From positions 1 through 64,000 of IMG/VR virus record IMGVR_UViG_3300045125_000085: 64,000 nt of DNA; one strand, given 5' to 3'. Under the pieces are notes generated by a model. The model made no database searches. It was not told where the DNA came from and was given only the letters and a program-made list of their open reading frames with translations. The position numbers and the translations under genes are program-made. Every line of letters begins with the position of its first letter. The first letter of the stretch is position 1. Of the stretch, positions 1 to 64,000 are shown piece by piece. Source of the stretch: a virus.

Positions 1-1536
1 CTGGCTCTATCTTCCAAAGTCACCTCTCTGGCATACCGGCATTCCTGGCTGACTTTCAAACCGCCACTCGACAGTGAACTCGTAGAACTCAATCGCGTCT
101 TAGTCGCCCAGAAGATGGAGTTAGGTCGCTATACGTACGGCTAGCCTTCTCTAGCTCGATCGTGTATACTATCGAGTATCTAGTCGAATTTGCTTTACGT
201 CATGTCTACGATGCATCTATTAAGCTCGATGTCTCAAATCCTCGCACGCTCAGGGACAGTCATCGTGTCGCACGATATTCCGTCACTGCCGTGGGGATCT
301 ATGTCGAGTGCGATGTATCCTAAGGAGGCTTCCAGTACCGTCGAGCTTGTGCTAATGATCCTGCCACGTGTAACCACGTACTCGAAGAGCTGATTAACCT
401 GCGTAAGCTGCTGTGGAGTCGATCGTGCCGCACTGACTGACTGGCAGCGTGCACATATGGCGAGCTGGCGTAGTGCTAGTAAGGATATGGATAGCCTGAA
501 GAGAAGTATCGTGAAGAGATGCTGCGCCTGAACGACTATACCGTAAAGTTCCACGAAGACTACTCCGCAAGAAATGCGTATCGTCTTACGTAGTCCCTAC
601 TATCGCTGAGTATATCGATGCAGGCTGATATCGCTGGGTCGGCAGTATCGTCGATCTAGTCGAAAAGACTTTAGCTGCTAAGAATAATCAAGGTGAGCGT
701 GAAAAGCTGATCACGCAGTATGGCCAGGCTACTGCGATGCGTCAGTATACGCACTGGATCCGTAGCATAGAGAGTTCGATCACCAGGTCGTCGATGGTAA
801 TGAGATCCAGCGTACTATCGAAGATCAAGAAGCTATTGAGAAAGTCTGCGATGCACTGAGTGGCGATGATACGATTCGTAATCACTTCTTAGAACAAGTC
901 GCTAAGTACATTAACGAAAGTACGATCGCTGTCGTAGGTATACCGACGTATGATTGTCCGGCATGTCAGCTGACGCAAGAAAGCGCTCTGGCTCTACCGC
1001 ATCATAAGAACATCATCCCGCTCGATGTCCAACAGACTTTTTTCGCTTGACTCACTCAACGGATGCAAAGGATAGCAGTGCGCTGAGCGGAGACGCCGCA
1101 TATCGGTGATCCTGGCTTTGGCTATCGGGCTGATGGCAGTCGTATCGATGTGTATAACTTCTTAAACCGTGCGCTATTGCAGCTACCGGCATTGGAGTCG
1201 GTCGATGCACAGATGGTCATGCGTGATCTGTACGAGACTGAGTATGGGCTGTTTGACCATTTGTCGGCGCATAGTAAGCGACCGTTAGCGGCAGTAGCCC
1301 TACATAAGCAAGAGGATCCTGAATAGTAACTCTAGCTTAGAGTATGCCTTTAGACTGTACGTGAAGCATCGTATCTACGATGTGTTTCATCTTAACGTGT
1401 TGCAGTTTTAGACTTACCGCCAGATGTACTAGAGATGATGATCGTGATCGCTAAGGAACAGACCGTGACCCATAATAAAGCCATGGCTCAGGTCGAGAAA
1501 GATATGCAGATAAGCATGGTGAGCATAGTGCCCTGA
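1..1536 (+). CDS. Unknown large phage protein, C-terminal part, broken by many frameshifts
   Basis: I do not recognise this gene. Protein-like segments on the + strand follow each other in changing frames: YTIEYLVEFALRHVYDAS near 168-230, EEKYREEMLRLNDYTVKF near 500-560, a segment with WIRSIESS near 640-780, a long segment near 780-1110 containing VVGIPTYDCPACQLTQE and NIIPLDVQQTFF, another near 1105-1328 ending in a TAG, and a last one ending MAQVEKDMQISMVSIVP with TGA at 1534-1536. The CPAC pair could be half of a metal site. At least six breaks are needed to join the pieces and the 5' end is outside the window. A very stable hairpin follows directly. The gene runs opposite to the minus-strand genes that follow. 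Structural or polymerase-related roles are both possible; I assign none. Confidence 0.5.
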
Positions 1537-1564
1537 GAGCTAGTATGCTCTCAGGGCACTATGC
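1523..1564. terminator. 18-bp perfect hairpin after the first + strand gene
   Basis: GCATAGTGCCCTGAGAGC and its exact complement flank a six-base loop. There is no T-run on the + side, so on the + strand it may act as an RNA 3'-end stabiliser rather than a classical terminator. Confidence 0.65.
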
Positions 1565-1574
1565 CGAGCAAAAA

Positions 1575-1617
1575 AGGAGTGAGCGATCCAGAGCCCTAAG
1601 GACTCCAGACTGCTCAC
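1575..1617. terminator. Second hairpin of the 1.5-1.66 kb cluster
   Basis: GAGTGAGC pairs with GCTCACTC around a 25-base loop. An A-run on the left reads as a T-run on the minus strand and TTT lies on the right, so it can work in both directions between converging units. Confidence 0.55.
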
Positions 1618-1624
1618 TCTTTCT

Positions 1625-1661
1625 CCTATATCGCTAACTCATACTCCTCTAGCGATATAGG
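1625..1661. repeat. 12-bp inverted repeat overlapping the end of a minus-strand ORF
   Basis: CCTATATCGCTA and TAGCGATATAGG flank a 13-base loop. It overlaps the last codons of the small minus-strand ORF ending at 1626. Confidence 0.6.
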
Positions 1662-1739
1662 AGAAGTGCTGTCATACTTAGGATAGTTATCCTTGAAATA
1701 AAGAATTTGAATGCCTCCCTCTACAGGACATTCAAACTT
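1626..1739 (-). CDS. Small unknown ORF, start unclear
   Basis: The minus strand reads KFECPVEGGIQILYF, then a charged segment ending LEEYELAI and TAG. The preceding sequence AAGGAGGTGGG is a strong ribosome binding site, but no ATG lies at the right distance; the AAG codon at 1737-1739 sits where a start would be expected, so a base error is possible. The product would be about 37 residues. It lies in the same frame as the upstream 1755-1883 ORF, separated by TGA TGA, and both share the promoter near 1985. Function unknown. Confidence 0.35.
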   Translation of the reverse strand, partial: KFECPVEGGIQILYFKDNYPKYDSTSPISLEEYELAI

Positions 1740-1754
1740 CTCCCACCTCCTTCA

Positions 1755-1883
1755 TCAGACCCGCAGCCCGTCCAGGCTGCACGTGGAGTTATCCATAATG
1801 CACGTTATAGATACTTCTCCATCCTTTGCTAGAAGCTACCCATGTGCCTCTAGCTCCTTCTATCGAAATGCTTCGGTGTTCAT
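1755..1883 (-). CDS. Small unknown ORF with two in-frame TAG codons
   Basis: Starts at ATG 1883 behind a good site (CTTGAGGTTATT). It reads MNTEAFR, TAG, KELEAHG, TAG, LLAKDGEVSITC and ends LDGLRV with a double TGA. The three pieces stay in one frame and look protein-like, with Gln fitting at both TAG positions. Either two C-to-T differences made ambers, or they are read through, or the match is chance. About 42 codons; function unknown. It is the first ORF after the promoter at 1981-2011. Confidence 0.3.
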
Positions 1884-1980
1884 AATAACCTCAAGAGGCT
1901 ATGTTAAGTCTTCACAGCTGAACGATTGTGTAGACCAGGAAAAAGTGATAAACTAAGCCATTGATTGGCTAAGATCATTC

Positions 1981-2011
1981 TAAGTATATGGGATTGTAAA
2001 AATTTGCACTT
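1981..2011 (-). promoter_or_regulatory. Early-type promoter for the 1626-1883 unit
   Basis: Minus strand: GTGCAAATTTTTACAATCC, then CATATACTTAGAATGATC. It matches the family found at about 14 places in this window (T-rich box, then CATATACTAA, then ATGA). A stem built on TTAGCCA/TGGCT follows in the leader. Confidence 0.65.
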
Positions 2012-2019
2012 AAAGCAAA

Positions 2020-2062
2020 AGAAAAGAGCAGCATAAAGGCTGGTAGATCCTTGGACCTACTC
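2020..2062 (-). terminator. Terminator after gene 2072-2399
   Basis: GTAGATCC/GGACCTAC (one mismatch) lies inside GCATAAAG context, followed on the minus strand by TTCTTTTGCTTT. Confidence 0.45.
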
Positions 2063-2071
2063 AGCTAGCAC

Positions 2072-2399
2072 TCAGTGATAGTAGCGATGCATGCCTTTCA
2101 CATAAGGCATCATTTCCCGTATGACGTGAAACGGTAGCACGAACATCAATGCCTCATCGTCAAAGATAGCCATATTCCGGTATGTAGGTATATGGTCTTC
2201 AGCCTTACCAGGACTCCAGACTTGTAACCAACGCTTGACACGCCAATCATAATTAGCAGGCATGGCTGGATGGATCAGCTTAAACCTATGCTTATCTGAG
2301 CTGATACTCCATCTGCTGGATATCGGGGCATTTGCTCAGTAGCTTTAGAGTATTCATCAACGCATGGACTTCATCCCAAGTGATCGTGACGTGAGCCAT
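2072..2399 (-). CDS. Unknown small phage protein, one frameshift
   Basis: The start ATG at 2399 (MAHVTITWDEVHALMNTLK) has AAAAAGG eight bases upstream. The frame breaks near 2290 and continues with KHRFKLIHPAMPANYDW, ending VKGMHRYYH at a TGA. Composite length is about 108 residues, with a basic, aromatic-rich C-terminal half (WRVKRWLQVWSPGK). It overlaps the end of the preceding gene and is followed by a hairpin. No family recognised. Confidence 0.5.
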
Positions 2400-2715
2400 G
2401 TACCTTTTTGTTCTCAGGCTTAATGCCGACTTGCAATAAGATCCTGTCGACGTTACCTATCAGCTCCATATTCCAGTATCCTGGCCTTTGCACTAGCAGC
2501 GGATATTTACCATCATCTTTCTGCTCCATACAATGCCCTAACTTCTGTGTCAGTAGTGGAAATAAGCTACCATCTTCACGTCTTTCAGTATAGGCGACTT
2601 TCTGACTGCCGGATGTCACTTTTCTGATTTGCCATAAGGCTTTTCCTCTTAGATTAAAAATTACAAAGTACCTAACTGCCACCGATTGTTCGGTAAGTAG
2701 TTAGGTTGAGTTCAT
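2371..2715 (-). CDS. Unknown small phage protein
   Basis: The clear reading frame runs from 2682 (GTG) to 2371 and contains RYFVIFNLRGKALWQI and LLVQRPGYWNMELIGNVD. The same frame extends up to an ATG at 2715 that overlaps the TGA of the upstream gene (ATGA), interrupted by one TAA after four codons where CAA would give Gln. I take 2715 as the likely true start and the TAA as a base error. About 114 residues, no known domain. Confidence 0.5.
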
Positions 2716-3429
2716 CCAGCATAGTCGACGGCGTCTAGCATCGAGTGCAAGTAAGCCGGGGTCGCCACGGTAGAGCTCTCTTTGAGCGAGACGACCCGGC
2801 CGCCCTCTACAGCCATTAAGTACATAACGTATCGTCTATGCGTGTAAAGCCGTGACTGGGCAGTAATACATTCGTCTATCCGTCATGCCTAATGGCGGGT
2901 AGACTGCATGCGGGACGTAGTAGCCGTCTGCTCACGATACCGCCTATCGGGTATATGCCTATAGCCGATAGTAGTGCGCCTGCACGGATAGTCGTGACGG
3001 GATGTCGCTCTGCGCCTATCCTTGTCAAATACTGTTTGATCTTCTCACCCACATGTACATACCTCGCTCGATAGAAAAGAGGCTGGATCTCTACGACCCA
3101 GCCGTCACCTAGTGCTGACCGTCTACAGACAGCAGGATGGTTGTTAATATAGTCCTTGATAGCTTCAGGAGTAGTATTAGGGAAATATACTCCGAAGCTA
3201 CGTTCTGCTATCCATGCTATCCCACACGGCACTCTGAACGTACTAGCGTACTGCTCGACTAGTCGCCAGAGTATCTCCATCTTAGGCTTCCACGCACTAT
3301 CCTTAAGATGCCACGGATGATAGATGCCGTACCAGCTATCTATTTGGTTTAAATCCACTACAGGCCGATAAGCTAGACTATGCTGAAAGCTTTCAGTAGT
3401 AGTGAGGTTATGAGAATCATGGATTGCAT
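2712..3429 (-). CDS. Unknown phage protein, about 235 residues, frameshifted
   Basis: The start ATG at 3429 has AGGAGGT six bases upstream. The first frame (MQSM) shifts within a few codons to HDSHNLTTTESFQH, runs through VDLNQIDSWYGIYHPWHLK and EKIKQYLTRIGAE, then shifts again near 2875 to RIDECITAQSRLYTHRRYV and ends LHSMLDAVDYAG with TGA at 2712-2714. The central part has many aromatic residues. It sits ten bases after the helicase stop, so it is probably cotranscribed with it. No function assigned. Confidence 0.55.
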
Positions 3430-3438
3430 ATAGACCTC

Positions 3439-5021
3439 CTATACGACGCCAGGATAGACGATATGCTTAGTCGTCAGGACTTTATCCTTGACTAGCTCTC
3501 ATGCGGTGCTGCTGGTATTCTACTTTGCTTAGGTATATTAGCAGCATGCCAGGCATAGAACTTCACATCACGATCTGGTAGCTCACGTAGACGTCCCATC
3601 ACCTGCTCATTACTCTGGATACTCCTCACACTGATCGTGAGGATGACGCAGCGTAATCCAGGTAATATCGATAGCTCGTTTACCTGAGGAGCCTAGCAGT
3701 ACGAAGACGCGGATATCGCTATCGATCACATGCTCGTATGGATCGTCTTCTACATAGCGAGCTACTGATCAGATGGGGATACTTAGCCTCGTAGAAACTG
3801 ACAGAGCTCAGTACACATCTGGATAGTAGCGGCGATAGACGGCTGCTCTATCACCCGGCTGATAGTCCTTAATATAGCCTATCTCTGGGTTCCAGTGCAG
3901 TAGCTGCTTATAGTTACTGAAGGTAGGATGATGCTTGAGGATAGAGCGCTCATAGGCCGTATGACTATAGCGCGTATCACCCCACCCAGTAGTCCGTACA
4001 CGCTCTGGTGTCTTTAACGTATACTCAGTAGGATAGTACTTAATATAGCGATCGTACTCCATACCTTCATAGCGATGCTCTAATGGAAAGACCCGCTTAT
4101 ACATCTTAGTCAGGAATGGATCTAAGTGCACTAATGTCGCCGACATAGCGATCAGGTGCGGTACATGCATGTACAGCATCGCTTTGAAGTTAGCATGAAA
4201 CTCCTGATGAAACTCATCGCACAGTACGAGCCCGATACCGAGTAAAGGCATCAGCTCATGCGGTGCACATCCATAGCCCATCTCTTCCCAACTACCCGGC
4301 CAATCTTCTTCTACCTTGTAGTAGTTCTGATGCGTACGCGTACTCATCAGGATGACTTTACTCTTAAGCTGATCTGTCTTAGCTAGCTGGATCACTCCTT
4401 TTAACTGACCACTACCGCTGACGGATAGCAGGTCCTTAGTATCTATATCTAAAGTGCTAGTAATGTCATTAGCCCACTTTCGATATAGGCTGGTTTAATC
4501 AATACTAGTACGCGTACATTGATACGTGCTGCTGCTGCTAATGCACTCAGCGTCTTACCTTTACCTGTCTGTACGCCTATGAACCTACTATACGTAGGCG
4601 CTAGCTTTAAGAAAGATTCTAGCTCAGTCGTATGGGTAGTAGGTTTAGCTAGGTATTCGACTATAGGGACTTGATAGTCTCTCAGTAGCCATTGTGGTTT
4701 TAATGGCATGGCTGTAGTCGGTAGGCTAGGTAGCGGTACGACTTCTTGCTCGTAGAGATCAGGGAAGATGTGGTTGCGTTCGAGTTGTTCGAGTACTTCA
4801 GGCCATTGGCCTATGTGGAAGCGATACTGCAGTGCGTCGGGTGATCGGTAAGCGAACACCTTACCGCGTACACGTTTCCATTGCCTTTCTCTCTGATGAA
4901 ATCAGGCTGGGTAAACTGATCACACAGTCGATCGAAGATCCAGCGGACGCGGTCCTGTCGGCCTGAGGATCTGCACGAAGTGTGAGTAAAACTTAGCTGT
5001 GAATAAAGGATCATAAGCCAT
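3439..5021 (-). CDS. Superfamily 2 DNA helicase (UvsW-like), frameshifted
   Basis: An ATP-dependent nucleic-acid translocase, likely acting in replication or recombination inside the phage nucleus. Visible in order: MAYDPLFTAKFYSHF at the start; RDYQVPIVEYL, the usual Q-motif-like entry; FIGVQTGKGKTLSALAAAA, the Walker A (motif I); VLCDEFHQ, a DEFH-type motif II; MSATLVHLDPF, motif III; then, after another break near 3790, EQVMGRLRELP, motif VI with its arginine. It ends YPGVV at TAG 3439-3441. At least four frame breaks are present, but all the core motifs survive, so the gene is probably functional. About 525 residues. An early-type promoter lies at 5101 and the downstream gene follows after ten bases. 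Confidence 0.85.
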
Positions 5022-5100
5022 GACGGGCCTCGCTATAAGACAATATCTATACCATCCCCCATCGCCGGTAAAAAATACCGATACTAGGCAAGGCTCATAC

Positions 5101-5130
5101 TTAGTATATGGTCTTCTAAAAAACTCTAGT
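5101..5130 (-). promoter_or_regulatory. Early-type promoter for the helicase unit
   Basis: Minus strand TTTTTTAGAAGAC then CATATACTAAGTATGAGCC, the consensus shared by the promoter family, 80 bases upstream of the helicase start. Confidence 0.65.
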
Positions 5131-5133
5131 AAA

Positions 5134-5167
5134 GCAAAAAAAGAGCACCGACTAGGGTGCTCTTTTT
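5134..5167. terminator. Bidirectional terminator
   Basis: AAGAGCACC pairs with GGTGCTCTT, with A-run before and T-run after. On the minus strand it ends the 5201-5419 gene. Confidence 0.75.
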
Positions 5168-5200
5168 GGCCTACACTGAGTATAGGCCATAGAGGAGCCT

Positions 5201-5419
5201 CTAATAGGCCCTCCAACTTATTAACATGTGCATCTGTGGTATATACACCACAGAGCCATATTTCACGCCCTTGTCATCCTTGACATAGTGTCTTCCATTG
5301 TAAAAATCACTCCATGCGATCTTAGCGCTTCCTTGCGCCGTTTCCCCCTTCTTACAACGTAATCCATGTTCGTCAGCTATTACGCTGACGTTTCCTTCGA
5401 TAGCAACAGTCGTGCTCAT
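5201..5419 (-). CDS. Small unknown accessory protein, 72 residues
   Basis: The ATG at 5419 (MSTTVAIEGNVSVIADEHG) is preceded by GAGGAGGTGTATC, which favours it over the longer frame starting at 5569. The protein has a CKKGETAQGSAKIAW centre and ends QMHMLISWRAY. It is a single-gene unit with its own promoter (5514-5543), a 23-base leader hairpin identical to that of the AcrIII-1 gene at 41848-42195, and its own terminator. No family recognised. The shared leader makes an early host-takeover or counter-defence role a reasonable guess only. Confidence 0.65.
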   Translation of the reverse strand: MSTTVAIEGNVSVIADEHGLRCKKGETAQGSAKIAWSDFYNGRHYVKDDKGVKYGSVVYIPQMHMLISWRAY

Positions 5420-5486
5420 GATACACCTCCTCGGGCATACGTTAACTCTACCTACCGAGCAGATAGGCAGAGCTGAAAGGGTTTGC

Positions 5487-5509
5487 GATCTCAGCAGTAG
5501 GCTAAGATC
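5487..5509 (-). promoter_or_regulatory. Leader hairpin, copy 1
   Basis: Transcript sequence GATCTTAGC-CTACT-GCTGAGATC forms a 9-bp stem with one G-U pair directly after the promoter. Identical to 42266-42288. Confidence 0.65.
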
Positions 5510-5513
5510 ATCT

Positions 5514-5543
5514 TTACTATATGTGTTTATAAAAATCTGCACT
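5514..5543 (-). promoter_or_regulatory. Early-type promoter for gene 5201-5419
   Basis: Minus strand GTGCAGATTTTTATAAACA then CATATAGTAAAGATGATC. Confidence 0.7.
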
Positions 5544-5569
5544 TTACGCGATTCTATTCTAGTCGACAT

Positions 5570-5600
5570 AGAGCCTAGAGCCTAAAATGCTCTAGGCTCT
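5570..5600 (-). terminator. Hairpin after the Nudix gene
   Basis: AGAGCCTAGAGC and GCTCTAGGCTCT form a perfect 12-bp stem about 20 bases after the Nudix stop. No clear T-run follows. Confidence 0.55.
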
Positions 5601-5620
5601 TATGCTGTTTAATCACTCTA

Positions 5621-6148
5621 CTACCATTGCTGCCATTTCTCTAACGATGCTTTTAATGGCTTACGTAGATTATCCATAGATAACTGACTAGCGGCTTCAC
5701 ATATCCCATCACCGATTAAAGCATTGTAACGCTTTGCCAGATCCTCTATCCCGCTCGCTGTCACCCACGTGATCGCATCGAACTTATGTGGCTCTAATAT
5801 CCTAGGCTGTTTACCACGTGCTATATCGGCTTTATAAAAACCAATAGTGATTCTCGATCTGCGTAATCTCTGGGAAGTACGCTTTCTCTAAAGCATCTGC
5901 TTTACGAGTCTTGCGATACTCCATAATCTGCGTTAGTCCTACTAAATCCACACCTAGCTCTTCCTGGGGTACTTCTCTACGTAATCCTTGCTCAGGTGTC
6001 TCGCCCTCATCAAGTCCCACCACCTGGCAACAATAACACACGCCAATCCTTGCCTCACTTTTGTTTCTAAAGTTCCTGATCATGACCAAGAAGGTCTTAT
6101 CACTACACGTGTAAGGAAAACCCGTGTGCGTTCATTCTGCACCAACAT
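5621..6148 (-). CDS. Nudix hydrolase, frameshifted
   Basis: Nudix enzymes cleave nucleoside diphosphates linked to another group (nucleotide sanitation, NAD or cap-like substrates); the substrate here cannot be told. One frame gives LPGGGLDEGETPEQGLRRE and an adjoining frame REVPQEELGVDL, which together make the Nudix box. Two residues instead of one lie between REV and EE, in a CCCC stretch, so a small insertion error is likely. The N-terminus reads MLVQNERTRVFLTR and the C-terminus, in another frame, ITWVTASGIEDLAKRYNAL ending SLEKWQQW at TAG. Composite length about 175 residues, typical of the family. It is a single-gene unit between hairpins at 5570 and 6245. The start at 6148 is uncertain. 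Confidence 0.75.
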
Positions 6149-6240
6149 GACATCACCACTTATACTGAATATACAGAAACGATCATAGCTCACACCATGA
6201 TCATCCGTAGTATGTGGGATCTAGTACATCTGCAATGAAA

Positions 6241-6268
6241 AAAAAGAGCACCCACTAGGAGTGCTCTG
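6241..6268 (-). terminator. Terminator after the polymerase beta-prime gene
   Basis: AGAGCAC/GTGCTCT stem followed on the minus strand by a run of eight T, about 35 bases beyond the stop at 6302. Confidence 0.75.
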
Positions 6269-6301
6269 TAAAGGCATCGAGCTCCAGCGAGGTAGTGATC
6301 T

Positions 6302-8372
6302 TTAAGCTGGTGGTGGGATCACAGCTTCAGGTAAGATAAAGGCATCCAAGATACAGTCCGGTCGATCTAGCTGATAGAAGCTCCTAGGATCCATGATCAA
6401 CTTCATCTGCTCTTCGTAAGCATACGCTGTCGATAGACTACGATTCCGCAAGGTAGCTCTCGCTACGCCTAAGGATGCAGTCGTAGAGTTCCTAGCTAGT
6501 CCGTACAGATCGTTACCACCATCGGTGATCATCGAGGCATAGATGATCACTTCTAAGAGTGCTATGTTCACATTCAGCTTAGTATTCACTAAGTTAAATA
6601 GATCTACCAGCGTACGTATCGGTGAATCAGGTCGATTACGCTCAGTCAAGTCTTTGATCCTAGACTCGATCAGAGTAGCGATCTGACCTGAGTGCTGTGA
6701 GTATGAATACTCCATAGCCGGTAACACGAATAAAGGCAACTCATGGTTCCAGTCAGATAAGTCAAACACTAGGTTAAACTTACTGTCAGATACCCACTTG
6801 TACAGCTTACAGTAGTGTAAGAAGTCATGACTCATGATAGCCATCCTACCGTGCTGACTGATCTGCATCTACGTCCTATAGCGTGTACCACGTTCCTCTA
6901 ACTCAGTACTATGCTATCTATGCTACTGATGCGTGTCAAGTCTAAGTCTTCTATCCTAGGCGCTATGTGTACATCAGTCAAATTACTGACTTCAGTCTGT
7001 GCTACTAGTAGTCTAGGCTTACTGTTCAGTGCCTCCTTCTTTAGATAGTAAGCATTATTCTTGCCTTTAGTAACGAAGAACTGCGATGTGACTTCATTTA
7101 GCAGGGAGTGGTTCTGCTTTAGAGCTCGCATCCAGATGCTTATTTGACAGCACTGATTGCGTGGTCTGCCTAGTGATAGAGGCTGCACAGTTATGACCTA
7201 CATTAGTCTCGTGGTTGAAGTTATCAGCCATTTGACCGAAGCAGACTTTACATACGGCATGTGGATCAGCATCCCTGCAAGTCAGTACGCTCCTTATCAG
7301 GATAGTCTGACCGACTAGATCAGTATCGCTCACTTTGAGTATCTTTAACTGCTCACCGACTGGATTACCTTTATCGTCCGTAGTCAGGTAGTACTTACCT
7401 TCTAAGAAAGTAAGATCGCCTGGGTATACGTCATTACCCGTCTTTGTGGAGGTTTGACTATCCAGCGTACGTAGTTAGTACTGCCACAATCACCATCAGG
7501 ATAATAGTGCTGCTGTTTAGTCTCTGGATCCTCTACAGATACGTCTTCGTAGTGGATGCGTTCTACTACCATAGCTAGCAGCTGTAAGCGTCTAGCAAAG
7601 TACTCAGCATCCTGTAATGGCGACTCAGCGAAGTAATGACTCTTTGCAGCCGAACGTGACTCTGCTGCAAAAGTCGTACAGACTCCGCATCCCTTGCGTA
7701 TAACTACGCAGTACTGGATAGGTGAAGATGTGTCCATCTACCTCAGTAGGAAAGCCACGTGGGCCTACGCACTGCAGTACTTGGTTTTGGTTCACCATCT
7801 GTGAGCGGGTAGCACGAGCGAGGGCATTATCACCTAGATCTTCAGCTTTATTGAGCGAAGTGATCAAGGCTTGATAGGCTCTATCTATAGACTCCTGACT
7901 ATCGTTGAGTCCTGCTAGTACAGGAGCTATCTCTGGATAGTCTATCACCTGCAGACAGTCGAGTATGTCTACCGATACTACGAAAGCTTCACCTCTATGA
8001 CTGAGATCTACATAGAGCTCATTGACGATCTCGTACACCATCTTAACGAGAGGATCTCTTTGCTGCGGCGTCTTGAGCCGATAGCACTCTACTACGTCCC
8101 AAAACACACTACCGACTAGTTTGATATGCGTCTTAGCTGAGATCACCTGTCCGTTAAGGATCACATCTAAGTGATGGTGCGGTAAGATAGGCGTCTGCGG
8201 ATACTCTCTATGCATCCGCCAGAAGTAAGAGCTATAGCCAGTCGCTCGATAGTTCGTACTAATCACAGTGCCGTCATCGAACTTAAGGTTAAAGTCACCT
8301 ACCAGCAAGTCCCATAGCTCTGCCGTACTGTAATTGTAATAGATATCTAGCACTCAAGGTCTTTACAGTCAT
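6302..8372 (-). CDS. Multisubunit RNA polymerase beta-prime, C-terminal subunit
   Basis: Carries the bacterial-type trigger-loop region: QCVGPRGFPTEVDGHIFTYP then YTQGMRSLYDF and YFARRLQLLA and GSTNYVRW align by eye with the cellular segment of the same order (GARG, RGL, TRRL, DCGT). Further on, CRDADPHAVCKVCFGQMAD is a cysteine-rich segment and VGHNCAASITRQTTQSVLS matches the position of VGIIAAQSIGEPGTQLT. The end, NIALLEVIIYASMITDG, is typical of phage homologues. Start taken at ATG 8372, with GGGAGGTGATGC upstream and overlapping the beta gene stop. At least four frame breaks; about 690 residues. Adjacent to the beta C-terminal gene, as in the phiKZ gp71-73/gp74 arrangement, so I infer the non-virion polymerase. 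Confidence 0.85.
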
Positions 8373-10603
8373 GCATCACCTCCCATAGGGGTCATTTTAC
8401 CTGCAGGTCTATAGACCATACGCCAGCCACCACACATCGCTACATGACGTACTAGACTCAGCGGCTTAGATCCACCGAGCGGTATCTGCTGCCTATCTAT
8501 AGCAACTGGTATATTAGTCGGTCTATCAGCAGTCAAAATATTCCACACTATGTGTCTATGCGTAGTAGGGCTAGTATTCCTATCCATCATCTCAGCTATG
8601 GCTTCCTTACCACAGTAGCTGACGAAGATCCTACCTTCAGACTCACCGATAGTACGTACTGGACTATTACGATGTGGAAACGCGTACTTCTGCGCTCTCG
8701 GTCACGGGTGATAAGATACCGAAGTGCTGTAGTGTACCTGCAAGCTACTGACGATAAAGCGTCCGTGATTTTATCTAGTAGCATCATGTACAAAGGCGCT
8801 ATGCGTACGGGATACTGAGTCACTACTCTCTGACCACTATAACCTACATAGCTGACAGGGCCATAAGTAGGATTGTACTCCTGCTGTAGTCGTCTAGCGA
8901 CATCAGCGATCTCATACTCATGATCCGTAGGGTAGAATATCAGCCCACCATTTTCCACCAGTCTAGCTAGATGGTCTAGCTTATCATCTATAGATAGTCC
9001 ACTATAGTGCTGATATTGCAAAGGCGATACGGTCTGATAAAAGCCTAAGCGATAGCGATAGGCATTCTCTACCCTAGATGCATCAGTCTTATAGATCTCC
9101 TTAATAGCAGCTAAGGCACTCGCGTAAGGCTGCTTCTCTAAGCCTAGCATACTCCTGACTGTCTTAGTCACATCGCGCTCACACGGCACCGAAGAACATC
9201 TCATACAGTCGGCCTAAGTTCATACGACTGAAATGTCGTCTCTGCACCTACGACGATATCCGCTCGATTACCTGCTGCATCTACCGGCATGTTCTCAGGC
9301 TTCTCTATGTAACAAATCACACCTTTACCACCTTGACAACACGTCAGCTTATAGCCGATCGTAGGCTGTACCGTATACTCGATAGTAAACTCGACTCTAT
9401 AGTCGTCGAGCGGTACTTTTCTATACACTAGGTTAAGCCTGCTATTAGTCTTACCGCAAGGTTTACCTAAGACGGCCATGGCTTCTACTAACAGTCTGTG
9501 GAGTTCAGGCTTGAGTACGATCTCAGCTTCACCATACTTCTTCCTACGTTCGCTACGTATATGCTCGTACGCATCCAATAGCTCACGGTAAAAGCGTTTC
9601 AGGGCACGAGTGTATTTATTCATACCGCTCATGACTCCTTCAGGCGTAGGGCTATTCTCAGCCTCATCGTGGTAGATCTTGATATCGACGATTTTGCCTG
9701 ACTTGATCTCTATAGGCTGCCCATTCTTCTCACCCTGCATGACTGTACCTGGCCCTCTGACATAGATGGCGTCGTCGAAAATAAAATCAGGCGACATGCA
9801 GTCTGTGATACTCGTGAGTACCGGTCCTAGATCTTGATCATACCTACGCAGCATCGCTAAGATCCCATCTTCACGGATCAGCTGACCTATCTCTGGGAAA
9901 GGCTGGTAACGATTAGCATGGCCGTAGAGGTTTAAAGGAAAGGTACTTGTACCAAACTCCACGACGCGCTTCTCATACACCTTGAAACGTAAACGTGGCA
10001 ACACATCTTCACTGATCAAGATGCCGTCCTCAGCTACAGCTGGATGGGACATCCCGGCTACGTTCAACTCTATACCGAACTTATAGCCGCCGTACTCACT
10101 GATAGAAGGACTATTAGCAAAGATGGTATCTTTCTCTATATAGTCAGTACCCGCTACTTTACTTAATCCAGGTAAAAGTCGTTTGAACTCAGGCGTCATC
10201 TTGTACTCAAAGCCAAAGTACTGATGAAATGACGCAGTGTCTAGGTATGACTAAGCAGCCTATCTCAGGCATACAGTTGACATTAGGATCTCTTATTACC
10301 TCTTCGTAGATCACTACAGTCTCTGGGTTCTCAGGGATGGCATCTATATCGATACCAGCAGGATAGCGGTCTATCACACGTAGCACTCGCATATCGCATG
10401 GTGCTTTCGTTGAATACGTAATCACCTAACCTGCACTCTACACCTGTCTGAAAGCGTTTCTCAGTACTGCCTTCTATGACAAGATTCTGTGAGATATGCG
10501 AACCATACATCACAGCACGACTAGCACTATTCGTACCAGTCGCAAAATTAGTTGCCTGAATACCTAATAATTCAGGATGTAGCTCACTGGGTTTATTGCT
10601 CAT
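8369..10603 (-). CDS. Multisubunit RNA polymerase beta, C-terminal subunit
   Basis: HPAVAEDGILISEDVLPRLR corresponds to the cellular NFEDSILISERV segment, and CCQGGKGVICYIEKPENMP followed by GNRADIVVG corresponds to the GNKGVIS...DMP...G.PVDIVLNP block that holds the catalytic-region lysine. The C-terminal part has GQRVVTQYPVRIAPLYMMLL, matching the GE...V...YM.KL region, and ends at TGA 8369 overlapping the next start. The N-terminus MSNKPSELHPELLGI follows AAGAGGTAGAT. The 9201-10199 section is an unbroken 332-codon frame; the others are shifted. About 745 residues. With the adjacent beta-prime gene it forms half of the presumed non-virion polymerase that transcribes middle and late genes. 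Confidence 0.85.
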
Positions 10604-10642
10604 ATCTACCTCTTATGACGTTAAGCCTTGATTAGCTCATTT

Positions 10643-10664
10643 TTAGTATATGTAACACAAACAG
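10643..10664 (-). promoter_or_regulatory. Early-type promoter for the polymerase unit
   Basis: Minus strand TGTTTGTGTTACATATACTAAAAATGAGC, 40 bases upstream of the beta start at 10603. The T-rich box is weaker than in the accessory genes. Confidence 0.6.
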
Positions 10665-10672
10665 GTTCCATC

Positions 10673-10991
10673 ATGCGCTTACATTCTTTAGCTGCCTCTA
10701 CCGGTGAAACTACTTATTACACCGATGGTTATCGCTGGTTGATCGAGAGTCATTATAGTCAGTTTATCAAACAAGGCTATTTGACATGTGTACAACATAG
10801 ACGGCCAGATGGCCGGTAAGTATCACGGTGATCTATACGGCTTACTCGATGCACTACGTATCCCTAAGCAGCATCATTGGTCGGTCTTGTTTTTCAATCG
10901 TTATCGCCATCCGGCTGATTACGATCAGTCTACTAGCATGTTGTTAATTCCAGATGCTAGTTATCTGGACATATTGCTGCAGAGTCTATAA
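10673..10991 (+). CDS. Unknown small + strand protein, one frameshift
   Basis: Diverges from the polymerase unit. MRLHSLAASTGETTYYTDG starts at 10673; the frame shifts near 10790 to YNIDGQMAGKYHGDLYG, continues HHWSVLFFNRYRHPADYD and ends LLQSL at TAA. About 105 residues. Rich in Tyr and His, with no recognised domain. An inverted repeat AAGACG/CGTCTT follows at once. The site upstream of the ATG is weak (ACAGG). Confidence 0.55.
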
Positions 10992-11042
10992 GACGCGTAA
11001 ACGTCTTATCTAGCTTTAAGAGCCCGAGTGAGACTCGAGCTC
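10991..11042. terminator. Two small hairpins between converging genes
   Basis: AAGACG/CGTCTT for the + gene and GAGC-CGAGT/ACTCG-GCTC for the minus gene ending at 11056. Confidence 0.45.
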
Positions 11043-11055
11043 CTATGCCGTCTAT

Positions 11056-11344
11056 CTACACTCCGTAGCTGGACGCCAGGAGGTATGGAGGTGGCGGGCT
11101 AGGATAGCCTTGAGCCCCGTATACTCCTGGTTGGGGATACGGGTCTGGGGCGGAGGATATCCAGGCTGCTGGATATCCTGCTTGCTGATAACCTGGCTGC
11201 GGTGGATAGCCGGGCTGGTGCAAATCCTTGCTGAGGATAGCCGGGAGGCATTTGTCCTTGAGGGTTATAAGGACCACCCGCATACGGTGGAGGCTGTGGC
11301 GGACCCCACTGTGGTGCGGCAGGTGCGAACGGATTCGCACCCAT
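11056..11344 (-). CDS. Pro/Gly/Tyr/Gln-rich low-complexity protein
   Basis: MGANPFAPAAPQWGPPQPP begins a 95-residue chain of PGYPQQG, PQPGYQQAGYP and PYPQPGVYG blocks ending PPPPYLLASSYGV; one frameshift joins the two halves. No folded domain is expected. The composition resembles disordered, self-associating proteins, which may matter near chimallin and the polymerase genes, but that is inference. It follows the 11347-12420 gene by two bases, whose own C-terminus is Pro/Ala-rich. The gene could instead be a further extension of that protein if the intervening stop is an error. Confidence 0.6.
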
Positions 11345-11346
11345 GG

Positions 11347-12420
11347 CTAACTGGCTGGCTTATTCCTCACTAGACTATTAAAGTCTAAGCCACGTGACGT
11401 ATATTGCGAATCCGTTTGTACTGGTGGTGCACCAGGCATCGGTGGCGCCATCTGTGGCGGTGGTGCCGGTACCGGATGGCTCGGAGCCGCTGCGACTGGT
11501 GCAGGCTGTGGCGGTGGTGCAGCCGCTGCATCGTTACCGAGCTGCGGCGGTATCCGACGAATCAAAGGTAGCAAGCTATCCAGATTCTCAAACGCCTCTA
11601 CCCAATCCGCACTGAAGCGCAACATATCCATCGTCACACCTGCTGCTTCATCGATCATGTAATCCTGATATTGCTCCATGATTGCATTGAACCGACTAGC
11701 TACATTCATAGCTGAATGCATCAGTGCTTCTAAGTACGGTGCTACTGGCTTATTACTACCGAAACTATATTGCTCAGGCATATCGATACCAGGCAATATG
11801 AATCGGTATAGCTCCCTTAGCGTCAAGCGATCCTTGTTACGTAGGTTGACACCGAACAGTGCGCCTTTATCTGCCTTGAGTTCTTCATACACCGGGAAGC
11901 TAGTCACACCCACCTCTAAAGTAACGCTGACCTTTATACGTACCACCGTAGCGCACGTAGATATCAGCGAAGGACTTCTTCTGGATGAAGACCTTTTGGA
12001 TCAGCTCTGACCAATGTGCTTCCAGCATCGTGCTGTCAGCATCCTTAAGCACTACTAACAACTCCGTCTGATCCGGACTGAGTTGCTGATGCAGCTTAGG
12101 TGATGCTGGCCAGTCGCAATAAAGACTGAGCGATGATACCGAACGAGTAGTTCAGGCGGATGTTGATACATTTCCACCAAACATGACTACCAGTATCCGG
12201 CTCACCTTGGTTGAGGATATTCTCGCTGAGTGGGTGGAAGATTACCTTCTCCTTAAGGTTGCCACTGCGGAGTTGGGCATCCGTAGGTAAGACTACGGGT
12301 AAGCCCTTGACCATGGTGTAGCTGCTTGTCTTCGTTGACGAGCGCGTGGACCTGGCCTTGGTCATCTACCTTCTTACCGGCAAATGCCAGTATGTCGGTA
12401 TAGATTTGCTGAATGTCCAT
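11347..12420 (-). CDS. Conserved phage protein with a Pro/Ala-rich tail, frameshifted
   Basis: Start ATG 12420 (MDIQQIYTDILAFAGKKVDD) has GAGGT six bases upstream. Pieces in three frames follow: VIFHPLSENILNQGEPDTG, HVWWKCINIRLNYSFGI, then LEAHWSELIQKVFIQKKSF near 12010, then a clean 11347-11946 frame with FGVNLRNKDRLTLRELYRF. The last 50 residues are almost only Pro, Ala and Gln. About 357 residues. The middle IRLNYSFGI and YVRYGG strands suggest a beta-rich domain. Not recognised; it may be a DNA- or shell-associated protein given its disordered tail, but nothing proves it. Confidence 0.6.
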
Positions 12421-12445
12421 GTTGACCTCATAGCAAGGATGCTTG

Positions 12446-13955
12446 CTAAACGTAAGGATTGATGGAGGGTGCACGCGCGGCACTGGCGAATACACTTTCG
12501 TTGACATTATTGACTAACTGCTCCATGTTCAGTACCAAGTTGTCAAACTGATACTGATTTTGCGCTACGATAGGTGCGAAACAGATTATCACAGAACGAT
12601 GGAGCTACGTACTGGATGATCGGCTGACCCGCTAACGAGAGGTGATCCAAGTCTCACCGAAGATATCCGCCTGGATTTCTAAGCTGTATAACTCCTGACC
12701 ATCCGTAGGTAAAGTCATGAATGATCTCACTCTCTAGCGCTACGGATAAACATGTCATAGTGCCTGAGTCAGGTCTAAACCTGTCAGAGAGTTAGCTGAG
12801 ATGAGTACCGTGCTCATACGTCCACCGATGTCGTCATTAGTAGAGCGTAATGCGATCTTAGTGATCAGTAGCTCCATCATCAGAGCTGGTACCGCCTGGA
12901 TGAGATGGCTGGCTACGACAGTCGCTCTATCGGCACCATTCCAATAACTAGTCATGCCAGTATGATGCTGGGTAGTCTGCTGGGCTTGACCCGGTATGAT
13001 CAAGTTGACTCTTCCAGCTACACCTGGATCTAGTACTTCCAAGTCAGTGAAGCTGAACTGATAACCCGTAGGCTGATTCCTACGTTCACCTAACCAGCGT
13101 ATGAACGGATTCTCACTGATAGGTGTCTCCATCACAGCTTGCTTAGACTTACTCAGAATATCCGCATCACTATTGCCAAACTCAGATAACTGCGAAGATG
13201 TGAAGAAGCCATCGATCACTTTACTAATGTAAGTACCAGGTAAGTTATTCGCTCGATTACTCCGCTGTGGATCTGCACGCAGTACAGTACGTGCATCGTG
13301 AAAACCATCACCAGCATAACTACCGTACGTCATCAGTCGCACCTCGCAGATAGTTAGATTGCATACCACTGAAGACGTCTTGCGGACGCATCAGGTGTGC
13401 ATGTGTCTGCTGGGTGACTGAATGCCAAGTAGGATCGGCTACGACTTGGTAAGACTCGATCAAGCGATCCATCGTCGTATAACCCATAGGGCCATAGTTA
13501 GCGATCTGTTTGCCGATTACCATTACTGAGTTAATGATAAACTGCATCTGCGGATCGATGTGACCACCCATGCTAATCCCAGGGTAGTTAGTATAGCCTT
13601 GGAAGTAGTAGGTATTTTCGGTACCTAGACTGAACTGCACATTCACAATCAATACGAAGCGTATCCTACGCTCCTGCCAGCCATGCGGGATAGCGATTTC
13701 CCTACTAGCATCGACGGTAGCTGTGGGTGAGAGGATTTGACCAGCTACGCCTGAGAGTAGCTGACCAGTGATATGACCTGTACCAGCTTGATCGACACGA
13801 TTGATGACGGTGTTGAGCATCTGGGCATCCAGATGGCTCTGGTAAGGTCTATGGTAAAGCGGGTTATAGGTACCAGACTCTACCATGATGAGTTGTTCCA
13901 CCTGCATCTTAGTGACGCGGTGTCCGATTTCTGGTGCAAAAGGTATTTGTTGCAT
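12446..13955 (-). CDS. Conserved large phage protein, about 500 residues
   Basis: Start ATG 13955 (MQQIPFAPEIGHRVTK) has AGGAG nine bases upstream. Two long frames join near 13335: the first contains YYFQGYTNYPGISMGGHID and ends MQSNYLR; the second contains DGFFTSSQLSEFGN and LDPGVAGRVNLIIPGQ. The tail is badly broken near 12480-12760 (SLEIQADIFGETW, NQYQFDNLVLNMEQLVNN) and ends INPYV. Gln- and Asn-rich with mixed strands; it looks like a structural or assembly protein. It lies in the presumed non-virion polymerase block, where phiKZ-type phages keep conserved genes of unknown role. Confidence 0.65.
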
Positions 13956-14007
13956 AGTTAGTACTCCTATTAGTACGGGTGAAATTACTAGCCGAACTGG
14001 CATCCGG

Positions 14008-15554
14008 TTATTTCCAGCTCTGACTACCGATCGTGATGACGAGATCGGCGATATCATTGCGGATGTTGTACGGGACTGAGAGTCGTTGTGTAGGGTTCGG
14101 GCCTACTACGTGCTCTACTAACTCATTGTCGGCAGTAAGCTTCCAGCTATACATAGACAGATTCTCGACTACAGGCATCGATGCTACGGATAGCCATGTT
14201 CACTGGCTTTTGTCCGCTACGTCGACTACCCGTATTCTTCATATACGGGTATAGCTCATCAAGACGATTCCTACGTTCCTTAGTCAACTGTGCACGTGAG
14301 TCCATACCGGATACTCTTAGCTCGTCACTAGAGATATCAGCATAACACGTAGACAGCAAAGCTAAGAAGTGAAAACCTCTAGCCCAGAGTACTGCTTGCA
14401 TGACACCCATGAGGTTGACGATACTAGGCTTACTGAGATAGAGTATGCCTTGCGGAGAGATGGCTGGTTTCATGACCCAGCGGAGTAGAGTGACTTGCGG
14501 ATCCCTGAGAGCGATGCTGTTGAGCACTTGTGCACTAGACACACTACGTTCCAGTAACTCAGGTGTCATAGCCTGACTCAGTCTAAATGCTACTGCTGCT
14601 AGATTAGAGACGCTATACTCTAAAATCGTCACATCACCTATCGAGATGTTGTGCTTGATTTTATACCGCTCCAGTACGGAATGCTTTTCCGAAGGGTCCG
14701 TACCGCCGTCATCGTAGTCCTTATCCTTAATCGGCATATCACTACCAGACTCTGGTGGCTTGATCTTCTGCGTGACGAACTTCCAGACGCTAGTCACTAG
14801 GTTAGCTTCAGGTACATTACCTATACCCGTCAAGTCACCTATGCAAAGACGTCTTACGAACACCATCGCGAGCATCCAGTCAGGAAAGTCTTCCGAGCTA
14901 ATGCCGTCGATGATGTTATCCTTGTTCTGGTTATCATCGCCTATGGCTAAGTCTATATAGAGCTTCAGCTTTTCATACGGCTCAGAATGCAGTACGTTCG
15001 CTTTAGAACATAAACGAAATGCTCTATGTTCCTTAAAGCGTGTACCAGTGTCTTGCCTAGACAGCGTGATGAACTCACCCCACACTGGGATCATAGGGCG
15101 GAAGATGATCGCTAAGCAAACTAGGCCGATATACTCACCTCTAGTATACGTCTGCTCGCGACTAGTCTTCTTATTCTCAGCAGGCTTATACTCATCAGCA
15201 AAACTAGCTGGGATGACGATATTGCTGACAAAGACGACCCAATGCCGGATCCGCTCATAGTCGTGGAAGTTAAGTAACTCTGCGACTGTGTTATTAAGGT
15301 CTTGCAGATAAACTAAAGCTTCGTAGTCTATACTGAGCTGATCGTAGATTCGCTTATACAGACTAAAAATGTAATCCTGCTCTTGTAGACTAAGTCCTGC
15401 CCAGAACTGATTGATCTGAGCGAATACGTCTACGTCTTGGAAAAGGCTTAGTAGTGAAACTACTGATCCTAAACTCTAACTTGCCGTCACCATGCGAGAC
15501 GAGTATCGCAGGTTTACTCGTCGGTGATAGCAGGTTGATGATTTCTGCTTTCAT
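14008..15554 (-). CDS. Conserved phage protein, possible fifth subunit of the non-virion polymerase (gp68-like)
   Basis: Start ATG 15554 (MKAEIINLLSPTSKPAIL) behind AAGAGGTAG; end SQSWK at TAA 14008-14010. After an early break near 15460 the frame gives FAQINQFWAGLSLQEQDYIF, HDYERIRHWVVFVSNIVIP and, in the 14147-15094 frame, WGEFITLSRQDTGTRF and PAISPQGILYLSKPSIVN; a last break near 14150 leads to SWKLTADNELVEHVV. About 515 residues. I recognise no domain. phiKZ gp68, the promoter-specificity subunit, has a similar length and also lies upstream of the beta/beta-prime pair; the link rests only on size and position. Confidence 0.55.
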
Positions 15555-15582
15555 GTATCTACCTCTTGCTGTATGACTGATG

Positions 15583-16077
15583 TCACTTCTTGTATAGCTG
15601 CATTGCCAGCTTTAGATTATCATGGTCTTTAGGCAGACCACGCCGCCGTACCATCATCCGGTACCAAGATACTAGCGCTTCAGGTGTATCTACTTTTACA
15701 CCGTCGATGACTTGGGTAGGCTGCTTTATTTTACCTTTGACCTCTGCAAAGAGCACAGGGTCGTAAAAGAGCTCACACCAGTCACCGATTTGTAAGCGTG
15801 GTTCGTTATTGAGCTCGGAGCTACTTAAACGAAGTCTACGATTACGTGCTATCATTTCCAAAGCTTCCTTGCTATCCACCATGCCGTCCACATCACCGGC
15901 AGTCTCCTTAGCACCGTAGATCGCTAAGGCAGATCCTGCTGATACGGCTATATGCTTGAGCTCATCTTCATTGAACTCTTTACGCATACGTGTAAGTATT
16001 TGCTCACCCGTCATAGGTTGGGCTGCTGCTAGCATCTCTAACGAGAGATTAAACCAGCTCTTTCTTTGGAAAAACAT
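15583..16077 (-). CDS. Putative nucleotidyltransferase-like protein
   Basis: An intact 164-codon frame, start 16077 (MFFQRKSWFNLSLEMLAAAQ), ending LKLAMQLYKK. The segment SAGSALAIYGAKETAGDVDG resembles the GSALALYG...T.DID entry motif of the DNA polymerase beta-type nucleotidyltransferase fold, with the DVD pair in place of metal-binding DxD. The C-terminal part WYRMMVRRRGLPKDHDNLKL fits the helical end of such proteins. The partner and substrate are unknown. It has its own early-type promoter at 16173 and is followed closely by the 14008-15554 gene. Confidence 0.55.
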   Translation of the reverse strand: MFFQRKSWFNLSLEMLAAAQPMTGEQILTRMRKEFNEDELKHIAVSAGSALAIYGAKETAGDVDGMVDSKEALEMIARNRRLRLSSSELNNEPRLQIGDWCELFYDPVLFAEVKGKIKQPTQVIDGVKVDTPEALVSWYRMMVRRRGLPKDHDNLKLAMQLYKK

Positions 16078-16172
16078 GCTAAGTCTCCTAAGTGTCGACC
16101 GACCACGTAGAGCAGTCGGTCGAGTCAGTCCGATACGACATCGCTTCGATACCTACAAGAGTAGGCTCATTA

Positions 16173-16190
16173 TTAGTATATGTCGTCATA
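16173..16190 (-). promoter_or_regulatory. Early-type promoter for gene 15583-16077 and following genes
   Basis: Minus strand AAATATGACGACATATACTAATAATGAGCC, about 95 bases upstream of the start. Confidence 0.6.
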
Positions 16191-16216
16191 TTTGGCTGGA
16201 CGTGCGCATACTTAGG

Positions 16217-16916
16217 TTAAAACGGCACATCGTCATCGAACATCAAGCCACCTTCTTTACTCGGTGCATCTGAATCAAAGCCACTGGCTTTACGGGCAGG
16301 TGGTTGATTCGCAGGAGTATTGTTTTGACCACGTGATACAGGTGGTGGTGGGTTCAGCAAATAGTTCGCTAACAGATGTCCGTAGACTTGACGCAGCAGA
16401 TTCAGATGCGCCATAGCGGCTAAGCGTGATCCTTCTGCTTCAGTAATGACGCTGCCATCATTGTGATAGATTTTGTGCCATTCCGAGACTTGGAACGTAA
16501 ACTTGATCTTCGGTCTATTCTCAGCCGTCACACTCAGCCAGATCAGCTGGTTAGCATCTTTACCTATCCATACTTGCGAGTTCAGGATACGATCACCCGT
16601 AGGCTTATTATCCTCATACCGCGTCGTATAGCAATCTATCGCTTGTTTGATTTCATCCTTAGTACGGATGACGCTTTCAAACACTGTCAGAAAGATGTCA
16701 AACATCTCAGGCGACAGTCCTGCATAAATGATGCCTCTACCGATCGTATCGTTAGGGTCATTAGTAAAGACCGTGATACGCGGATTACCATCTCTAAAGC
16801 CGAATGAGAGCTTAGAGCGTACATTCTGCATACCAGGTGCAGGTGTGAACATCTGCAATCTTACAAAGTCTAAGATCTTAGTCGGGCCAGAGATCGCGTG
16901 GGGTCGTGTCAGTCAT
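16217..16916 (-). CDS. SSB-like single-stranded DNA-binding protein
   Basis: The C-terminus GGLMFDDDVPF is the acidic tip used by bacterial SSBs to recruit partners, preceded by a disordered linker with PPPPVSRGQNNTPANQPPA. The N-terminal domain has strands such as VRSKLSFGFRDGNPRITVFT and IKFTFQVSEWHKIY. The ATG at 16916 (MTDTTP) with AGGAG upstream is followed by a frameshift into TKILDFVRLQMFTPAPGMQN. About 233 residues. It probably coats single-stranded phage DNA during replication. The nearby SbcD-like nuclease and helicase fit a replication and repair cluster. The OB fold itself cannot be verified by eye. Confidence 0.65.
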
Positions 16917-17014
16917 GATACTGCTCCTATTAAAAGGTCGTGGTAGAGTATGACCACCGCCATACGAGCGATGATCATACAGTATGATCCCGGCATATTT
17001 TTTGCTGGAATCCT

Positions 17015-17878
17015 CTATGCCGCCTTAAAAAGACGGCTTAAAAAGTCTTTATCAGGAAAGTCTAAGTCTAAGTGCATCCTTACCGTCATCCACTGCGTCA
17101 TAGGCGTCCACTGCCTGTTCCTAGAGATCTCTAAGATCAGTCGTCTCAGACTCGGTGCGGTAGGGCGTATCAGAGTGTGATCACCGAAGACATAAAGCAG
17201 CGGTCGATAAAACGGTAAGGTCTGCATAGGCTCTTTACTGAGCTCATAATACTTAGTGTACCGCATAGACTCCCTAGGCTTAAACTTACCCGTATGTGAC
17301 TCTAATAGTACTAAGCGATCGAACTTAGTATGCTGAGTCAGATCCATAGGCACATGCGTGATGATTAAGCTCTTAGTCCGCTTATCAGGGACGACTGCAT
17401 CCTTGACAGCTAGGTATTCCTTATTAGAGTTCTGCTTAATCAGCTTAGCTAGCACAGTATGCCATCGATTACTGAAGAATAACTGATCGGGCGTATGCTC
17501 TACTCTAGTATCGACGATATTTTGCTTCTGGTGTATAGCTAGTATCGGATACTCGGCATAATAGAAATACGGCGTACATACGCCTTTACCTTCTTGCTCA
17601 AAGATAGAGCTGATGACATCCAGCTCATGTTCTAAAGCTTCGAGTAAGTCACGCTCAGAGGCTGCTTTAAATTGCTCCTTAGTAATCGCTCCTACTAAGT
17701 TACGAAATATCGTAGCTAGATTGATCCAACATGTTTGAAACTGCTTGATATCACCTTTTTCAGGGATAGTGCGTTCAGGATCATACGGTGGTAAGCGGGG
17801 TTCAAATAGGCTTTCTAACGCTAACGATGTACCGATCGCGATCGGAAAGCCACCGATCGTACGGTCTGCTAGACTCAT
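17015..17878 (-). CDS. Conserved phage protein, 287 residues, function unknown
   Basis: The ATG at 17878 (MSLADRTIGGFPIAIGTSLA) follows AGGAGGTCTTTACC and overlaps the end of the nuclease gene (ATGA), so it is preferred over the longer frame from 17989. The chain includes LEPRLPPYDPERTIP-like and CWINLATIFRNLVGA segments, then LIITHVPMDLTQHTKFDRLV and a basic C-terminus LDFPDKDFLSRLFKAA. The frame is intact. The FRNLVGA helix and the LLVLESHTGKFKPRE-like stretch are typical of conserved phiKZ-group genes, but I cannot name a function. Confidence 0.65.
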   Translation of the reverse strand: MSLADRTIGGFPIAIGTSLALESLFEPRLPPYDPERTIPEKGDIKQFQTCWINLATIFRNLVGAITKEQFKAASERDLLEALEHELDVISSIFEQEGKGVCTPYFYYAEYPILAIHQKQNIVDTRVEHTPDQLFFSNRWHTVLAKLIKQNSNKEYLAVKDAVVPDKRTKSLIITHVPMDLTQHTKFDRLVLLESHTGKFKPRESMRYTKYYELSKEPMQTLPFYRPLLYVFGDHTLIRPTAPSLRRLILEISRNRQWTPMTQWMTVRMHLDLDFPDKDFLSRLFKAA

Positions 17879-19060
17879 GGTAAAGACCTCCTGCGCATAA
17901 GGGCTGGATCGCTCCAGCCCTCTCTGCATTGATTTAAATGACGACTCGTAATCAAGCGCTCCAGCATTTGCTTTTGCAGGTCGGTGCACTCGTGACGAGT
18001 ATGGACTCTATTAAGGAGTAGGCCGGGTAGATTCTCAGCAGTCAAAGTGACGCCTTGGTAGCGATCTAATAATTTACCGCTACTAATAGTCTCTTCTACT
18101 TCTTCATCGACTACCAGCTTACTCCAGTTTAAGAAAGGAAACTGCTGACGTATGCTGTCGAATGCTAAGATAGCCGGATGATCGCGTTTAGCTTTGATCC
18201 GTATATAGCTATCTTTAGGTAACTTCCTGACCTTTTACGCTCTAGGTACTTAGCACTCTCCTCTACAGTCATCAGCTTTAAAGGGTATAGTCAGAAACAC
18301 TTTAGCTCTCGTGTTTTCTCTAAACCGCCAGTCATACTTACCGTCAGGATAGAGTGTACACTCGATACCACCTTTGGCTTCTTCTTCACCGTGAGCTAAT
18401 CTGTCGAAATGATCCTTGCGCTAAGATGCGCTCGTAGTGACTGTGATTATGCACATGTCCTATACTGATGACATAGCGGACTATCTTTAAATAGTCATGC
18501 TCATTATGCACACTCGCCATCATCTGCTGTATAGGTAGCTGGTACTGAAACATCCCGTGCATGACTGCGATATCGACCTGAGCTAGACCTTGCCCCGCTA
18601 AAGCAGCTAATGCTAGTTCATACGTCTTACTAGCTTGATCTGTCCATTCATCCGGAATATACAGGATGCTCATATCCCAGTCCGACATGACTTCTACATG
18701 CAGCGTATTGATATACTGCATATCGACACCACAGCGCATCGCTTTAGCTACGGTATCGAAGATGACGGATTGTCCCCAATCATGCCTAGGTGTACCTTCG
18801 AGTATCCTGAGACGGATATTAGCTTGACTACATAGCTCTAATAACCAAGCTACCCAGACACATGCTTCATGCACGTCAGGAGACTGAAACTCTAGTAAGC
18901 GATCAAACACATCACCACCGAGTACTAATAAGTCTAACGGCTTTTCTTTCCTATAGACGGCTAAGTACTCTTGTAGATTTAAGACTATATCCGCCGTGCT
19001 ATTCCTTCTGTGAAACAAGTGGATATCGCTGATGAATAAACAATGTCTGGGCTGGTGCAT
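17875..19060 (-). CDS. SbcD/Mre11-like metallophosphoesterase nuclease, frameshifted
   Basis: The metallophosphoesterase motifs appear in order: FISDIHLFHR (DxH), LVLGGDVFDRL (GDxxD), LEGTPRHDWG (GNHD position, here GTPRHD), IAVMHGMF and SIGHVHNHSHY (GHxH). The first frame ends in ISSR, but the true line continues QGSFDRLAHGEEEAKGGIE in the next frame, just as SbcD proteins do. Further segments (LVVDEEVEETISSGKLLDRY) lead to a stop overlapping the next start. About 395 residues, the usual length. The expected role is DNA end processing in recombination-dependent replication. The ATP-binding SbcC partner is not in this window. Confidence 0.85.
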
Positions 19061-19062
19061 GA

Positions 19063-19677
19063 TCAGCCGACTTCTTCGTCGTAGTCTATGGTTTCGACAT
19101 TATTAACGCTAGTGACGACATCATTCTGCACAGTCTGAGTCTGCTTACCGTACTTAACCATAATCTCAGCCCAGCGACGTTTATATTCTTCAGGGAGTTG
19201 AGCATCTTTAAGCATGACATCCGCTTTATCAGCATAAGCGGCTTCTAAATAGCGTTCACCTTGAATAGGTATATTCTGCCTATGCATAGCTGCATGCTCG
19301 AATACATCTTTCATAGGCATGCCGTTCGGACGCGTCTGTACATCTAAGTACATCGTCGACATCAGTGGCGGTACGCGAAACAATTCCTTTTGCGTCACGT
19401 CATCTATGACTCTGACTTCAGCAGCAGGAGTACCGGCGATAGCGACCCAGGTACCGACTACACTCGTATCGGCTAAAGAGACCTCACCAGCAAAGTAAGG
19501 CAGGAAGTATTCTCTAAAGACGCTCTCAGGGATACGGCCTAAGACTTGGTCATTATCTACACAAAGCGCATTGAAGACTTTATCTGCGTCCTTAGACATC
19601 TGGGCCATGAGTTGGTTATACATACGGGCTTCTAAGGATTCAGACAGTTGTTCTGCAGCAGTAGGGGTTTGGCTCAT
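19063..19677 (-). CDS. Conserved phage protein, 204 residues
   Basis: An intact frame, MSQTPTAAEQLSESLEARMY to DYDEEVG, with AAAGAGAATACC before the ATG. It contains VFREYFLPYFAGE, RVIDDVTQKELFRVPPLM and EEYKRRWAEIMVKYGKQT. Acidic disordered ends frame a compact middle. The FRVPPLM segment hints at a virion assembly protein, but this is only an impression. The stop touches the next gene start (TGATCATG), so translation is coupled to the nuclease gene. Confidence 0.6.
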   Translation of the reverse strand: MSQTPTAAEQLSESLEARMYNQLMAQMSKDADKVFNALCVDNDQVLGRIPESVFREYFLPYFAGEVSLADTSVVGTWVAIAGTPAAEVRVIDDVTQKELFRVPPLMSTMYLDVQTRPNGMPMKDVFEHAAMHRQNIPIQGERYLEAAYADKADVMLKDAQLPEEYKRRWAEIMVKYGKQTQTVQNDVVTSVNNVETIDYDEEVG

Positions 19678-19731
19678 GATGGTATTCTCTTTATTGGTAA
19701 GGGCTATTAGGTACCAGTATTGACAGGCGTA

Positions 19732-20157
19732 CTAGGTGCCTGTATTATTAATCGACGCTACTCTACTAAAGACGCCATTACGTTCTCGTAAGAGTTCATT
19801 CAGCGTATGGACTATACCGGTCTCAGGATCTTTGAAGGCAATGTAGATGACGATCTCGGCAGCACTACTATCGGCTGGAGTATTATCGGCGACATCAGCG
19901 ACGACATCTTCGAAGTAACGACCGAAGTAAAGCTGTAATGCTTGTCTTAGTTGTAAGACAGTTTGCATCATATCGCCTTGCGTAGCTTGGATGATCCAAG
20001 CCATGCTTGAAACATTGCCGACGTATAGTTGGGTCTGGCTGTAATCGGATAAAAAAAAGTGGGCCATTAAGTAGTCCGCTTTTTGCTTGGCATCCGTAAC
20101 CCAAGCATCCTCGGACAGCGCAGGCACTCTCCGAGGATCAGTTAACTCAGTAGCCAT
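19732..20157 (-). CDS. Conserved phage protein, 141 residues
   Basis: An intact frame, start MATELTDPRRVPALSEDAW behind AGGAGAGTAGCC. It contains QATQGDMMQTVLQLRQALQL then YFGRYFEDVVADVAD and IYIAFKDPETGIVHTLNELL. A short insert of small residues (NTPADSS) lies between helix and strands. The helix-then-strand layout with a charged C-terminus is seen in small baseplate or capsid-assembly proteins. Not recognised further. It lies between two unknown genes in the long minus-strand run. Confidence 0.6.
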   Translation of the reverse strand: MATELTDPRRVPALSEDAWVTDAKQKADYLMAHFFLSDYSQTQLYVGNVSSMAWIIQATQGDMMQTVLQLRQALQLYFGRYFEDVVADVADNTPADSSAAEIVIYIAFKDPETGIVHTLNELLRERNGVFSRVASINNTGT

Positions 20158-20288
20158 GGCTACTCTCCTATGGATAGAAAAAGACTATACCATAGTGAGC
20201 AGCCATTGCTTTTTACCTTACTGCATCATAGCGTACCACCACTAAGGTTACTGAGAGTATCGCTTACGCGTCCTTCCTTTATATTGCA

Positions 20289-21100
20289 TTACAGCGTACC
20301 GCCACTAGGGTTGGAAGGATCCTCCCCGGCATCTATCGCCATCCTGATGATGTCCCAAGTACGCACGATGTCTAATCGCTCAAACGTATCTAGTTCTCTG
20401 TCACCGGGTAAGAGATCTTCAGCATACTGACGACTGTACCAGCTAGGTTGTCCATCTACTTCATCCATTACGACTACGCCATCCATGACTCTACGCCAGT
20501 TATAATCCGCCTCAGCTATCTGACCAGGACTAAAGTCAGTCGTGTACAACTCACCATAGCCGTGACAGCGTTGTTGGATATGTAGCTCTCTTAGATCAGG
20601 TTGCGACATATTCCACCGCATCATCAGAGGCGGTGCGGCTTGCAGCTGCTCTAAAGTCTCTAAGTACACGATTTTATTCGGTGCAAATAAAGACTTAGCT
20701 GAGCGGACACGGCTCGTGCGAGTTGCGCTGCTTCACTGTTATAGATCTGTTCATAGACGCTACGTGAAGCCGCCATAAAGGCACGACCACTATCAGTCAA
20801 GGTCGCATTGACGCGATCGAGTTGAGACTCGATATATTGCTGGTTGATCGGATTCTCTTTGACGGTATAGGAGAGCATCGAACGCGCCATTACCGCCATA
20901 GACCACATTCGCGATAGCCATATTACCACTCCGCGTATACGGGTACGCGCCCTTCTTGCAGGCATCTTTAATTTCTCAGCTGGTGTCAGATCTTGCTGCT
21001 TATGCTCTAACGCTTTCGTCGGTATCGTTTTTACCGTAGGTGTCGGCGATAGGATTTTATCCACTTTAGCCAACTGGTCTTTCTTGGTCGGATCTATCAT
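20289..21100 (-). CDS. Conserved phage protein, about 270 residues, one frameshift
   Basis: Start 21100 (MIDPTKKDQLAKVDKILSP) with GAGGG upstream. The N-terminal 60 residues are Lys/Pro-rich; then a helical stretch VIWLSRMWSMAVMARSML. Near 20690 the frame shifts to AKSLFAPNKIVYLETLEQLQ and continues MRWNMSQPDLRELHIQQRCH and WRRVMDGVVVMDEVDGQP to the end PSNPSGGTL. The WLSRMWSMAVMA segment could touch a membrane or pack in a coiled structure. Function unknown. Confidence 0.6.
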
Positions 21101-21135
21101 TATCGTTTACCCTCTTTTGTATAGATAGTAGCGTT

Positions 21136-21456
21136 TTAGACAGGCAGGACATCGCTCCTTATTAATAGTAATAGGTTTTGCTGGACGTCGACTTTAAATG
21201 CCTGATGCTCTATCGGTAAGTAGGAAAAGTCCGGTGGCGTTAAAGGTGAGCGATGCTGCATACCGCGTATCAACATCTCTTCAGCTAAAGCGTCGTGTCG
21301 TGTAACATAACTCATAGGTTCGATTGCATTGCCAGCGATACGTCCGTTTATACGGACTTTACGTTGCCAGCTAGGCAGGAACTTATGCAGTTCACCATGT
21401 TCACCGAGCAAATGCTGATTGCATAAATAGCTCGGTGGTACCATCCACATCCTCAT
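21136..21456 (-). CDS. Pyrimidine-dimer DNA glycosylase-like protein (DenV-related family)
   Basis: MRMWMVPPSYLCNQHLLGE followed by HGELHKF matches the start of the phage family annotated as pyrimidine dimer DNA glycosylase, and SYVTRHDALAEEMLIRGM followed by HRSPL is its second hallmark. The 106-residue length fits. True DenV cuts at UV-induced dimers; many phage members are untested. The ATG overlaps the stop of the polymerase gene (ATGA), so it is coupled to it. The frame is intact. It may protect phage DNA or serve an unrelated purpose in this branch. Confidence 0.75.
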   Translation of the reverse strand: MRMWMVPPSYLCNQHLLGEHGELHKFLPSWQRKVRINGRIAGNAIEPMSYVTRHDALAEEMLIRGMQHRSPLTPPDFSYLPIEHQAFKVDVQQNLLLLIRSDVLPV

Positions 21457-22927
21457 GCGTCAGGCAGTGCATTAAAGCGTGCTATCTGCTCTGCCGTAAA
21501 CTCATACCCTCTACGACTCGCTATGAAGTTCGAGATCGTGGCGACTACTGGCTTCGGTAAAGCGATACTACCTGAAACTTCACGTGGTCTAGTCAGCTCG
21601 AACACATTCTTATGCGGAGCTAGACCATACCATCGTTCTGCCATGTAGTGGTCTATAGCTAGACTCACGTTCATCTCGTCACCGTCAAAATCAGCATTAG
21701 GTGCCTTAGTGATCAAGATAGATATACTGATGGTATTATCATGCACATCGGTCTTGAACTTAGTAATGAACACTCTTTGTGCAGAACCTGCTAGCAGTGA
21801 TGGATTACGCTGGATGATGCAGACGATACGACGATCAGGCGATTCATACAACAGTTCATTCAGTAGCTTGTCTAGCAAGGGATGATACTTGTAGACGTGT
21901 CCATAGAGCATACCTATCGCATCATTCTGAGCGATACCCATCTTCATCAGCTTATTCAGTAGATGTGGCTGAAATGCCGTAATGCCGACTGACCATGGCA
22001 CATGGATCTCATCATAGGCATGATCATTCGTCAAAGATGAAATCACTGCTCTGAATGAGAAGTGCGACCTAGTACCGAATACATGCTTACGGGAATATAC
22101 CTGGCTTCTTAGACAAAGATGTCTTATAGAAGTTAAAGTAAAAGTCCGACAGCTTAGAGAGAGCCTTTACCGTCCTACGTTCCTTAGTCTTGACTGAGTA
22201 GTCTGAGAATGGGCTATCTATACCAGCGATCATCATGATCGCATCGATAGCTCCTACGTGGATAGGGTCTATCCATCTACCTGTACAGTTCTGCTCTAGG
22301 ATCAGTAGTGATTTATTCGGCAGCGGGATGTAGTGGCTGAATATACGCTCAGGAAAATCCTGCAGTAAGTGATACAAGTAATCAGTTTTGACTTGGCGCT
22401 TCTTCTTAAACTCCTTGTGATTAAACAAGATAGCCATGATGTCGTTGAAGTGGTCTATGAAGTAATTATAGCCACGCTCTACGCCCATCTCAGCTAGCTC
22501 ATTGATTATCACTGGCTGTTTTACATTCGGTCTATATGGTGCTGTCGCAGATCCACTGAATGATACTGAAGCCAGACTTAACGAAACGCTGATCTAGCAT
22601 GTACCAGATAGTAGGATTGATCAAAGCTCTGACCCCTTCCGGTGCTCTGAACCAGACTAAAGGCTCGATATCTTCATTAACGATCGAGCGCACTGGCTTA
22701 TGACAGTATTCGCACTCCACCTCGATGGCAAACTCACCTTTAGTCCTACCGCAATGACAAGACGGCAAGATAGAAATCATGTCAGTAGTATAGCGAGACA
22801 TGATTAGGTTGCGGATATAGTCACGACTATCCTCGAACACATTGCCTAGGTCATTGATGATGATAGGCGGAGATCTTAGCTGGGTGACTAGTTCGTTTAA
22901 ATCTACTAACTCTTGATAGACGGGCAT
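21453..22927 (-). CDS. Multisubunit RNA polymerase beta-prime, N-terminal subunit with the catalytic motif
   Basis: APNADFDGDEMNVSLAID is the universal NADFDGDQM metal-binding motif of beta-prime, the active centre of RNA synthesis. Upstream are SCHCGRTKGEFAIEVECEYC, a four-cysteine zinc site, then ALINPTIWYML, FSHYIPLPNKSLLIL, KHVFGTRSHFSFRAVISSL and IIQRNPSLLAGSAQRVF, each matching the beta-prime order. It starts MPVYQELVDLNELVTQL at 22927 and is broken near 22525 and 22060. About 490 residues. Its position directly after the chimallin-like gene mirrors phiKZ gp54-gp55, so I infer the non-virion polymerase. Promoter at 22957. Confidence 0.85.
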
Positions 22928-22956
22928 TGTATACCTCTAGTGTTGTAATGACATAG

Positions 22957-22980
22957 ATACTATATGTGGTTTTATACGCA
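22957..22980 (-). promoter_or_regulatory. Promoter for the beta-prime N-terminal gene
   Basis: Minus strand GTATAAAACCACATATAGTATCTATGTC, a weaker member of the CATATA family, 30 bases before the start. Confidence 0.5.
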
Positions 22981-23017
22981 TCCACATACAGTGTGTGGTA
23001 CTACTAAAAAAGTACGG

Positions 23018-23058
23018 CATAAAGCCGGGAGAGCCCGATGAGGCTCTCCCGGCTATGC
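23018..23058 (-). terminator. Terminator of the chimallin unit
   Basis: GCATA-AGCCGGGAGAGCC pairs with GGCTCTCCCGGCTATGC; the minus transcript then runs into TTTTTTAGTAG. It lies 14 bases after the chimallin stop. Confidence 0.8.
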
Positions 23059-23071
23059 TCGTCCTTACTCC

Positions 23072-24966
23072 TTAGTACCGGCTATATCCACTATAGTACC
23101 CACGATTCGTAGTCTGGTAACCGAGGTTATGAGACAAGAAGGATTGTCCTGCACCCATGCCCGGTGCCAGCAGACCCTGACCGACGAAGTCAGCCACACC
23201 ACGCTGCTGATTAAAGTCAGCAGTAGCAGGTGCTTGGATGTTGCAGACCAGACCAGCGTCTACACATCCTCGCACCAAGGCATCCATAAAGTCCTTGCTG
23301 AAGGTCACACGCTGAGCGAAACCCAGTGTAGATCGCATTGTTATGCGTCAGACCATCGATCAAAGCTTTACGATCAGCCAGTCTGATTTCCAGCGGTACA
23401 TCCTTGCGTAAGAATGTATCCGACCAAGCTCTGATGCGAGTAGGATCTTTATCGCCGATGAAGTTAGCGACAGCGAGGTAATCGATAGCCCGGATGTCAC
23501 GCTTCATACCGTTCTTATCCATGTAGTAGCCCAAATGGACCCTATTGAACGGATTGATAAAGACTGGCTTATCCGCCGTGAAGTAACGGCTGAAGTTGCC
23601 ATTGGTCAGATCGTTAGCTGCACGCAGCAGCAGATCCAGCGCATGCTTATTACCGACCGAAGCTTCCTTGAATATGCTGAGATACCAGGTCTGGGATGCG
23701 CATTCCGGTACGTCCATCGAGATCAGCAGTTCCGGTCTATACAGACTAGAGATCAGCTGACCCAACTGTTGCAACTGGAAGCTATCCGACTTAGTGTCGA
23801 TCCGCTGACCGAAGCCAGATTGGTTATTCTCCAGAGTTGGCATCAATATTCAACGCACCGATGTCGTGCAAATCTACACCTTCCGTGTTCGGCGTCATTC
23901 TAAACGCCTGTACCCAGTTATTATCGTCACGAATGGCGATAGATGTAGCCAACCATAACAAAGTCATAGCTGGGGTATAACCGTAGTAGCTGATAATATC
24001 AGTCACTACTAAGTTAGCTACATACCGTTGTGTCGGCATGGCGTACTGCTGCGGTTGATAGAAGTTGTACGCGGTCACTGGTGCAACTGGTGCATACAAC
24101 GTATCGATGAAACCAGACAGTACTGAGATACGTGCTTCCCGCGATCCCATGTTCATCTGGTTAGCTGCTTGCTGCGCCTGATCCTGACGCATCTTTGAGC
24201 TAAATGCTACCAATACGTCTGAACGTATCGGCTCACCGACTACACCAGTCAGATCCTGGCGTGCGAACTGTACGGTGCATGTGAGGTCTGCACCTTTATC
24301 CGCCATACCCAGGTTAAAGTCCTGAAAGCCAGGCTTACGTACTTCAATTTCCATATTAGAAGCGGTAGTGGCATTCAGGGCCAAGTTTTTGACACCGGCT
24401 TTATCCTCAGGGTTAAAGGAAGCTGGTACAACGCAGCCATCGGTCATGATCAATGTACCGACAGGGTATTGTTGCCGGACGCGTTCTTTGACACGCTTAA
24501 GCAGTTCATCATTCATGGCGTCGCCAGTGACGCGCATGATTTCTACCTGATTCCTACCAGGCATGGACTGCCAGATAGGTGCCGGTTTTTCACCAGTCGC
24601 TTCGATGATGAGGGTGTGATAGCCTATACCCAGATCACCGAAAGTCTTACTACGCACACATACTACTAAGCAAGAGTAGTTCAGCGCAGTGTATACTGTG
24701 TTGTCCACAGCCAAGATAGCTATTTCACTATCCTTCATCTGTGGATCTTTGCAAGCCTCTACTAAAGCTTGTTCCAGTTTGTTGAGGTACTCAGACCCCA
24801 TGCCCGGTGCGATCGGTGCACCGAACAATGCAGCACCGTGGAAGCTCCACATCGGCATTTGTTGTCTGGGTGGTTCAGGCTGCTGCGATGCCATCTGTGG
24901 CTGTTGAAAGCCAGTAGGTGCATTGGCGGCAGGGGTAGGGCGGATGTTTTCGTCTTTAATGGCCAT
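23072..24966 (-). CDS. chmA: Chimallin-like phage nucleus shell protein (ChmA/PhuN family)
   Basis: Composite length about 630 residues, the size of known chimallins (phiKZ gp54, 201phi2-1 gp105). Layout: a disordered Pro/Gln N-terminus (QQPEPPRQQMPMWSFHG), a large alpha/beta body, segments VDLHDIGALNIDAN and DKPVFINPFNRVHLGYYMDK typical in style of the family, and a Gly/Tyr-rich tail ending GYYSGYSRY, as expected for the C-terminal segment that locks neighbouring subunits. Two frame breaks lie near 23840 and 23335. It is a one-gene unit with an early-type promoter and strong terminator, as suits the most abundant early protein, and it is followed by polymerase beta-prime as in phiKZ. The call rests on remembered features; structure prediction would settle it. 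Confidence 0.8.
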
Positions 24967-25077
24967 GTGTGTACTCCTATTTAGTACGGGTGATTTTCAG
25001 AATGTATGTCCTTCGCATGCATGCAGATAGGTCGCCTCCCGCGCCTATTTGAACCCATTCTGAGTGTAGGTTCATAA

Positions 25078-25100
25078 TTAGTATATGAGTCCAAAATGTG
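25078..25100 (-). promoter_or_regulatory. Early-type promoter of the chimallin gene
   Basis: Minus strand CATTTTGGACTCATATACTAATTATGAACC, leaving a leader of about 100 bases before the start at 24966. Confidence 0.65.
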
Positions 25101-25355
25101 CTCGAATCGTCATATCGACGACATACTGCAGCATAGACCTAGTCCGTCATAACGGTCTAAAGCACTATGGCTTTAGACGCTCTATGTCATGCAGACATAA
25201 GATACAGTCTAGCTAGACCAGACTGCTACTAAGACGCGATGTCTGGAGCGAATGATCTTCCACCGTCCATTGGCACCTTACCGCTAGGGTGAGGTGGAAG
25301 AGTCCGTATGACGATTCTCTCCAAATAATCATACTGCTTACGTATTTTTTCTGGT
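25101..25355 (+). ncRNA. Structured intergenic region, possible leader RNA or small RNA
   Basis: No ORF is convincing here. Three stem-loops stand in a row: GTCTAAAGC/GCTTTAGAC (25155-25178), AGACAT/ATGTCT (25193-25244) enclosing CAGTCT/AGACTG, and CTTCCACC/GGTGGAAG (25257-25300). They could fold on either strand. Placed between the divergent chimallin gene and the 25356 gene, they may be a 5' leader of the latter or a separate RNA. No tRNA features seen. Confidence 0.4.
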
Positions 25356-26522
25356 ATGGCATCCTCTCAGCCTCGATTATCGTTTGACTACTCCATCATC
25401 CTAAGTACCATTATGCAAAGGCATCACCATGTTGGATCTTTTCTCTCTACCTCCGTCGCTGAGGTCACGATCCCTAGCGACCCTTTGTTCAGCTACTTAC
25501 GTGCGTCGTATAAGCGTGAGATCGCCGACATAGTCAACTACTACCAACAGAGGGTGTATGCCGTACGTAACAATCATCTATTAGCTAGAATCCTGACATC
25601 GCTGAGTATCCCGACGCAATATGAAGCTATGCAGTATGCTAGTGTCGCTGAGACACGAGCAGCTTATATCGCTAATAGTTTTCGCATGACTAGCGAGTTG
25701 ACTGCCGGACATGCTTTTGACGGTGTGTTTTATGGACCTGGTAGTCCTGAGGTATTACTGCATAGGGATTGCTACTTCGACCCTATCCATGCGAGTAAGC
25801 ATTGGCGGCATATCTCAGCTATTCAAGTGCATAGACATCCGCAATCCCATCTAGGCTTATTATTAGCTAACGGTAAAGAGACCTGTAGTGAAAGTGGCAT
25901 AGGGGTCATTAGCGTTAATATCGGATTGCTAGCTATGCAGTATCGTGGCTTTATATTAGAGCAATACCGTAAGCTGCAGAACCATAGTGAAAGCTTACTC
26001 GGTATCAATCACTTCATTCACATGAATGTATTACCGCCGATACTGTATCGACATATGGACTATGTGTTAATGAACCGAATGATGAACTTGTTCTACGGAG
26101 CGCCTATGGGTCAGGCGTATCTAAAGCATCCTTTTCTACTGTACGACTATCAGCAAAAGCTAGATAAGTCTTTAGGCTTTTATCTGAAGCATATACAGGA
26201 CAAGAGTATGCGTTATGAAGATATGCTATTAGGAATACCAGCTATCTTTGCTAATACCCAATATGAAGCCTTACAGTTACCTGACTATGCACCGACACGC
26301 CAAGTCCAATGGAGTCTCTTACTCGCTAGACTACCAGTGATCCAGTTTCTGATCGACGTAGGTGGCGATAAAGGCAAACGACGTAATAGTACTCAGCTCA
26401 ATAACCTCAATCGCCATATCACTAGGTTACTTAGAGATAACAGCATAATGCAAGGTCTAAACCCTAGCCTTAGCATAGACTACCAGATCCAGCTAGAAGC
26501 ATTACAGAGATCATTACAGTAG
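25356..26522 (+). CDS. Unknown phage protein, 388 residues, intact
   Basis: One uninterrupted frame from MASSQPRLSFDYSIILSTIM to LQRSLQ. It is rich in His, Tyr and Leu, with DCYFDPIHASKHWRHI, HMNVLPPILYRHMDYVLMN and FLIDVGGDKGKRRNSTQLNN. No signal peptide or membrane span. Mostly helical by composition. The segment ISAIQVHRHPQSHLGLLLAN places several His close together, which could bind metal. There is no clear ribosome site (TCTGGT before the ATG), so the start may lie further in. Divergent from chimallin. Function unknown. Confidence 0.6.
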   Translation: MASSQPRLSFDYSIILSTIMQRHHHVGSFLSTSVAEVTIPSDPLFSYLRASYKREIADIVNYYQQRVYAVRNNHLLARILTSLSIPTQYEAMQYASVAETRAAYIANSFRMTSELTAGHAFDGVFYGPGSPEVLLHRDCYFDPIHASKHWRHISAIQVHRHPQSHLGLLLANGKETCSESGIGVISVNIGLLAMQYRGFILEQYRKLQNHSESLLGINHFIHMNVLPPILYRHMDYVLMNRMMNLFYGAPMGQAYLKHPFLLYDYQQKLDKSLGFYLKHIQDKSMRYEDMLLGIPAIFANTQYEALQLPDYAPTRQVQWSLLLARLPVIQFLIDVGGDKGKRRNSTQLNNLNRHITRLLRDNSIMQGLNPSLSIDYQIQLEALQRSLQ

Positions 26523-26530
26523 CACTCACC

Positions 26531-27070
26531 TCAGTGAGAAAAGATCTTTAATAAAGGATAGCTAGCGATGACATAGTTACCGCTACTGACCAGCTGATGC
26601 TTCATGTGTGATGTATAGGCTATAGGTGCTAGACGCATACCGTCGTACAAGATGCCAGGTCGTACATCGTTTTGTATTAAGTAGTCTTCTATAGCCTGCA
26701 TATCCTTAGTGGTCTGTAGCTCCATCACAGCGTGCTTGATCGTCAGGTCTACAGACTCATTGAGCAGAAAGACGAGATCTGTGTACGAGATCTCATAGCG
26801 CCTTAGATGCTCTAAAAACTCAAAAGACTCATTACGCTCCTGCTCAGTATACGTGCCATGTATATGCGGGAGTACTTGCTCCTTTACCTCTTTTACTTCT
26901 TGCTCATTTACCTGCTCCTGTGAGGATGCCATGTCAGCATTAGCGACTGCATTACGTGAGATCCACTTTTCGATCCCACCCCAAATCTTAGCTTTAACTT
27001 TCGAGCCACCGTCACATACATGGCGGACAGCACCCATTAGCTTAGATGAACACATTTTAACTAAAGTCAT
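26531..27070 (-). CDS. Unknown phage protein, about 179 residues
   Basis: I prefer ATG 27070 (MTLVKMCSSKLMGAVRHVC), preceded by ACGAGGCCGT, over 27097, since the longer form would overlap the divergent + gene. A glutamate-rich linker (NEQEVKEVKEQVLP) separates a basic N-terminal part from a helical C-terminal half with YTDLVFLLNESVDLTIKHAV. It converges on the 25356-26522 gene with only eight bases between. Not recognised. Confidence 0.55.
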   Translation of the reverse strand: MTLVKMCSSKLMGAVRHVCDGGSKVKAKIWGGIEKWISRNAVANADMASSQEQVNEQEVKEVKEQVLPHIHGTYTEQERNESFEFLEHLRRYEISYTDLVFLLNESVDLTIKHAVMELQTTKDMQAIEDYLIQNDVRPGILYDGMRLAPIAYTSHMKHQLVSSGNYVIASYPLLKIFSH

Positions 27071-27083
27071 ACGGCCTCGTGTG

Positions 27084-27749
27084 ATGAGTGATTGCAATTT
27101 AATAGGCGGTGCTTATAGCCTAGTCTCGTTAGAAGGGCTTAACCCTACGTATGTCGATACGTATAGCATGGTCTATGAGATACCTGGTGAGCGTACTCAG
27201 TTTAGAGACATAGTCTCAGTGCTCTCTATAGGCTATCTGCCTTACGCTGGTGCCTATAATGACATGAATCCAGGTATAGGCATGGTAGCACCTCAAAGCA
27301 TGAATGCACTGACTGGAGCTATCCAGCGAGTCGGTGATAGTGTCGGTGGTATCCCACCTATCTCGAATGCTTATGTAGAACTCGTAGGACCTAGAGCCGT
27401 CTTACTCAGAGATCAAGCTCGTGTCACGTCCTCGTACATATTACGCTGTATGTTAGCGAACGATGAGCAGCTGAATAACTTAAACCCTAGATACTGGATA
27501 GCATTCGGTAAACTTTGCATACTGGCAGTACAAGCCTACATTTATAATGAGCTCTATATCAAAATAGATCAAGGCTTCTTAGTCGGTGGTCAGGAGTTAG
27601 GGGCTGTCAAGGAATATGTTAGTAACCTCAGTGAAGCTAACCTTAACTACCAGACCTATCTGTTAGAGAAGTGGCAAGCTTCAGCGTTCATGAACGACAC
27701 TAATGCGTATGATCGCTTTATTAAGTTACAGTTAAATAGTGCAGTATAG
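27084..27749 (+). CDS. Conserved phage protein, probably structural, about 221 residues
   Basis: The frame is open from 26853, but protein-like sequence starts at ATG 27084 (MSDCNLIGGAYSLVSLEGLN). It includes AGAYNDMNPGIGMVAPQSMN, NAYVELVGPRAVLLRDQARV and AVQAYIYNELYIKIDQGFLV, ending FIKLQLNSAV at TAG. The helical YIYNELYIKI part and the beta-like VELVGPRAVLLRDQARV part resemble neck or connector proteins in style; this is a weak impression. Followed immediately by a strong hairpin. No ribosome binding site is visible at 27084, so the start is uncertain. Confidence 0.55.
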   Translation: MSDCNLIGGAYSLVSLEGLNPTYVDTYSMVYEIPGERTQFRDIVSVLSIGYLPYAGAYNDMNPGIGMVAPQSMNALTGAIQRVGDSVGGIPPISNAYVELVGPRAVLLRDQARVTSSYILRCMLANDEQLNNLNPRYWIAFGKLCILAVQAYIYNELYIKIDQGFLVGGQELGAVKEYVSNLSEANLNYQTYLLEKWQASAFMNDTNAYDRFIKLQLNSAV

Positions 27750-27750
27750 T

Positions 27751-27794
27751 GCATAGAGCGTGCGTAGGGTATCTAGCCCTACGCACGCTATGCC
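27751..27794. terminator. Hairpin between converging genes
   Basis: GCATA-AGCGTGCGTAGGG and CCCTACGCACGCTATGC flank TATCTAG. It serves the + gene ending 27749 and the polymerase ending 27798. Confidence 0.7.
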
Positions 27795-27797
27795 GTC

Positions 27798-29924
27798 TTA
27801 ATAACCCAGCTCCGATAAAGTCCAGCCTTTCTTACAATAAAAGCCTAGACTCTCTAGTACTAAGCGATACCCATTCGTCAACTCCAGCACGACACGCTTC
27901 GTATCCAGTATAGACTTAATCTCTACTGGTAAGCCGTGTGTCTGGATATAGTCTAAAGGTAAGAGAAACATCCCTATCGCTCCTTTATTATGCTTAGCGA
28001 TCCAATCCCGCATACGCTGTGCAAAGTCTTTATCCTCCATAGTCTCTAACCAGCGTTTAATATCCGTCTTGTTCTCTAGCGTAGTAGGTATCTTAATCGA
28101 GGCATAAGGTGGTGCTGCGATAGGTCCGTACTTAGGCTCGAATACGAAGTTCCACAATAAGTAATGCTGGTACGGCGACTGTGTCGGCGGTAGTGTATAG
28201 CCTGCACTATCCTTAATCATCATACTGCGATAGAACTCTTCTTCACCATTGAGTAAAGACTGAGTAATAAAGCGTTCCATATCAGCTATCCGTGTCAACG
28301 TCTTACGGATAGAGATCTTCTGCCCAGAGGCTGCTGCATCGAGTATACCGTACATCATACCGTGTAGATCTTTAATGAGTCTAAGAGGACTAGCGCTACT
28401 GATGAGATGCACACCTTTTTTCTCATACTCAGGTACAGCAAAGACATTACCTTCCTGATAGATAGTCCTAGCTGCGTAATGTTTAGCGACATTTGTCAGT
28501 AGGAAAGCATCCCAGATAAACTCACCTTTGACTGCTAGCGTATGCATGTACTCTTCAGGAGTATTGATATTCGCTGAAAAGATCGCTAAGATATGTGCCA
28601 TAGTCTGCGTCGTCAGATATGCGACGGCTGATCCTACTGCTAAGGCATTCGCATCTATGACTAAATGACCCTGATACCACTCTACCCATTTATCGACAGC
28701 AAAGCATGAGCTATCTGTATCACTCAAAGGTACTACGCGTCTTAGCATGTGTGGGATCTGAGCGATAGATGCTGGGATATTCTCAGTCAGGAATAGAGCT
28801 TCGAGTAAGTCTTTATACTCAGCGACTACGGCATGGATATGCTCAGCTGTACCGACTATAGTAGTGAGTACGCCAGCCTCATGCATCTTATCGTAGTTTT
28901 TACCCATGCCTTTAATGAGGTCAGAGCAGACTTGATGTGCTAGGAGTAAGATGTCTTCGTTGAAATCAGCTATCTTACTCTTAGGATCAGGATCAGTAGA
29001 GACGACTCTAGTGCTTAACTTAAGTAGTAGCTCTTTAACGACCTCTGGGTTAAAGACTCTTAAGTGATAAAAGTCACCTGTATAGACGAATGCAGCTCTC
29101 TGGATAGCAGTGAGTTTACTGACATAATCAGCGATCTGCTGAAAGTACTGAGCGTCTTTCCAGTATAGATCAGTAGAGTACTGGATCACACTCAAAGTAA
29201 ACGCTACACTCGGATAGACTAAGCCATACTTATCCATCACGGCTTGGAGTGCCGGATAGTCGGTATGTGTAGTAGTAGAGATGAGGTTATTCATCACTGT
29301 ATCAGGCGACCAGTAATGACGATTACCGGCTAGCATACGCTCGTTCGTCGCATTACAGAGTGATACTACCGTACGGGTAATGGAAGTGAGTGTGCTATGT
29401 GCAGTAGGGTTATGCAGAATAGTACCTTCAGTACCAAACGCACCAGACAAGGCATTATTGTAAATCTTCTTTTTGCTCTGTACGTTTTCTTGATACGTGT
29501 GTTCAGCGAGATTACCTTCAGCTTTGGCTTGATGGGATTTCTTCTTAGCAGCAGATCGTAGCTTCTTATTCTTCTCTACGAAACTAGTATAGACTGATCT
29601 TTTCTTAGACGGATGTAAGTACGTCGTAAAGCTAGGTGTCAAGATATCGCCTGACTGCACAGTGTGACGGATATACTGGCTGAGTCTAGTCTCTATGACT
29701 TCCGTATCACCATTATCACCACGAGCATAATGACGTACGGTAGGGTCTATGACTTTATCAGGAGGTTGTTGCTTCAGTATTTCTAAGGTACGTGTCTTAC
29801 ATAGCTCGATAGGATCACCTGTCATAGTAGCTAAGTAATGCGCCATCTGCTCTACATACTGAGCGATAGGATCTATCTGACGCTTATAACTACTAGTCGG
29901 TTTAAGAAACGGATTATTAGCCAT
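27798..29924 (-). CDS. Family B DNA polymerase, polymerase domain
   Basis: An intact 708-codon frame. KKKIYNNALSGAFGTEGT is motif B of the fingers and PLSDTDSSCFAVDKW is motif C of the palm with the DTD metal ligands. The N-terminal 150 residues hold GDNGDTEVIE and a Lys-rich stretch (KKLRSAAKKKSHQAKAEG) but no 3'-5' exonuclease motifs, and no DxxSLYPS motif A is obvious. The proofreading domain is therefore either a separate gene or absent; phiKZ-group polymerases are known to be split in this way. Start follows the upstream stop directly (TAAATGGC), so it is coupled to 29925-30460. It should replicate phage DNA inside the nucleus. Confidence 0.9.
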   Translation of the reverse strand: MANNPFLKPTSSYKRQIDPIAQYVEQMAHYLATMTGDPIELCKTRTLEILKQQPPDKVIDPTVRHYARGDNGDTEVIETRLSQYIRHTVQSGDILTPSFTTYLHPSKKRSVYTSFVEKNKKLRSAAKKKSHQAKAEGNLAEHTYQENVQSKKKIYNNALSGAFGTEGTILHNPTAHSTLTSITRTVVSLCNATNERMLAGNRHYWSPDTVMNNLISTTTHTDYPALQAVMDKYGLVYPSVAFTLSVIQYSTDLYWKDAQYFQQIADYVSKLTAIQRAAFVYTGDFYHLRVFNPEVVKELLLKLSTRVVSTDPDPKSKIADFNEDILLLAHQVCSDLIKGMGKNYDKMHEAGVLTTIVGTAEHIHAVVAEYKDLLEALFLTENIPASIAQIPHMLRRVVPLSDTDSSCFAVDKWVEWYQGHLVIDANALAVGSAVAYLTTQTMAHILAIFSANINTPEEYMHTLAVKGEFIWDAFLLTNVAKHYAARTIYQEGNVFAVPEYEKKGVHLISSASPLRLIKDLHGMMYGILDAAASGQKISIRKTLTRIADMERFITQSLLNGEEEFYRSMMIKDSAGYTLPPTQSPYQHYLLWNFVFEPKYGPIAAPPYASIKIPTTLENKTDIKRWLETMEDKDFAQRMRDWIAKHNKGAIGMFLLPLDYIQTHGLPVEIKSILDTKRVVLELTNGYRLVLESLGFYCKKGWTLSELGY

Positions 29925-30460
29925 TTAGTCACCTTTATAACTTAAGATAGCGTACTTACGCGGTATGTAGAAGAATAGATGCAGGAGCATCTTAGCTACA
30001 TAGTCACCGAACTCAAAACACCAGATCGGTAAGTCATTATGCTTAAACTCAGTACGGAGTTGTTGACTGTTTTGTTCATAAGCTAAATACATGATCGTCT
30101 TAATCGCATTCAGCATATCGCGCTTACTGAATTGATGGCTGTAGTACTTAAGTACGATCTTATCTAGCAAATTATCTAACTGCATACTACGAAAATAACT
30201 ATTGTTGATTTTATCAGCTACCAGCTCTACTCCATTCTTACGTACTAATCCACGGTAGAGGTTAAACTGCAAGAGTAGAGTAGCGTAATGCACCTTGATT
30301 CAGCATACGCTCTAAGTCTTCGAGGATATAGACCTGATCGGTCTTAGTGCAGTAATAGATACCACCATTCGCTTTGACGACAGCGTAGATCGCATCTGGA
30401 TACTTAATGAGTGACGAAGGGTTCTATTTGCAAATAGTCGATGCAGGCGGCGATAGTCAT
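29925..30460 (-). CDS. Unknown protein upstream of DNA polymerase, about 178 residues
   Basis: Start ATG 30460 (MTIAACIDYLQIEPF) with GGAGT seven bases upstream. The frame shifts near 30405 to YPDAIYAVVKANGGIYYCTK, then near 30290 to LLQFNLYRGLVRKNGVELV, and ends FYIPRKYAILSYKGD at the polymerase start. It is helical, with aromatic residues, and lies in one operon with the polymerase. It may be an accessory replication protein; no exonuclease motifs are visible. Confidence 0.6.
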
Positions 30461-30539
30461 GATGGTAACTCCATAATGGTAAAGGTCTCATAGTGAGATA
30501 CCAGAGCCTGATTAATTATCTGTGCTGAGAAAAAAAATA

Positions 30540-30582
30540 GAGCATAAGAGAGGGAGAGCCATCTGGCTCTCCCTCTATGCCG
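30540..30582 (-). terminator. Terminator of gene 30584-31020
   Basis: AGAGGGAGAGCC/GGCTCTCCCTCT stem with GCATA and TATGC flanks; the minus transcript continues CTATTTTTTTCTC. Confidence 0.8.
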
Positions 30583-30583
30583 A

Positions 30584-31020
30584 TTATGCGAAGATACGCC
30601 GCCATCCTTTCTTCGGTTTAATTAACTGCTCCCTCGCATACCGAGGGAGATATTGCACCTGCGGCCAGATGCAATTCGGATGGAGTACTTTGCAATACTC
30701 CCCTGTAGCTAACTCCACCCCCTCTTCGTAGTACATCCTTGAAAGATTCTCTACCGTGCGTCCTTTCATGGTGATGGGGATAGCCTCCTCAGCATACCAA
30801 CCACTATTAGTGGCTCTAATCCCACGCAACCACGTGAGGTTTTCTTGTCCGTCCTTGATGCGGGCCACGCCCATCCCTCTCCACTCCCCATTAGGGAGGC
30901 GGTACAGTCCGATGAAGAGAAACCTGCCTCTTGGGCACAAAGCCCTTTGGATCGTATCTGACGCCCAAGTATACCTTCGTATACCTGACCCATACACTCT
31001 AACAGTTCTTGCTTGTTCAT
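30584..31020 (-). CDS. Accessory protein, about 145 residues, one frameshift
   Basis: Start ATG 31020 (MNKQELLECMGQVYEGILGR) behind CGTAGGAGGTATT. Near 30930 the frame shifts to FLFIGLYRLPNGEWRGMGVA and continues NSGWYAEEAIPITMKGRT and GEYCKVLHPNCIWPQVQYLP to the end GWRRIFA. Rich in Trp, Tyr and Arg. It is a single-gene unit with the accessory-type promoter at 31107 and its own terminator, next to another such unit. No family recognised. Its regulation suggests early expression. Confidence 0.6.
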
Positions 31021-31106
31021 AATACCTCCTACGGGCAATGTGCTAGATAGTCTGAACTTTCTACCTAGCTTTATTAATAAAAATTATTGAGCGCGTTTGC
31101 TCATTA

Positions 31107-31135
31107 TTACTATATGGGTTTATAAAAAAATACAA
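31107..31135 (-). promoter_or_regulatory. Early-type promoter for gene 30584-31020
   Basis: Minus strand GTATTTTTTTATAAACC then CATATAGTAATAATGAGC, nearly identical to the copy at 32155. Confidence 0.7.
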
Positions 31136-31137
31136 TC

Positions 31138-31170
31138 GGCATAATAGCCAGGTGTTACCCTGGCCTACTT
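31138..31170 (-). terminator. Hairpin 5' of the 31107 promoter
   Basis: TAGGCCAGGG/CCTGGCTA on the minus strand, followed by TTTTTTT, which overlaps the T-rich box of the next promoter. It would end a small unit located at 31180-31500. Confidence 0.6.
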
Positions 31171-31381
31171 TTAGCTTTAAAAAGAACCGCTTTAACATCG
31201 TGTAAATGCTAAAGCGGCCAAAGTCATCACAAGAGGAGATTGCAACCGTGAATCAAGCTGTCACCATCTGGTACTCAGGTAAAGTAAAGAAATACCGGCA
31301 GGGCTATTCCCCCGTACGAAATAGCCCTACGATGTACCTAGCACAATCGGTACTAAGTATCTATCGTCTTCCTGCCTCTGA

Positions 31382-31473
31382 GATAATAGGAGGAACTCTC
31401 AGATCAGTTATCGCCAGTACCTTTACCCCACTGCACTCACAGATATAGTACTTGCCTCGTTTTGCATATCATA
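31382..31473 (-). CDS. Possible small cysteine-containing ORF, frameshifted
   Basis: ATG 31473 follows GGGAGTAGTT. The first frame (MICKTR) must shift by one to give GKYYICECSGVKVLAITDL and then PPIISEAGRR. It is placed like the other accessory genes, between a terminator upstream (31511) and one downstream (31138), but no promoter motif is clear and the reading frame is broken. On the + strand a GTG ORF (31248-31448) covers the same bases. Low confidence in either. Confidence 0.25.
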
Positions 31474-31502
31474 ACTACTCCCATAAAAAAGTAGATAAGC
31501 AA

Positions 31503-31552
31503 AAAAAGAAAGAGCATAAGAGAGGGAGAGCCATCAGGCTCTCCTCTCTGCT
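31503..31552 (-). terminator. Terminator of the zinc protease gene
   Basis: GAGAGGAGAGCC/GGCTCTCCCTCTC stem, then TATGCTCTTTCTTTTTTT on the minus strand; it begins two bases after the protease stop. Confidence 0.8.
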
Positions 31553-31553
31553 G

Positions 31554-32048
31554 TTAAACCAGAATGATGTTTATCACTCTGGGCAAGATTTGGCAGAACA
31601 ATTGCTTTACCCACAGTACCGGCCGTACTCTAGCCGGGTAATACGTGATTACCCGGCTGCATGCCTTAAATATTGTAAAAATAGCGACTGACTTGCAGCC
31701 GCCGCCTAAAAGACCGACCGCATGTCTGTCAGCCTCTAACTCCAACCGCACTTTTTCCCTAAGTGTAGCCTTTGGGCCGATCCATCGGCCCTTCATCGTA
31801 ATCCTCTCATGCTGTAGCTTATATCGCGCATGGCCTGACTCATGCGCGATGATGAATCTGACTTCCTTGTCGGTAAAACCTTCCATGGCTCTTTGGGACA
31901 AAATAATATACCTTGTCCAAAAGGTATATCCGGCGCCACCCATGGCATCCAGGGCTGAAGCCTCTGGATGATCGGGAAGGAGAATGACTACCATGTCTTT
32001 TTTGCCGAGCTCCTCGGCTATTTCAAGAATTTTTTCTACACTGCTCAT
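31554..32048 (-). CDS. Zinc metalloprotease with HExxH motif (M48/minigluzincin-like)
   Basis: FIIAHESGHARYKLQHE carries HESGH, the zinc-binding and catalytic signature, and LELEADRHAVGLLGGG, 38 residues later, supplies the third ligand in an ExxxD arrangement, as in M48-type proteases. Start ATG 32048 (MSSVEKILEIAEELGKKDM) has GGAGGTGGTTT upstream and is preferred over 32069. About 164 residues, one compact domain with no membrane spans or signal peptide, so it acts in the cytoplasm. It is a single-gene unit with an accessory-type promoter. The last 35 residues (VLWVKQLFCQILPRVINIIL) may be out of frame. A host-factor or defence-protein target is possible but unproven. Confidence 0.75.
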   Translation of the reverse strand: MSSVEKILEIAEELGKKDMVVILLPDHPEASALDAMGGAGYTFWTRYIILSQRAMEGFTDKEVRFIIAHESGHARYKLQHERITMKGRWIGPKATLREKVRLELEADRHAVGLLGGGCKSVAIFTIFKACSRVITYYPARVRPVLWVKQLFCQILPRVINIILV

Positions 32049-32154
32049 AAACCACCTCCATCGGTGCACTTTCTACCGACCGAGCAGATCAGTAGAGGTT
32101 GATTGAAAAATCGATCATTCGCTTTTAGCAGAAACCTCCAGCGATGGATCACTC

Positions 32155-32185
32155 TTAGTATATGGGTTTATAAAAATCTGCACTT
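32155..32185 (-). promoter_or_regulatory. Early-type promoter of the zinc protease gene
   Basis: Minus strand GTGCAGATTTTTATAAACC then CATATACTAAGAGTGATC, the best match to the accessory-gene consensus. Confidence 0.7.
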
Positions 32186-32210
32186 CACTAAAGCTAAAAA
32201 ATAAAAGTCG

Positions 32211-32252
32211 GCATATCGCCCTATGAGCTCATAGGCTCATAGGGCGATATGC
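32211..32252 (-). terminator. 18-bp perfect hairpin at the end of the 32.3-35.3 kb operon
   Basis: GCATATCGCCCTATGAGC and its exact complement around TCATAG; the minus side then reads CGACTTTTATTTTTTAGC. Confidence 0.8.
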
Positions 32253-32254
32253 AG

Positions 32255-32665
32255 TCAGCTCGTAGTCACACTACTGGTCTTGATAGTAAAGCCACTATAC
32301 CCCATCAGAGTCAGAGCATCACGTATCTTAGTCGTATCATCCATAGTGCCTATTGGTATCGTCACAGTCAGCGTCAGTACATCTGCAGTAGTGACAGTAC
32401 CGACGTCTATCCATTCATACGCTAATACCTCTACACCTTTGTCTATAGACTCTAGTAGTAAATAAGTGTAGTGCGTAGGATCCTCATTAGTACCTGCTGG
32501 TAAATAAGGATACACTGCTCTAGCTTTCTGAGTGATAGTATCGTACTTGACTGCCATCGAGTAATCGAGTACGGCTTTGACTTTGACTGCGGTACGCGAG
32601 CCACCTATGACTGAGGGAGCTCGTGTCATGAAGTTATAGCGGCGATTAGGTAAGAAGTTATACAT
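32255..32665 (-). CDS. Unknown operon protein, likely structural, 136 residues
   Basis: ATG 32665 (MYNFLPNRRYNFMTRAPSV) follows GAGGTCTAC and is preferred over the longer frame from 32725. Strand-rich: TAVKVKAVLDYSMAVKYDTI, GVEVLAYEWIDVG and VLTLTVTIPIGTM, ending TIKTSSVTTS. The beta-rich shape fits small tail or connector proteins. The stop lies directly before the operon terminator. Not recognised by name. Confidence 0.6.
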   Translation of the reverse strand: MYNFLPNRRYNFMTRAPSVIGGSRTAVKVKAVLDYSMAVKYDTITQKARAVYPYLPAGTNEDPTHYTYLLLESIDKGVEVLAYEWIDVGTVTTADVLTLTVTIPIGTMDDTTKIRDALTLMGYSGFTIKTSSVTTS

Positions 32666-32672
32666 GTAGACC

Positions 32673-33038
32673 TCATGCTTGGGGGATATGGTAAGGCGTC
32701 TGACCTCTATAGAGCATGAGGCCATCTAGCGCCGGATGATGGAGTACGTATTCTACTTGACTCAGTATATCGAAAAAGCCTTGCTCACGTATGAGGAAGT
32801 ATATGGCTAATGCATATTTACTCACATGGTCTTGGAGTTCTCTTAACAGAACAGTGTTGTAATACAGGCCGTCTATGAATAGCAGATTCGATACGTTAGG
32901 CAGGACCTTTAGTTGCTCTGTGTACTGTAGAAAGTCAGTAGTGAATATACCGAATATTTGGTAGTTGAGTTCTTCAAACCATTGCTTACTGATCCAGCCT
33001 ACAGTGATGTGGGGATGGCTATTAGCTGATACTACCAC
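32673..33038 (-). CDS. Unknown operon protein, about 121 residues
   Basis: Begins at GTG 33038 (VVSANSHPHITVGWISKQWF) overlapping the previous stop, with GAGTAGG upstream, and runs intact to HIPQA. It contains FGIFTTDFLQYTEQL, NVSNLLFIDGLYYNTVLL and FDILSQVEYVLHHPALDG. Mixed alpha/beta. No family recognised. It is the penultimate gene of an operon of six similar-sized genes. Confidence 0.55.
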   Translation of the reverse strand: MVVSANSHPHITVGWISKQWFEELNYQIFGIFTTDFLQYTEQLKVLPNVSNLLFIDGLYYNTVLLRELQDHVSKYALAIYFLIREQGFFDILSQVEYVLHHPALDGLMLYRGQTPYHIPQA

Positions 33039-33737
33039 CTACTCGGTACTATCTGACCATTAGCATTTTGCTGCTGTATAGCAGCTATTGCTGGAGGATA
33101 CCGGCCATCCTGACGGCGGTAGTGTGATGACAGATAGTTAGGATCAGCTATCTCCGCATATCTGGATATAGCAGCTTAATGATCTCAGTCAGCGACTGCA
33201 TAAACGGCATCGCGGTACTATACGAGTCTATTACTAAGTACTCAGGGTAGTAAGGAGTCGCTAGGATTCGGTAATGCTGAAAAAACGGGTAGCATGGTCG
33301 GTCTCCAGTACGTCTAAGAGTGGGTCTCGACGTAAGCGGTCGTGGCTACGTGTAGCGAATCCTACTGTGTCAGGTAGGTCTAACCACAGGTAGTGGTACA
33401 GCAGGATACCCTCAGGGGCATAGGCACCATGCTGTATCAGTAAATGATAGACACTATCTAGCAGTAGACCTGAACTATCTAACAGTATCTCTAAGCTAGT
33501 AGGTCGTATCGTAGTAGGTACGGTAATCCTCTCTACCGTCTCCATGAAGCAATGCCTCAGTACCGGATAGTCTTCTTCTACTTTAAATATAGCGTACAGA
33601 CTCTCACAAAAGTCATCGACTAAATCACGGTAAGGCGTAGATGATGCTACTGAGGTATTAGCTCTATACAGGCTCAGTAATGGTAGCTCACGCAGATCCA
33701 TAGGAGTCGGTAGGAGTAGGAGTGATCGGGATGGCAT
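33032..33737 (-). CDS. Unknown operon protein, about 235 residues, frameshifted
   Basis: ATG 33737 (MPSRSLLLLPTPMDLRELPL) has AGGAGGTGTAC upstream. The first frame runs to 33261 with YRDLVDDFCESLYAIFKVEE and GAYAPEGILLYHYLWLDLPD; the line continues in other frames as RILATPYYPEYLVIDSYSTA and DGRYPPAIAAIQQQNANGQI to the end PSRW at 33032. Helical N-terminal part, Gln-rich tail. Not recognised; operon context only. Confidence 0.55.
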
Positions 33738-33746
33738 GTACACCTC

Positions 33747-34154
33747 CTAAGGGTAATGACGTATTAAGTCCTCACGTACTAAAGTGAGGCTATATAGATC
33801 ATGCCATTGATGGAAAATATACCCTGACATATCGGGCAGTACGAGAGCGATATGATCGTAGAGTTCTTTTTGCAGTATCTCTATCAGGAGTTCAAACTGT
33901 AGCTCTAGGTGATCGTAAGTCCAGGAGCGATAGTGGTCAGGATCGTTATAGTCGATGACGGCATTGAGCTGCGAGTAAAAGATTTCGTTTAAGCGATCTT
34001 CGATATTTAAGTACCTAGGGTAGTTTAAGATCGTCTCGACTATATCGCGGAGTGGGTAAAGATCGTAGAGCTCATGGGAGATAGTCTCATACTCACGGAT
34101 CCAGCTCATGTCTAGCATGATGTACCCGAAAGGTCTACGAGTAGGACGGTACAT
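33747..34154 (-). CDS. Unknown operon protein, 135 residues
   Basis: An intact frame, MYRPTRRPFGYIMLDMSWIR to LTLVREDLIRHYP, with AAAGAGGTGCACT upstream. Very rich in Tyr, Asp and Leu (YNDPDHYRSWTYDHLELQFE, then LLIEILQKELYDHIALVL). Amphipathic helices suggest a subunit of a larger complex. It shares the same style as the 33032 and 34911 proteins of this operon, which may be distant relatives. Confidence 0.55.
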   Translation of the reverse strand: MYRPTRRPFGYIMLDMSWIREYETISHELYDLYPLRDIVETILNYPRYLNIEDRLNEIFYSQLNAVIDYNDPDHYRSWTYDHLELQFELLIEILQKELYDHIALVLPDMSGYIFHQWHDLYSLTLVREDLIRHYP

Positions 34155-34165
34155 AGTGCACCTCT

Positions 34166-34914
34166 TTAATGACAGCGAAGACGACTCGCTCTATGGGAGT
34201 ACTCGAAGCTAGCCGGGTCGAGTAGTTCTAATGAGTAGTCGTCACCTAGGGCGTGCTTAAATTCACGTCTGCGTTCTTTTCAGCTAAAGCTTCTTGTTGC
34301 TTAAGACGAGTCCAGTCTATGATGCGAAAATCCTCAGCTCTATCTATAGTCAGATCTGTCGCATTATTAGTGACGAAGTAGACGTGCCATACTCTATCGG
34401 CGATAAAGTCATCGACTACAGCGATGAGATCTTGGCAGAGGTTTTCTATTTCGTCATAGTCTACTTTAGCTTTACATTCTGGTTTAAATGGAGCGAGGAT
34501 AGAGTGCTTACGGATAGGACTCCACTCATGTCGTACTAGCTCTTGGATACGTATCTTTACGAGTAAGCTAGCAGTCTGTAGAGCACGTACGGGTACTCTA
34601 GGCACAGCACTCAGAAAGCGCTTCTTATTTTGCATCACATACTGCGGTATGATGATACTACTAGTACTATCTAAGATAGACTCTTTAATGTCATCTAGCT
34701 TAGTGATAGGTGTCTGACTAGCATAGCTACTCGGTGTATAGTAGTAGCCTTTCTTAAGTAAAGGCTCAGTACCGTTGAGCATGTAGATGCCAGGCTCTGG
34801 GTCTAGGAACATCGCCTGGTAACGATCTTGCAGTCGTGGGATAAAATCCATGAGCTGGATAATGATCGTCGCTTGAGGTTCTAGCAAAGGTGTGATGTCG
34901 TACAGGTCTTTCAT
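34166..34914 (-). CDS. Unknown operon protein, about 249 residues, one frameshift
   Basis: Start 34914 (MKDLYDITPLLEPQATIIIQ) overlaps the upstream stop (ATGA). The main frame holds PEPGIYMLNGTEPLLKKGYY, SIIIPQYVMQNKKRFLS and DDFIADRVWHVYFVTNNATD. Near 34260 the coding sequence moves to FKHALGDDYSLELLDPASFE and ends RASRLRCH at TAA 34166-34168. The strand-rich centre is bracketed by helices. Possibly a baseplate or virion protein; unproven. Confidence 0.55.
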
Positions 34915-35288
34915 ATTCTGCGAACCAAGATGAGTTGCTGATACGTCACGAGTAACTTAACGCGCGTACCATTACTGAACGTGAGCCTATGGCTATCCAG
35001 CCAGGCCGCCATGTGGAGTGTGATCTTATCACGTATAGGTGGAGTGTGATAGATACACTTATAGATGTCGTGGGTAAAGTGGTGAGTGATCTCGATGTAC
35101 TGACCACGCTGCCGGAGTACTTCTATTAAAGCTTCAGTGACTATCCAGTCGAAAGCGAGTTCTATTTGCTCTTCTGATACGGGAGCTGGTAGATGCTGCC
35201 AGAAGCAGTCCTGTATAGTAGGTAGCAATATGGAGCTGATAATAGTGAGATCAGCGATGAAAATCGAGTCAGTGCGGTGAGTGACCAT
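34911..35288 (-). CDS. Unknown operon protein, first gene of the 32.2-35.3 kb operon, 125 residues
   Basis: MVTHRTDSIFIADLTIISSI to LLVTYQQLILVRRI, intact, with AAGAGGTATACTGT upstream. It contains QDCFWQHLPAPVSEEQIELA and HFTHDIYKCIYHTPPIRDKI. A helical protein with several His and Ile. The region upstream (35290-35380) lacks the early promoter motif, so the operon may have a late promoter. Unknown role. Confidence 0.55.
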   Translation of the reverse strand: MVTHRTDSIFIADLTIISSILLPTIQDCFWQHLPAPVSEEQIELAFDWIVTEALIEVLRQRGQYIEITHHFTHDIYKCIYHTPPIRDKITLHMAAWLDSHRLTFSNGTRVKLLVTYQQLILVRRI

Positions 35289-35382
35289 ACAGTATACCTC
35301 TTAAATCTATCTCATAGGGCGTATGCTTGATTTTTCTGTACAGCCGTGCTAGATAGCGGGTCTAAAAAATAGCGGCATAAAA

Positions 35383-35414
35383 CGGTTTAGAGAGGCTTTC
35401 ACCCCTCTAAACCG
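35383..35414 (-). terminator. Terminator of the PhuZ unit
   Basis: CGGTTTAGAGG/CCTCTAAACCG stem, followed on the minus strand by TTTTATGCCGCTATTTTTTAG; it lies 13 bases after the PhuZ stop. Confidence 0.75.
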
Positions 35415-35426
35415 CATTTTGCTATA

Positions 35427-36404
35427 TTACAAGATTAGGCCGTGCTCATTCAGCTCTTCATCGAGCTGGATGCGTTTGGTCACAGCACTGGTGACGTGCT
35501 CATCTATATCCTTGATGACCTTGGTCAAGCGTTCCAGTACGGATGGGAAGTATCCTGCTACTGTCACGATGTGGAGTGGCAGATCGACAGTGATAGCATC
35601 CTTGAGCTTATCATCGATATAACCAGTAGCTCTGTAACCGACTGGGATGCCGATGGATGCATCAGTTTGAGCGTCTGAGATCGACACAGCGGAGACTACG
35701 CTATGACCACGTGCTAACTCTACCGTCTTGGAGTAAAACTCCAGGTGGGTCAGCTGAGGATCTACAGCCGTCACTTTCTGATAGTTCAGGAAGTTAGACA
35801 GATCTGCACTATCCAACTCGTGATTCTGACCACTAAAGATAGCAGCCAGCAGTACGATGATGGTCTGGACCTTCTGGTCTACAGACCCTCTAGGAGTAGA
35901 GCTACTATTTTCATAGTAGACCATATTCACCGGCTTTTCGATCTTACGGGCAGTAGCCTCATAGCCCTTCAACGTCTTCGAGGTATTCTCTACCTCGATA
36001 CGACTATCAGTACTACCGATCGTAATGACGATAGTCTGCACATCCTTCTTCAGCAACTCACCTGCTATGATCGGTCCGATGACTGAGCCTGAGCCACCTG
36101 ATGCTGAATGTACAATTACATTCAAGTCACCAGGCTTATAGCGGTGTAAGATTTCCTTAGAGCGTTCAGCGATCGCACCTGCATTGCTGTCACGCTTCTT
36201 ACCACTACCGTCTCTATCTTCGATGAGGTATACTCGCTCATCGTTGATATCCAAGTTAGCCCGCTTAAAGTTACTAGCGGATGTATCTATAAAGACGGGT
36301 CTAAATGTAGCAAACCCGTCCGACGGTTTATCCGCATGCCGCATGAGCTGGCTGACGATGTTGATGCCTGCACCACCGGCTGCGTAAATATTCATTTGGT
36401 TCAT
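35427..36404 (-). CDS. phuZ: PhuZ-like phage tubulin
   Basis: A tubulin/FtsZ-family GTPase that forms the spindle centring the phage nucleus and carrying capsids. AAGGAGINIVSQLM is the N-terminal nucleotide loop, HSASGGSGSVIGPIIAGEL holds the tubulin signature GGGSGS-type loop (here ASGGSGSVIGP), and the acidic, extended C-terminus ends RIQLDEELNEHGLIL, matching in style the C-terminal knob-tail of PhuZ that binds the next subunit. An intact 325-codon frame, the expected length. Start MNQMNIYAAGG follows AAGAGGTAGTACTA. It shares one promoter (37059) with the lytic transglycosylase upstream. The T7-loop that triggers GTP hydrolysis is not obvious by eye. Confidence 0.9.
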   Translation of the reverse strand: MNQMNIYAAGGAGINIVSQLMRHADKPSDGFATFRPVFIDTSASNFKRANLDINDERVYLIEDRDGSGKKRDSNAGAIAERSKEILHRYKPGDLNVIVHSASGGSGSVIGPIIAGELLKKDVQTIVITIGSTDSRIEVENTSKTLKGYEATARKIEKPVNMVYYENSSSTPRGSVDQKVQTIIVLLAAIFSGQNHELDSADLSNFLNYQKVTAVDPQLTHLEFYSKTVELARGHSVVSAVSISDAQTDASIGIPVGYRATGYIDDKLKDAITVDLPLHIVTVAGYFPSVLERLTKVIKDIDEHVTSAVTKRIQLDEELNEHGLIL

Positions 36405-36421
36405 TAGTACTACCTCTTGTG

Positions 36422-36931
36422 TTAATCATTCAAAGTAAGCGGGCCTGATATAAACTCTTTGTAGCCCGAGATGTGAGATTCGACACGCTGTGCGTAGCGT
36501 GTCAGTTTGCGGCTGCGATAGCCTGTGTAACACTTCAATGTGTCTATACGCCTTACGGCTTTCTTCCTGCACTCAGTCAGCACTGTCGTACCGACCTGCA
36601 CTGCGGTATTGATGTTAAACAGATTACACTGTTTAACTTTACGGCAATGCAATCGTGGCATCACCTGCATTAAACCTAAAGCACCTTGTTTACTACGTGC
36701 ATTCGGTTTAAAGCTAGATTCCTCCTGCATGATACCTACGAGTAAGCTGACAGGAAGATGTTGTTCCTGGGCTTGCTCATGGATCACGTGAGCGATACGG
36801 CGTGCCTGAACGACAGACGCCTTCGAGTGTTGCATGATCCATCGCTCTGTCTTGACTGGACTAGCTGATGTAGTGCTAGCAAATAAAGTCATCGCGATGG
36901 CTAGTAGACCTTTCTTTGAGAAGATCGGCAT
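36422..36931 (-). CDS. Secreted lytic transglycosylase (SLT-type), candidate endolysin
   Basis: Cuts peptidoglycan glycan strands. ATG 36931 (MPIFSKKGLLAIAMTLFAST) starts a Lys-Lys, hydrophobic, Ser-Ala-Ser-Pro signal peptide, with TGGAGGAAAAGT upstream. The catalytic domain shows VGIMQEESSFKPNARSKQ then GALGLMQVMP, the SLT motif with the catalytic glutamate in EESS, as in phiKZ gp144. A later NINTAVQVGTTVL and CYTGYRSRKLTRYAQRV complete the fold. About 169 residues, single domain, no cell-wall-binding part. Unusual context: it shares a promoter and operon with PhuZ, 17 bases upstream of it. It could be a lysis enzyme or one used for an earlier step. Confidence 0.85.
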   Translation of the reverse strand: MPIFSKKGLLAIAMTLFASTTSASPVKTERWIMQHSKASVVQARRIAHVIHEQAQEQHLPVSLLVGIMQEESSFKPNARSKQGALGLMQVMPRLHCRKVKQCNLFNINTAVQVGTTVLTECRKKAVRRIDTLKCYTGYRSRKLTRYAQRVESHISGYKEFISGPLTLND

Positions 36932-37058
36932 ACTTTTCCTCCATAGGTAATTGAACACATTTAAGCTGCACAGGCAGCTTATAGGATTTTCAATCCTAGT
37001 AATAGGATCTTTGATCCTCAAAGAGCACTAGTGGCGTACGGGTCGGCTAAGCTCATGT

Positions 37059-37085
37059 TTAGTATATACGGCTAAAATACGCTCG
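37059..37085 (-). promoter_or_regulatory. Early-type promoter of the transglycosylase-PhuZ unit
   Basis: Minus strand CGTATTTTAGCCGTATATACTAAACATGAGC, 130 bases upstream of the transglycosylase start. Confidence 0.65.
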
Positions 37086-37134
37086 ACTCGTAGTCATTGA
37101 GATATAAACCGTACAGCAAAAAGAAAGAGCGCAT

Positions 37135-37162
37135 AGAGGGAGTGGTATAGACCACTCCCTCT
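37135..37162 (-). terminator. Terminator of gene 37175-37491
   Basis: Perfect 12-bp stem AGAGGGAGTGGT/ACCACTCCCTCT, then GCGCTCTTTCTTTTTGC on the minus strand. Confidence 0.8.
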
Positions 37163-37174
37163 AGCTGTTAGCTG

Positions 37175-37491
37175 TTAATCACCATAAAAAATTTTATTCT
37201 TAACAACATGTCTATTTAGCAGACCGTATTTAAACAACGTCTCTTCAATCAGCTTTTCTAAAACTCTATATGCTAGAGTACCTTCTTTACTATTATCAAC
37301 AATAGTAAAGACAAAATCAACAACCATGTCAGCCTTTCTCTCTAAAGAAATTTCATCATTTGTTGGATCTAAAACAGCCATTGCAGCTTCTTTAGTAAGA
37401 CTAATTCTATCCATATAGGCCATTATCATCGCTTCCATGCCGCTAGAAGATACCTGCTCCTCTATTACTTCCTCTACGTTTCTTCCTCCAT
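37175..37491 (-). CDS. Unknown small protein, about 105 residues, one frameshift
   Basis: Its likely start is the ATG at 37491 that overlaps the previous stop (TGATG), giving MEEET before a break; the frame of VEEVIEEQVSSSGMEAMIMA then runs intact to VVKNKIFYGD. A glutamate-rich N-terminus precedes a helical body (ADMVVDFVFTIVDNSKEG, VLEKLIEETLFKYGLLNR). AT-richer than its neighbours. Function unknown. Confidence 0.5.
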
Positions 37492-37667
37492 CACCGCCTC
37501 TTTGCGGCGGTACTTCTATAGTAGGCTAATATAGTCTCTACCATCGACGGCTTGATAGCCTGATTAGCAGGCGTATTCACTACGCTTGCTGTACCGAGGT
37601 TAAGTCCATCATTAGACTCATCCAGTTGCACTACACGTTGCACTACACCGTTGTTCTTAACAGCCAT
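37491..37667 (-). CDS. Unknown small protein, 58 residues
   Basis: ATG 37667 (MAVKNNGVVQRVVQLDESND) has AGAGGTGGATAAA upstream, favouring it over 37676. Ends ETILAYYRSTAAKRR at TGA 37491-37493, overlapping the next ATG. A basic C-terminal tail and NTPANQAIKPSMVE centre. No family recognised. First gene of a two-gene unit. Confidence 0.55.
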   Translation of the reverse strand: MAVKNNGVVQRVVQLDESNDGLNLGTASVVNTPANQAIKPSMVETILAYYRSTAAKRR

Positions 37668-37679
37668 TTTATCCACCTC

Positions 37680-38255
37680 TATTAGTGATTATTACAAAGT
37701 TACTATCGGCTACATTAGCTTCGTATTGAAAGAGTACGTAGGCTAAGATCACCACTAGTATTTATAACTATAATTAACTCCACTATAAGCTCTATCTAAT
37801 CTTTGCCTAGCACTCGCACTATCGTGCTCATGCACTGCGGCGATAGCTCTCTAGCTTTATTTAATCTCTATTGCACTCGACTACGTCTCATGCGCTGCGT
37901 TAATTGCTAATTTAACATTATCTACTAGCTTGTGTAAAAAATACTGGCACTACATATATTTTGACTGACTTAAATAGCAGGAGGGCGATGGAGTGACTGA
38001 ATAGGAACGAAGGAGACCGACACATACCTGGAAGCAATAGAGCTGCGTGCATATAGCTGACTGCCTACCTATACTAAAAGAAAAGAATAGATAAGCAATC
38101 TAGCCTCATACATACTAGCACTATCCACTACCAAACTAACAATAGATTAGGTACTATAGCTATCTGTTATACTACTCTATCTAGCACTACAGATGCGAAG
38201 CAGTATAAGTATTGGGGGCGTAGCCCCCACTAGTAGTACGATAAAAAAATAGATA
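37680..38255. other. Non-coding stretch of about 580 bases
   Basis: I see no convincing gene. The sequence is AT-rich, dotted with CTAG and TAG, and holds a partial copy of the leader element (TAGGCTAAGATCA near 37739), a purine-rich stretch near 37980-38030 (GCAGGAGGGCGATGGAG), and a hairpin GGGGGC-GTA-GCCCCC at 38212-38226. It separates minus- from plus-strand transcription and could hold promoters or a replication origin, but no repeat array is visible. Confidence 0.4.
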
Positions 38256-38259
38256 AACT

Positions 38260-38285
38260 ATATATCTTTATTAATAAAGATATAT
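38260..38285. repeat. 26-bp perfect palindrome before the + strand operon
   Basis: Reads ATATATCTTTATT and then its exact complement, centred at 38272/38273, 36 bases upstream of the start at 38321. It may be an operator, or a cruciform or mRNA leader stem. Confidence 0.7.
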
Positions 38286-38320
38286 TCCTTTAAAGTAAAA
38301 ATAGCTAAGGAGCTAGAGAG

Positions 38321-38884
38321 ATGACTACTATCTTAGATTTACAGCCTGAGAGTGAGCAGATTGTAGAGAATAAAGCAGATAGCAAAGAGACAGTATCTCA
38401 GAATACTGTCTCTACTAGTGCTGATGATGATGAGAAAAGTAATAGTGCTAATAAGAGTAAAGATACCATAGTGCTAGATGGACCTTTATCCACTATTTAT
38501 ACTCAAGCGTTACAGATCGCTTATAGTAAAAAAGCTATAGACGCAGAGCATGAGTCAGATATGACGAGTGCAGTCGAAAAGATGGCTATAGATGCGAGTA
38601 TGATGGGCGTGATGGAGGTGATCGATGAGACTGAGAGAGGTAGTGCTAAGCCTTTGTATGTCTATGTGACTGATGATGAGCACTTGGGTGATGGGGCTAC
38701 TGGGGAGGTGTTTGATACTTTGCGGGTGAGTGCTGAGAGTGGGAGGTATAGTGGGGTGTGGTTTTGTACTGAGGATGGGTATAAGTTGGGGCGGAGTCAG
38801 GTGCTGTTGAGTGATTTTGTGTTGGGGTGTGGGGGTAGGGTCTACTATAGCAAAGAGAGCCTGTGGCGGGCTCTAGGAGTCTGA
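38321..38884 (+). CDS. Unknown acidic protein, 187 residues, odd codon use
   Basis: Start ATG 38321 behind AAGGAGCTAGAGAG. The first 50 residues are acidic and Ser-rich (TSADDDEKSNSANKSKDTIV); the second half (PLYVYVTDDEHLGDGATGEV then VWFCTEDGYKLGRSQVLL) is strand-rich. From about 38640 the coding strand becomes strongly G/T-rich and almost free of C (GATGGGGCTACTGGGGAGG), unlike most genes of the window. Intact frame. First of four tandem + strand genes. No family recognised. Confidence 0.6.
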   Translation: MTTILDLQPESEQIVENKADSKETVSQNTVSTSADDDEKSNSANKSKDTIVLDGPLSTIYTQALQIAYSKKAIDAEHESDMTSAVEKMAIDASMMGVMEVIDETERGSAKPLYVYVTDDEHLGDGATGEVFDTLRVSAESGRYSGVWFCTEDGYKLGRSQVLLSDFVLGCGGRVYYSKESLWRALGV

Positions 38885-38885
38885 T

Positions 38886-40112
38886 ATGGCTGGGTTAAAA
38901 GAGGTATTTGATCCTATCTTTGCTAAAGTGAAGTTTAATAGGAGCTTGAGTCATCAGCAGTATTTGTTTCATACTAGCTTTATGAATAAGAATGAGGAGC
39001 ACTTATTGTTTTTGAGTGGGAAGTTGACGGGAGTGCACTTTATTCGGTTTACGCCTAAGGAGTTTGATATCTTTTATAACGATATGCTGGATATCGATGT
39101 AGGTGTGATAAAAGCTGCGGTGAGTACTGTGGAGGCTATCGATCCTCGGTGGGTGGTAGCGAGTGATAGTTTTAATTTAGTCTGTATGTACATGGTGCAT
39201 AGGTGGCTGACTACTCCGGCTTTAGATAATAAAGCTAGGGAGCAGGCAGCTATTAGTGCAGCTTTGATCTTTTTTTATAGATCTGCTGCGGCTATGTTAA
39301 ATGAGTGGTTTAGATATCCGGTCGATGTAGCTTTGGCTGAGGCTACTTATGCTAATTTGAGTAATCGTTATTTGATACGGAAGTTAGAGAGTTGGCAGGA
39401 GGTGCTGATGTATCGAGCTGTGGAGCTGGTGAAGGGCGATAGTGTGCATAGGCGTACCTTTGAGACGTTTAATGACGATTACGCTGTGGTGCAGCTCGTG
39501 AACGATGCTAGAGGGCGTATGGCGGATATCATCAAGAACATCTATGCGGAGATGATGCGTACTCATCAGCGAGGAGAGCGATTACAGACTAGTAAAGATA
39601 CTACGTTGAACATGGATGGAGCTGAAATTTTAAAGGATAAAGTACATGGTCTGACGGATTATACGCAGTACGTGCTGGGGATAATGCATGATGAGGCTAG
39701 TTTCATCAAGAGTGAGTTGATCGATATAGTGAGTAAGATCATGAGCACTATGCAGGTGAGGGGATTTAAGACTAGTCTGGAATGGATGAGTGAGTACTGT
39801 GGGCATCAGCAGTATGGCGTGATCGAGGAGTTTATTAAGTTAGTGTTGATACATAGCTATCATTACTTCTTGACGCATGATAGTGCGGTGATGAATAGTC
39901 GGGATATATCTGGATTGCTAGGACGGTTGAAGAACATTTATGTCAGTAGTCGCAGTAGTGATGCTGATTTGATGAAGCTGAGAGAGCTAGGGAGTGAGAT
40001 AGTAGGTCATGCTACAGGTAAGACTAATGAGCAGACTATGGCGGCTATACGTACTGGATTGATGTTATACATCGTAGTACGGGCTTATACTAAACATCAT
40101 TACAGTGGGTAA
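38886..40112 (+). CDS. Unknown protein, 408 residues, intact
   Basis: MAGLKEVFDPIFAKVKFNRS starts one base after the previous stop. All-helical by composition: VHRWLTTPALDNKAREQAAI, RKLESWQEVLMYRAVELV, IIKNIYAEMMRTHQRGERLQ, SELIDIVSKIMSTMQVRGFK, ending AYTKHHYSG. Coding strand rich in G and T, poor in C. The even helical pattern suggests a virion or scaffold protein. The frame has no errors although it is long, which contrasts with the minus-strand neighbours. Confidence 0.6.
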   Translation: MAGLKEVFDPIFAKVKFNRSLSHQQYLFHTSFMNKNEEHLLFLSGKLTGVHFIRFTPKEFDIFYNDMLDIDVGVIKAAVSTVEAIDPRWVVASDSFNLVCMYMVHRWLTTPALDNKAREQAAISAALIFFYRSAAAMLNEWFRYPVDVALAEATYANLSNRYLIRKLESWQEVLMYRAVELVKGDSVHRRTFETFNDDYAVVQLVNDARGRMADIIKNIYAEMMRTHQRGERLQTSKDTTLNMDGAEILKDKVHGLTDYTQYVLGIMHDEASFIKSELIDIVSKIMSTMQVRGFKTSLEWMSEYCGHQQYGVIEEFIKLVLIHSYHYFLTHDSAVMNSRDISGLLGRLKNIYVSSRSSDADLMKLRELGSEIVGHATGKTNEQTMAAIRTGLMLYIVVRAYTKHHYSG

Positions 40113-40115
40113 GAG

Positions 40116-40550
40116 ATGAAGACGGCGATAGAGTTGAGTGAGTTGAATTATGAGTCTTGGTGTGGTACTAGATGGTTATGCTTGAAAGAGTGTAAGAGCT
40201 TGAGTACGGAGCGGTTGTTGTGGTTGTTGGGATTGATGAAGGATGGCGATGTGGAGATCGTGATACCTAGTCATTGCGTATGGGGTACACAGATAGAGAT
40301 AAGACGATGGTTAAGGAGAGAATACTACCTGATGGCTAAGCGGCATAGCGTAGTAGAATTAGTACATTTACACCATACTACCGAGACTGCTATGGGGGAT
40401 GGGATACCTGTGCTGATGGGAGAGACTCATGATGAGTGGGATGAGGTGCTGATGGCGTGGGCGAGTCATATCGCTCGTAAGGTGAAGTTTATAATCATGG
40501 TGAGGCGTGTATGTCGAGAGTCTACCGGATGCGAGTGCCAGATAGGGTGA
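40116..40550 (+). CDS. Unknown protein, 144 residues
   Basis: MKTAIELSELNYESWCGTRW starts three bases after the previous stop (TAAGAGATG). It includes CLKECKSLSTERLLWLLGLM and IEIRRWLRREYYLMAKRHSV, ending CRESTGCECQIG; six Cys in total. Coding strand G/T-rich. Overlaps the next gene by 40 bases, so either its end or the next start may be wrong. Not recognised. Confidence 0.5.
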   Translation: MKTAIELSELNYESWCGTRWLCLKECKSLSTERLLWLLGLMKDGDVEIVIPSHCVWGTQIEIRRWLRREYYLMAKRHSVVELVHLHHTTETAMGDGIPVLMGETHDEWDEVLMAWASHIARKVKFIIMVRRVCRESTGCECQIG

Positions 40551-41233
40551 TACCTCTTGTAGATGAGGTAGAGGTCGCATTAGAGGCCGATCAGTACGGG
40601 TTAAAGGATAATTACCTCTACCACTACAGCTTAGAGAAATACGAGTGTCTATTGACCTTAGAGGAGCAATGGAATCGAAAGATCAAAGTGCCTACTAAGG
40701 AAGACTTAGATTACAATACACAGCGTAAAGTCTTTCGGTATGATGAATTTCCGTATAGTCAGCACTTGAGTTTTCTATTAGATCCATTACCAGTAGACAT
40801 TATTGCTAAATTTAAAGGTGGTAATAATAAGCTGTATAATGCTAAGTCGTGTTGGGAGTACAAAATAGATATAGCTGCTTTTAAGGATAATATCAACTAC
40901 TACATGCTAGCTGAGAATGATGTAAATAATTTCTTTGCTTATAATCTTTGGTTAGATGTAGAGTTTCCTGGTAAGCACTTTATGTACTTTAAGACTAGAG
41001 ACTTAATTAATAAGCTAGCTGGTAATATCGGCTACGATTACTTGAGTCTTAGGAGTGCAGTGTTTAAATATAAAGGTAGGACACGTGAGGCTTTTAAGGA
41101 GCTGACTGAGAGCGATGAGTTTGAGTGGGTGAAGACGAAAGGCATGTATGCACCGACGGTACCGCATCTAATGGCGTATCCTAAGATCGGTGTGATCGAG
41201 TATGCTGATGTGAAAAAAATAAAGCTACTGTGA
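40511..41233 (+). CDS. Unknown protein, 240 residues
   Basis: ATG 40511 (MSRVYRMRVPDRVIPLVDEV) follows TGAGGCGTGT. The chain has LKDNYLYHYSLEKYECLLTL, SQHLSFLLDPLPVDIIAKFK and NNFFAYNLWLDVEFPGKHFM, ending ADVKKIKLL. Rich in Tyr, Phe and Lys. Codon use returns to the window average here. Last gene of the + operon; followed by a bidirectional hairpin. The LLDPLPVD and DVEFPGKHF segments look like strand-turn-strand parts of a virion protein, but I recognise no family. Confidence 0.6.
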   Translation: MSRVYRMRVPDRVIPLVDEVEVALEADQYGLKDNYLYHYSLEKYECLLTLEEQWNRKIKVPTKEDLDYNTQRKVFRYDEFPYSQHLSFLLDPLPVDIIAKFKGGNNKLYNAKSCWEYKIDIAAFKDNINYYMLAENDVNNFFAYNLWLDVEFPGKHFMYFKTRDLINKLAGNIGYDYLSLRSAVFKYKGRTREAFKELTESDEFEWVKTKGMYAPTVPHLMAYPKIGVIEYADVKKIKLL

Positions 41234-41246
41234 AAAGGAAAGGGAG

Positions 41247-41284
41247 ATATAGCCCTGAGAGCACTAAGGCTCTCAGGGCTATAT
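41247..41284. terminator. 16-bp perfect hairpin between converging genes
   Basis: ATATAGCCCTGAGAGC and its complement around ACTAAG. Part of the stem (GCCCTGAGAGC) is the same as in the hairpin at 1523-1564. Confidence 0.75.
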
Positions 41285-41293
41285 GACGGCTAT

Positions 41294-41674
41294 TCAAACC
41301 ACATGTCTATTTCTGTTACTGGTGTCAGCTACTTCATTATCTTCACCGAGATCTTCTATCTGGCAAGCTAAGATCCAGAAGCTCGTCAGATCCTCAGGTA
41401 GTCTAGGATCGTTAGGTACAGCATAACTGTAGAGATTATTGCTAGTCATCCCTACTGTGAACTGAAAGTCATCAGCGACCTCTATGCAGTCGTGGCTGTC
41501 GATGAGCTTGACGAGCACATCAGGACGAGCCTTGATGTGAGCTTTATGGACGCGCTTAATAGCATCCTCACTGTTACAGATCATCGCCTTTTTGCTTTGG
41601 TTTTGCTTGATGTGATAATCAGCATTAACATTGAAGCTAAGACCCAGAATGATAAAAGCGAATAAAGTGCGCAT
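41294..41674 (-). CDS. Small secreted protein with signal peptide, 126 residues
   Basis: MRTLFAFIILGLSFNVNADY has a basic start, a hydrophobic core and an Asn-Ala-Asp cleavage region, so the product is likely exported to the periplasm. ATG 41674 follows TTAGGAGAAACACAT. The mature part (about 107 residues) carries CNSEDAIKRVHKAHIKARPD and DSHDCIEVADDFQFTVG, with three Cys available for disulphides. No domain recognised. A superinfection or envelope function is possible. It ends close to the hairpin at 41247-41284. Confidence 0.65.
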   Translation of the reverse strand: MRTLFAFIILGLSFNVNADYHIKQNQSKKAMICNSEDAIKRVHKAHIKARPDVLVKLIDSHDCIEVADDFQFTVGMTSNNLYSYAVPNDPRLPEDLTSFWILACQIEDLGEDNEVADTSNRNRHVV

Positions 41675-41779
41675 ATGTGTTTCTCCTAATTAGAGAGTTG
41701 TTGATAAAGGTACTAGACGGCTAGGTCCAAACACAATATATAGGCTTCTATTATCCTATGGATTTAAGCAGTAGAGAAA

Positions 41780-41804
41780 AAAGAGCACCGGTGAGGGTGC
41801 TCTT
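41780..41804 (-). terminator. Terminator of the AcrIII-1 gene
   Basis: AAGAGCACC/GGTGCTCTT around GGTGAG, followed on the minus strand by TTTTTTCTC. Confidence 0.75.
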
Positions 41805-41847
41805 TGAAGGGAGCTTCATGCTCCAGCGAAGGTAACGCTATGAAAAA

Positions 41848-42195
41848 CTATTTACTGGTTGTTACCAGGATGAAGCGGAACTCTGCGCCTTCCGGCAGTA
41901 CTGTGGTGCCCTCAGGAAGACGTGGCCCATTGTACTGGGCCACCAGGAGGATATCGTCATGTTCCAGCTTGATGTTGACCCGATTGCTCGGGATATTTGC
42001 ACCAAGCAGATTGCTCAAGATGACCGCAGTGTCGGGATGACCGACACCGCTAACGAAGCGACCATCTGCGATCTCTGCACCAACGATGCTAGCTGCATCG
42101 CTAGCATCGATGTCGCGGTACGACAGTGTACCGCCATCAAAGCTAGCAGAGATCATGGAGAAGGAAAATGCGTTGGCGATGTAGAACTTGCTCAT
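41848..42195 (-). CDS. acrIII-1: AcrIII-1 family anti-CRISPR ring nuclease (DUF1874)
   Basis: AcrIII-1 enzymes rapidly degrade cyclic tetra-adenylate, the second messenger of type III CRISPR defence. The 115-residue chain starts MSKFYIANAFSFSMI, matching the YLANAFSINML start of the SIRV1 protein, then SGVGHPDTAVILSNLLG with His53 at the place of catalytic His47, then NRVNIKLEHDDILLV and PRLPEG with Arg92 and Glu95 at the places of Arg85 and Glu88 (the SIRV1 residues are recalled). The length fits the family. ATG 42195 has TTGGAGGTAACT upstream; the longer frame from 42207 is less likely. The frame is intact. It is a one-gene unit with an early-type promoter and a leader hairpin. STIV B116/YddF-type relatives share the fold, so activity needs a test. 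Confidence 0.88.
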   Translation of the reverse strand: MSKFYIANAFSFSMISASFDGGTLSYRDIDASDAASIVGAEIADGRFVSGVGHPDTAVILSNLLGANIPSNRVNIKLEHDDILLVAQYNGPRLPEGTTVLPEGAEFRFILVTTSK

Positions 42196-42265
42196 AGTTA
42201 CCTCCAAAGGGTAAAAGCTAAGCTATGTAGATAGAGCATATCCACATAGCTGGAAAGGGTGTAGT

Positions 42266-42288
42266 GATCTCAGCAGTAGGCTAAGATC
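42266..42288 (-). promoter_or_regulatory. Leader hairpin, copy 2
   Basis: Identical over 23 bases to 5487-5509 (9-bp stem, CTACT loop), at the start of the AcrIII-1 transcript, 71 bases before the ATG. Confidence 0.65.
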
Positions 42289-42290
42289 AT

Positions 42291-42315
42291 AAGTAATATG
42301 TATAGCTATATTTCT
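42291..42315 (-). promoter_or_regulatory. Promoter of the AcrIII-1 gene
   Basis: Minus strand GAAAAGAAATATAGCTATA then CATATTACTTATGATC. The ATATTAC core is close to the phiKZ early-promoter motif TATATTAC (recalled). Confidence 0.6.
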
Positions 42316-42344
42316 TTTCAATCCAAGTTTAAAGCTATACGGCA

Positions 42345-42370
42345 TATCGGGCAGAATGATCTGCCCGATA
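42345..42370 (-). terminator. Hairpin after gene 42375-42641
   Basis: TATCGGGCAG/CTGCCCGATA around ATGATC-type loop, four bases after the stop, inside a GGCATA context. Confidence 0.65.
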
Positions 42371-42374
42371 GTAG

Positions 42375-42641
42375 TTAATCACCTGAGTTTTCTTCATCCT
42401 GCTTTTTCAGCTCTGCATCTGTCAGTCGCTTATAGGCAGGTAGAGGTGCTCTGTACAGGAGCGCTATTGCGGTCAAGGTAACCGCCGTGGTAGGAGTAAG
42501 GTCGACCATGCTGTACGTCATGACCCAAAAGTTATGCCCAGGTACATCTCTACCATTGACAGTCTGGATCGCATAAGCATATTCGCTTATTAGCAGCCAG
42601 TACTCTGAAGGTACCTTTATTGCTAGTCTGTCCACAGACAC
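42375..42641 (-). CDS. Unknown small protein, about 88 residues
   Basis: Opens at GTG 42641 (VSVDRLAIKVPSEYWLLISE) or the GTG two codons later, which has AGGTG upstream. It continues YAIQTVNGRDVPGHNFWVMT, a hydrophobic segment TTAVTLTAIALLYRAPLP and a charged end LKKQDEENSGD. The hydrophobic segment could span a membrane. It lies in the same frame as the 42651-42833 ORF, with TGA TAG between, so both could be one gene if the stops are errors. Confidence 0.45.
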   Translation of the reverse strand: MSVDRLAIKVPSEYWLLISEYAYAIQTVNGRDVPGHNFWVMTYSMVDLTPTTAVTLTAIALLYRAPLPAYKRLTDAELKKQDEENSGD

Positions 42642-42650
42642 CTGAATCTA

Positions 42651-42833
42651 TCAGTCGTTTAATACGCTAGTACATCTACCTTTTAGCATAGTAGACGAGT
42701 TGTGATACTGATTGCTCAGTACTACAGACTGTGGTGGTTTTTGTTTCCGTATCGTTACGGCGTCTGAAGCCATAATCAGCATCAGCAGTAGAGTCAATGT
42801 GTGACGAGTAGAAAAGAGTATCATTGCGCGCAT
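42651..42833 (-). CDS. Small protein with N-terminal hydrophobic segment, 60 residues
   Basis: MRAMILFSTRHTLTLLLMLI begins a likely signal peptide or membrane anchor (LLLMLIMASDAV), with AGAGGTACTCTT upstream. The rest, KQKPPQSVVLSNQYHNSS and CTSVLND, is short and polar. With the next ORF it could form one envelope protein. Not recognised. It lies just before the terminase on the opposite strand. Confidence 0.45.
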   Translation of the reverse strand: MRAMILFSTRHTLTLLLMLIMASDAVTIRKQKPPQSVVLSNQYHNSSTMLKGRCTSVLND

Positions 42834-42949
42834 AAGAGTACCTCTAAAAGTAAAATGAGTAAAACGAAAGCTATCTTACCATTACTTCACTTTGTGAAAA
42901 AATATAGAAGACATGCTATAGCCGATTACTAAATCACAGAGAGACTGTT

Positions 42950-45173
42950 ATGACGATACTGTTTTTAAACGACTGGAAAAACTACCCAAACGCTATCGTA
43001 GATACTGAGACGAAGAACTCTAGCTTTATACGGTATAGTGCACTACCCGCGAGATGGGCGTCAAGAACCATGCTTTTCCTTTGCAGCTACATAACCCTAG
43101 CTTACAAGGTATAGATCCATTTAGCCTACAGTTGACGATACAGCAGATGGCTGATATAGCCATAGAGTGTAAACGTAACTTCTTCTACTACGCTAGAGAG
43201 ATCATTCGAGTACCACCACCTTCAGGACCAGGCGTGACGTACCTAGCTGCTAATCGTGGTAATATCGCTTTATTCTGGTTGTTCTTAAACCATGTGACGA
43301 CTATACTCATACAGCCACGACAGACTGGGTAAGTCTGTATCTACAGATGCGCTACAAGTCTATCTACTGAACCTACGCTGTCAAAACACTACGATCAATT
43401 TGCTGACTAAAGATGATGATCTACGTAGCCGTAACTTTGACGCGTATTAAGGATATCTCTAGTGAGCTACCATGGTATCTACAGCTACGCTCTAAGAAAG
43501 ATATCGCTAATACGGAAGAGATCACTATTAAGACTTTGAATAACCGCTATAAAGGACACTCTACCGCATCAGTCACCTAAACAAGCCTTAAACGTAGTGT
43601 AGAGGTCTGACGAGTCCTGTCTTCCACATAGACGAGTTTGCTTTTCTGTACAATATCGAAATCATGCTACCTGCTGCATTAGCAGGTGGTGGTGCTGCTA
43701 GAGACGTAGCAGCTGAGCGAGGTGAGCCGTATGGTACTATCTATACGACGACTGCAGGTAAGAAGAACGATAGAGATGGTAAGTATGCGTATCAGATCAC
43801 TACCTGCTCAGCTGTCTGGAGTGAGAGATTCTTAGACGTAGCGGATCCTACTGACTTTAGAGCATGTGAATACGAAGATCAGCACCTAAAGGCGAGTATC
43901 GTGTCAACTGTACTTTCAGTCATAGACAACTAGGCTATAGTGATCATTGGCTCAAACGTAAGCTAGAAGATACTAATGCTACTGGTGATGATGCTAATCG
44001 TGACTTCTTCAACGTATGGACGTCAGGTACGCAGTCTATGCCCTTACCGACTTACCTCATGGAGCGTATCCATCAGTCACGTCAGTTAGATAATCATGCT
44101 GAGATCACTAGACCATACGGCTACATTACGCGCTGGTATATACCTGAAGCTACTATTAAAACGACTATGCAGGAATACAGTACGCTGATGGGGCTAGATA
44201 CTAGTGACGCCGTAGGTAGAGATGACATAGGTATGGTCATAAGGCATGTAGTCACCGGTGAGATACTCGCTGCTGGTAATTACAATGAGACTAACCTCAT
44301 CACCTTTGCTGAATGGATAGCACTGATGTTAGAGCAGTATCCGAAGATGACATTGATCATAGAGCGTAGATCATCCGGTGCAGCTATCTTAGACTACGTG
44401 ATACTCATGCTAGTCAATAAAGGCATAGATCCATTTAAACGTATCTACAATAAAGCCGTACAGGATGCCGATGAAGTACCGGAACGCTTTAAAGAACTCC
44501 AGCGTCCGTTTCATATACGTCATCAGGAAGTATATGTCAAGTATCGTAAGCTGTTTGGCTTCGCTACCTCAGGTACAGGGACTACGAGTCGTACTGAGCT
44601 CTATACGACGACATTACTAGCAGCTGCTAAGAATACAGGCGATAGAGTCAAAGATCCAGTGCTAGTCGATCAGAATACTAGGACTCACTACCAAGAACGG
44701 TAGGATAGACCATGCCGATGGTGAGCATGACGATGTCTGTATCGCATGGCTGTTGACGTACTGGTTATTGAGCAATGGCAAGCACATGGACTTCTATGGC
44801 ATCAATAGCCGTGAGATCTTAAGAGAGATCAAGCAACAAGATCCTGATCAGAAACCAGAGTATGTCTATCAGCGTAGATTACAACTACAGATACGTCAGC
44901 GTATAGAACAACTCACTGAGCAGATCAAGAATGAGCATGATGAGTATGTGGTGCATAAGCTAGAACGTGAACTAATGGGCTTAGGACATACAGATCGTAC
45001 TGGATGACGGTGAGACCTTTAGTATCGATACTCTGCTGAATGAGCTAAGGCTTACAGAAACAATCTAAGAGTCAGCAGCAGCGCAGCATGGCGTTAGGTA
45101 GACAGAACCCATATGGCGGTGGCACTGGATACTTCATAAGCAGCCTATGCAGCAAGGCAATCGTTACTGGTAA
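42950..45173 (+). CDS. terL: Terminase large subunit, frameshifted
   Basis: The packaging ATPase and nuclease. Joined in order: MTILFLNDWKNYPNAIVDTE, then MGVKNHAFPLQLHNPSLQ, the Walker A TTILIQPRQTGKSVSTDAL (needs one G removed from GGG at 43327-43330), FHIDEFAFLYNIE as Walker B, YTTTAGKK as coupling motif, then the nuclease part with LDTSDAVGRDDIGMVI and TLIIERRSSGAAILDYV, and the C-terminal GQRIEQ-type helix ahead of QPMQQGNRYW at TAA 45171-45173. At least six breaks. About 740 residues. It matches phiKZ gp25 in being upstream of the sheath/tube block. Start 42950 has only a weak site (GAGAG). Confidence 0.85.
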
Positions 45174-45184
45174 AAAAGTAAAGA

Positions 45185-45223
45185 GCATATAGCCAGGAGA
45201 GCATGATGCTCTCCTGGCTATGC
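45185..45223. terminator. Hairpin between terminase and DUF7448 gene
   Basis: AGCCAGGAGAGC/GCTCTCCTGGCT with GCATA and ATGC flanks; T-run on the minus side (CTCTTTACTTTTTT). Confidence 0.7.
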
Positions 45224-45260
45224 TGATTAGTTTAAGATGCTACTCGATCCCTTAGAGTGG

Positions 45261-45708
45261 CTACCTCAAATACTCTTTAGAGTAATAGCCATCCGATCTA
45301 CCACACCACCGGATAGTCACCCCGCCTTTCACAGTGTCGAACTTGTAATAAGCCCCACATTTCATCACCGGCGCTATAACTACAGTCCTCTCCGTCCTCA
45401 CTAGTATAAGTAGCAGAACGCTCTGTAATCTCTCCCTTCGACAGCCTCAGCTACTACCAAGGGTGTGCCTATCAGGTCTTGTAAATCGCCCACGATATCC
45501 TCTATCCAGACTGACTCACAACAGTCTTGAGGATGGTAGAAACGCACGCTCAGAATGTCTGAGGTAGATAGACTCCTCAAACACTGCTAGCATTTCATTC
45601 TTTTCTTCCTCCTCAGTCGGGATAAAGGCTTATGCTCTCTATGGTCAGATCCTACCAATACAGACAGATCGCCCATAGTCCCTTTCAGATCGTTTGAATT
45701 TTAGTCAC
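45261..45708 (-). CDS. DUF7448-like protein, frameshifted
   Basis: The centre, FYHPQDCCESVWIEDIVGDL followed by QDLIGTPLVVAEAVEG, matches the DUF7448 hallmark (YH.QDCCE.V.IEDI.GDL.DLIG.P...AEE), and near the end YYKFDTVKGGVTIRWCGRSD followed by GYYS is its second hallmark (YK..TIKG.VTIRW.G.SNGYYS). Both blocks are in different frames, with more breaks at the N-terminus (FIPTEEEEKNEMLAVFEES). Start taken at GTG 45708 behind AGAGGTGCGG. About 148 residues. The family is small, found in phages and bacteria, with no known function. Ends the operon that begins at 46498. Confidence 0.65.
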
Positions 45709-45720
45709 CCCGCACCTCTT

Positions 45721-46071
45721 TTACTGCTCGATGATAGGGTAATGGTAGCTTGCTTGAAACATCGCTTTATCTTCTAGCAACTGATAGAAAAAGTCTACGT
45801 GCAGTAACATACTCTTCAGGTAAGCTAGTAACGCACGATCCCCATTCGTCAATGCGTAATTACCATCTCGATACGTATCTTCGATGTCGTCGATCTTGCG
45901 AGTGATGTAGCTGCTTAAACTCTTCAGTCGTCAATGGAGTCGGATGCCTAGTACGATACTCAGCTAATAACTGACGAATAAACTCACTACCACGTAAGAG
46001 CCGATATACTTCAGCGATGATATCAGCTGCATCTTTACTTTCTTCTAAAACTGACAAGGGCCTTTATCCAC
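45721..46071 (-). CDS. Unknown small protein, about 116 residues, frameshifted
   Basis: GTG 46071 with GGAGGAGAGCAATC upstream gives VDKGP, then a shift to LSVLEESKDAADIIAEVYRL and LLAEYRTRHPTPLTTEEF, then another near 45900 to YITRKIDDIEDTYRDGNYAL and FFYQLLEDKAMFQASYHYPI, ending IIEQ at TAA. All-helical, acidic. Overlaps the end of the previous gene. No family recognised. Confidence 0.5.
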
Positions 46072-46498
46072 GATTGCTCTCCTCCGACTCACACTGTTAG
46101 CTTCGCGACATTGCTCAGTTTCTTCACACTGCTCTATAGCTAATTGGTAAAACTTCCAGAAGATGTTTTTCAGCATAGGAGTGATTTTAGTCGCTGCCTC
46201 TAAGGTAAACACGATAGTATCCGTGACAGCACCGTTTATTGTTAATGTAACTGTACTCAGTCTCTTGCTCGATATTGACTTTCACTCTCTGCTTAGCTAC
46301 ATAGAAAGCTTCGATATCCACGCGCATGCCGATTGACGATATGCTCGTATATCTCGAATAGATCCACCCACGATAACTTACAGCTATTATTCTCCTGATA
46401 GAACTGCACAGATTTTCACTGGCGTTAACGCTGATGTCGGCTTTACGATCACCAGTGATTTTGATTTGTAAGAAGGTATTGCTTTCGATATTTATCAT
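46049..46498 (-). CDS. Unknown small protein, about 148 residues, frameshifted
   Basis: ATG 46498 (MINIESNTFLQIKITGDRKA) follows GAGAGCATGATC. Pieces: DISVNASENLC, FYVAKQRVKVNIEQE, then in another frame TVTLTINGAVTDTIVFTLEA and MLKNIFWKFYQLAIEQCEET, ending IVDKGPCQF. A beta-rich first part and helical last part. The middle (46290-46400) is uncertain. First gene of a three-gene unit that includes the DUF7448 gene, with a promoter at 46529. Not recognised. Confidence 0.45.
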
Positions 46499-46528
46499 GA
46501 TCATGCTCTCAGTTAAAATAGACTCATA

Positions 46529-46555
46529 TTAAGTATACTTTGCTGTAAAACTTTT
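46529..46555 (-). promoter_or_regulatory. Early-type promoter of the 45.2-46.5 kb unit
   Basis: Minus strand GAAAAGTTTTACAGCAAAGTATACTTAATATGAGTC, a variant of the CATATACTAA-ATGA consensus, 31 bases from the start. Confidence 0.5.
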
Positions 46556-46563
46556 CAAATGGA

Positions 46564-46602
46564 TAGAGCCTCTCGTGCACTAATCGGCACGAGAGGCTCT
46601 AT
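46564..46602 (-). terminator. Terminator of the 46.6-51.9 kb virion operon
   Basis: ATAGAGCCTCTCGTGC/GCACGAGAGGCTCTAT, a perfect 16-bp stem, six bases after the stop at 46608. Confidence 0.75.
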
Positions 46603-46607
46603 GAGGC

Positions 46608-48310
46608 TCATACGGTCACGAGTACTGCAGCCGTCATGGCTAACTGTATATCACCCGCTGGTGACTCCTTGAACCAGCGTATCTTAAAGGTAGACTCATC
46701 CGTAGCCACCCAGGTCAACGTGATAGGCTTATTCCACTCATCGATAGACACGATCATGCGATTCAGTCCATCGATCAGCTCGAAGTGAGTAGGCTCTGGT
46801 GCCTTCAGTTCTACTTCAGGATTAAATAGCGGATACATGCGATAGTACACGCGCTCTAACCATAAGCTAAAGATAGTCTCGTTCGGACACAGCTTTCACG
46901 ATAGTAGGCGATCCAGGCGGACCAGGATTAAACTGCCTGACTAAGAAAGTCTGATCACCGTAATGCGGTAATCCCGTACCAGGCTCCGTCAGTACTGTCC
47001 ATGGCGTACTCAGTCCATTAGGCGGATGCTTTAAGACGATGTCGACCGACTGTACATGTACGAATGGTTTAAATGCACTCGATACATCACGCAGATTGAT
47101 ACTCACTGTCTTATGCTGGATATAGCCATATCCTGCTGGATCAAATACACCCGTCGCTTCAGATAGCTGGACTAGCTCAGTCACATCGAACATGACATTG
47201 CGGTCTAACGTGTACAGATACCACTGCAGTCTATAACCTACATAGTTACTGATATACACTGGGAAGACTAAGAGCTTTACGGTATATGAGTGGTTAGGGT
47301 TGATAGTCTGGATCTGGTAGGGCTCGGTCAGATACTTATTATCACCACTAGTAGCATGATAAGTGACTTCATTCGCACTGAGTCTATAGGCTAAAACGAG
47401 ATCATACTTTTGCCCAATGATAGTCGAGAGGTACTGATCTAAACCGTACAGTGAGAACTTACTACCATCTACAGGTAATCTAGCTGTATCACCATTGCTA
47501 TAATGCACGACCCCGATAGGATTCAGAGCACTGACTGGTACGTTGAGCGGGAAGCTGATGACACGATCTTCAGTAGCCGATAAGAATGGACACTCCAGAC
47601 TGATATGACTGATATAGCGCTGCGGTGCACTCAATGACCGAATGAAGCTAGTATTCTCTACCAATAACTGACGCTTACTGATGACATGGCCTTCGTCATT
47701 ATAACAGACTACCATCGCTAACTCACCATTCAGTAAGCTAGTATTAGTGTGACACACTGCTACTGTCTTGATAGCATAGTTCACCACACTGTCGATAGCG
47801 ACTAACTCTAAAGGTACGATATCAGTAATGAAAGCACCTGATGCGTCGTATAACCTAGAGATGATGTTAGCTGGATCTTTAGCATCTACACCACGAAAGA
47901 TCTTAGCATATTTAGCCATAGTCCCAGCTATCTTCAGTCTAGCATCTACCGCTAATACATGTGGTACTACTGTAGTATCGACATACAGTCTATACGTATC
48001 ACTAGGCGTACCTGGCCCTACTCCGAACAATACATCAGTAGGTGTCAAGCTATCATCGACTCTAGTCGGTCTTAATTCTTCTAAGCTAGGTAGCAATGTG
48101 ACTGGATCGATGCTATTCACTACAGAGACACTGTAGTAAGGTCTAGTGATATCGACGACTAAGTCGTTGACTTTAGGTACATACTTACACGACACCGATA
48201 CCACCTTGCCATATCTCATCTATATTCCATACTGTCCATCTGGTCTGACGGACGATAATAGGTACGATGCCGTCAGTCCCGACGACACCTAAGACTGTAG
48301 GATCAGTCAT
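46608..48310 (-). CDS. Virion structural protein (tail/baseplate region), about 567 residues
   Basis: ATG 48310 (MTDPTVLGVVGTDGIVPIIV) overlaps the previous stop (ATGA) and has GGAGTCTCCC in front. A break near 48220 leads to the long clean frame with YGKVVSVSCKYVPKVNDLVV, GNGAPGTPSDT-like loops (FGVGPGTPSDTYRLYVDTTV) and VHYSNGDTARLPVDGSKFSL; another near 46870 leads to FSLWLERVYYRMYPLFNPEV and the end AVLVTV. Strand-rich throughout, as in tail fibre or baseplate proteins. It lies between terminase and sheath, where phiKZ has its gp26-gp28 virion genes. The exact role is unknown. Confidence 0.6.
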
Positions 48311-50919
48311 GGGAGACTCCGATGCGGATCTAAAGTAATGAAAGGTGCCAGATCGACTTTATTCGGACAGTAGATCCGCACGACCTGATGGATAAAGCGA
48401 TACTGATAGAGATTCAGAGCGATAGTGCGATTGATGTTGATTGGATGGATCTCACGAAACGACTATCTGGCGGATGATCTACTTTAATAGGATCGAACCG
48501 TAACCAATCAGCATAGCGTTGACAGATAGCGATGACTTCCATATCAGTCATCTCACCTGAAAGCTCTATCGTCGGTAACTCTTCGCTATATAACTGAAAG
48601 ATCAGCTTGCATAGAAACGGACTGACGATAGCATAACGCTCAGGTATAGCCGCTAATCCTAAATCAGCTTGCGGATACTTGATACGTTAAGTACTGACTG
48701 ATAGCTCTATCTATACTCAGTGCCTGCTCATGCAGCTGGTAAGTATCATGAGCAGTGATAGGATCCATAGGCACGATGATCTCTTCTGATCACATACGGC
48801 TTACCATTAGTGACTGCTAAAGGATCTCTAGTCTTGAGCTCTTCAGCGAACCTGACTTGCTCAGCTAACTTGACTCTACCATCTACCACGATACGTTGTA
48901 CTGCATCATCTCTAAGATCATAGCGACGATTATACGACAGAGCACCATGCATGACATAACTGATATCAGCCGGATCAGCTACTTTGACATCTCTAGTCGT
49001 AAACCCAGTACAGCGTATATGGATCTGCTGCTCCGTCGTATTCGGATCAGCAGTCAGATAAGCTTTATTAGTAATGACGACTTCAGGAAAGTCTATAAAG
49101 TAGTCTAAGCCTTGGATCAAGCTCTTACCATTTAAGAAGATATCGATATTACCGTACGGTACGAGCAGGATATGGTTCTTAATACCATCGCCTCTATCTT
49201 CCATCGCTGATAATGGAAAGCGCATAGTGCCATCTATAGGTACGAATGCTAAGTCATACATCAGAAATGACTGATCCGAGCGTATGCATAGCAATTGATT
49301 CGGGGTACCGCTCTTGCCAAATCGCTTTACCATCTGCTACGTAGTAATCGTCACTATCTGTGATATCCTGCCAAGGCCCTCCCCAGTGAGCTACCCCATC
49401 ACTATCTCTACTGCGTACACCTAAGTATACTCGGTAATGACCACTCGTAGGTAATACAGCCTCATCTTTACCATAACTAGTAAAGGGCTGATAGCTACCT
49501 ACACCGTAAATACCTTCAATAAAGCGAGCAGTGAGATTATTTGCAGTATAAGCCCAACCACTATCATGCACATAAGCTCCAAGATAAAGTCCGTCTGCGT
49601 CGTATTCATAAATCGTGCCGCCGTAATGTAAACCTAAGGGTAATTCTACCGTGCCGGTAAGTACTGTCCATGTTTAAGACTAAAGGAGTACGTCCTATGA
49701 GCTGACTCAAAGCTCGATATCCATAAGCATCTTCGACTAAATCAGGAGTAATCTGATTAGCTAAATCTTGCATGATAGCCGTATAGCTACTTTGCTCTAA
49801 GTGATCAGCTTGCCAATTGACTACACCGCCATCCGTACCTAATAAAGCCGTGACGATCTCATTATCAGTCAGCTTGTACAGCTCATGGATACGATTCGTC
49901 TCATAGACTAAAGGTCTAGCATAACCACTATGACGTACATGCAGTCGTATCGCTAGATCTTCTAACCGTATCCCAGTCGTACCGTAGCGCTGCTGCATAG
50001 CCCGTACAAAGTACTGGACATTATTGACTGAGACGCTATAGTCCTGATGCGTCAGCATCCGTACTGCAGTAGGCTGATTACGATGATAGTACAGACCTTT
50101 CTTAGCATGGCTGCTACTATCGTCTACTATGTAGAAGTCTATGTCGTCATGATAGCGGATATAAGGACTACTAGTCTTAGGCGTATGTAACAGATACTTA
50201 CGCTGATTATCTAAGGTACTATCGAAGCTAGCGATATCACTCAGCTTAAAACTAATCGTCTCATAGACACTACTATCGTAGACATATTCGACACAGCTAC
50301 CTAGCGTCATAGTAGGTAAAGTCAAAGCTGGTACCCACTGACCATTGATATACGCAGTCGTCAGTCCAGGCTCTAATACCCATCTATCATACTCATGCTG
50401 AAAAGCTAGCATGTCGCCAGGATGCTTACAGATCAAGGTATTCGTGTGCAGTGCAGTCGGTCTATCATTTCTATCACTACTGAAGTAAGCATTCTGATAG
50501 ACTCTGAAGTATAAGTCACCTGCATAGCAGTCACTCATAGTAGCTACTACTCGTATCGCTAGTATCAGGTTATCATTTTCAGTCCAGCGATAATAGACAC
50601 TATCTTTAGGTAGCTGACGGCCATCTTCCGTATAGCACTCTAAATAAGTCGTACCACTATTAATAGAGTCTTTAATAGTAGTCCAGCTATCATTACCTAC
50701 ATGCAGTATGTCGACGATCTCATCAGGGCAATAGCCTATTTGAAATAAGTGATAGTTGTCGACTATACTCGGTAAAGCTATCCATTGCTTATGGATGGGA
50801 TACCTGACTCGTGCACCCACTGCAGGTGATAATCGAGCAGGCTTAAAGATATATTGGCGATCTTGCTCAGGATTACACCACACATGACGTATGGCGTGTT
50901 GGACGAGCCAGTGTGACAT
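48307..50919 (-). CDS. Large virion structural protein, about 870 residues, frameshifted
   Basis: MSHWLVQHAIRHVWCNPEQD starts the long 49606-50919 frame, which has GNDSWTTIKDSINSGTTYLE and YHDDIDFYIVDDSSSHAKKG. It continues in other frames: YGVGSYQPFTSYGKDEAVLP, GPWQDITDSDDYYVADGKA, then NIDIFLNGKSLIQGLDYFID and DAVQRIVVDGRVKLAEQVRF, and finally SGEMTDMEVIAICQRYADW to HRSLP at TGA 48307. NGKSLIQGLDYFID has the look of the NG..L..GxDY repeats of fibre-type proteins. Tail spike, fibre or baseplate part; unassigned. Confidence 0.6.
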
Positions 50920-50930
50920 GAGGATACCTA

Positions 50931-51944
50931 TTATAATTCGACGGCAGCTAATGCCTCTAGGGCAGAGGCGATACCACTTCTACGATCTCGATCTGCTTCT
51001 AAGTAGTTGTCTTGAAACAGAGCCATCGCGTTGATGAAATCAGTACGACTACTACCTTTAATATAGCGTTCAGCTAACTTAGCTATGACTGAATTCCTAT
51101 ACGTACGCTCTTGTAAAGCATGGTAAACTATAGTAGTCCAAGTAGGTGGATGCTCTAAAGCCATCGCTAAGATCTCTTTAGCATTCAGCCCAAACCAACT
51201 CTGTCCAGTCAGCGTGATTAAAATGCCTGCATTAAACTTCTCTAAACGAATGTTCTGCAGCAAGTTTTTCACCGCTTCGCAGTATAAATCCAAAGTACCC
51301 AGAGGCATACTTTTGATCTCAGAAACTAGCGAATTTACTAAGGTCCCAGGGGCAGGGGTCGCTTTAATGATATGAATTACGGCTGCCTGCGCAGTATCGT
51401 CATCCAGTTGGGGTGACTCTTGGAACAATGATTGGTAGTGCATATAACTCAAGCAGAACAATGCGACTTGATCTCTAGGATCTAATGCGTATTGTCTGCT
51501 GATGAGTTCACTGAGCCATCCGGCATAGACCGTAGCAGCACCTGTAAATTGGTTCTGCATCGGTCTAGCTCCGCCAGTCAGCCAGGCTAAGTTTAATACT
51601 AGACGAGTCTTCGCTAAAGAAAACTCCGTCATATTACGTATCGCTGGTGTCGGCGACCACGCATCGTCGAGACGATCTTTGCGGACAAAGGGCCTAATGT
51701 CCGCACAAAGAAAATCATACCCTCGCGTCCCAGTGACTAGCAGTGGGTGTGCAAATAAAGGAATGTTCGACTCGGAGGTCAGTGCGCCGGTCACCACCAG
51801 CGGGCGTATATCTAACGTGGTGATGATATCTAGGTGCTGGTTGTACAGCATATCTTTGATACAGGCTTCTTTTATAGCCCTCTCGACAGGCTTCACGACC
51901 AAACTAGATCCGATTGTGGTTTCGTAACTGGTTCGAAAAAACAT
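50931..51944 (-). CDS. Conserved virion protein, 337 residues, intact
   Basis: ATG 51944 (MFFRTSYETTIGSSLVVKPV) follows AAGAGGCATACCGT and is preferred over 51965. Helical: RAIKEACIKDMLYNQHLDII, EFSLAKTRLVLNLAWLTGGA, AVKNLLQNIRLEKFNAGILI and SGIASALEALAAVEL. The frame is unbroken. It is the first gene of the minus operon that diverges from the tail sheath, in the place of the phiKZ gp28 region. Probably a virion protein. The 190-base gap to the sheath must hold two divergent late promoters; no early motif is seen. Confidence 0.6.
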   Translation of the reverse strand: MFFRTSYETTIGSSLVVKPVERAIKEACIKDMLYNQHLDIITTLDIRPLVVTGALTSESNIPLFAHPLLVTGTRGYDFLCADIRPFVRKDRLDDAWSPTPAIRNMTEFSLAKTRLVLNLAWLTGGARPMQNQFTGAATVYAGWLSELISRQYALDPRDQVALFCLSYMHYQSLFQESPQLDDDTAQAAVIHIIKATPAPGTLVNSLVSEIKSMPLGTLDLYCEAVKNLLQNIRLEKFNAGILITLTGQSWFGLNAKEILAMALEHPPTWTTIVYHALQERTYRNSVIAKLAERYIKGSSRTDFINAMALFQDNYLEADRDRRSGIASALEALAAVEL

Positions 51945-52139
51945 ACGGTATGCCTCTTTTTGCATGTATAATGCATGACTATATTAAAACGCTATAGGTG
52001 CTTTTGCTAGCACCGATACCCACTCAAAGCATTAGCCGTGCGGTATTCCAGCTATTTTTTTATGTCGTCTTGGTAAAAAGTAGCACACCGACGAGACGCT
52101 TTCGGCCTGATTGTTTTTCTTATCCCCCTTGAGGTCAAC

Positions 52140-54221
52140 ATGGCATCTATATATCTCATCAATGCCGCACCCATGGTGCAGCAACTGGGTACTCGGGATT
52201 TGAGTACCGTCCAGGTCCCACGTGAGCCCGAACAATATGCGCAGCATTTACCGAAATGCTTTCTGTTTGCCCAATCAGGACCGTTGACGCCTCAACTCGT
52301 ATCCGGTGCTGAAGCAGAACGCATGTACGGTACCAAGACGTTTGATCTGCGTAGCAAATTCGCTACTCATCAAACCGTCTTTACCAAGCTCATGTTTGCA
52401 GAAGATAACAACGTCATGGTCCAACGTGTCATCTCTGATGATGCGGGTCCTGAAGCGAATGTTTTGCTGTCCTTAGACGTACTGCCGACTAAAGTCGATT
52501 TGTACGAACGTGATCCGTCTGGCTTGATCAAGCTGGATGCGATGGGTGCACCGATTAAGAAAGGGACTGCAGATGGCTTTAAAGTCATGTGGGTCACTAG
52601 CCATATCAGCAATAAAGCTAATATCGGTAACTTCGGTCAAGCCGCAGTAGTCGCTGGCTCACAGACTGATCCAGTCTCAGGTGCTCAGTCACAGCGCTAT
52701 CCTATCTTTGAATTTAAAGCTTCATTCTTAGGTGAATCTGGCAATGACGGTGGTCTGCGTATCTGGGCTCCTACGCTCGATACTGAAGCCAATATGCCGA
52801 CTGCCATGATGGCTAAGGAACGTGCTTATCCTTATTATGTCAGTATGATCCGTAGGCCGGATTCGTCCAGCTCACCGAAAGTCGTGCAGACCCAGATGGG
52901 TGATCAGTACGTCTCAGTAGTGCTGAAAGAAGGCGTGATCGATCCGATTACTGATCGTGAAATGTTCATGGGCGATATCCTGCTGAACAACTATCAGAAC
53001 GTCACTGATCCTGCTTATCCGAAAGTATTCGGTGACTTCAGCACGATGGCGATCTATGAAGAAAACCTGGCTGAGCTTGCTGGAACAGTTCCATGCGGCT
53101 GAAACGCCGTATATCGATCTGTTCTCAGACTTCACTAGCGATATTGGCAGACATCCATCTGTTCAACATCATTTCAGGCGTATCTAGCCAGAACGTACCT
53201 TACCATACTTTCCAGTTGGTAGATGGTGCTGGTAGCATTCGTCCGACTCAGTTCTCTAACATCTTTGCAGCTGGTGGCAGCGATGGCACCATCAGCAATG
53301 CCGTGTTAGGTGACTTAGTCAAGAACTACATGCTGGGCTACTTAGATCCGAATAGCGAACTGCAAGAACTGGCTCTGAACATCGAATCCATTATCTACGA
53401 TACTGGCTTCCCGTTACAGACTAAGTATGCCCTGGCTAATATCATCGGTCTGCGTAAAGATACCTTCGTAGTATTGGGTACTTACGATGTCGATGGTCCG
53501 GTCATGACGCAGTCAGAAGAACATTCTGTCGCTGTAGCGCTGCGTACTCGTCTGCAGATGTTCCCTGAATCTGATTACTTCGGTACGCCGGTCATGCGTG
53601 GCATGATCGTAGGTCGCAGTGGTACTTTACGGAATAGCCAGTATAAAGGCAGACTGCCGTTGACGTTTGAAGTAGGTATCAAAGCTGCACGCTACATGGG
53701 TGCTGGTGATGGTCGCTGGAAGAACGGTCGTAACTTTGATGGTGCGCCTGGATCAGTCGTAGAAAACATGACTGATATCTCGATCACTTGGGTGCCGACG
53801 ACTGTACGTAACAAGAATTGGAGCGTAGGTCTGAACTGGGTACAAGCGTTTGATCGTCGTAGCTTCTTCTTCCCTGCGTTGAAGACTGTATACAACGATG
53901 ATATGTCTGTACTGAACAGCTTCATTACGGCTATGGCTATCTGTACTTTGAACAAGGTCACTGCAGCCGCATGGCGTCAGTTCTCTGGCGTATCTGGTAT
54001 CAGCAATGGCTTGTTGATTGATCGCACTAATGCTTTCATTAAGTCACAGACCCAGGGTCGTTTTGATGAGTCGCTTTGTGATTGAACCGGCTGCCTTCTT
54101 CACCGATACCGATGTACTGAATGGCTTTAGCTGGACAGTCCCAGTCAAGATCTATGCTAACAACATGAAGACTGTAATGACTTCTTATGTTGAAGCTTAT
54201 CGTGCCGGTGGTACGGCTTAA
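52140..54221 (+). CDS. Tail sheath protein (phiKZ gp29-like), two frameshifts
   Basis: The contractile outer tail tube. Starts MASIYLINAAPMVQQLGTRD with CCCTTGAGGTCAAC upstream. The first frame has FAQSGPLTPQLVSGAEAERM, which fits the N-terminal sheath domain entry, and FKASFLGESGNDGGLRIWAP. Near 53080 a single extra T (GAGCTTGCTGG instead of GAGCTGCTGG) breaks AELLEQFH; a second break near 53140 leads to ADIHLFNIISGVSSQNVPYH. The long third frame contains IVGRSGTLRNSQYKGRLPLT, and a last shift near 54060 gives RFVIEPAAFFTDTDVLNGFS. Composite 693 residues, close to the recalled length of gp29. The next gene is the tube. Confidence 0.85.
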
Positions 54222-54241
54222 CCCTTACCGGAGTATAAATT

Positions 54242-55299
54242 ATGTCACGTATAACTAATGCCATTATTGGCCAATACATCGAGCATGGGCTCAATGGCAC
54301 GACCGCACCCATGTTGGACTTCTCCTACGGCGGTCAGCATGGCTATTCACCTAATCTAGTCGAATGGGTTTCTAACCAAGCCTATATTCGTCGTAACCTG
54401 ATTTGCATTCTGTTAGAAGCACCAGGTTTCTTTCAATTAATGCAGGATCCTACTGTCTGGGTACGTTCTTTGAAATCATTTGGTAGAGTTACATGCTCGT
54501 ACTATCGAAGGTTTTAATGCAGCTCTGACATGTAGAATTCGCCGAACATCCGGTCGGTGGCGCCGGTGAACTCCAGCAAGAAGTCACTGATGTCAAGCGG
54601 GCTCGTACTGAACCAGTATTTGGCTTTGTCGAAAAATACGGTCGCCCTATTCAGACTTTCTTAGAAATGTGGATACGCTACGGCATGATGGATCCGGATG
54701 CTAAGATCGCACTGGCTGGTACTTTAACAGGTACTGGTACTACTGCTACCAGAGGCACTTATACAGGGCAAAACGGCAGGTACTTTATCTGCAGTTAATG
54801 GACGCCCCAGCTGATATTCTGGCAGATTGGTCTACTATGACTTGTTTGTTTATTGAGCCTGATAACTTACATCGTCGCGTAGTGAAGGCTTGGGTCACGA
54901 CGAACATGATGCCTAAGGAAACAGGACCAATCGAAGGCAAACGTGATTTGACCTCAGCTTCTGAATTGCTAGAACTGTCTATTCCGTTTACCGGTATCAG
55001 TCAGTATGGCTTAGGTGTAAACAAATTAGCCCAAGCTATTTTAAATAACATCAACGTCACTAATGCGGTACCGTTCCTGCACAAGGCATTTATTAACACC
55101 GCTGATAGTAACGTAGCTAGTTTGAGCTACAACTTACGCTGCTGATAATTATACTGCCACGTATACTGCAGTAGATAATCGCGGTTACTTCAACAATGCT
55201 GAAAATAATGCCGGTGTGAGAGTCAGTGGTGAGAAGTCAGTTGATGCCACTACACCCGATGCCACTACACCTGACGCCACTACACTCCTCCTAACTTAA
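54242..55299 (+). CDS. Tail tube protein (phiKZ gp30-like), frameshifted
   Basis: Twenty bases after the sheath stop, with CCGGAGTATAAATT before MSRITNAIIGQYIEHGLNGT. Frames join as TVWVRSLKSFG, VEFAEHPVGGAGEL, RTEPVFGFVEKYGRPIQTFL and then LADWSTMTCLFIEPDNLHRR and SIPFTGISQYGLGVNKLAQA. After a break near 55140 it ends with three DATTP-type repeats and TLLLT at TAA. About 350 residues. SIPFTGISQYGLGV and CLFIEPDN are typical of the hydrophobic barrel strands of tube proteins. Identification rests on synteny with the sheath. Confidence 0.8.
55238..55284 (+). repeat. Three 15-bp tandem repeats in the tail tube C-terminus
   Basis: GATGCCACTACACCC, GATGCCACTACACCT and GACGCCACTACAC encode DATTP, DATTP, DATT. 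A small in-frame expansion is likely. Confidence 0.7.
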
Positions 55300-55320
55300 T
55301 AATATCTAATATTTTCTAAA

Positions 55321-55343
55321 GCCCTGGCCGGTAAAGCCAGGGC
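55321..55343 (+). terminator. Terminator of the sheath-tube unit
   Basis: GCCCTGGC/GCCAGGGC followed by TTTATG. Confidence 0.6.
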
Positions 55344-55380
55344 TTTATGCCGCGTAGCTGAAAAAAGAAAGACGGCATAA

Positions 55381-55404
55381 AGGGTGCAGCTTTCGCCACA
55401 CCCT
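55381..55404 (-). terminator. Terminator of gene 55459-55758
   Basis: AGGGTG-GGC/GC-CACCCT type stem with TTATGCCGTCTTTCTTTTTT on the minus side. Confidence 0.55.
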
Positions 55405-55458
55405 AGTGAGCTAGAGGATTATCTTAAGGAAAACGCCAAGTGTAACATTGCATTCATG

Positions 55459-55758
55459 TTATCCATCCTTACTTTGTCTATAGACCGATAGACGCATAAG
55501 AGCTTCTCCCAGTCGATTTGTTTGAGCGGGCTGTCTGTCAAAGATGATATTGCCGTTGTCTCTTACCTCGATGACGACTTCGCCATCTTCACGTTTCTCC
55601 ACGATGATCTCCATGCCGTCCTTAGCATAGACGACGAGATTCTGAATCTCATCGTCACCGGTCGCCAGCCGAGCTAACTCAGCGATTGTAGTTTCTGGGA
55701 CATCCATCACGTTCCAGTCGTCCAAAACCAAATCGGTAGTGAGCGTAACTTTGCTCAT
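55459..55758 (-). CDS. Unknown small acidic protein, 99 residues
   Basis: MSKVTLTTDLVLDDWNVMDV to RLSVYRQSKDG, intact, with ACGAGGTAAATATAA upstream. The strands NLVVYAKDGMEIIVEKREDG and EVVIEVRDNGNIIFDRQP form a likely beta-hairpin. One-gene unit between two hairpins, with no clear early promoter. Not recognised. Confidence 0.6.
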   Translation of the reverse strand: MSKVTLTTDLVLDDWNVMDVPETTIAELARLATGDDEIQNLVVYAKDGMEIIVEKREDGEVVIEVRDNGNIIFDRQPAQTNRLGEALMRLSVYRQSKDG

Positions 55759-55785
55759 TTATATTTACCTCGTTAGTATTGTAGA

Positions 55786-55824
55786 GCATATAGCCTACTG
55801 CACTAGATGTACAGTAGGCTATGC
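55786..55824 (-). terminator. Terminator of gene 55835-56307
   Basis: GCATATAGCCTACTG pairs with CAGTAGGCTATGC. Confidence 0.65.
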
Positions 55825-55834
55825 ATGATTAGCT

Positions 55835-56307
55835 TTAAGCTTTTGCCAGTTCTTCCATCTGGCTAGAAATCAGATCACGTACTGACTTCAGTTGACCTGC
55901 GTTCTTACCGGCTCTAGTTTCAAACGTGGTGCTGATCACACCGTGCTTGGTGACTTCAGCACCGTCACCAGCCAGTCTATTCGGGTAAGTGCGGCTACGA
56001 TCCCAAGTATGAGAGATCGTGTCCTTATGGCCGCCACGCAGGCTCAGGCTCGCATTAGCGAACCCAGCTATCCGACTGTGCTGCCTGATTAGCCATCTGA
56101 CCAAAGAGCATGTGCTGACGCTGCTACGAAGTCAGCATCGTAGTTCTTGATCACTTCTACCGTTTCAGGCTTTACACCTTCCGGTAAGTTAGCGTCGTAC
56201 AGACTAGTCTCACTCTTTTCCTTAGCTACTCCAGTCTTGGTATCCAAATCCAAGCCTTCCATAATCTTGGTGCTCAAAGAAAGTACGCTGTCAGTAATCT
56301 TGCTCAT
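55835..56307 (-). CDS. Conserved phage protein, about 157 residues, one frameshift
   Basis: ATG 56307 (MSKITDSVLSLSTKIMEGLD) lies behind AAGAGGAGATAAAACC. The frame breaks near 56090 and continues GGHKDTISHTWDRSRTYPNR, EVTKHGVISTTFETRAGKNA and SQMEELAKA. The RTYPN..GD..EVTKHGV..T..E.RAGKN.GQLK pattern is one I associate with small conserved phiKZ-group proteins, but no function is known to me. It has an early-type promoter and its own terminator. Confidence 0.6.
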
Positions 56308-56432
56308 GGTTTTATCTCCTCTTACGGGATTAGCGGTGGTGTAGTTAAGATCCATACAGTGTCCACCGATCACACTGCTAGATTCAAAGCATACGGTGCA
56401 AACCTTATTTTTACACCGAGCAGGTAAGCTCA

Positions 56433-56460
56433 TTAGTACTATATGAGCCTGAAAACATTT
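56433..56460 (-). promoter_or_regulatory. Early-type promoter for gene 55835-56307
   Basis: Minus strand TTTGCAAATGTTTTCAGGC then TCATATAGTACTAATGAGC, with two extra bases inside the core. Confidence 0.55.
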
Positions 56461-56467
56461 GCAAACG

Positions 56468-56508
56468 GCATAGACGCTAGACGGATAGTCCGTCTAGCGT
56501 CTTATGCT
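56468..56508 (-). terminator. Terminator of the prohead protease gene
   Basis: GCATA-GACGCTAGACGGA/TCCGTCTAGCGTC-TTATGC, 13-bp core, overlapping the stop at 56508. Confidence 0.75.
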
Positions 56509-57299
56509 CACCAGCTTTTATACTTCGGTGCTTTCTTGCTATCCATAGCTTGGACTATTTGCCGTAAGTCCGCATACACATCCTGGTGCTCCATAGCCCA
56601 CTGACCCGTAGGACGTGAGATCAGTTGTTCTAACTGATGCCTAGTAATGACCTGATCGTAGAGCGGATCTAGTATCGGTACTTCAGTCGGTTGTTTAGCT
56701 TCTAATGCAGGAGCATCCCACTGATTAGCGATACTGATACCGGGCTCATTGACCCAATCAAACGTCTGGATAAAGACTAGCGTACGATGATTGACTCTAC
56801 CGACTCTAGTATCTCTAGTCAAAGCTCTGATAGAGAAGCAGACGTTCTCATTCGGATTACTTAAAGCAGCTTCTAAGGCAGGGCCTTTAGCTCCAGATGG
56901 CTTTAATTTAGCCATGATAGGTACGATGCCAGGATTAGTACTCGTACCTACACCAGGCTTATAGTCAGGATCGAGCCAGATCTCTTTAAAATGTACACAG
57001 ACATTAGGCTCGTCTATGCTACAGACTCTATCCATAAAGGCAGTAGCTGACATACCTGGAGTAGGTTTAGGATGCCCTACCTCACCTTTCAGACAGCCAT
57101 TCTGGATCCTACGCATAAAGCTACTAGACGATTCAAACAACTGTTTAGCGCCATCTAAGACGTAGAACTCCCCAGCTGAGTTAAATGCATTTAACCCACC
57201 GACTATCATCGTCCTATAGCCATCGGCATCAGGGACGATCACACCCTGCTTGCCCTTACTGCTTAACTTAGTAGCAGTGAATTTAATTAAGCTCGCCAT
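56508..57299 (-). CDS. Prohead core protease (phiKZ gp175-like)
   Basis: Cleaves scaffold and capsid proteins during head maturation. LKGEVGHPKPTPGMSA has the GE.GHP motif with the catalytic His of the T4 gp21/gp175 family, and NVCFSIRALTRDTRVGR carries the serine in the FSIRA position where the family has SSR/SIR. An intact 263-codon frame, MASLIKFTATKLSSKGKQGV to SKKAPKYKSW, close to the gp175 length. The C-terminus PTGQWAMEHQDVYADLRQIV could be removed by self-cleavage. It ends the operon with 57330-59538, in front of the virion polymerase beta gene, as in phiKZ gp175-gp178. Confidence 0.85.
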   Translation of the reverse strand: MASLIKFTATKLSSKGKQGVIVPDADGYRTMIVGGLNAFNSAGEFYVLDGAKQLFESSSSFMRRIQNGCLKGEVGHPKPTPGMSATAFMDRVCSIDEPNVCVHFKEIWLDPDYKPGVGTSTNPGIVPIMAKLKPSGAKGPALEAALSNPNENVCFSIRALTRDTRVGRVNHRTLVFIQTFDWVNEPGISIANQWDAPALEAKQPTEVPILDPLYDQVITRHQLEQLISRPTGQWAMEHQDVYADLRQIVQAMDSKKAPKYKSW

Positions 57300-57329
57300 G
57301 ATTCGACTCCACTAGGCTCTGATGAGCTG

Positions 57330-58825
57330 TTAAGCTCGTATGAGCTGTTCTAAATGCTGGACTTCATCTGTAGGAGTGACCAGCGCCGAGACCACCCCGT
57401 GTTGAAAATAGTTTCCTGCGAGTTTATTCAGCGTATTAGTCGCTGCATAAAACACACTTTTAAACGGTATATAGGCCGGTGGCTTGACAGGCGCTTTAGG
57501 ATCGTCTGGTAAGCTATTACGATAATACTGGATCCTGTCAGCACTATTACGTGCGATCATAGAGGCTAAGAGTTCGATCGTCTCTAAAGAACTACTGACA
57601 TCACTGCCAGCAAATGTCTTAGCCGTATCGAACAAATAGCCTACATCCGGATAGTCCATAAACCAAGGTATCTTGCCTTGAAACATCAGCTCATCAATTA
57701 CATCGAAGATATGCGTATTGCTCTTAATCACATCAGTAGATTGGATCACTACGCTATTAGCTGCAAAATGAAACTCAATATAAGGCACTTCGCCTATCTT
57801 TATTTTCAGCAGCTTAAACGGATTGATCTTCAGCATAGAGTGACAGTTCGATACAGCATACGTATCGTCTTCGAGTAAGATCGCATAGATCGCGTAGATA
57901 TACGTATCGATGCCTACCTCGGCTAATCCTCTTCCACATAGCGCTCAGGGATTTGGATCCGGCACGGTACCGTCGTGGTGACTGCACCGGACGGCATCGT
58001 CTTAAGACAGGCTTTGACCGCTTCGGGATCACGACGACGGGCCATGGCTTACCCTTAGTCAAAGTCAGCTGATCGGCTACGTAGTCCGTGACGTAGTTGA
58101 TCGTGGCGAGTAGAGCAGCTTCACGTACATCGATCTCTGGATTGACAGCAGCAGCTTGCTGGATATCCATCAGGATCGCTTCAGCTTGAGTATAGTAGAA
58201 ACGACTACGACAGATTAGCTTAAGCGCAGCTGTATCCAGACATTGCATGCTATCGGCTTTCAACGCTTTCAGTTCGTTTTCAAACTTACTGCGAATGATG
58301 TCGAAGTAATGCGGAGTCTTGTCGATGAAGCTCTTTTCACCTTCCATGATGCCACCTAAACCAGCTTCAAACTGCACTCTCAGTATGTCTTTAAACATAT
58401 CGAAGCTACGATTGTTTTCAGCAGCATTATGGAACAAGACGTAAGTATGCCATCTTTGCTTGAGTTCATTGACTTCTTCATCTATAGCTATTTTGTTAAA
58501 CAGCCGCTTACCTGAGAGCAATAAACCAAACAAGATTTCAGGACTACCACCAGCTTCTAACCAATTGCGATACGGCGTGCCGTAGACTCTGATCAGCTTA
58601 CGTGACGACAGAGGTGTCGACTACTATAGTCTGGTTTTGGTCATAAAGACCTATACGCCGGATAGACTCATCGAGCAGACCACCACCGAAGTCACGCCAT
58701 TCGGCGCAGCGTGATTGGTAACCCGCTAAGTTTAGGCCACTGCTAGTCGCATCGACTTCGTCATACAGGCGACGTGACCACAGATAAATCGCCATACCCA
58801 TATCAGCTCTATCGAACGGATTCAT
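57330..58825 (-). CDS. Conserved phage protein, about 498 residues, frameshifted
   Basis: Start 58825 (MNPFDRADMGMAIYLWSRRL) overlaps the upstream stop. Pieces: GLNLAGYQSRCAEWRDFGGG, then after a break near 58600 RKLIRVYGTPYRNWLEAGGS, then the long 57814-58533 frame with NNRSFDMFKDILRVQFEAGL and CRSRFYYTQAEAILMDIQQA, and after a poor stretch near 57850-58030 the clean 57330-57836 frame with LKINPFKLLKIKIGEVPYIE and FQHGVVSALVTPTDEVQHLE. Mostly helical. In the phiKZ order it would fall near gp176/gp177. Probable virion or assembly protein. Confidence 0.55.
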
Positions 58826-59538
58826 GCCAAGGACTTCATCCGCAGTAAAGAAGCCACATGGGTAGGTGCGACTATATCTCTACTGCGAAAGAAACTAGCC
58901 CATACTTTCTGAAACCACTCATTGCCTTTACGGCTATGCCATCCAGTAATCAATCCATCCAGATCAGCTTCACCTAACTGTAATAAAGCTAATAGCTCGT
59001 CATCTGACTTTTCACCTAAAGGCAAATTATCAGAAGGTTTAATAGCCGCTTTACCTTTATAAGGTTTCAAGCTTTCAGTAAAGCTCATCTCCTGGAGCAT
59101 CTCCGGGATATCGACTACTTCTACTGTAAACTGACTAGCAGCACTCGGCGGTACGGCAGCCTGCAGTCTTTCTCTTACGCCTTGAGCATATTCGACGACT
59201 ATAGGTTTGACGACATTCTTAGCGAAACCGATATGCTTCTGTACGGCTTTAATGATAGTATCCAGCACATTGTCCTGGAACTGATCATGCAAGGTAGCGC
59301 TATCTAAGCTACCGCCACTCATAGCTTCTATATCTTCAGCAAAGCTCGCATACTGCTGATTTTCTTCTTGCAGATCTATAGGTGTAGCAAAGTCTAAAGC
59401 ATTCGCCTGTAAGCTACCGTATGCCAAGCGATCTAGTTCACTTAAGACCGTACCAGGTAAAGCACTGACGATCAGCCCTTTGTCCGCATACGCTTCTGCG
59501 ATACCGACGCCAGCTAATAAGTTGTTTGAATGTATCAT
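58822..59538 (-). CDS. Conserved phage protein, 238 residues, intact
   Basis: MIHSNNLLAGVGIAEAYADK to HVASLLRMKSLA; its stop overlaps the next ATG. The ribosome site is poor (AAGGTATAGCGC). Contains LQANALDFATPIDLQEENQQ, VEVVDIPEMLQEMSFTESL and a C-terminal RKGNEWFQKVWASFFRSRDI. An acidic middle with helices. No family recognised; its place between protease and polymerase genes suggests a virion component packaged with the polymerase. Confidence 0.55.
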   Translation of the reverse strand: MIHSNNLLAGVGIAEAYADKGLIVSALPGTVLSELDRLAYGSLQANALDFATPIDLQEENQQYASFAEDIEAMSGGSLDSATLHDQFQDNVLDTIIKAVQKHIGFAKNVVKPIVVEYAQGVRERLQAAVPPSAASQFTVEVVDIPEMLQEMSFTESLKPYKGKAAIKPSDNLPLGEKSDDELLALLQLGEADLDGLITGWHSRKGNEWFQKVWASFFRSRDIVAPTHVASLLRMKSLA

Positions 59539-59553
59539 GCGCTATACCTTAAA

Positions 59554-59793
59554 TTAACGATAGTGGACGGTTTGCTGCTGCTGGGCATATTTGGCTTCTA
59601 ATGCCTGACGGATCCTAGCCATAGCTAAGGTCTGTAAGGTATCGGTCGTCAGCCGTGAGCCGTTGATGCTATTAGCGATATCATTACCAGCGATCGCTTT
59701 GATGACGTGGACGACGATCTCACCGGCATTGCCTAATGTGACCATGGATTTACGAATGCGCCGGATACGTACCGGTGTGACGGATATACTCAT
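59554..59793 (-). CDS. Unknown small basic protein, 79 residues
   Basis: MSISVTPVRIRRIRKSMVTL to AKYAQQQQTVHYR, with ATAGAGGTCTTT upstream. The basic N-terminus (RIRRIRKS) could bind nucleic acid or membrane. A helical second half (TLQTLAMARIRQALEAKYA). Located between the polymerase beta gene and 58822-59538. Not recognised. Confidence 0.55.
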   Translation of the reverse strand: MSISVTPVRIRRIRKSMVTLGNAGEIVVHVIKAIAGNDIANSINGSRLTTDTLQTLAMARIRQALEAKYAQQQQTVHYR

Positions 59794-59816
59794 AAAGACC
59801 TCTATGTAAAAAGTGC

Positions 59817-60383
59817 CTACTGGCCCCTGTATAAAGCGACGGCTTTTTGGCTGATGACTTTTAATAAGGTCGCTGTACTTCCTATTATTAAAGGAGAGGT
59901 AGCGACACGTGCTGTGATCGAGCGATAGCTGAAGATGGCATCGATGGTAGTACCGGACTCTGTCGTGACTGGATAAGCCATGACTTCACCGAAAGTGGTT
60001 TTCATCTGATTGGCAAAGACGCCCTTGTCGCCTACGCCTGCACCATTCACTACGGTGATGTAGATTTGGATCTCAGCTTTATTAAGAGCCAAGGGCGTAC
60101 CTTCGACTCTATACTCGCTATTGACCCGTCCAGTGACTACTGGTTGGTTTAAAGCTTTACAGCGTTCTGCTAAGCGTTTATCACTCGCATCAGCTATAGA
60201 CTTTAAGCTAGCGGACATATCCGCTTTATCCCCGTGGTAATAGACTTCGATACGATCTATACTGCCTTGGACTTTAGCTCTAGGTGCATGATTAGACAGC
60301 TTCTGTAGCGTCTGTAGAGTCTCTTCATCAAACAGACCGGCTTCATTCGTGACGGCATCTTCGATGATGAGCAGTGTATCCAT
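59817..60383 (-). CDS. RNA polymerase beta segment with the GNKGV-type block
   Basis: An intact 188-codon frame. VNGAGVGDKGVFANQMKTTF followed by GEVMAYPVTTESGTTIDAIF parallels the cellular GNKGVISK...DMPY...GTPVDIVL block, and PLIIGSTATLLKVI parallels the following PSRMNIGQ segment. It begins MDTLLIIEDAVTNEAGLFDE with no clear ribosome site (GTCGGGCC), and only 16 bases separate it from the preceding stop. I think it is the end of the same beta N-terminal polypeptide as 60399-64000, cut off by frame errors, but a genuine split gene cannot be excluded. It would belong to the virion polymerase (phiKZ gp178-like). Confidence 0.7.
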   Translation of the reverse strand: MDTLLIIEDAVTNEAGLFDEETLQTLQKLSNHAPRAKVQGSIDRIEVYYHGDKADMSASLKSIADASDKRLAERCKALNQPVVTGRVNSEYRVEGTPLALNKAEIQIYITVVNGAGVGDKGVFANQMKTTFGEVMAYPVTTESGTTIDAIFSYRSITARVATSPLIIGSTATLLKVISQKAVALYRGQ

Positions 60384-60398
60384 AGGCCCGACTTAGCG

Positions 60399-63300
60399 CT
60401 ATCTAGCTTGACCATATTCCTGAATCGCCTGGTCAAACTCGACTATGTAGCTTTTCACTTTAGTCGTCTTAGATTGCAGCTTGTCAGATAAGGCTTTACT
60501 GATACTGATGAGTCTTCAAAGGTCTGACTGACTTCCATCAAAGCAGTCGTCACGGTGAGTCCTGACTTCCAAGTAATCGTGCTAGGATCCAAGTAATCAG
60601 GTTCAAAGAAGCCTTCATTATACGCTAAGACTTCGACTCTTCTTAAACGTATCACCGGGCTTCAGTCTGACTGACCATGTCGTGCGGATACGTAGTGCCT
60701 TCTGAACTGACCGTACTGGCGACCTAACTGCAACATGGACTTTCTGTCCCGACTTCAGCTCTGAGTACTAAAGCTTTCTCATCCTTACTGATGACCTTAC
60801 CATCATCAGTCGCTACATAACCAAACATCCCACCCATGCGTTTCGCTAATACGGGCTCATAGCCAGTGCGCACATAAGGCTGATGATAGCCATTACACGA
60901 GACAGTATGACCATGCTGGATACCTACCATCATCAGACGCGTAGAGCTATCTCTGATCTGACCCAGGTGCTAACAATATTCTGTGAACTAAATAGGCTCG
61001 GTCACTCCATCGTTCTTAGGTTGATACGTCGTATCGACCATACCGCGTAGATTAGTCATCCTAGGATTAGCTGATAAGTAAGTATTTAGACCTACATCAC
61101 CACTATCGCTAGTCGCTTCAGAGGTAGTGCCGACTTCAGAGGCATGATACGCACGAGCTTTCTTACCTACGGCATCTTTACTCTGTCCACCAAAGCCACT
61201 CACGGTGATAGCTTCCTTCTCTTTTAGGATACATCAGCGGATTGATATCAGCTGGTGGTTTTACTGCGCGTATCGTTTTGTGAGCTGACATTCTTCCATA
61301 CGGCATATGGATTCATTTCTAGCTGTGGTCTACTACGTAAGTTACGGTTCTTATACTCTCACGTACTGACATCGCTAACTCTTTATAAATAGCACCTGCC
61401 ACACGCTCATAACTACGGATCCGCTTTTTTAAGCTCATGTCCTGTAAGTCTGGATGATAATCGACTAGCAATAACTCAGCCGCTCGATATAACAAGCCTT
61501 GGAATGTCACTGGCTCTTTCATCTCTTTCAAGACTTCTAGCGTAATCGGATCTACGAATAACTGATCTAGCAAAGGTAACTCACGGACATAACGCGCACC
61601 TACACCAGCATACTCGAATACGTTTAAGTAGACATTACGCTGGTTAAAGCTTCTCTAAAGTAAGTCTTGATGCTCTTTTCATAGACCTGAAAGCCACTAC
61701 AGTACTAAAGTCGCTAAAGCATGCTTACGTGAGAAGATCAGGCTTTGATCCTTAAATACTAAAGCCCATTCATCGGGTGCTAATAGTACTCGCTTATTCG
61801 CTTCTATGACTTTAGGCTTGACGTTCAGTAAAGCCATCAAGCGATCTAGTCCTAAGAAGTAACCTAACACTAAGCCTAAAGGTATACTTCTTAGTAAACA
61901 GCTTAAACTCAATGTAGTCTAAAGGTGCTTTCAATGGGTTAAGCTGAAACACTGTAAATAAGTCACCGAGTAACTGAGCACCTCACCATGGTGGTGATAG
62001 ACCATGAGCTCATTATCCTTAGTCATGACGATAGGCTCTTCTTTACTCGTCATACCGACTAAGCGTCTACCATCTTGCTCTACGCTAGCGATTAAAGCAG
62101 GGTCGAATAAAGTTTCACGCTGCTTATGGTCGAAGGTAAAGTAATCGCCGTTGACTCTGACGCTCTTGATATATCTAGCCATCCCGCTATAGGCTCTCGG
62201 TGCTTCAAACAAGTTATCAAACACATCAGCCGGACCGATATCTTTAATAATGCCGTCAGGATTCGTCATACCCTTGAGTGATGAGCTGACGAGCTATCCA
62301 GTCGTAAAGATCATACGCCTTCTTCTCACTGCGCTGTATGAACAACTTACCATAATAGCTCGACAACACTATAGTCCTATCGTCGATTTTTCTAATTGGT
62401 AAATCGACTTTCTGCCTACGAGCTCTATACTTGATACCACCTGACGTAAACTCGCCTTCTTCGTTAATGACCGGTATCCTGAAGTTGAGTACGCTGACAT
62501 TACCGTCTATAGGCTTGATCTTGACACGATGCTGCTCATAAGCACCCATGGCATCACTGACTACTTCTATATCGTGGTTTTGTATCACGACCCCAGCTTT
62601 CTGAATATGGCTGACTGCATTGACGATATCCTTTTGCAGAAACTTACCGCCTATGTACTTTTTATCTAAGACCTGTACAGTAGATTGCAGCATGGTCTTA
62701 TCGACTACACCTGCGTATCAGGCAGCGTGATCTCTTCTGGCTTGATCTTTAAAGCTTCAGTATCAATGACGGTAAAGTCATTGATTTTACTACCGCTCCC
62801 ATAGGGCTCTTCAGATTCACCATACGCCATCGCAGTACGCATCAAAGAGCGATAATCTGCAGCACTCATTAACCCATACTCAGCCTGCTCTTCTATCTGT
62901 GCTTTTAATTGCTCCAGTACCGGAAACTCTTGATGGATTTCCTCTAATAGCTTCTTGTGGTTCTCTGCTAAGGTAGTCTCATCATCGCCTTTAGCTAATT
63001 CCTTATGTCCGGTACCGCTAGATAGCTTTTGTTCGATCGCTCGTTTCTCAATCGTCTCTAGTACGGATAAGTCTTTATCTACGGCTTCTTCATCATTGAC
63101 GACAGTCTCCTCATGGATCACGCCAGTAGCTGCTTCCAGCCTGGATACTCGCGTCGACGTTACCCGTACGGATCTCATCGGTATCAGCTACGACTGCTTG
63201 ACCCTGTACCTGCATCAGCATGCGCACCATGTACTTCTGCAACTGCATAGGTTTAAAATGCAGATCAGCCGTATTCCAGTTACTATGGTCTTCAGCTTTA

Positions 63301-64000
63301 GCATTCTCAAAGAAGCTATGCCAATAGCCCATGTTGATCACAAACCACTTACCACTATGTTGAAAGATCAAATTGACTTTATTCAGATCTTTAGCTTTCC
63401 AGTCTTGCCACCAGTTAGTACCATTTAGCTGTCCTACCCATTTCCATAACTCTAAGATAAACCACTTCTCAGGCTGATCTAGTATCTTTAAAGTACTACT
63501 CGTGACTGCTTTAGCGTGAGTATTTAAAGTAGACACACTCGGCAATACATCCGGTACGGTTAAAATACGATACTGCTGACGTTCACTACTTTCAGCAACT
63601 ATCTTAGCTTCATCCCACAGCGTCTGCTCTAAGTCAGCCCACCTTTGATATTCGGCTAAAGGGACATCGCTATACTGGTACTGATCGATAGGAAAGTTAT
63701 AGTTCAGCAACAATAAGTGCTGAGGGTTTTCATCCTTTAGTCCATGGCTCTCTCAGGTATTTGAACTCTTTATGCGCATGCTGGTAGTCTTGTACTTGTG
63801 CGATATTGAAACGCTCCATCCGACGACTCATGACGCCTTTCGTCATATGCAACTGACTAGTATGCAACTGCTCCGCATGGTCGATGACGATGCTGCCTTT
63901 AGGTCTACTTTTTAAATAAGGTAAAGAAGCATCAGGTCCTTTTACACTAGTATTATAGTCTAAGAAGTGGAATAAGCTATTCATCGGAAAGTTAAGCTTA
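60399..64000 (-). CDS. Virion-type RNA polymerase beta, N-terminal subunit, 5' end outside the window
   Basis: The second polymerase of such phages is carried in the virion and transcribes early genes after injection. Readable pieces from the N-terminal side: EQTLWDEAKIVAESSERQQY, FHSGKWFVINMGYW-like IFQHSGKWFVINMGYWHSFF, SGSKINDFTVIDTEALKIKP, then NVSVLNFRIPVINEEGEFTS and GGIKYRARRQKVDLPI, ADVFDNLFEAPRAYSGMARY, SKDAVGKKARAYHASEVG followed by DSGDVGLNTYLSANP, and MEVSQTFEDSSV near the end, matching NFEDSILIS. It ends AIQEYGQAR at TAG 60399-60401. At least eight frame breaks. The assignment to the virion enzyme comes from its place near the gp175-like protease. Confidence 0.8.

Follow-up and report, generated by a model that had tools for sequence, protein, structure and literature searches.

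The product of a gene at positions 41848-42195 is, on the combined evidence of its sequence and its modelled structure, very probably a cyclic tetra-adenylate (cA4) ring nuclease of the AcrIII-1 family, and thus an anti-type III CRISPR protein; the gene is carried by a phage whose assignment to the phiKZ-like, nucleus-forming group is well supported. The window, i.e. the whole stretch of DNA that was analysed, consists of bases 1-64000 of a 144,006-base IMG/VR virus record. The open reading frame lies on the minus strand, starts with an ATG at 42195 and encodes 115 amino acids followed by a stop; the 115-residue frame of the initial annotation is thus confirmed. The gene and the elements around it are as follows.

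41848..42195, minus strand: DUF1874/AcrIII-1 family gene, with predicted catalytic residues His53, Arg92 and Glu95; Arg72, Ser11 and Asn8 are conserved too
42201..42205, minus strand: ribosome-binding site GGAGG, 5 bases 5' of the ATG at 42195 (read from the sequence)
41780..41805, minus strand: intrinsic-terminator-like hairpin of 10 pairs with a T run, directly 3' of the DUF1874 gene
42221..42251, minus strand: 13-pair inverted repeat in the DUF1874 leader, just 5' of the ribosome-binding site
42346..42369, minus strand: G+C-rich hairpin ATCGGGCAG/CTGCCCGAT 3' of the upstream gene, setting off the DUF1874 unit (read from the sequence)

The DUF1874 frame is unbroken and has a ribosome-binding site and terminator, whereas the adjacent genes are frameshifted. 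The hairpin at 42346-42369 is without a T run and was not scored as a terminator; possible roles for the inverted repeat at 42221-42251 are translational control of DUF1874 or service as a processing site. We could not assign the gene an early promoter of the phiKZ type, which is a point against the preferred reading: the window holds 64 TATATTAC-like sites where 96 would be expected by chance. A CATATTAC site 98 bases 5' of the ATG was considered and dropped because of this under-representation, and no promoter is claimed.

The 115-residue product matches PF08960 (DUF1874) with E=9.2e-12 and 45.4 bits against a curated cut-off of 26 bits, so that the HMM search proposed with the initial annotation gave a clear family assignment. 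It also matches PHROG 5063 (E=8.4e-19), and a phmmer search recovered four solved DUF1874 proteins, SIRV1 gp29 among them, the matches to AFV3-109, STIV B116 and SIRV1 ORF114/6scf having E-values from 1.7e-10 to 9.5e-7. In an alignment of 12 sequences, made up of the protein and eleven relatives from viruses, SIRV1 gp29 among them, N8, G52, H53, N71, R72 and R92 were invariant. Within the closer subfamily (n=58), S11, G52, H53, R72 and R92 are present in 58/58 sequences and E95 in 56/58. It had been claimed earlier that His53, Arg92 and Glu95 occupy the positions of His47, Arg85 and Glu88 of SIRV1 AcrIII-1; the three residues do align with H47, R85 and E88 of SIRV1 gp29 and are near-invariant among the 58 relatives. 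Arg85 and Glu88 of gp29 we take to be active-site residues beside His47.

An AlphaFold2 model built from the 58 sequences has a pLDDT of 95.9 and a pTM of 0.88. In the model H53 comes right after strand 47-51, and R92 and E95 lie in the loop after strand 82-89. The proposed comparison of the predicted structure with the fold of SIRV1 gp29 was equally favourable: the top Foldseek match in the PDB was 6scf, an AcrIII-1 anti-CRISPR (E=4e-10), followed by STIV B116, SIRV1 ORF114, AFV3-109 and the Csx1-Crn2 fusion of Marinitoga, the latter also as a complex with cA4. Low E-values came from DUF1874 structures only, and the TM scores of the model to 6scf, 2j85, 2x4i and 2j6b were 0.69-0.84.

SIRV1 gp29, the type AcrIII-1 protein (PDB 2x4i, 6scf), thus resembles the window protein in its PF08960 domain, its fold and its length (114 against 115 amino acids), and the two have in common the catalytic His/Arg/Glu, Ser11 and an NR motif. 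They are, however, only 32% identical, the window protein has an LPEGA hairpin segment where gp29 has a C-terminal helix, and gp29 comes from an archaeal rod-shaped virus rather than a nucleus-forming bacteriophage. The closest match in a deposited phage is the DUF1874 protein of Thermoanaerobacterium phage THSA-485A (AFK87686), which is 45% identical over 96% and has the RLPEG...LP C-terminus, but this is a 41.9-kb phage of a thermophilic Firmicute and is not nucleus-forming.

Further evidence on function comes from L194:2200-3921 (CALBXO010000409.1, uncultured proteobacterium), which encodes a protein of 573 amino acids with an N-terminal DUF1874 domain of the same subfamily. The remainder matches the Csm6 HEPN domain PF09670 with E=5e-16, and TIGR02710 with a score under the cut-off of that model. 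Because DUF1874 is here fused to a Csm6-type HEPN effector, the protein supports a role for the subfamily in cyclic-oligoadenylate signalling. It carries Pro at the Glu95 position. Its domain order is the reverse of that in the Marinitoga Csx1-Crn2 fusion (8y7f, 8y7g), called so far unique in 2020, in which Crn2 stands at the C-terminus and acts as a fast ring nuclease on cA4 (PMC7293037). Crn2 shares the DUF1874 fold and active-site His with the window protein; unlike the latter it is cellular, lies within a type III locus and regulates host immunity rather than blocking it.

The protein could instead be a sponge that binds cA4 with slow cleavage or none. Nuclear phages do have sponge proteins, Tad1 being an example (PMC13282480), and a homologue from another nuclear phage, G013, is without Glu95 and Asn8, so that full enzyme activity may be missing in some copies; the window copy, however, retains His53, Arg92, Glu95, Ser11, Asn8 and Arg72, and it is His47 that makes SIRV1 gp29 active, the H47A mutant being inactive though it still binds cA4 (PMC7213978). 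We therefore consider a sponge unlikely. Alternatively, the domain might degrade or bind some other nucleotide signal, for example from CBASS, which uses cyclic oligonucleotides too, and be anti-CBASS rather than anti-CRISPR; no measurement of substrate range was found for the bacterial-phage subfamily with its GPRLPEG...LPEGA C-terminus. Against this, the characterised proteins of the same fold are cA4-specific (PMC7854544, PMC12409355) and in one subfamily member, L194, the domain is joined to an effector of type III systems, which makes another substrate quite improbable. A DNA-binding or regulatory role, suggested by public records in which the homologues of betalipothrixviruses and ARV1 are labelled 'DNA binding protein', is very doubtful, as the proteins so labelled have the AcrIII-1 fold and the strongest conservation falls on the ring-nuclease active site and not on a basic surface. 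A cA4 ring nuclease thus remains the preferred reading.

The features which bear on the phage and on the site of the DUF1874 gene are listed here.

23217..24966, minus strand: chimallin, the protein of the nuclear shell; a frameshift divides the gene into two ORFs covering profile positions 105-417 and 418-600
27798..29924, minus strand: phiKZ-type family B DNA polymerase (phrog_2927, 6e-213)
35427..36404, minus strand: PhuZ tubulin (phrog_4733, 9e-86; phmmer to PhiKZ039, 1e-24)
41294..41674, minus strand: 126-aa small protein with a signal-like N-terminus, one flank of the insertion; orthologue of L025:2386-2778 (42% identity, 1e-19)
42375..42833, minus strand: probable second, frameshifted copy of the small-protein gene, the other flank (weak match: 26 aa, 7e-4)
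42926..45050, plus strand: large terminase gene, with several frameshifts in this record

Because PhuZ, chimallin and a phiKZ-type polymerase are all encoded in the window, the source phage can be placed with good support among the Chimalliviridae. The chimallin assignment is based on phrog_4795 (1e-38) and on a phmmer match to chimallin 7sqt (E=5e-12). The DNA polymerase is 41% identical to that of Burkholderia phage FLC9 and 33-37% identical to those of other nuclear phages (PhiPA3 and relatives), and a beta subunit of a multisubunit RNA polymerase is also found (6e-86). The initial annotation had called the source a nucleus-forming jumbo phage; the first part of this description is upheld by PhuZ and chimallin, whereas the jumbo size (>200 kb) would follow from relatives of 200-320 kb, the record itself being a fragment of 144,006 bases. 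As genes for the terminase, PhuZ, chimallin and the DNA polymerase lie nearby, the DUF1874 gene is virus-encoded and outside a host CRISPR locus. A lytic-transglycosylase-like secreted protein (window 36422-37021; motif reading only) adjoins PhuZ and is kept in L025. A tandem repeat with a 177-base unit (x7.2, 98% matches) was seen at G000 69530-70811 (L007:5530-6811). The frameshifts in the record could be sequencing errors or genuine damage, probably the former; the terminase (42926-45050) and chimallin (23217-24966) genes broken here are intact in relatives.

L025 is a close relative (PhuZ 89%, DNA polymerase 66%) and is colinear with the window on either side of the DUF1874 gene. At the syntenic site of L025 the terminase adjoins one small-protein gene without DUF1874 between them; in the window DUF1874 lies between the terminase and the small-protein gene, probably between two small-protein copies. 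The 126-aa small protein at 41294-41674 had no Pfam match. Since DUF1874 is absent at the L025 site and has a G+C content of 53% against 46% for the window, it looks like a gained accessory gene with its own ribosome-binding site and terminator. That a DUF1874 gene of another element was joined to a jumbo-phage contig during assembly is scarcely credible, for although the many frameshifts point to imperfect record quality and the gene exceeds its surroundings in G+C, the colinear backbone is common with L025 on both sides and the subfamily is independently present on six other phiKZ-like contigs.

Deposited phiKZ-like phages were negative for DUF1874: tblastn against 50,697 phage records gave 56 with DUF1874, among which no phiKZ-like phage could be recognised by name, the domain was absent among the best 40 of 291 deposited records matching the window polymerase, and none of six whole phiKZ-like genomes gave a match in an HMM search. 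Therefore nuclear phages do not generally need such a gene, which also counts against the preferred reading. Structural matches were also found to three uncharacterised proteins of the cultured phiKZ-like Erwinia phages Kwan and phiEaH2 (BFVD A0A1B2IEC3, A0A1B2IEJ3, J7KCD4), with a DUF1874-like predicted fold (TM ~0.6) and 11-17% identity. Of 13 Kwan genes, picked mainly by length, only gp256 and gp263 had a weak profile hint with hhalign (L203:5126-5527 and 9871-10281, assigned by length and these weak matches only); both are without the catalytic His and the RLPEG segment, and the structural matches in the Erwinia phages were not counted.

In IMG/VR, PF08960 was sought in 79 records with a phiKZ polymerase (80 kept out of 220, minus L025); G007 and G050 scored above the cut-off and G013 below it. 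A scan with the window protein alone gave no relatives, its patterns being too specific; the subfamily alignment, used in its place, retrieved 64 viral loci and brought in G096 as a further carrier. Chimallin and a phiKZ-type polymerase are encoded by each of these four phages, which carry the same DUF1874 subfamily. Two further fragments, G098 and G101, carry the subfamily and phiKZ-type terminases, and no chimallin was found on them. The phiKZ-like contig G098 (120 kb) has two DUF1874 paralogues, L146:4400-4726 and L158:9989-10324. In the copy of the chimallin-positive G013 (L166:9986-10324) Asn8 is changed to Ser and Glu95 to Val, and this copy is possibly a weak enzyme or cA4 sponge. From motif reading, the neighbours differ between phages: SbcC-like, spike and DHFR genes in G096 as against RNA polymerase-like and glycosyltransferase-like genes in G013. 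DUF1874 of G007 adjoins a macro-domain-like protein with the motif VFGSNLAGRHGKGAA (L106:825-1286; motif reading only), and a NUDIX-like protein is near that of G050 (L107:295-777; motif reading only); these two neighbourhoods are possible counter-defence clusters.

The tree of the subfamily prefers about four label changes and sets the window copy apart from the other nuclear-phage copies; a single nuclear-phage clade is not rejected (p-AU 0.08, and 0.22 without the window copy). Independent acquisition by nuclear phages is therefore the favoured reading over a single origin. The broader proposal, that nucleus-forming phages have gained AcrIII-1 ring nucleases repeatedly and independently as part of a two-layer shield, with the nucleus against DNA-targeting systems and messenger degradation against type III, appears to us about evenly balanced between true and false. 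If it is true, several lineages would be suited to hosts in the wild whose type III systems signal with cA4, and laboratory hosts would lack such systems.

In the proposed mechanism the chimallin nucleus would enclose the phage DNA during infection while its mRNA passes out into the cytoplasm; there a type III CRISPR complex of the host would recognise the mRNA and make cA4. The 115-aa protein, as a dimer, would bind cA4, which His53 would cut with help from Arg92 and Glu95 to leave inactive linear di-adenylates; with cA4 removed, the CARF-domain effectors (Csx1/Csm6) would stay off. We infer that the protein dimerises and cleaves cA4, that it is expressed early, and that the host has a type III system signalling with cA4. 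The earlier premise that the enzyme completes the protection, since mRNA is exposed to type III systems, agrees with reports that these, unlike DNA-targeting CRISPR, reach nuclear phages whose transcripts leave the nucleus, and that Serratia type III stops the nuclear phage PCH45 via NucC (PMC13282480, PMC7854544); it requires a host which signals with cA4. In the literature found, no type III defence against a nuclear phage other than the Serratia/NucC system has been characterised, and this one is not cA4-based, which counts against the preferred reading. NucC responds to cA3, and therefore a cA4-specific enzyme would not block a Serratia-type defence. The enzyme instead predicts hosts with Csx1/Csm6-type effectors driven by cA4.

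Of 28,114 phage genomes, 36 are reported to carry AcrIII-1 (PMC12409355), and according to a 2026 review no anti-defence protein other than Tad1 has been described in jumbo phages (PMC13282480). Tad1 of phiKZ likewise serves a nucleus-forming phage by acting against signalling, through removal of a nucleotide second messenger (PMC13282480), but it belongs to a different family and is a sponge against CBASS and Thoeris rather than an enzyme against type III CRISPR. No report of AcrIII-1 or a ring nuclease in a jumbo or nucleus-forming phage was met in the literature searched, which covered few subscription papers, so priority is not certain. The DUF1874/AcrIII-1 family is already known; the nucleus-forming phage setting and the recurrence appear to be new. 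Since mRNA has to be exported, type III CRISPR is the recognised gap in the protection that the phage nucleus gives. The DUF1874 copies of chimallin-positive phages are concrete genes for testing, and the occurrence of a putative ring nuclease in at least five such phages suggests that they close the type III gap in nature.
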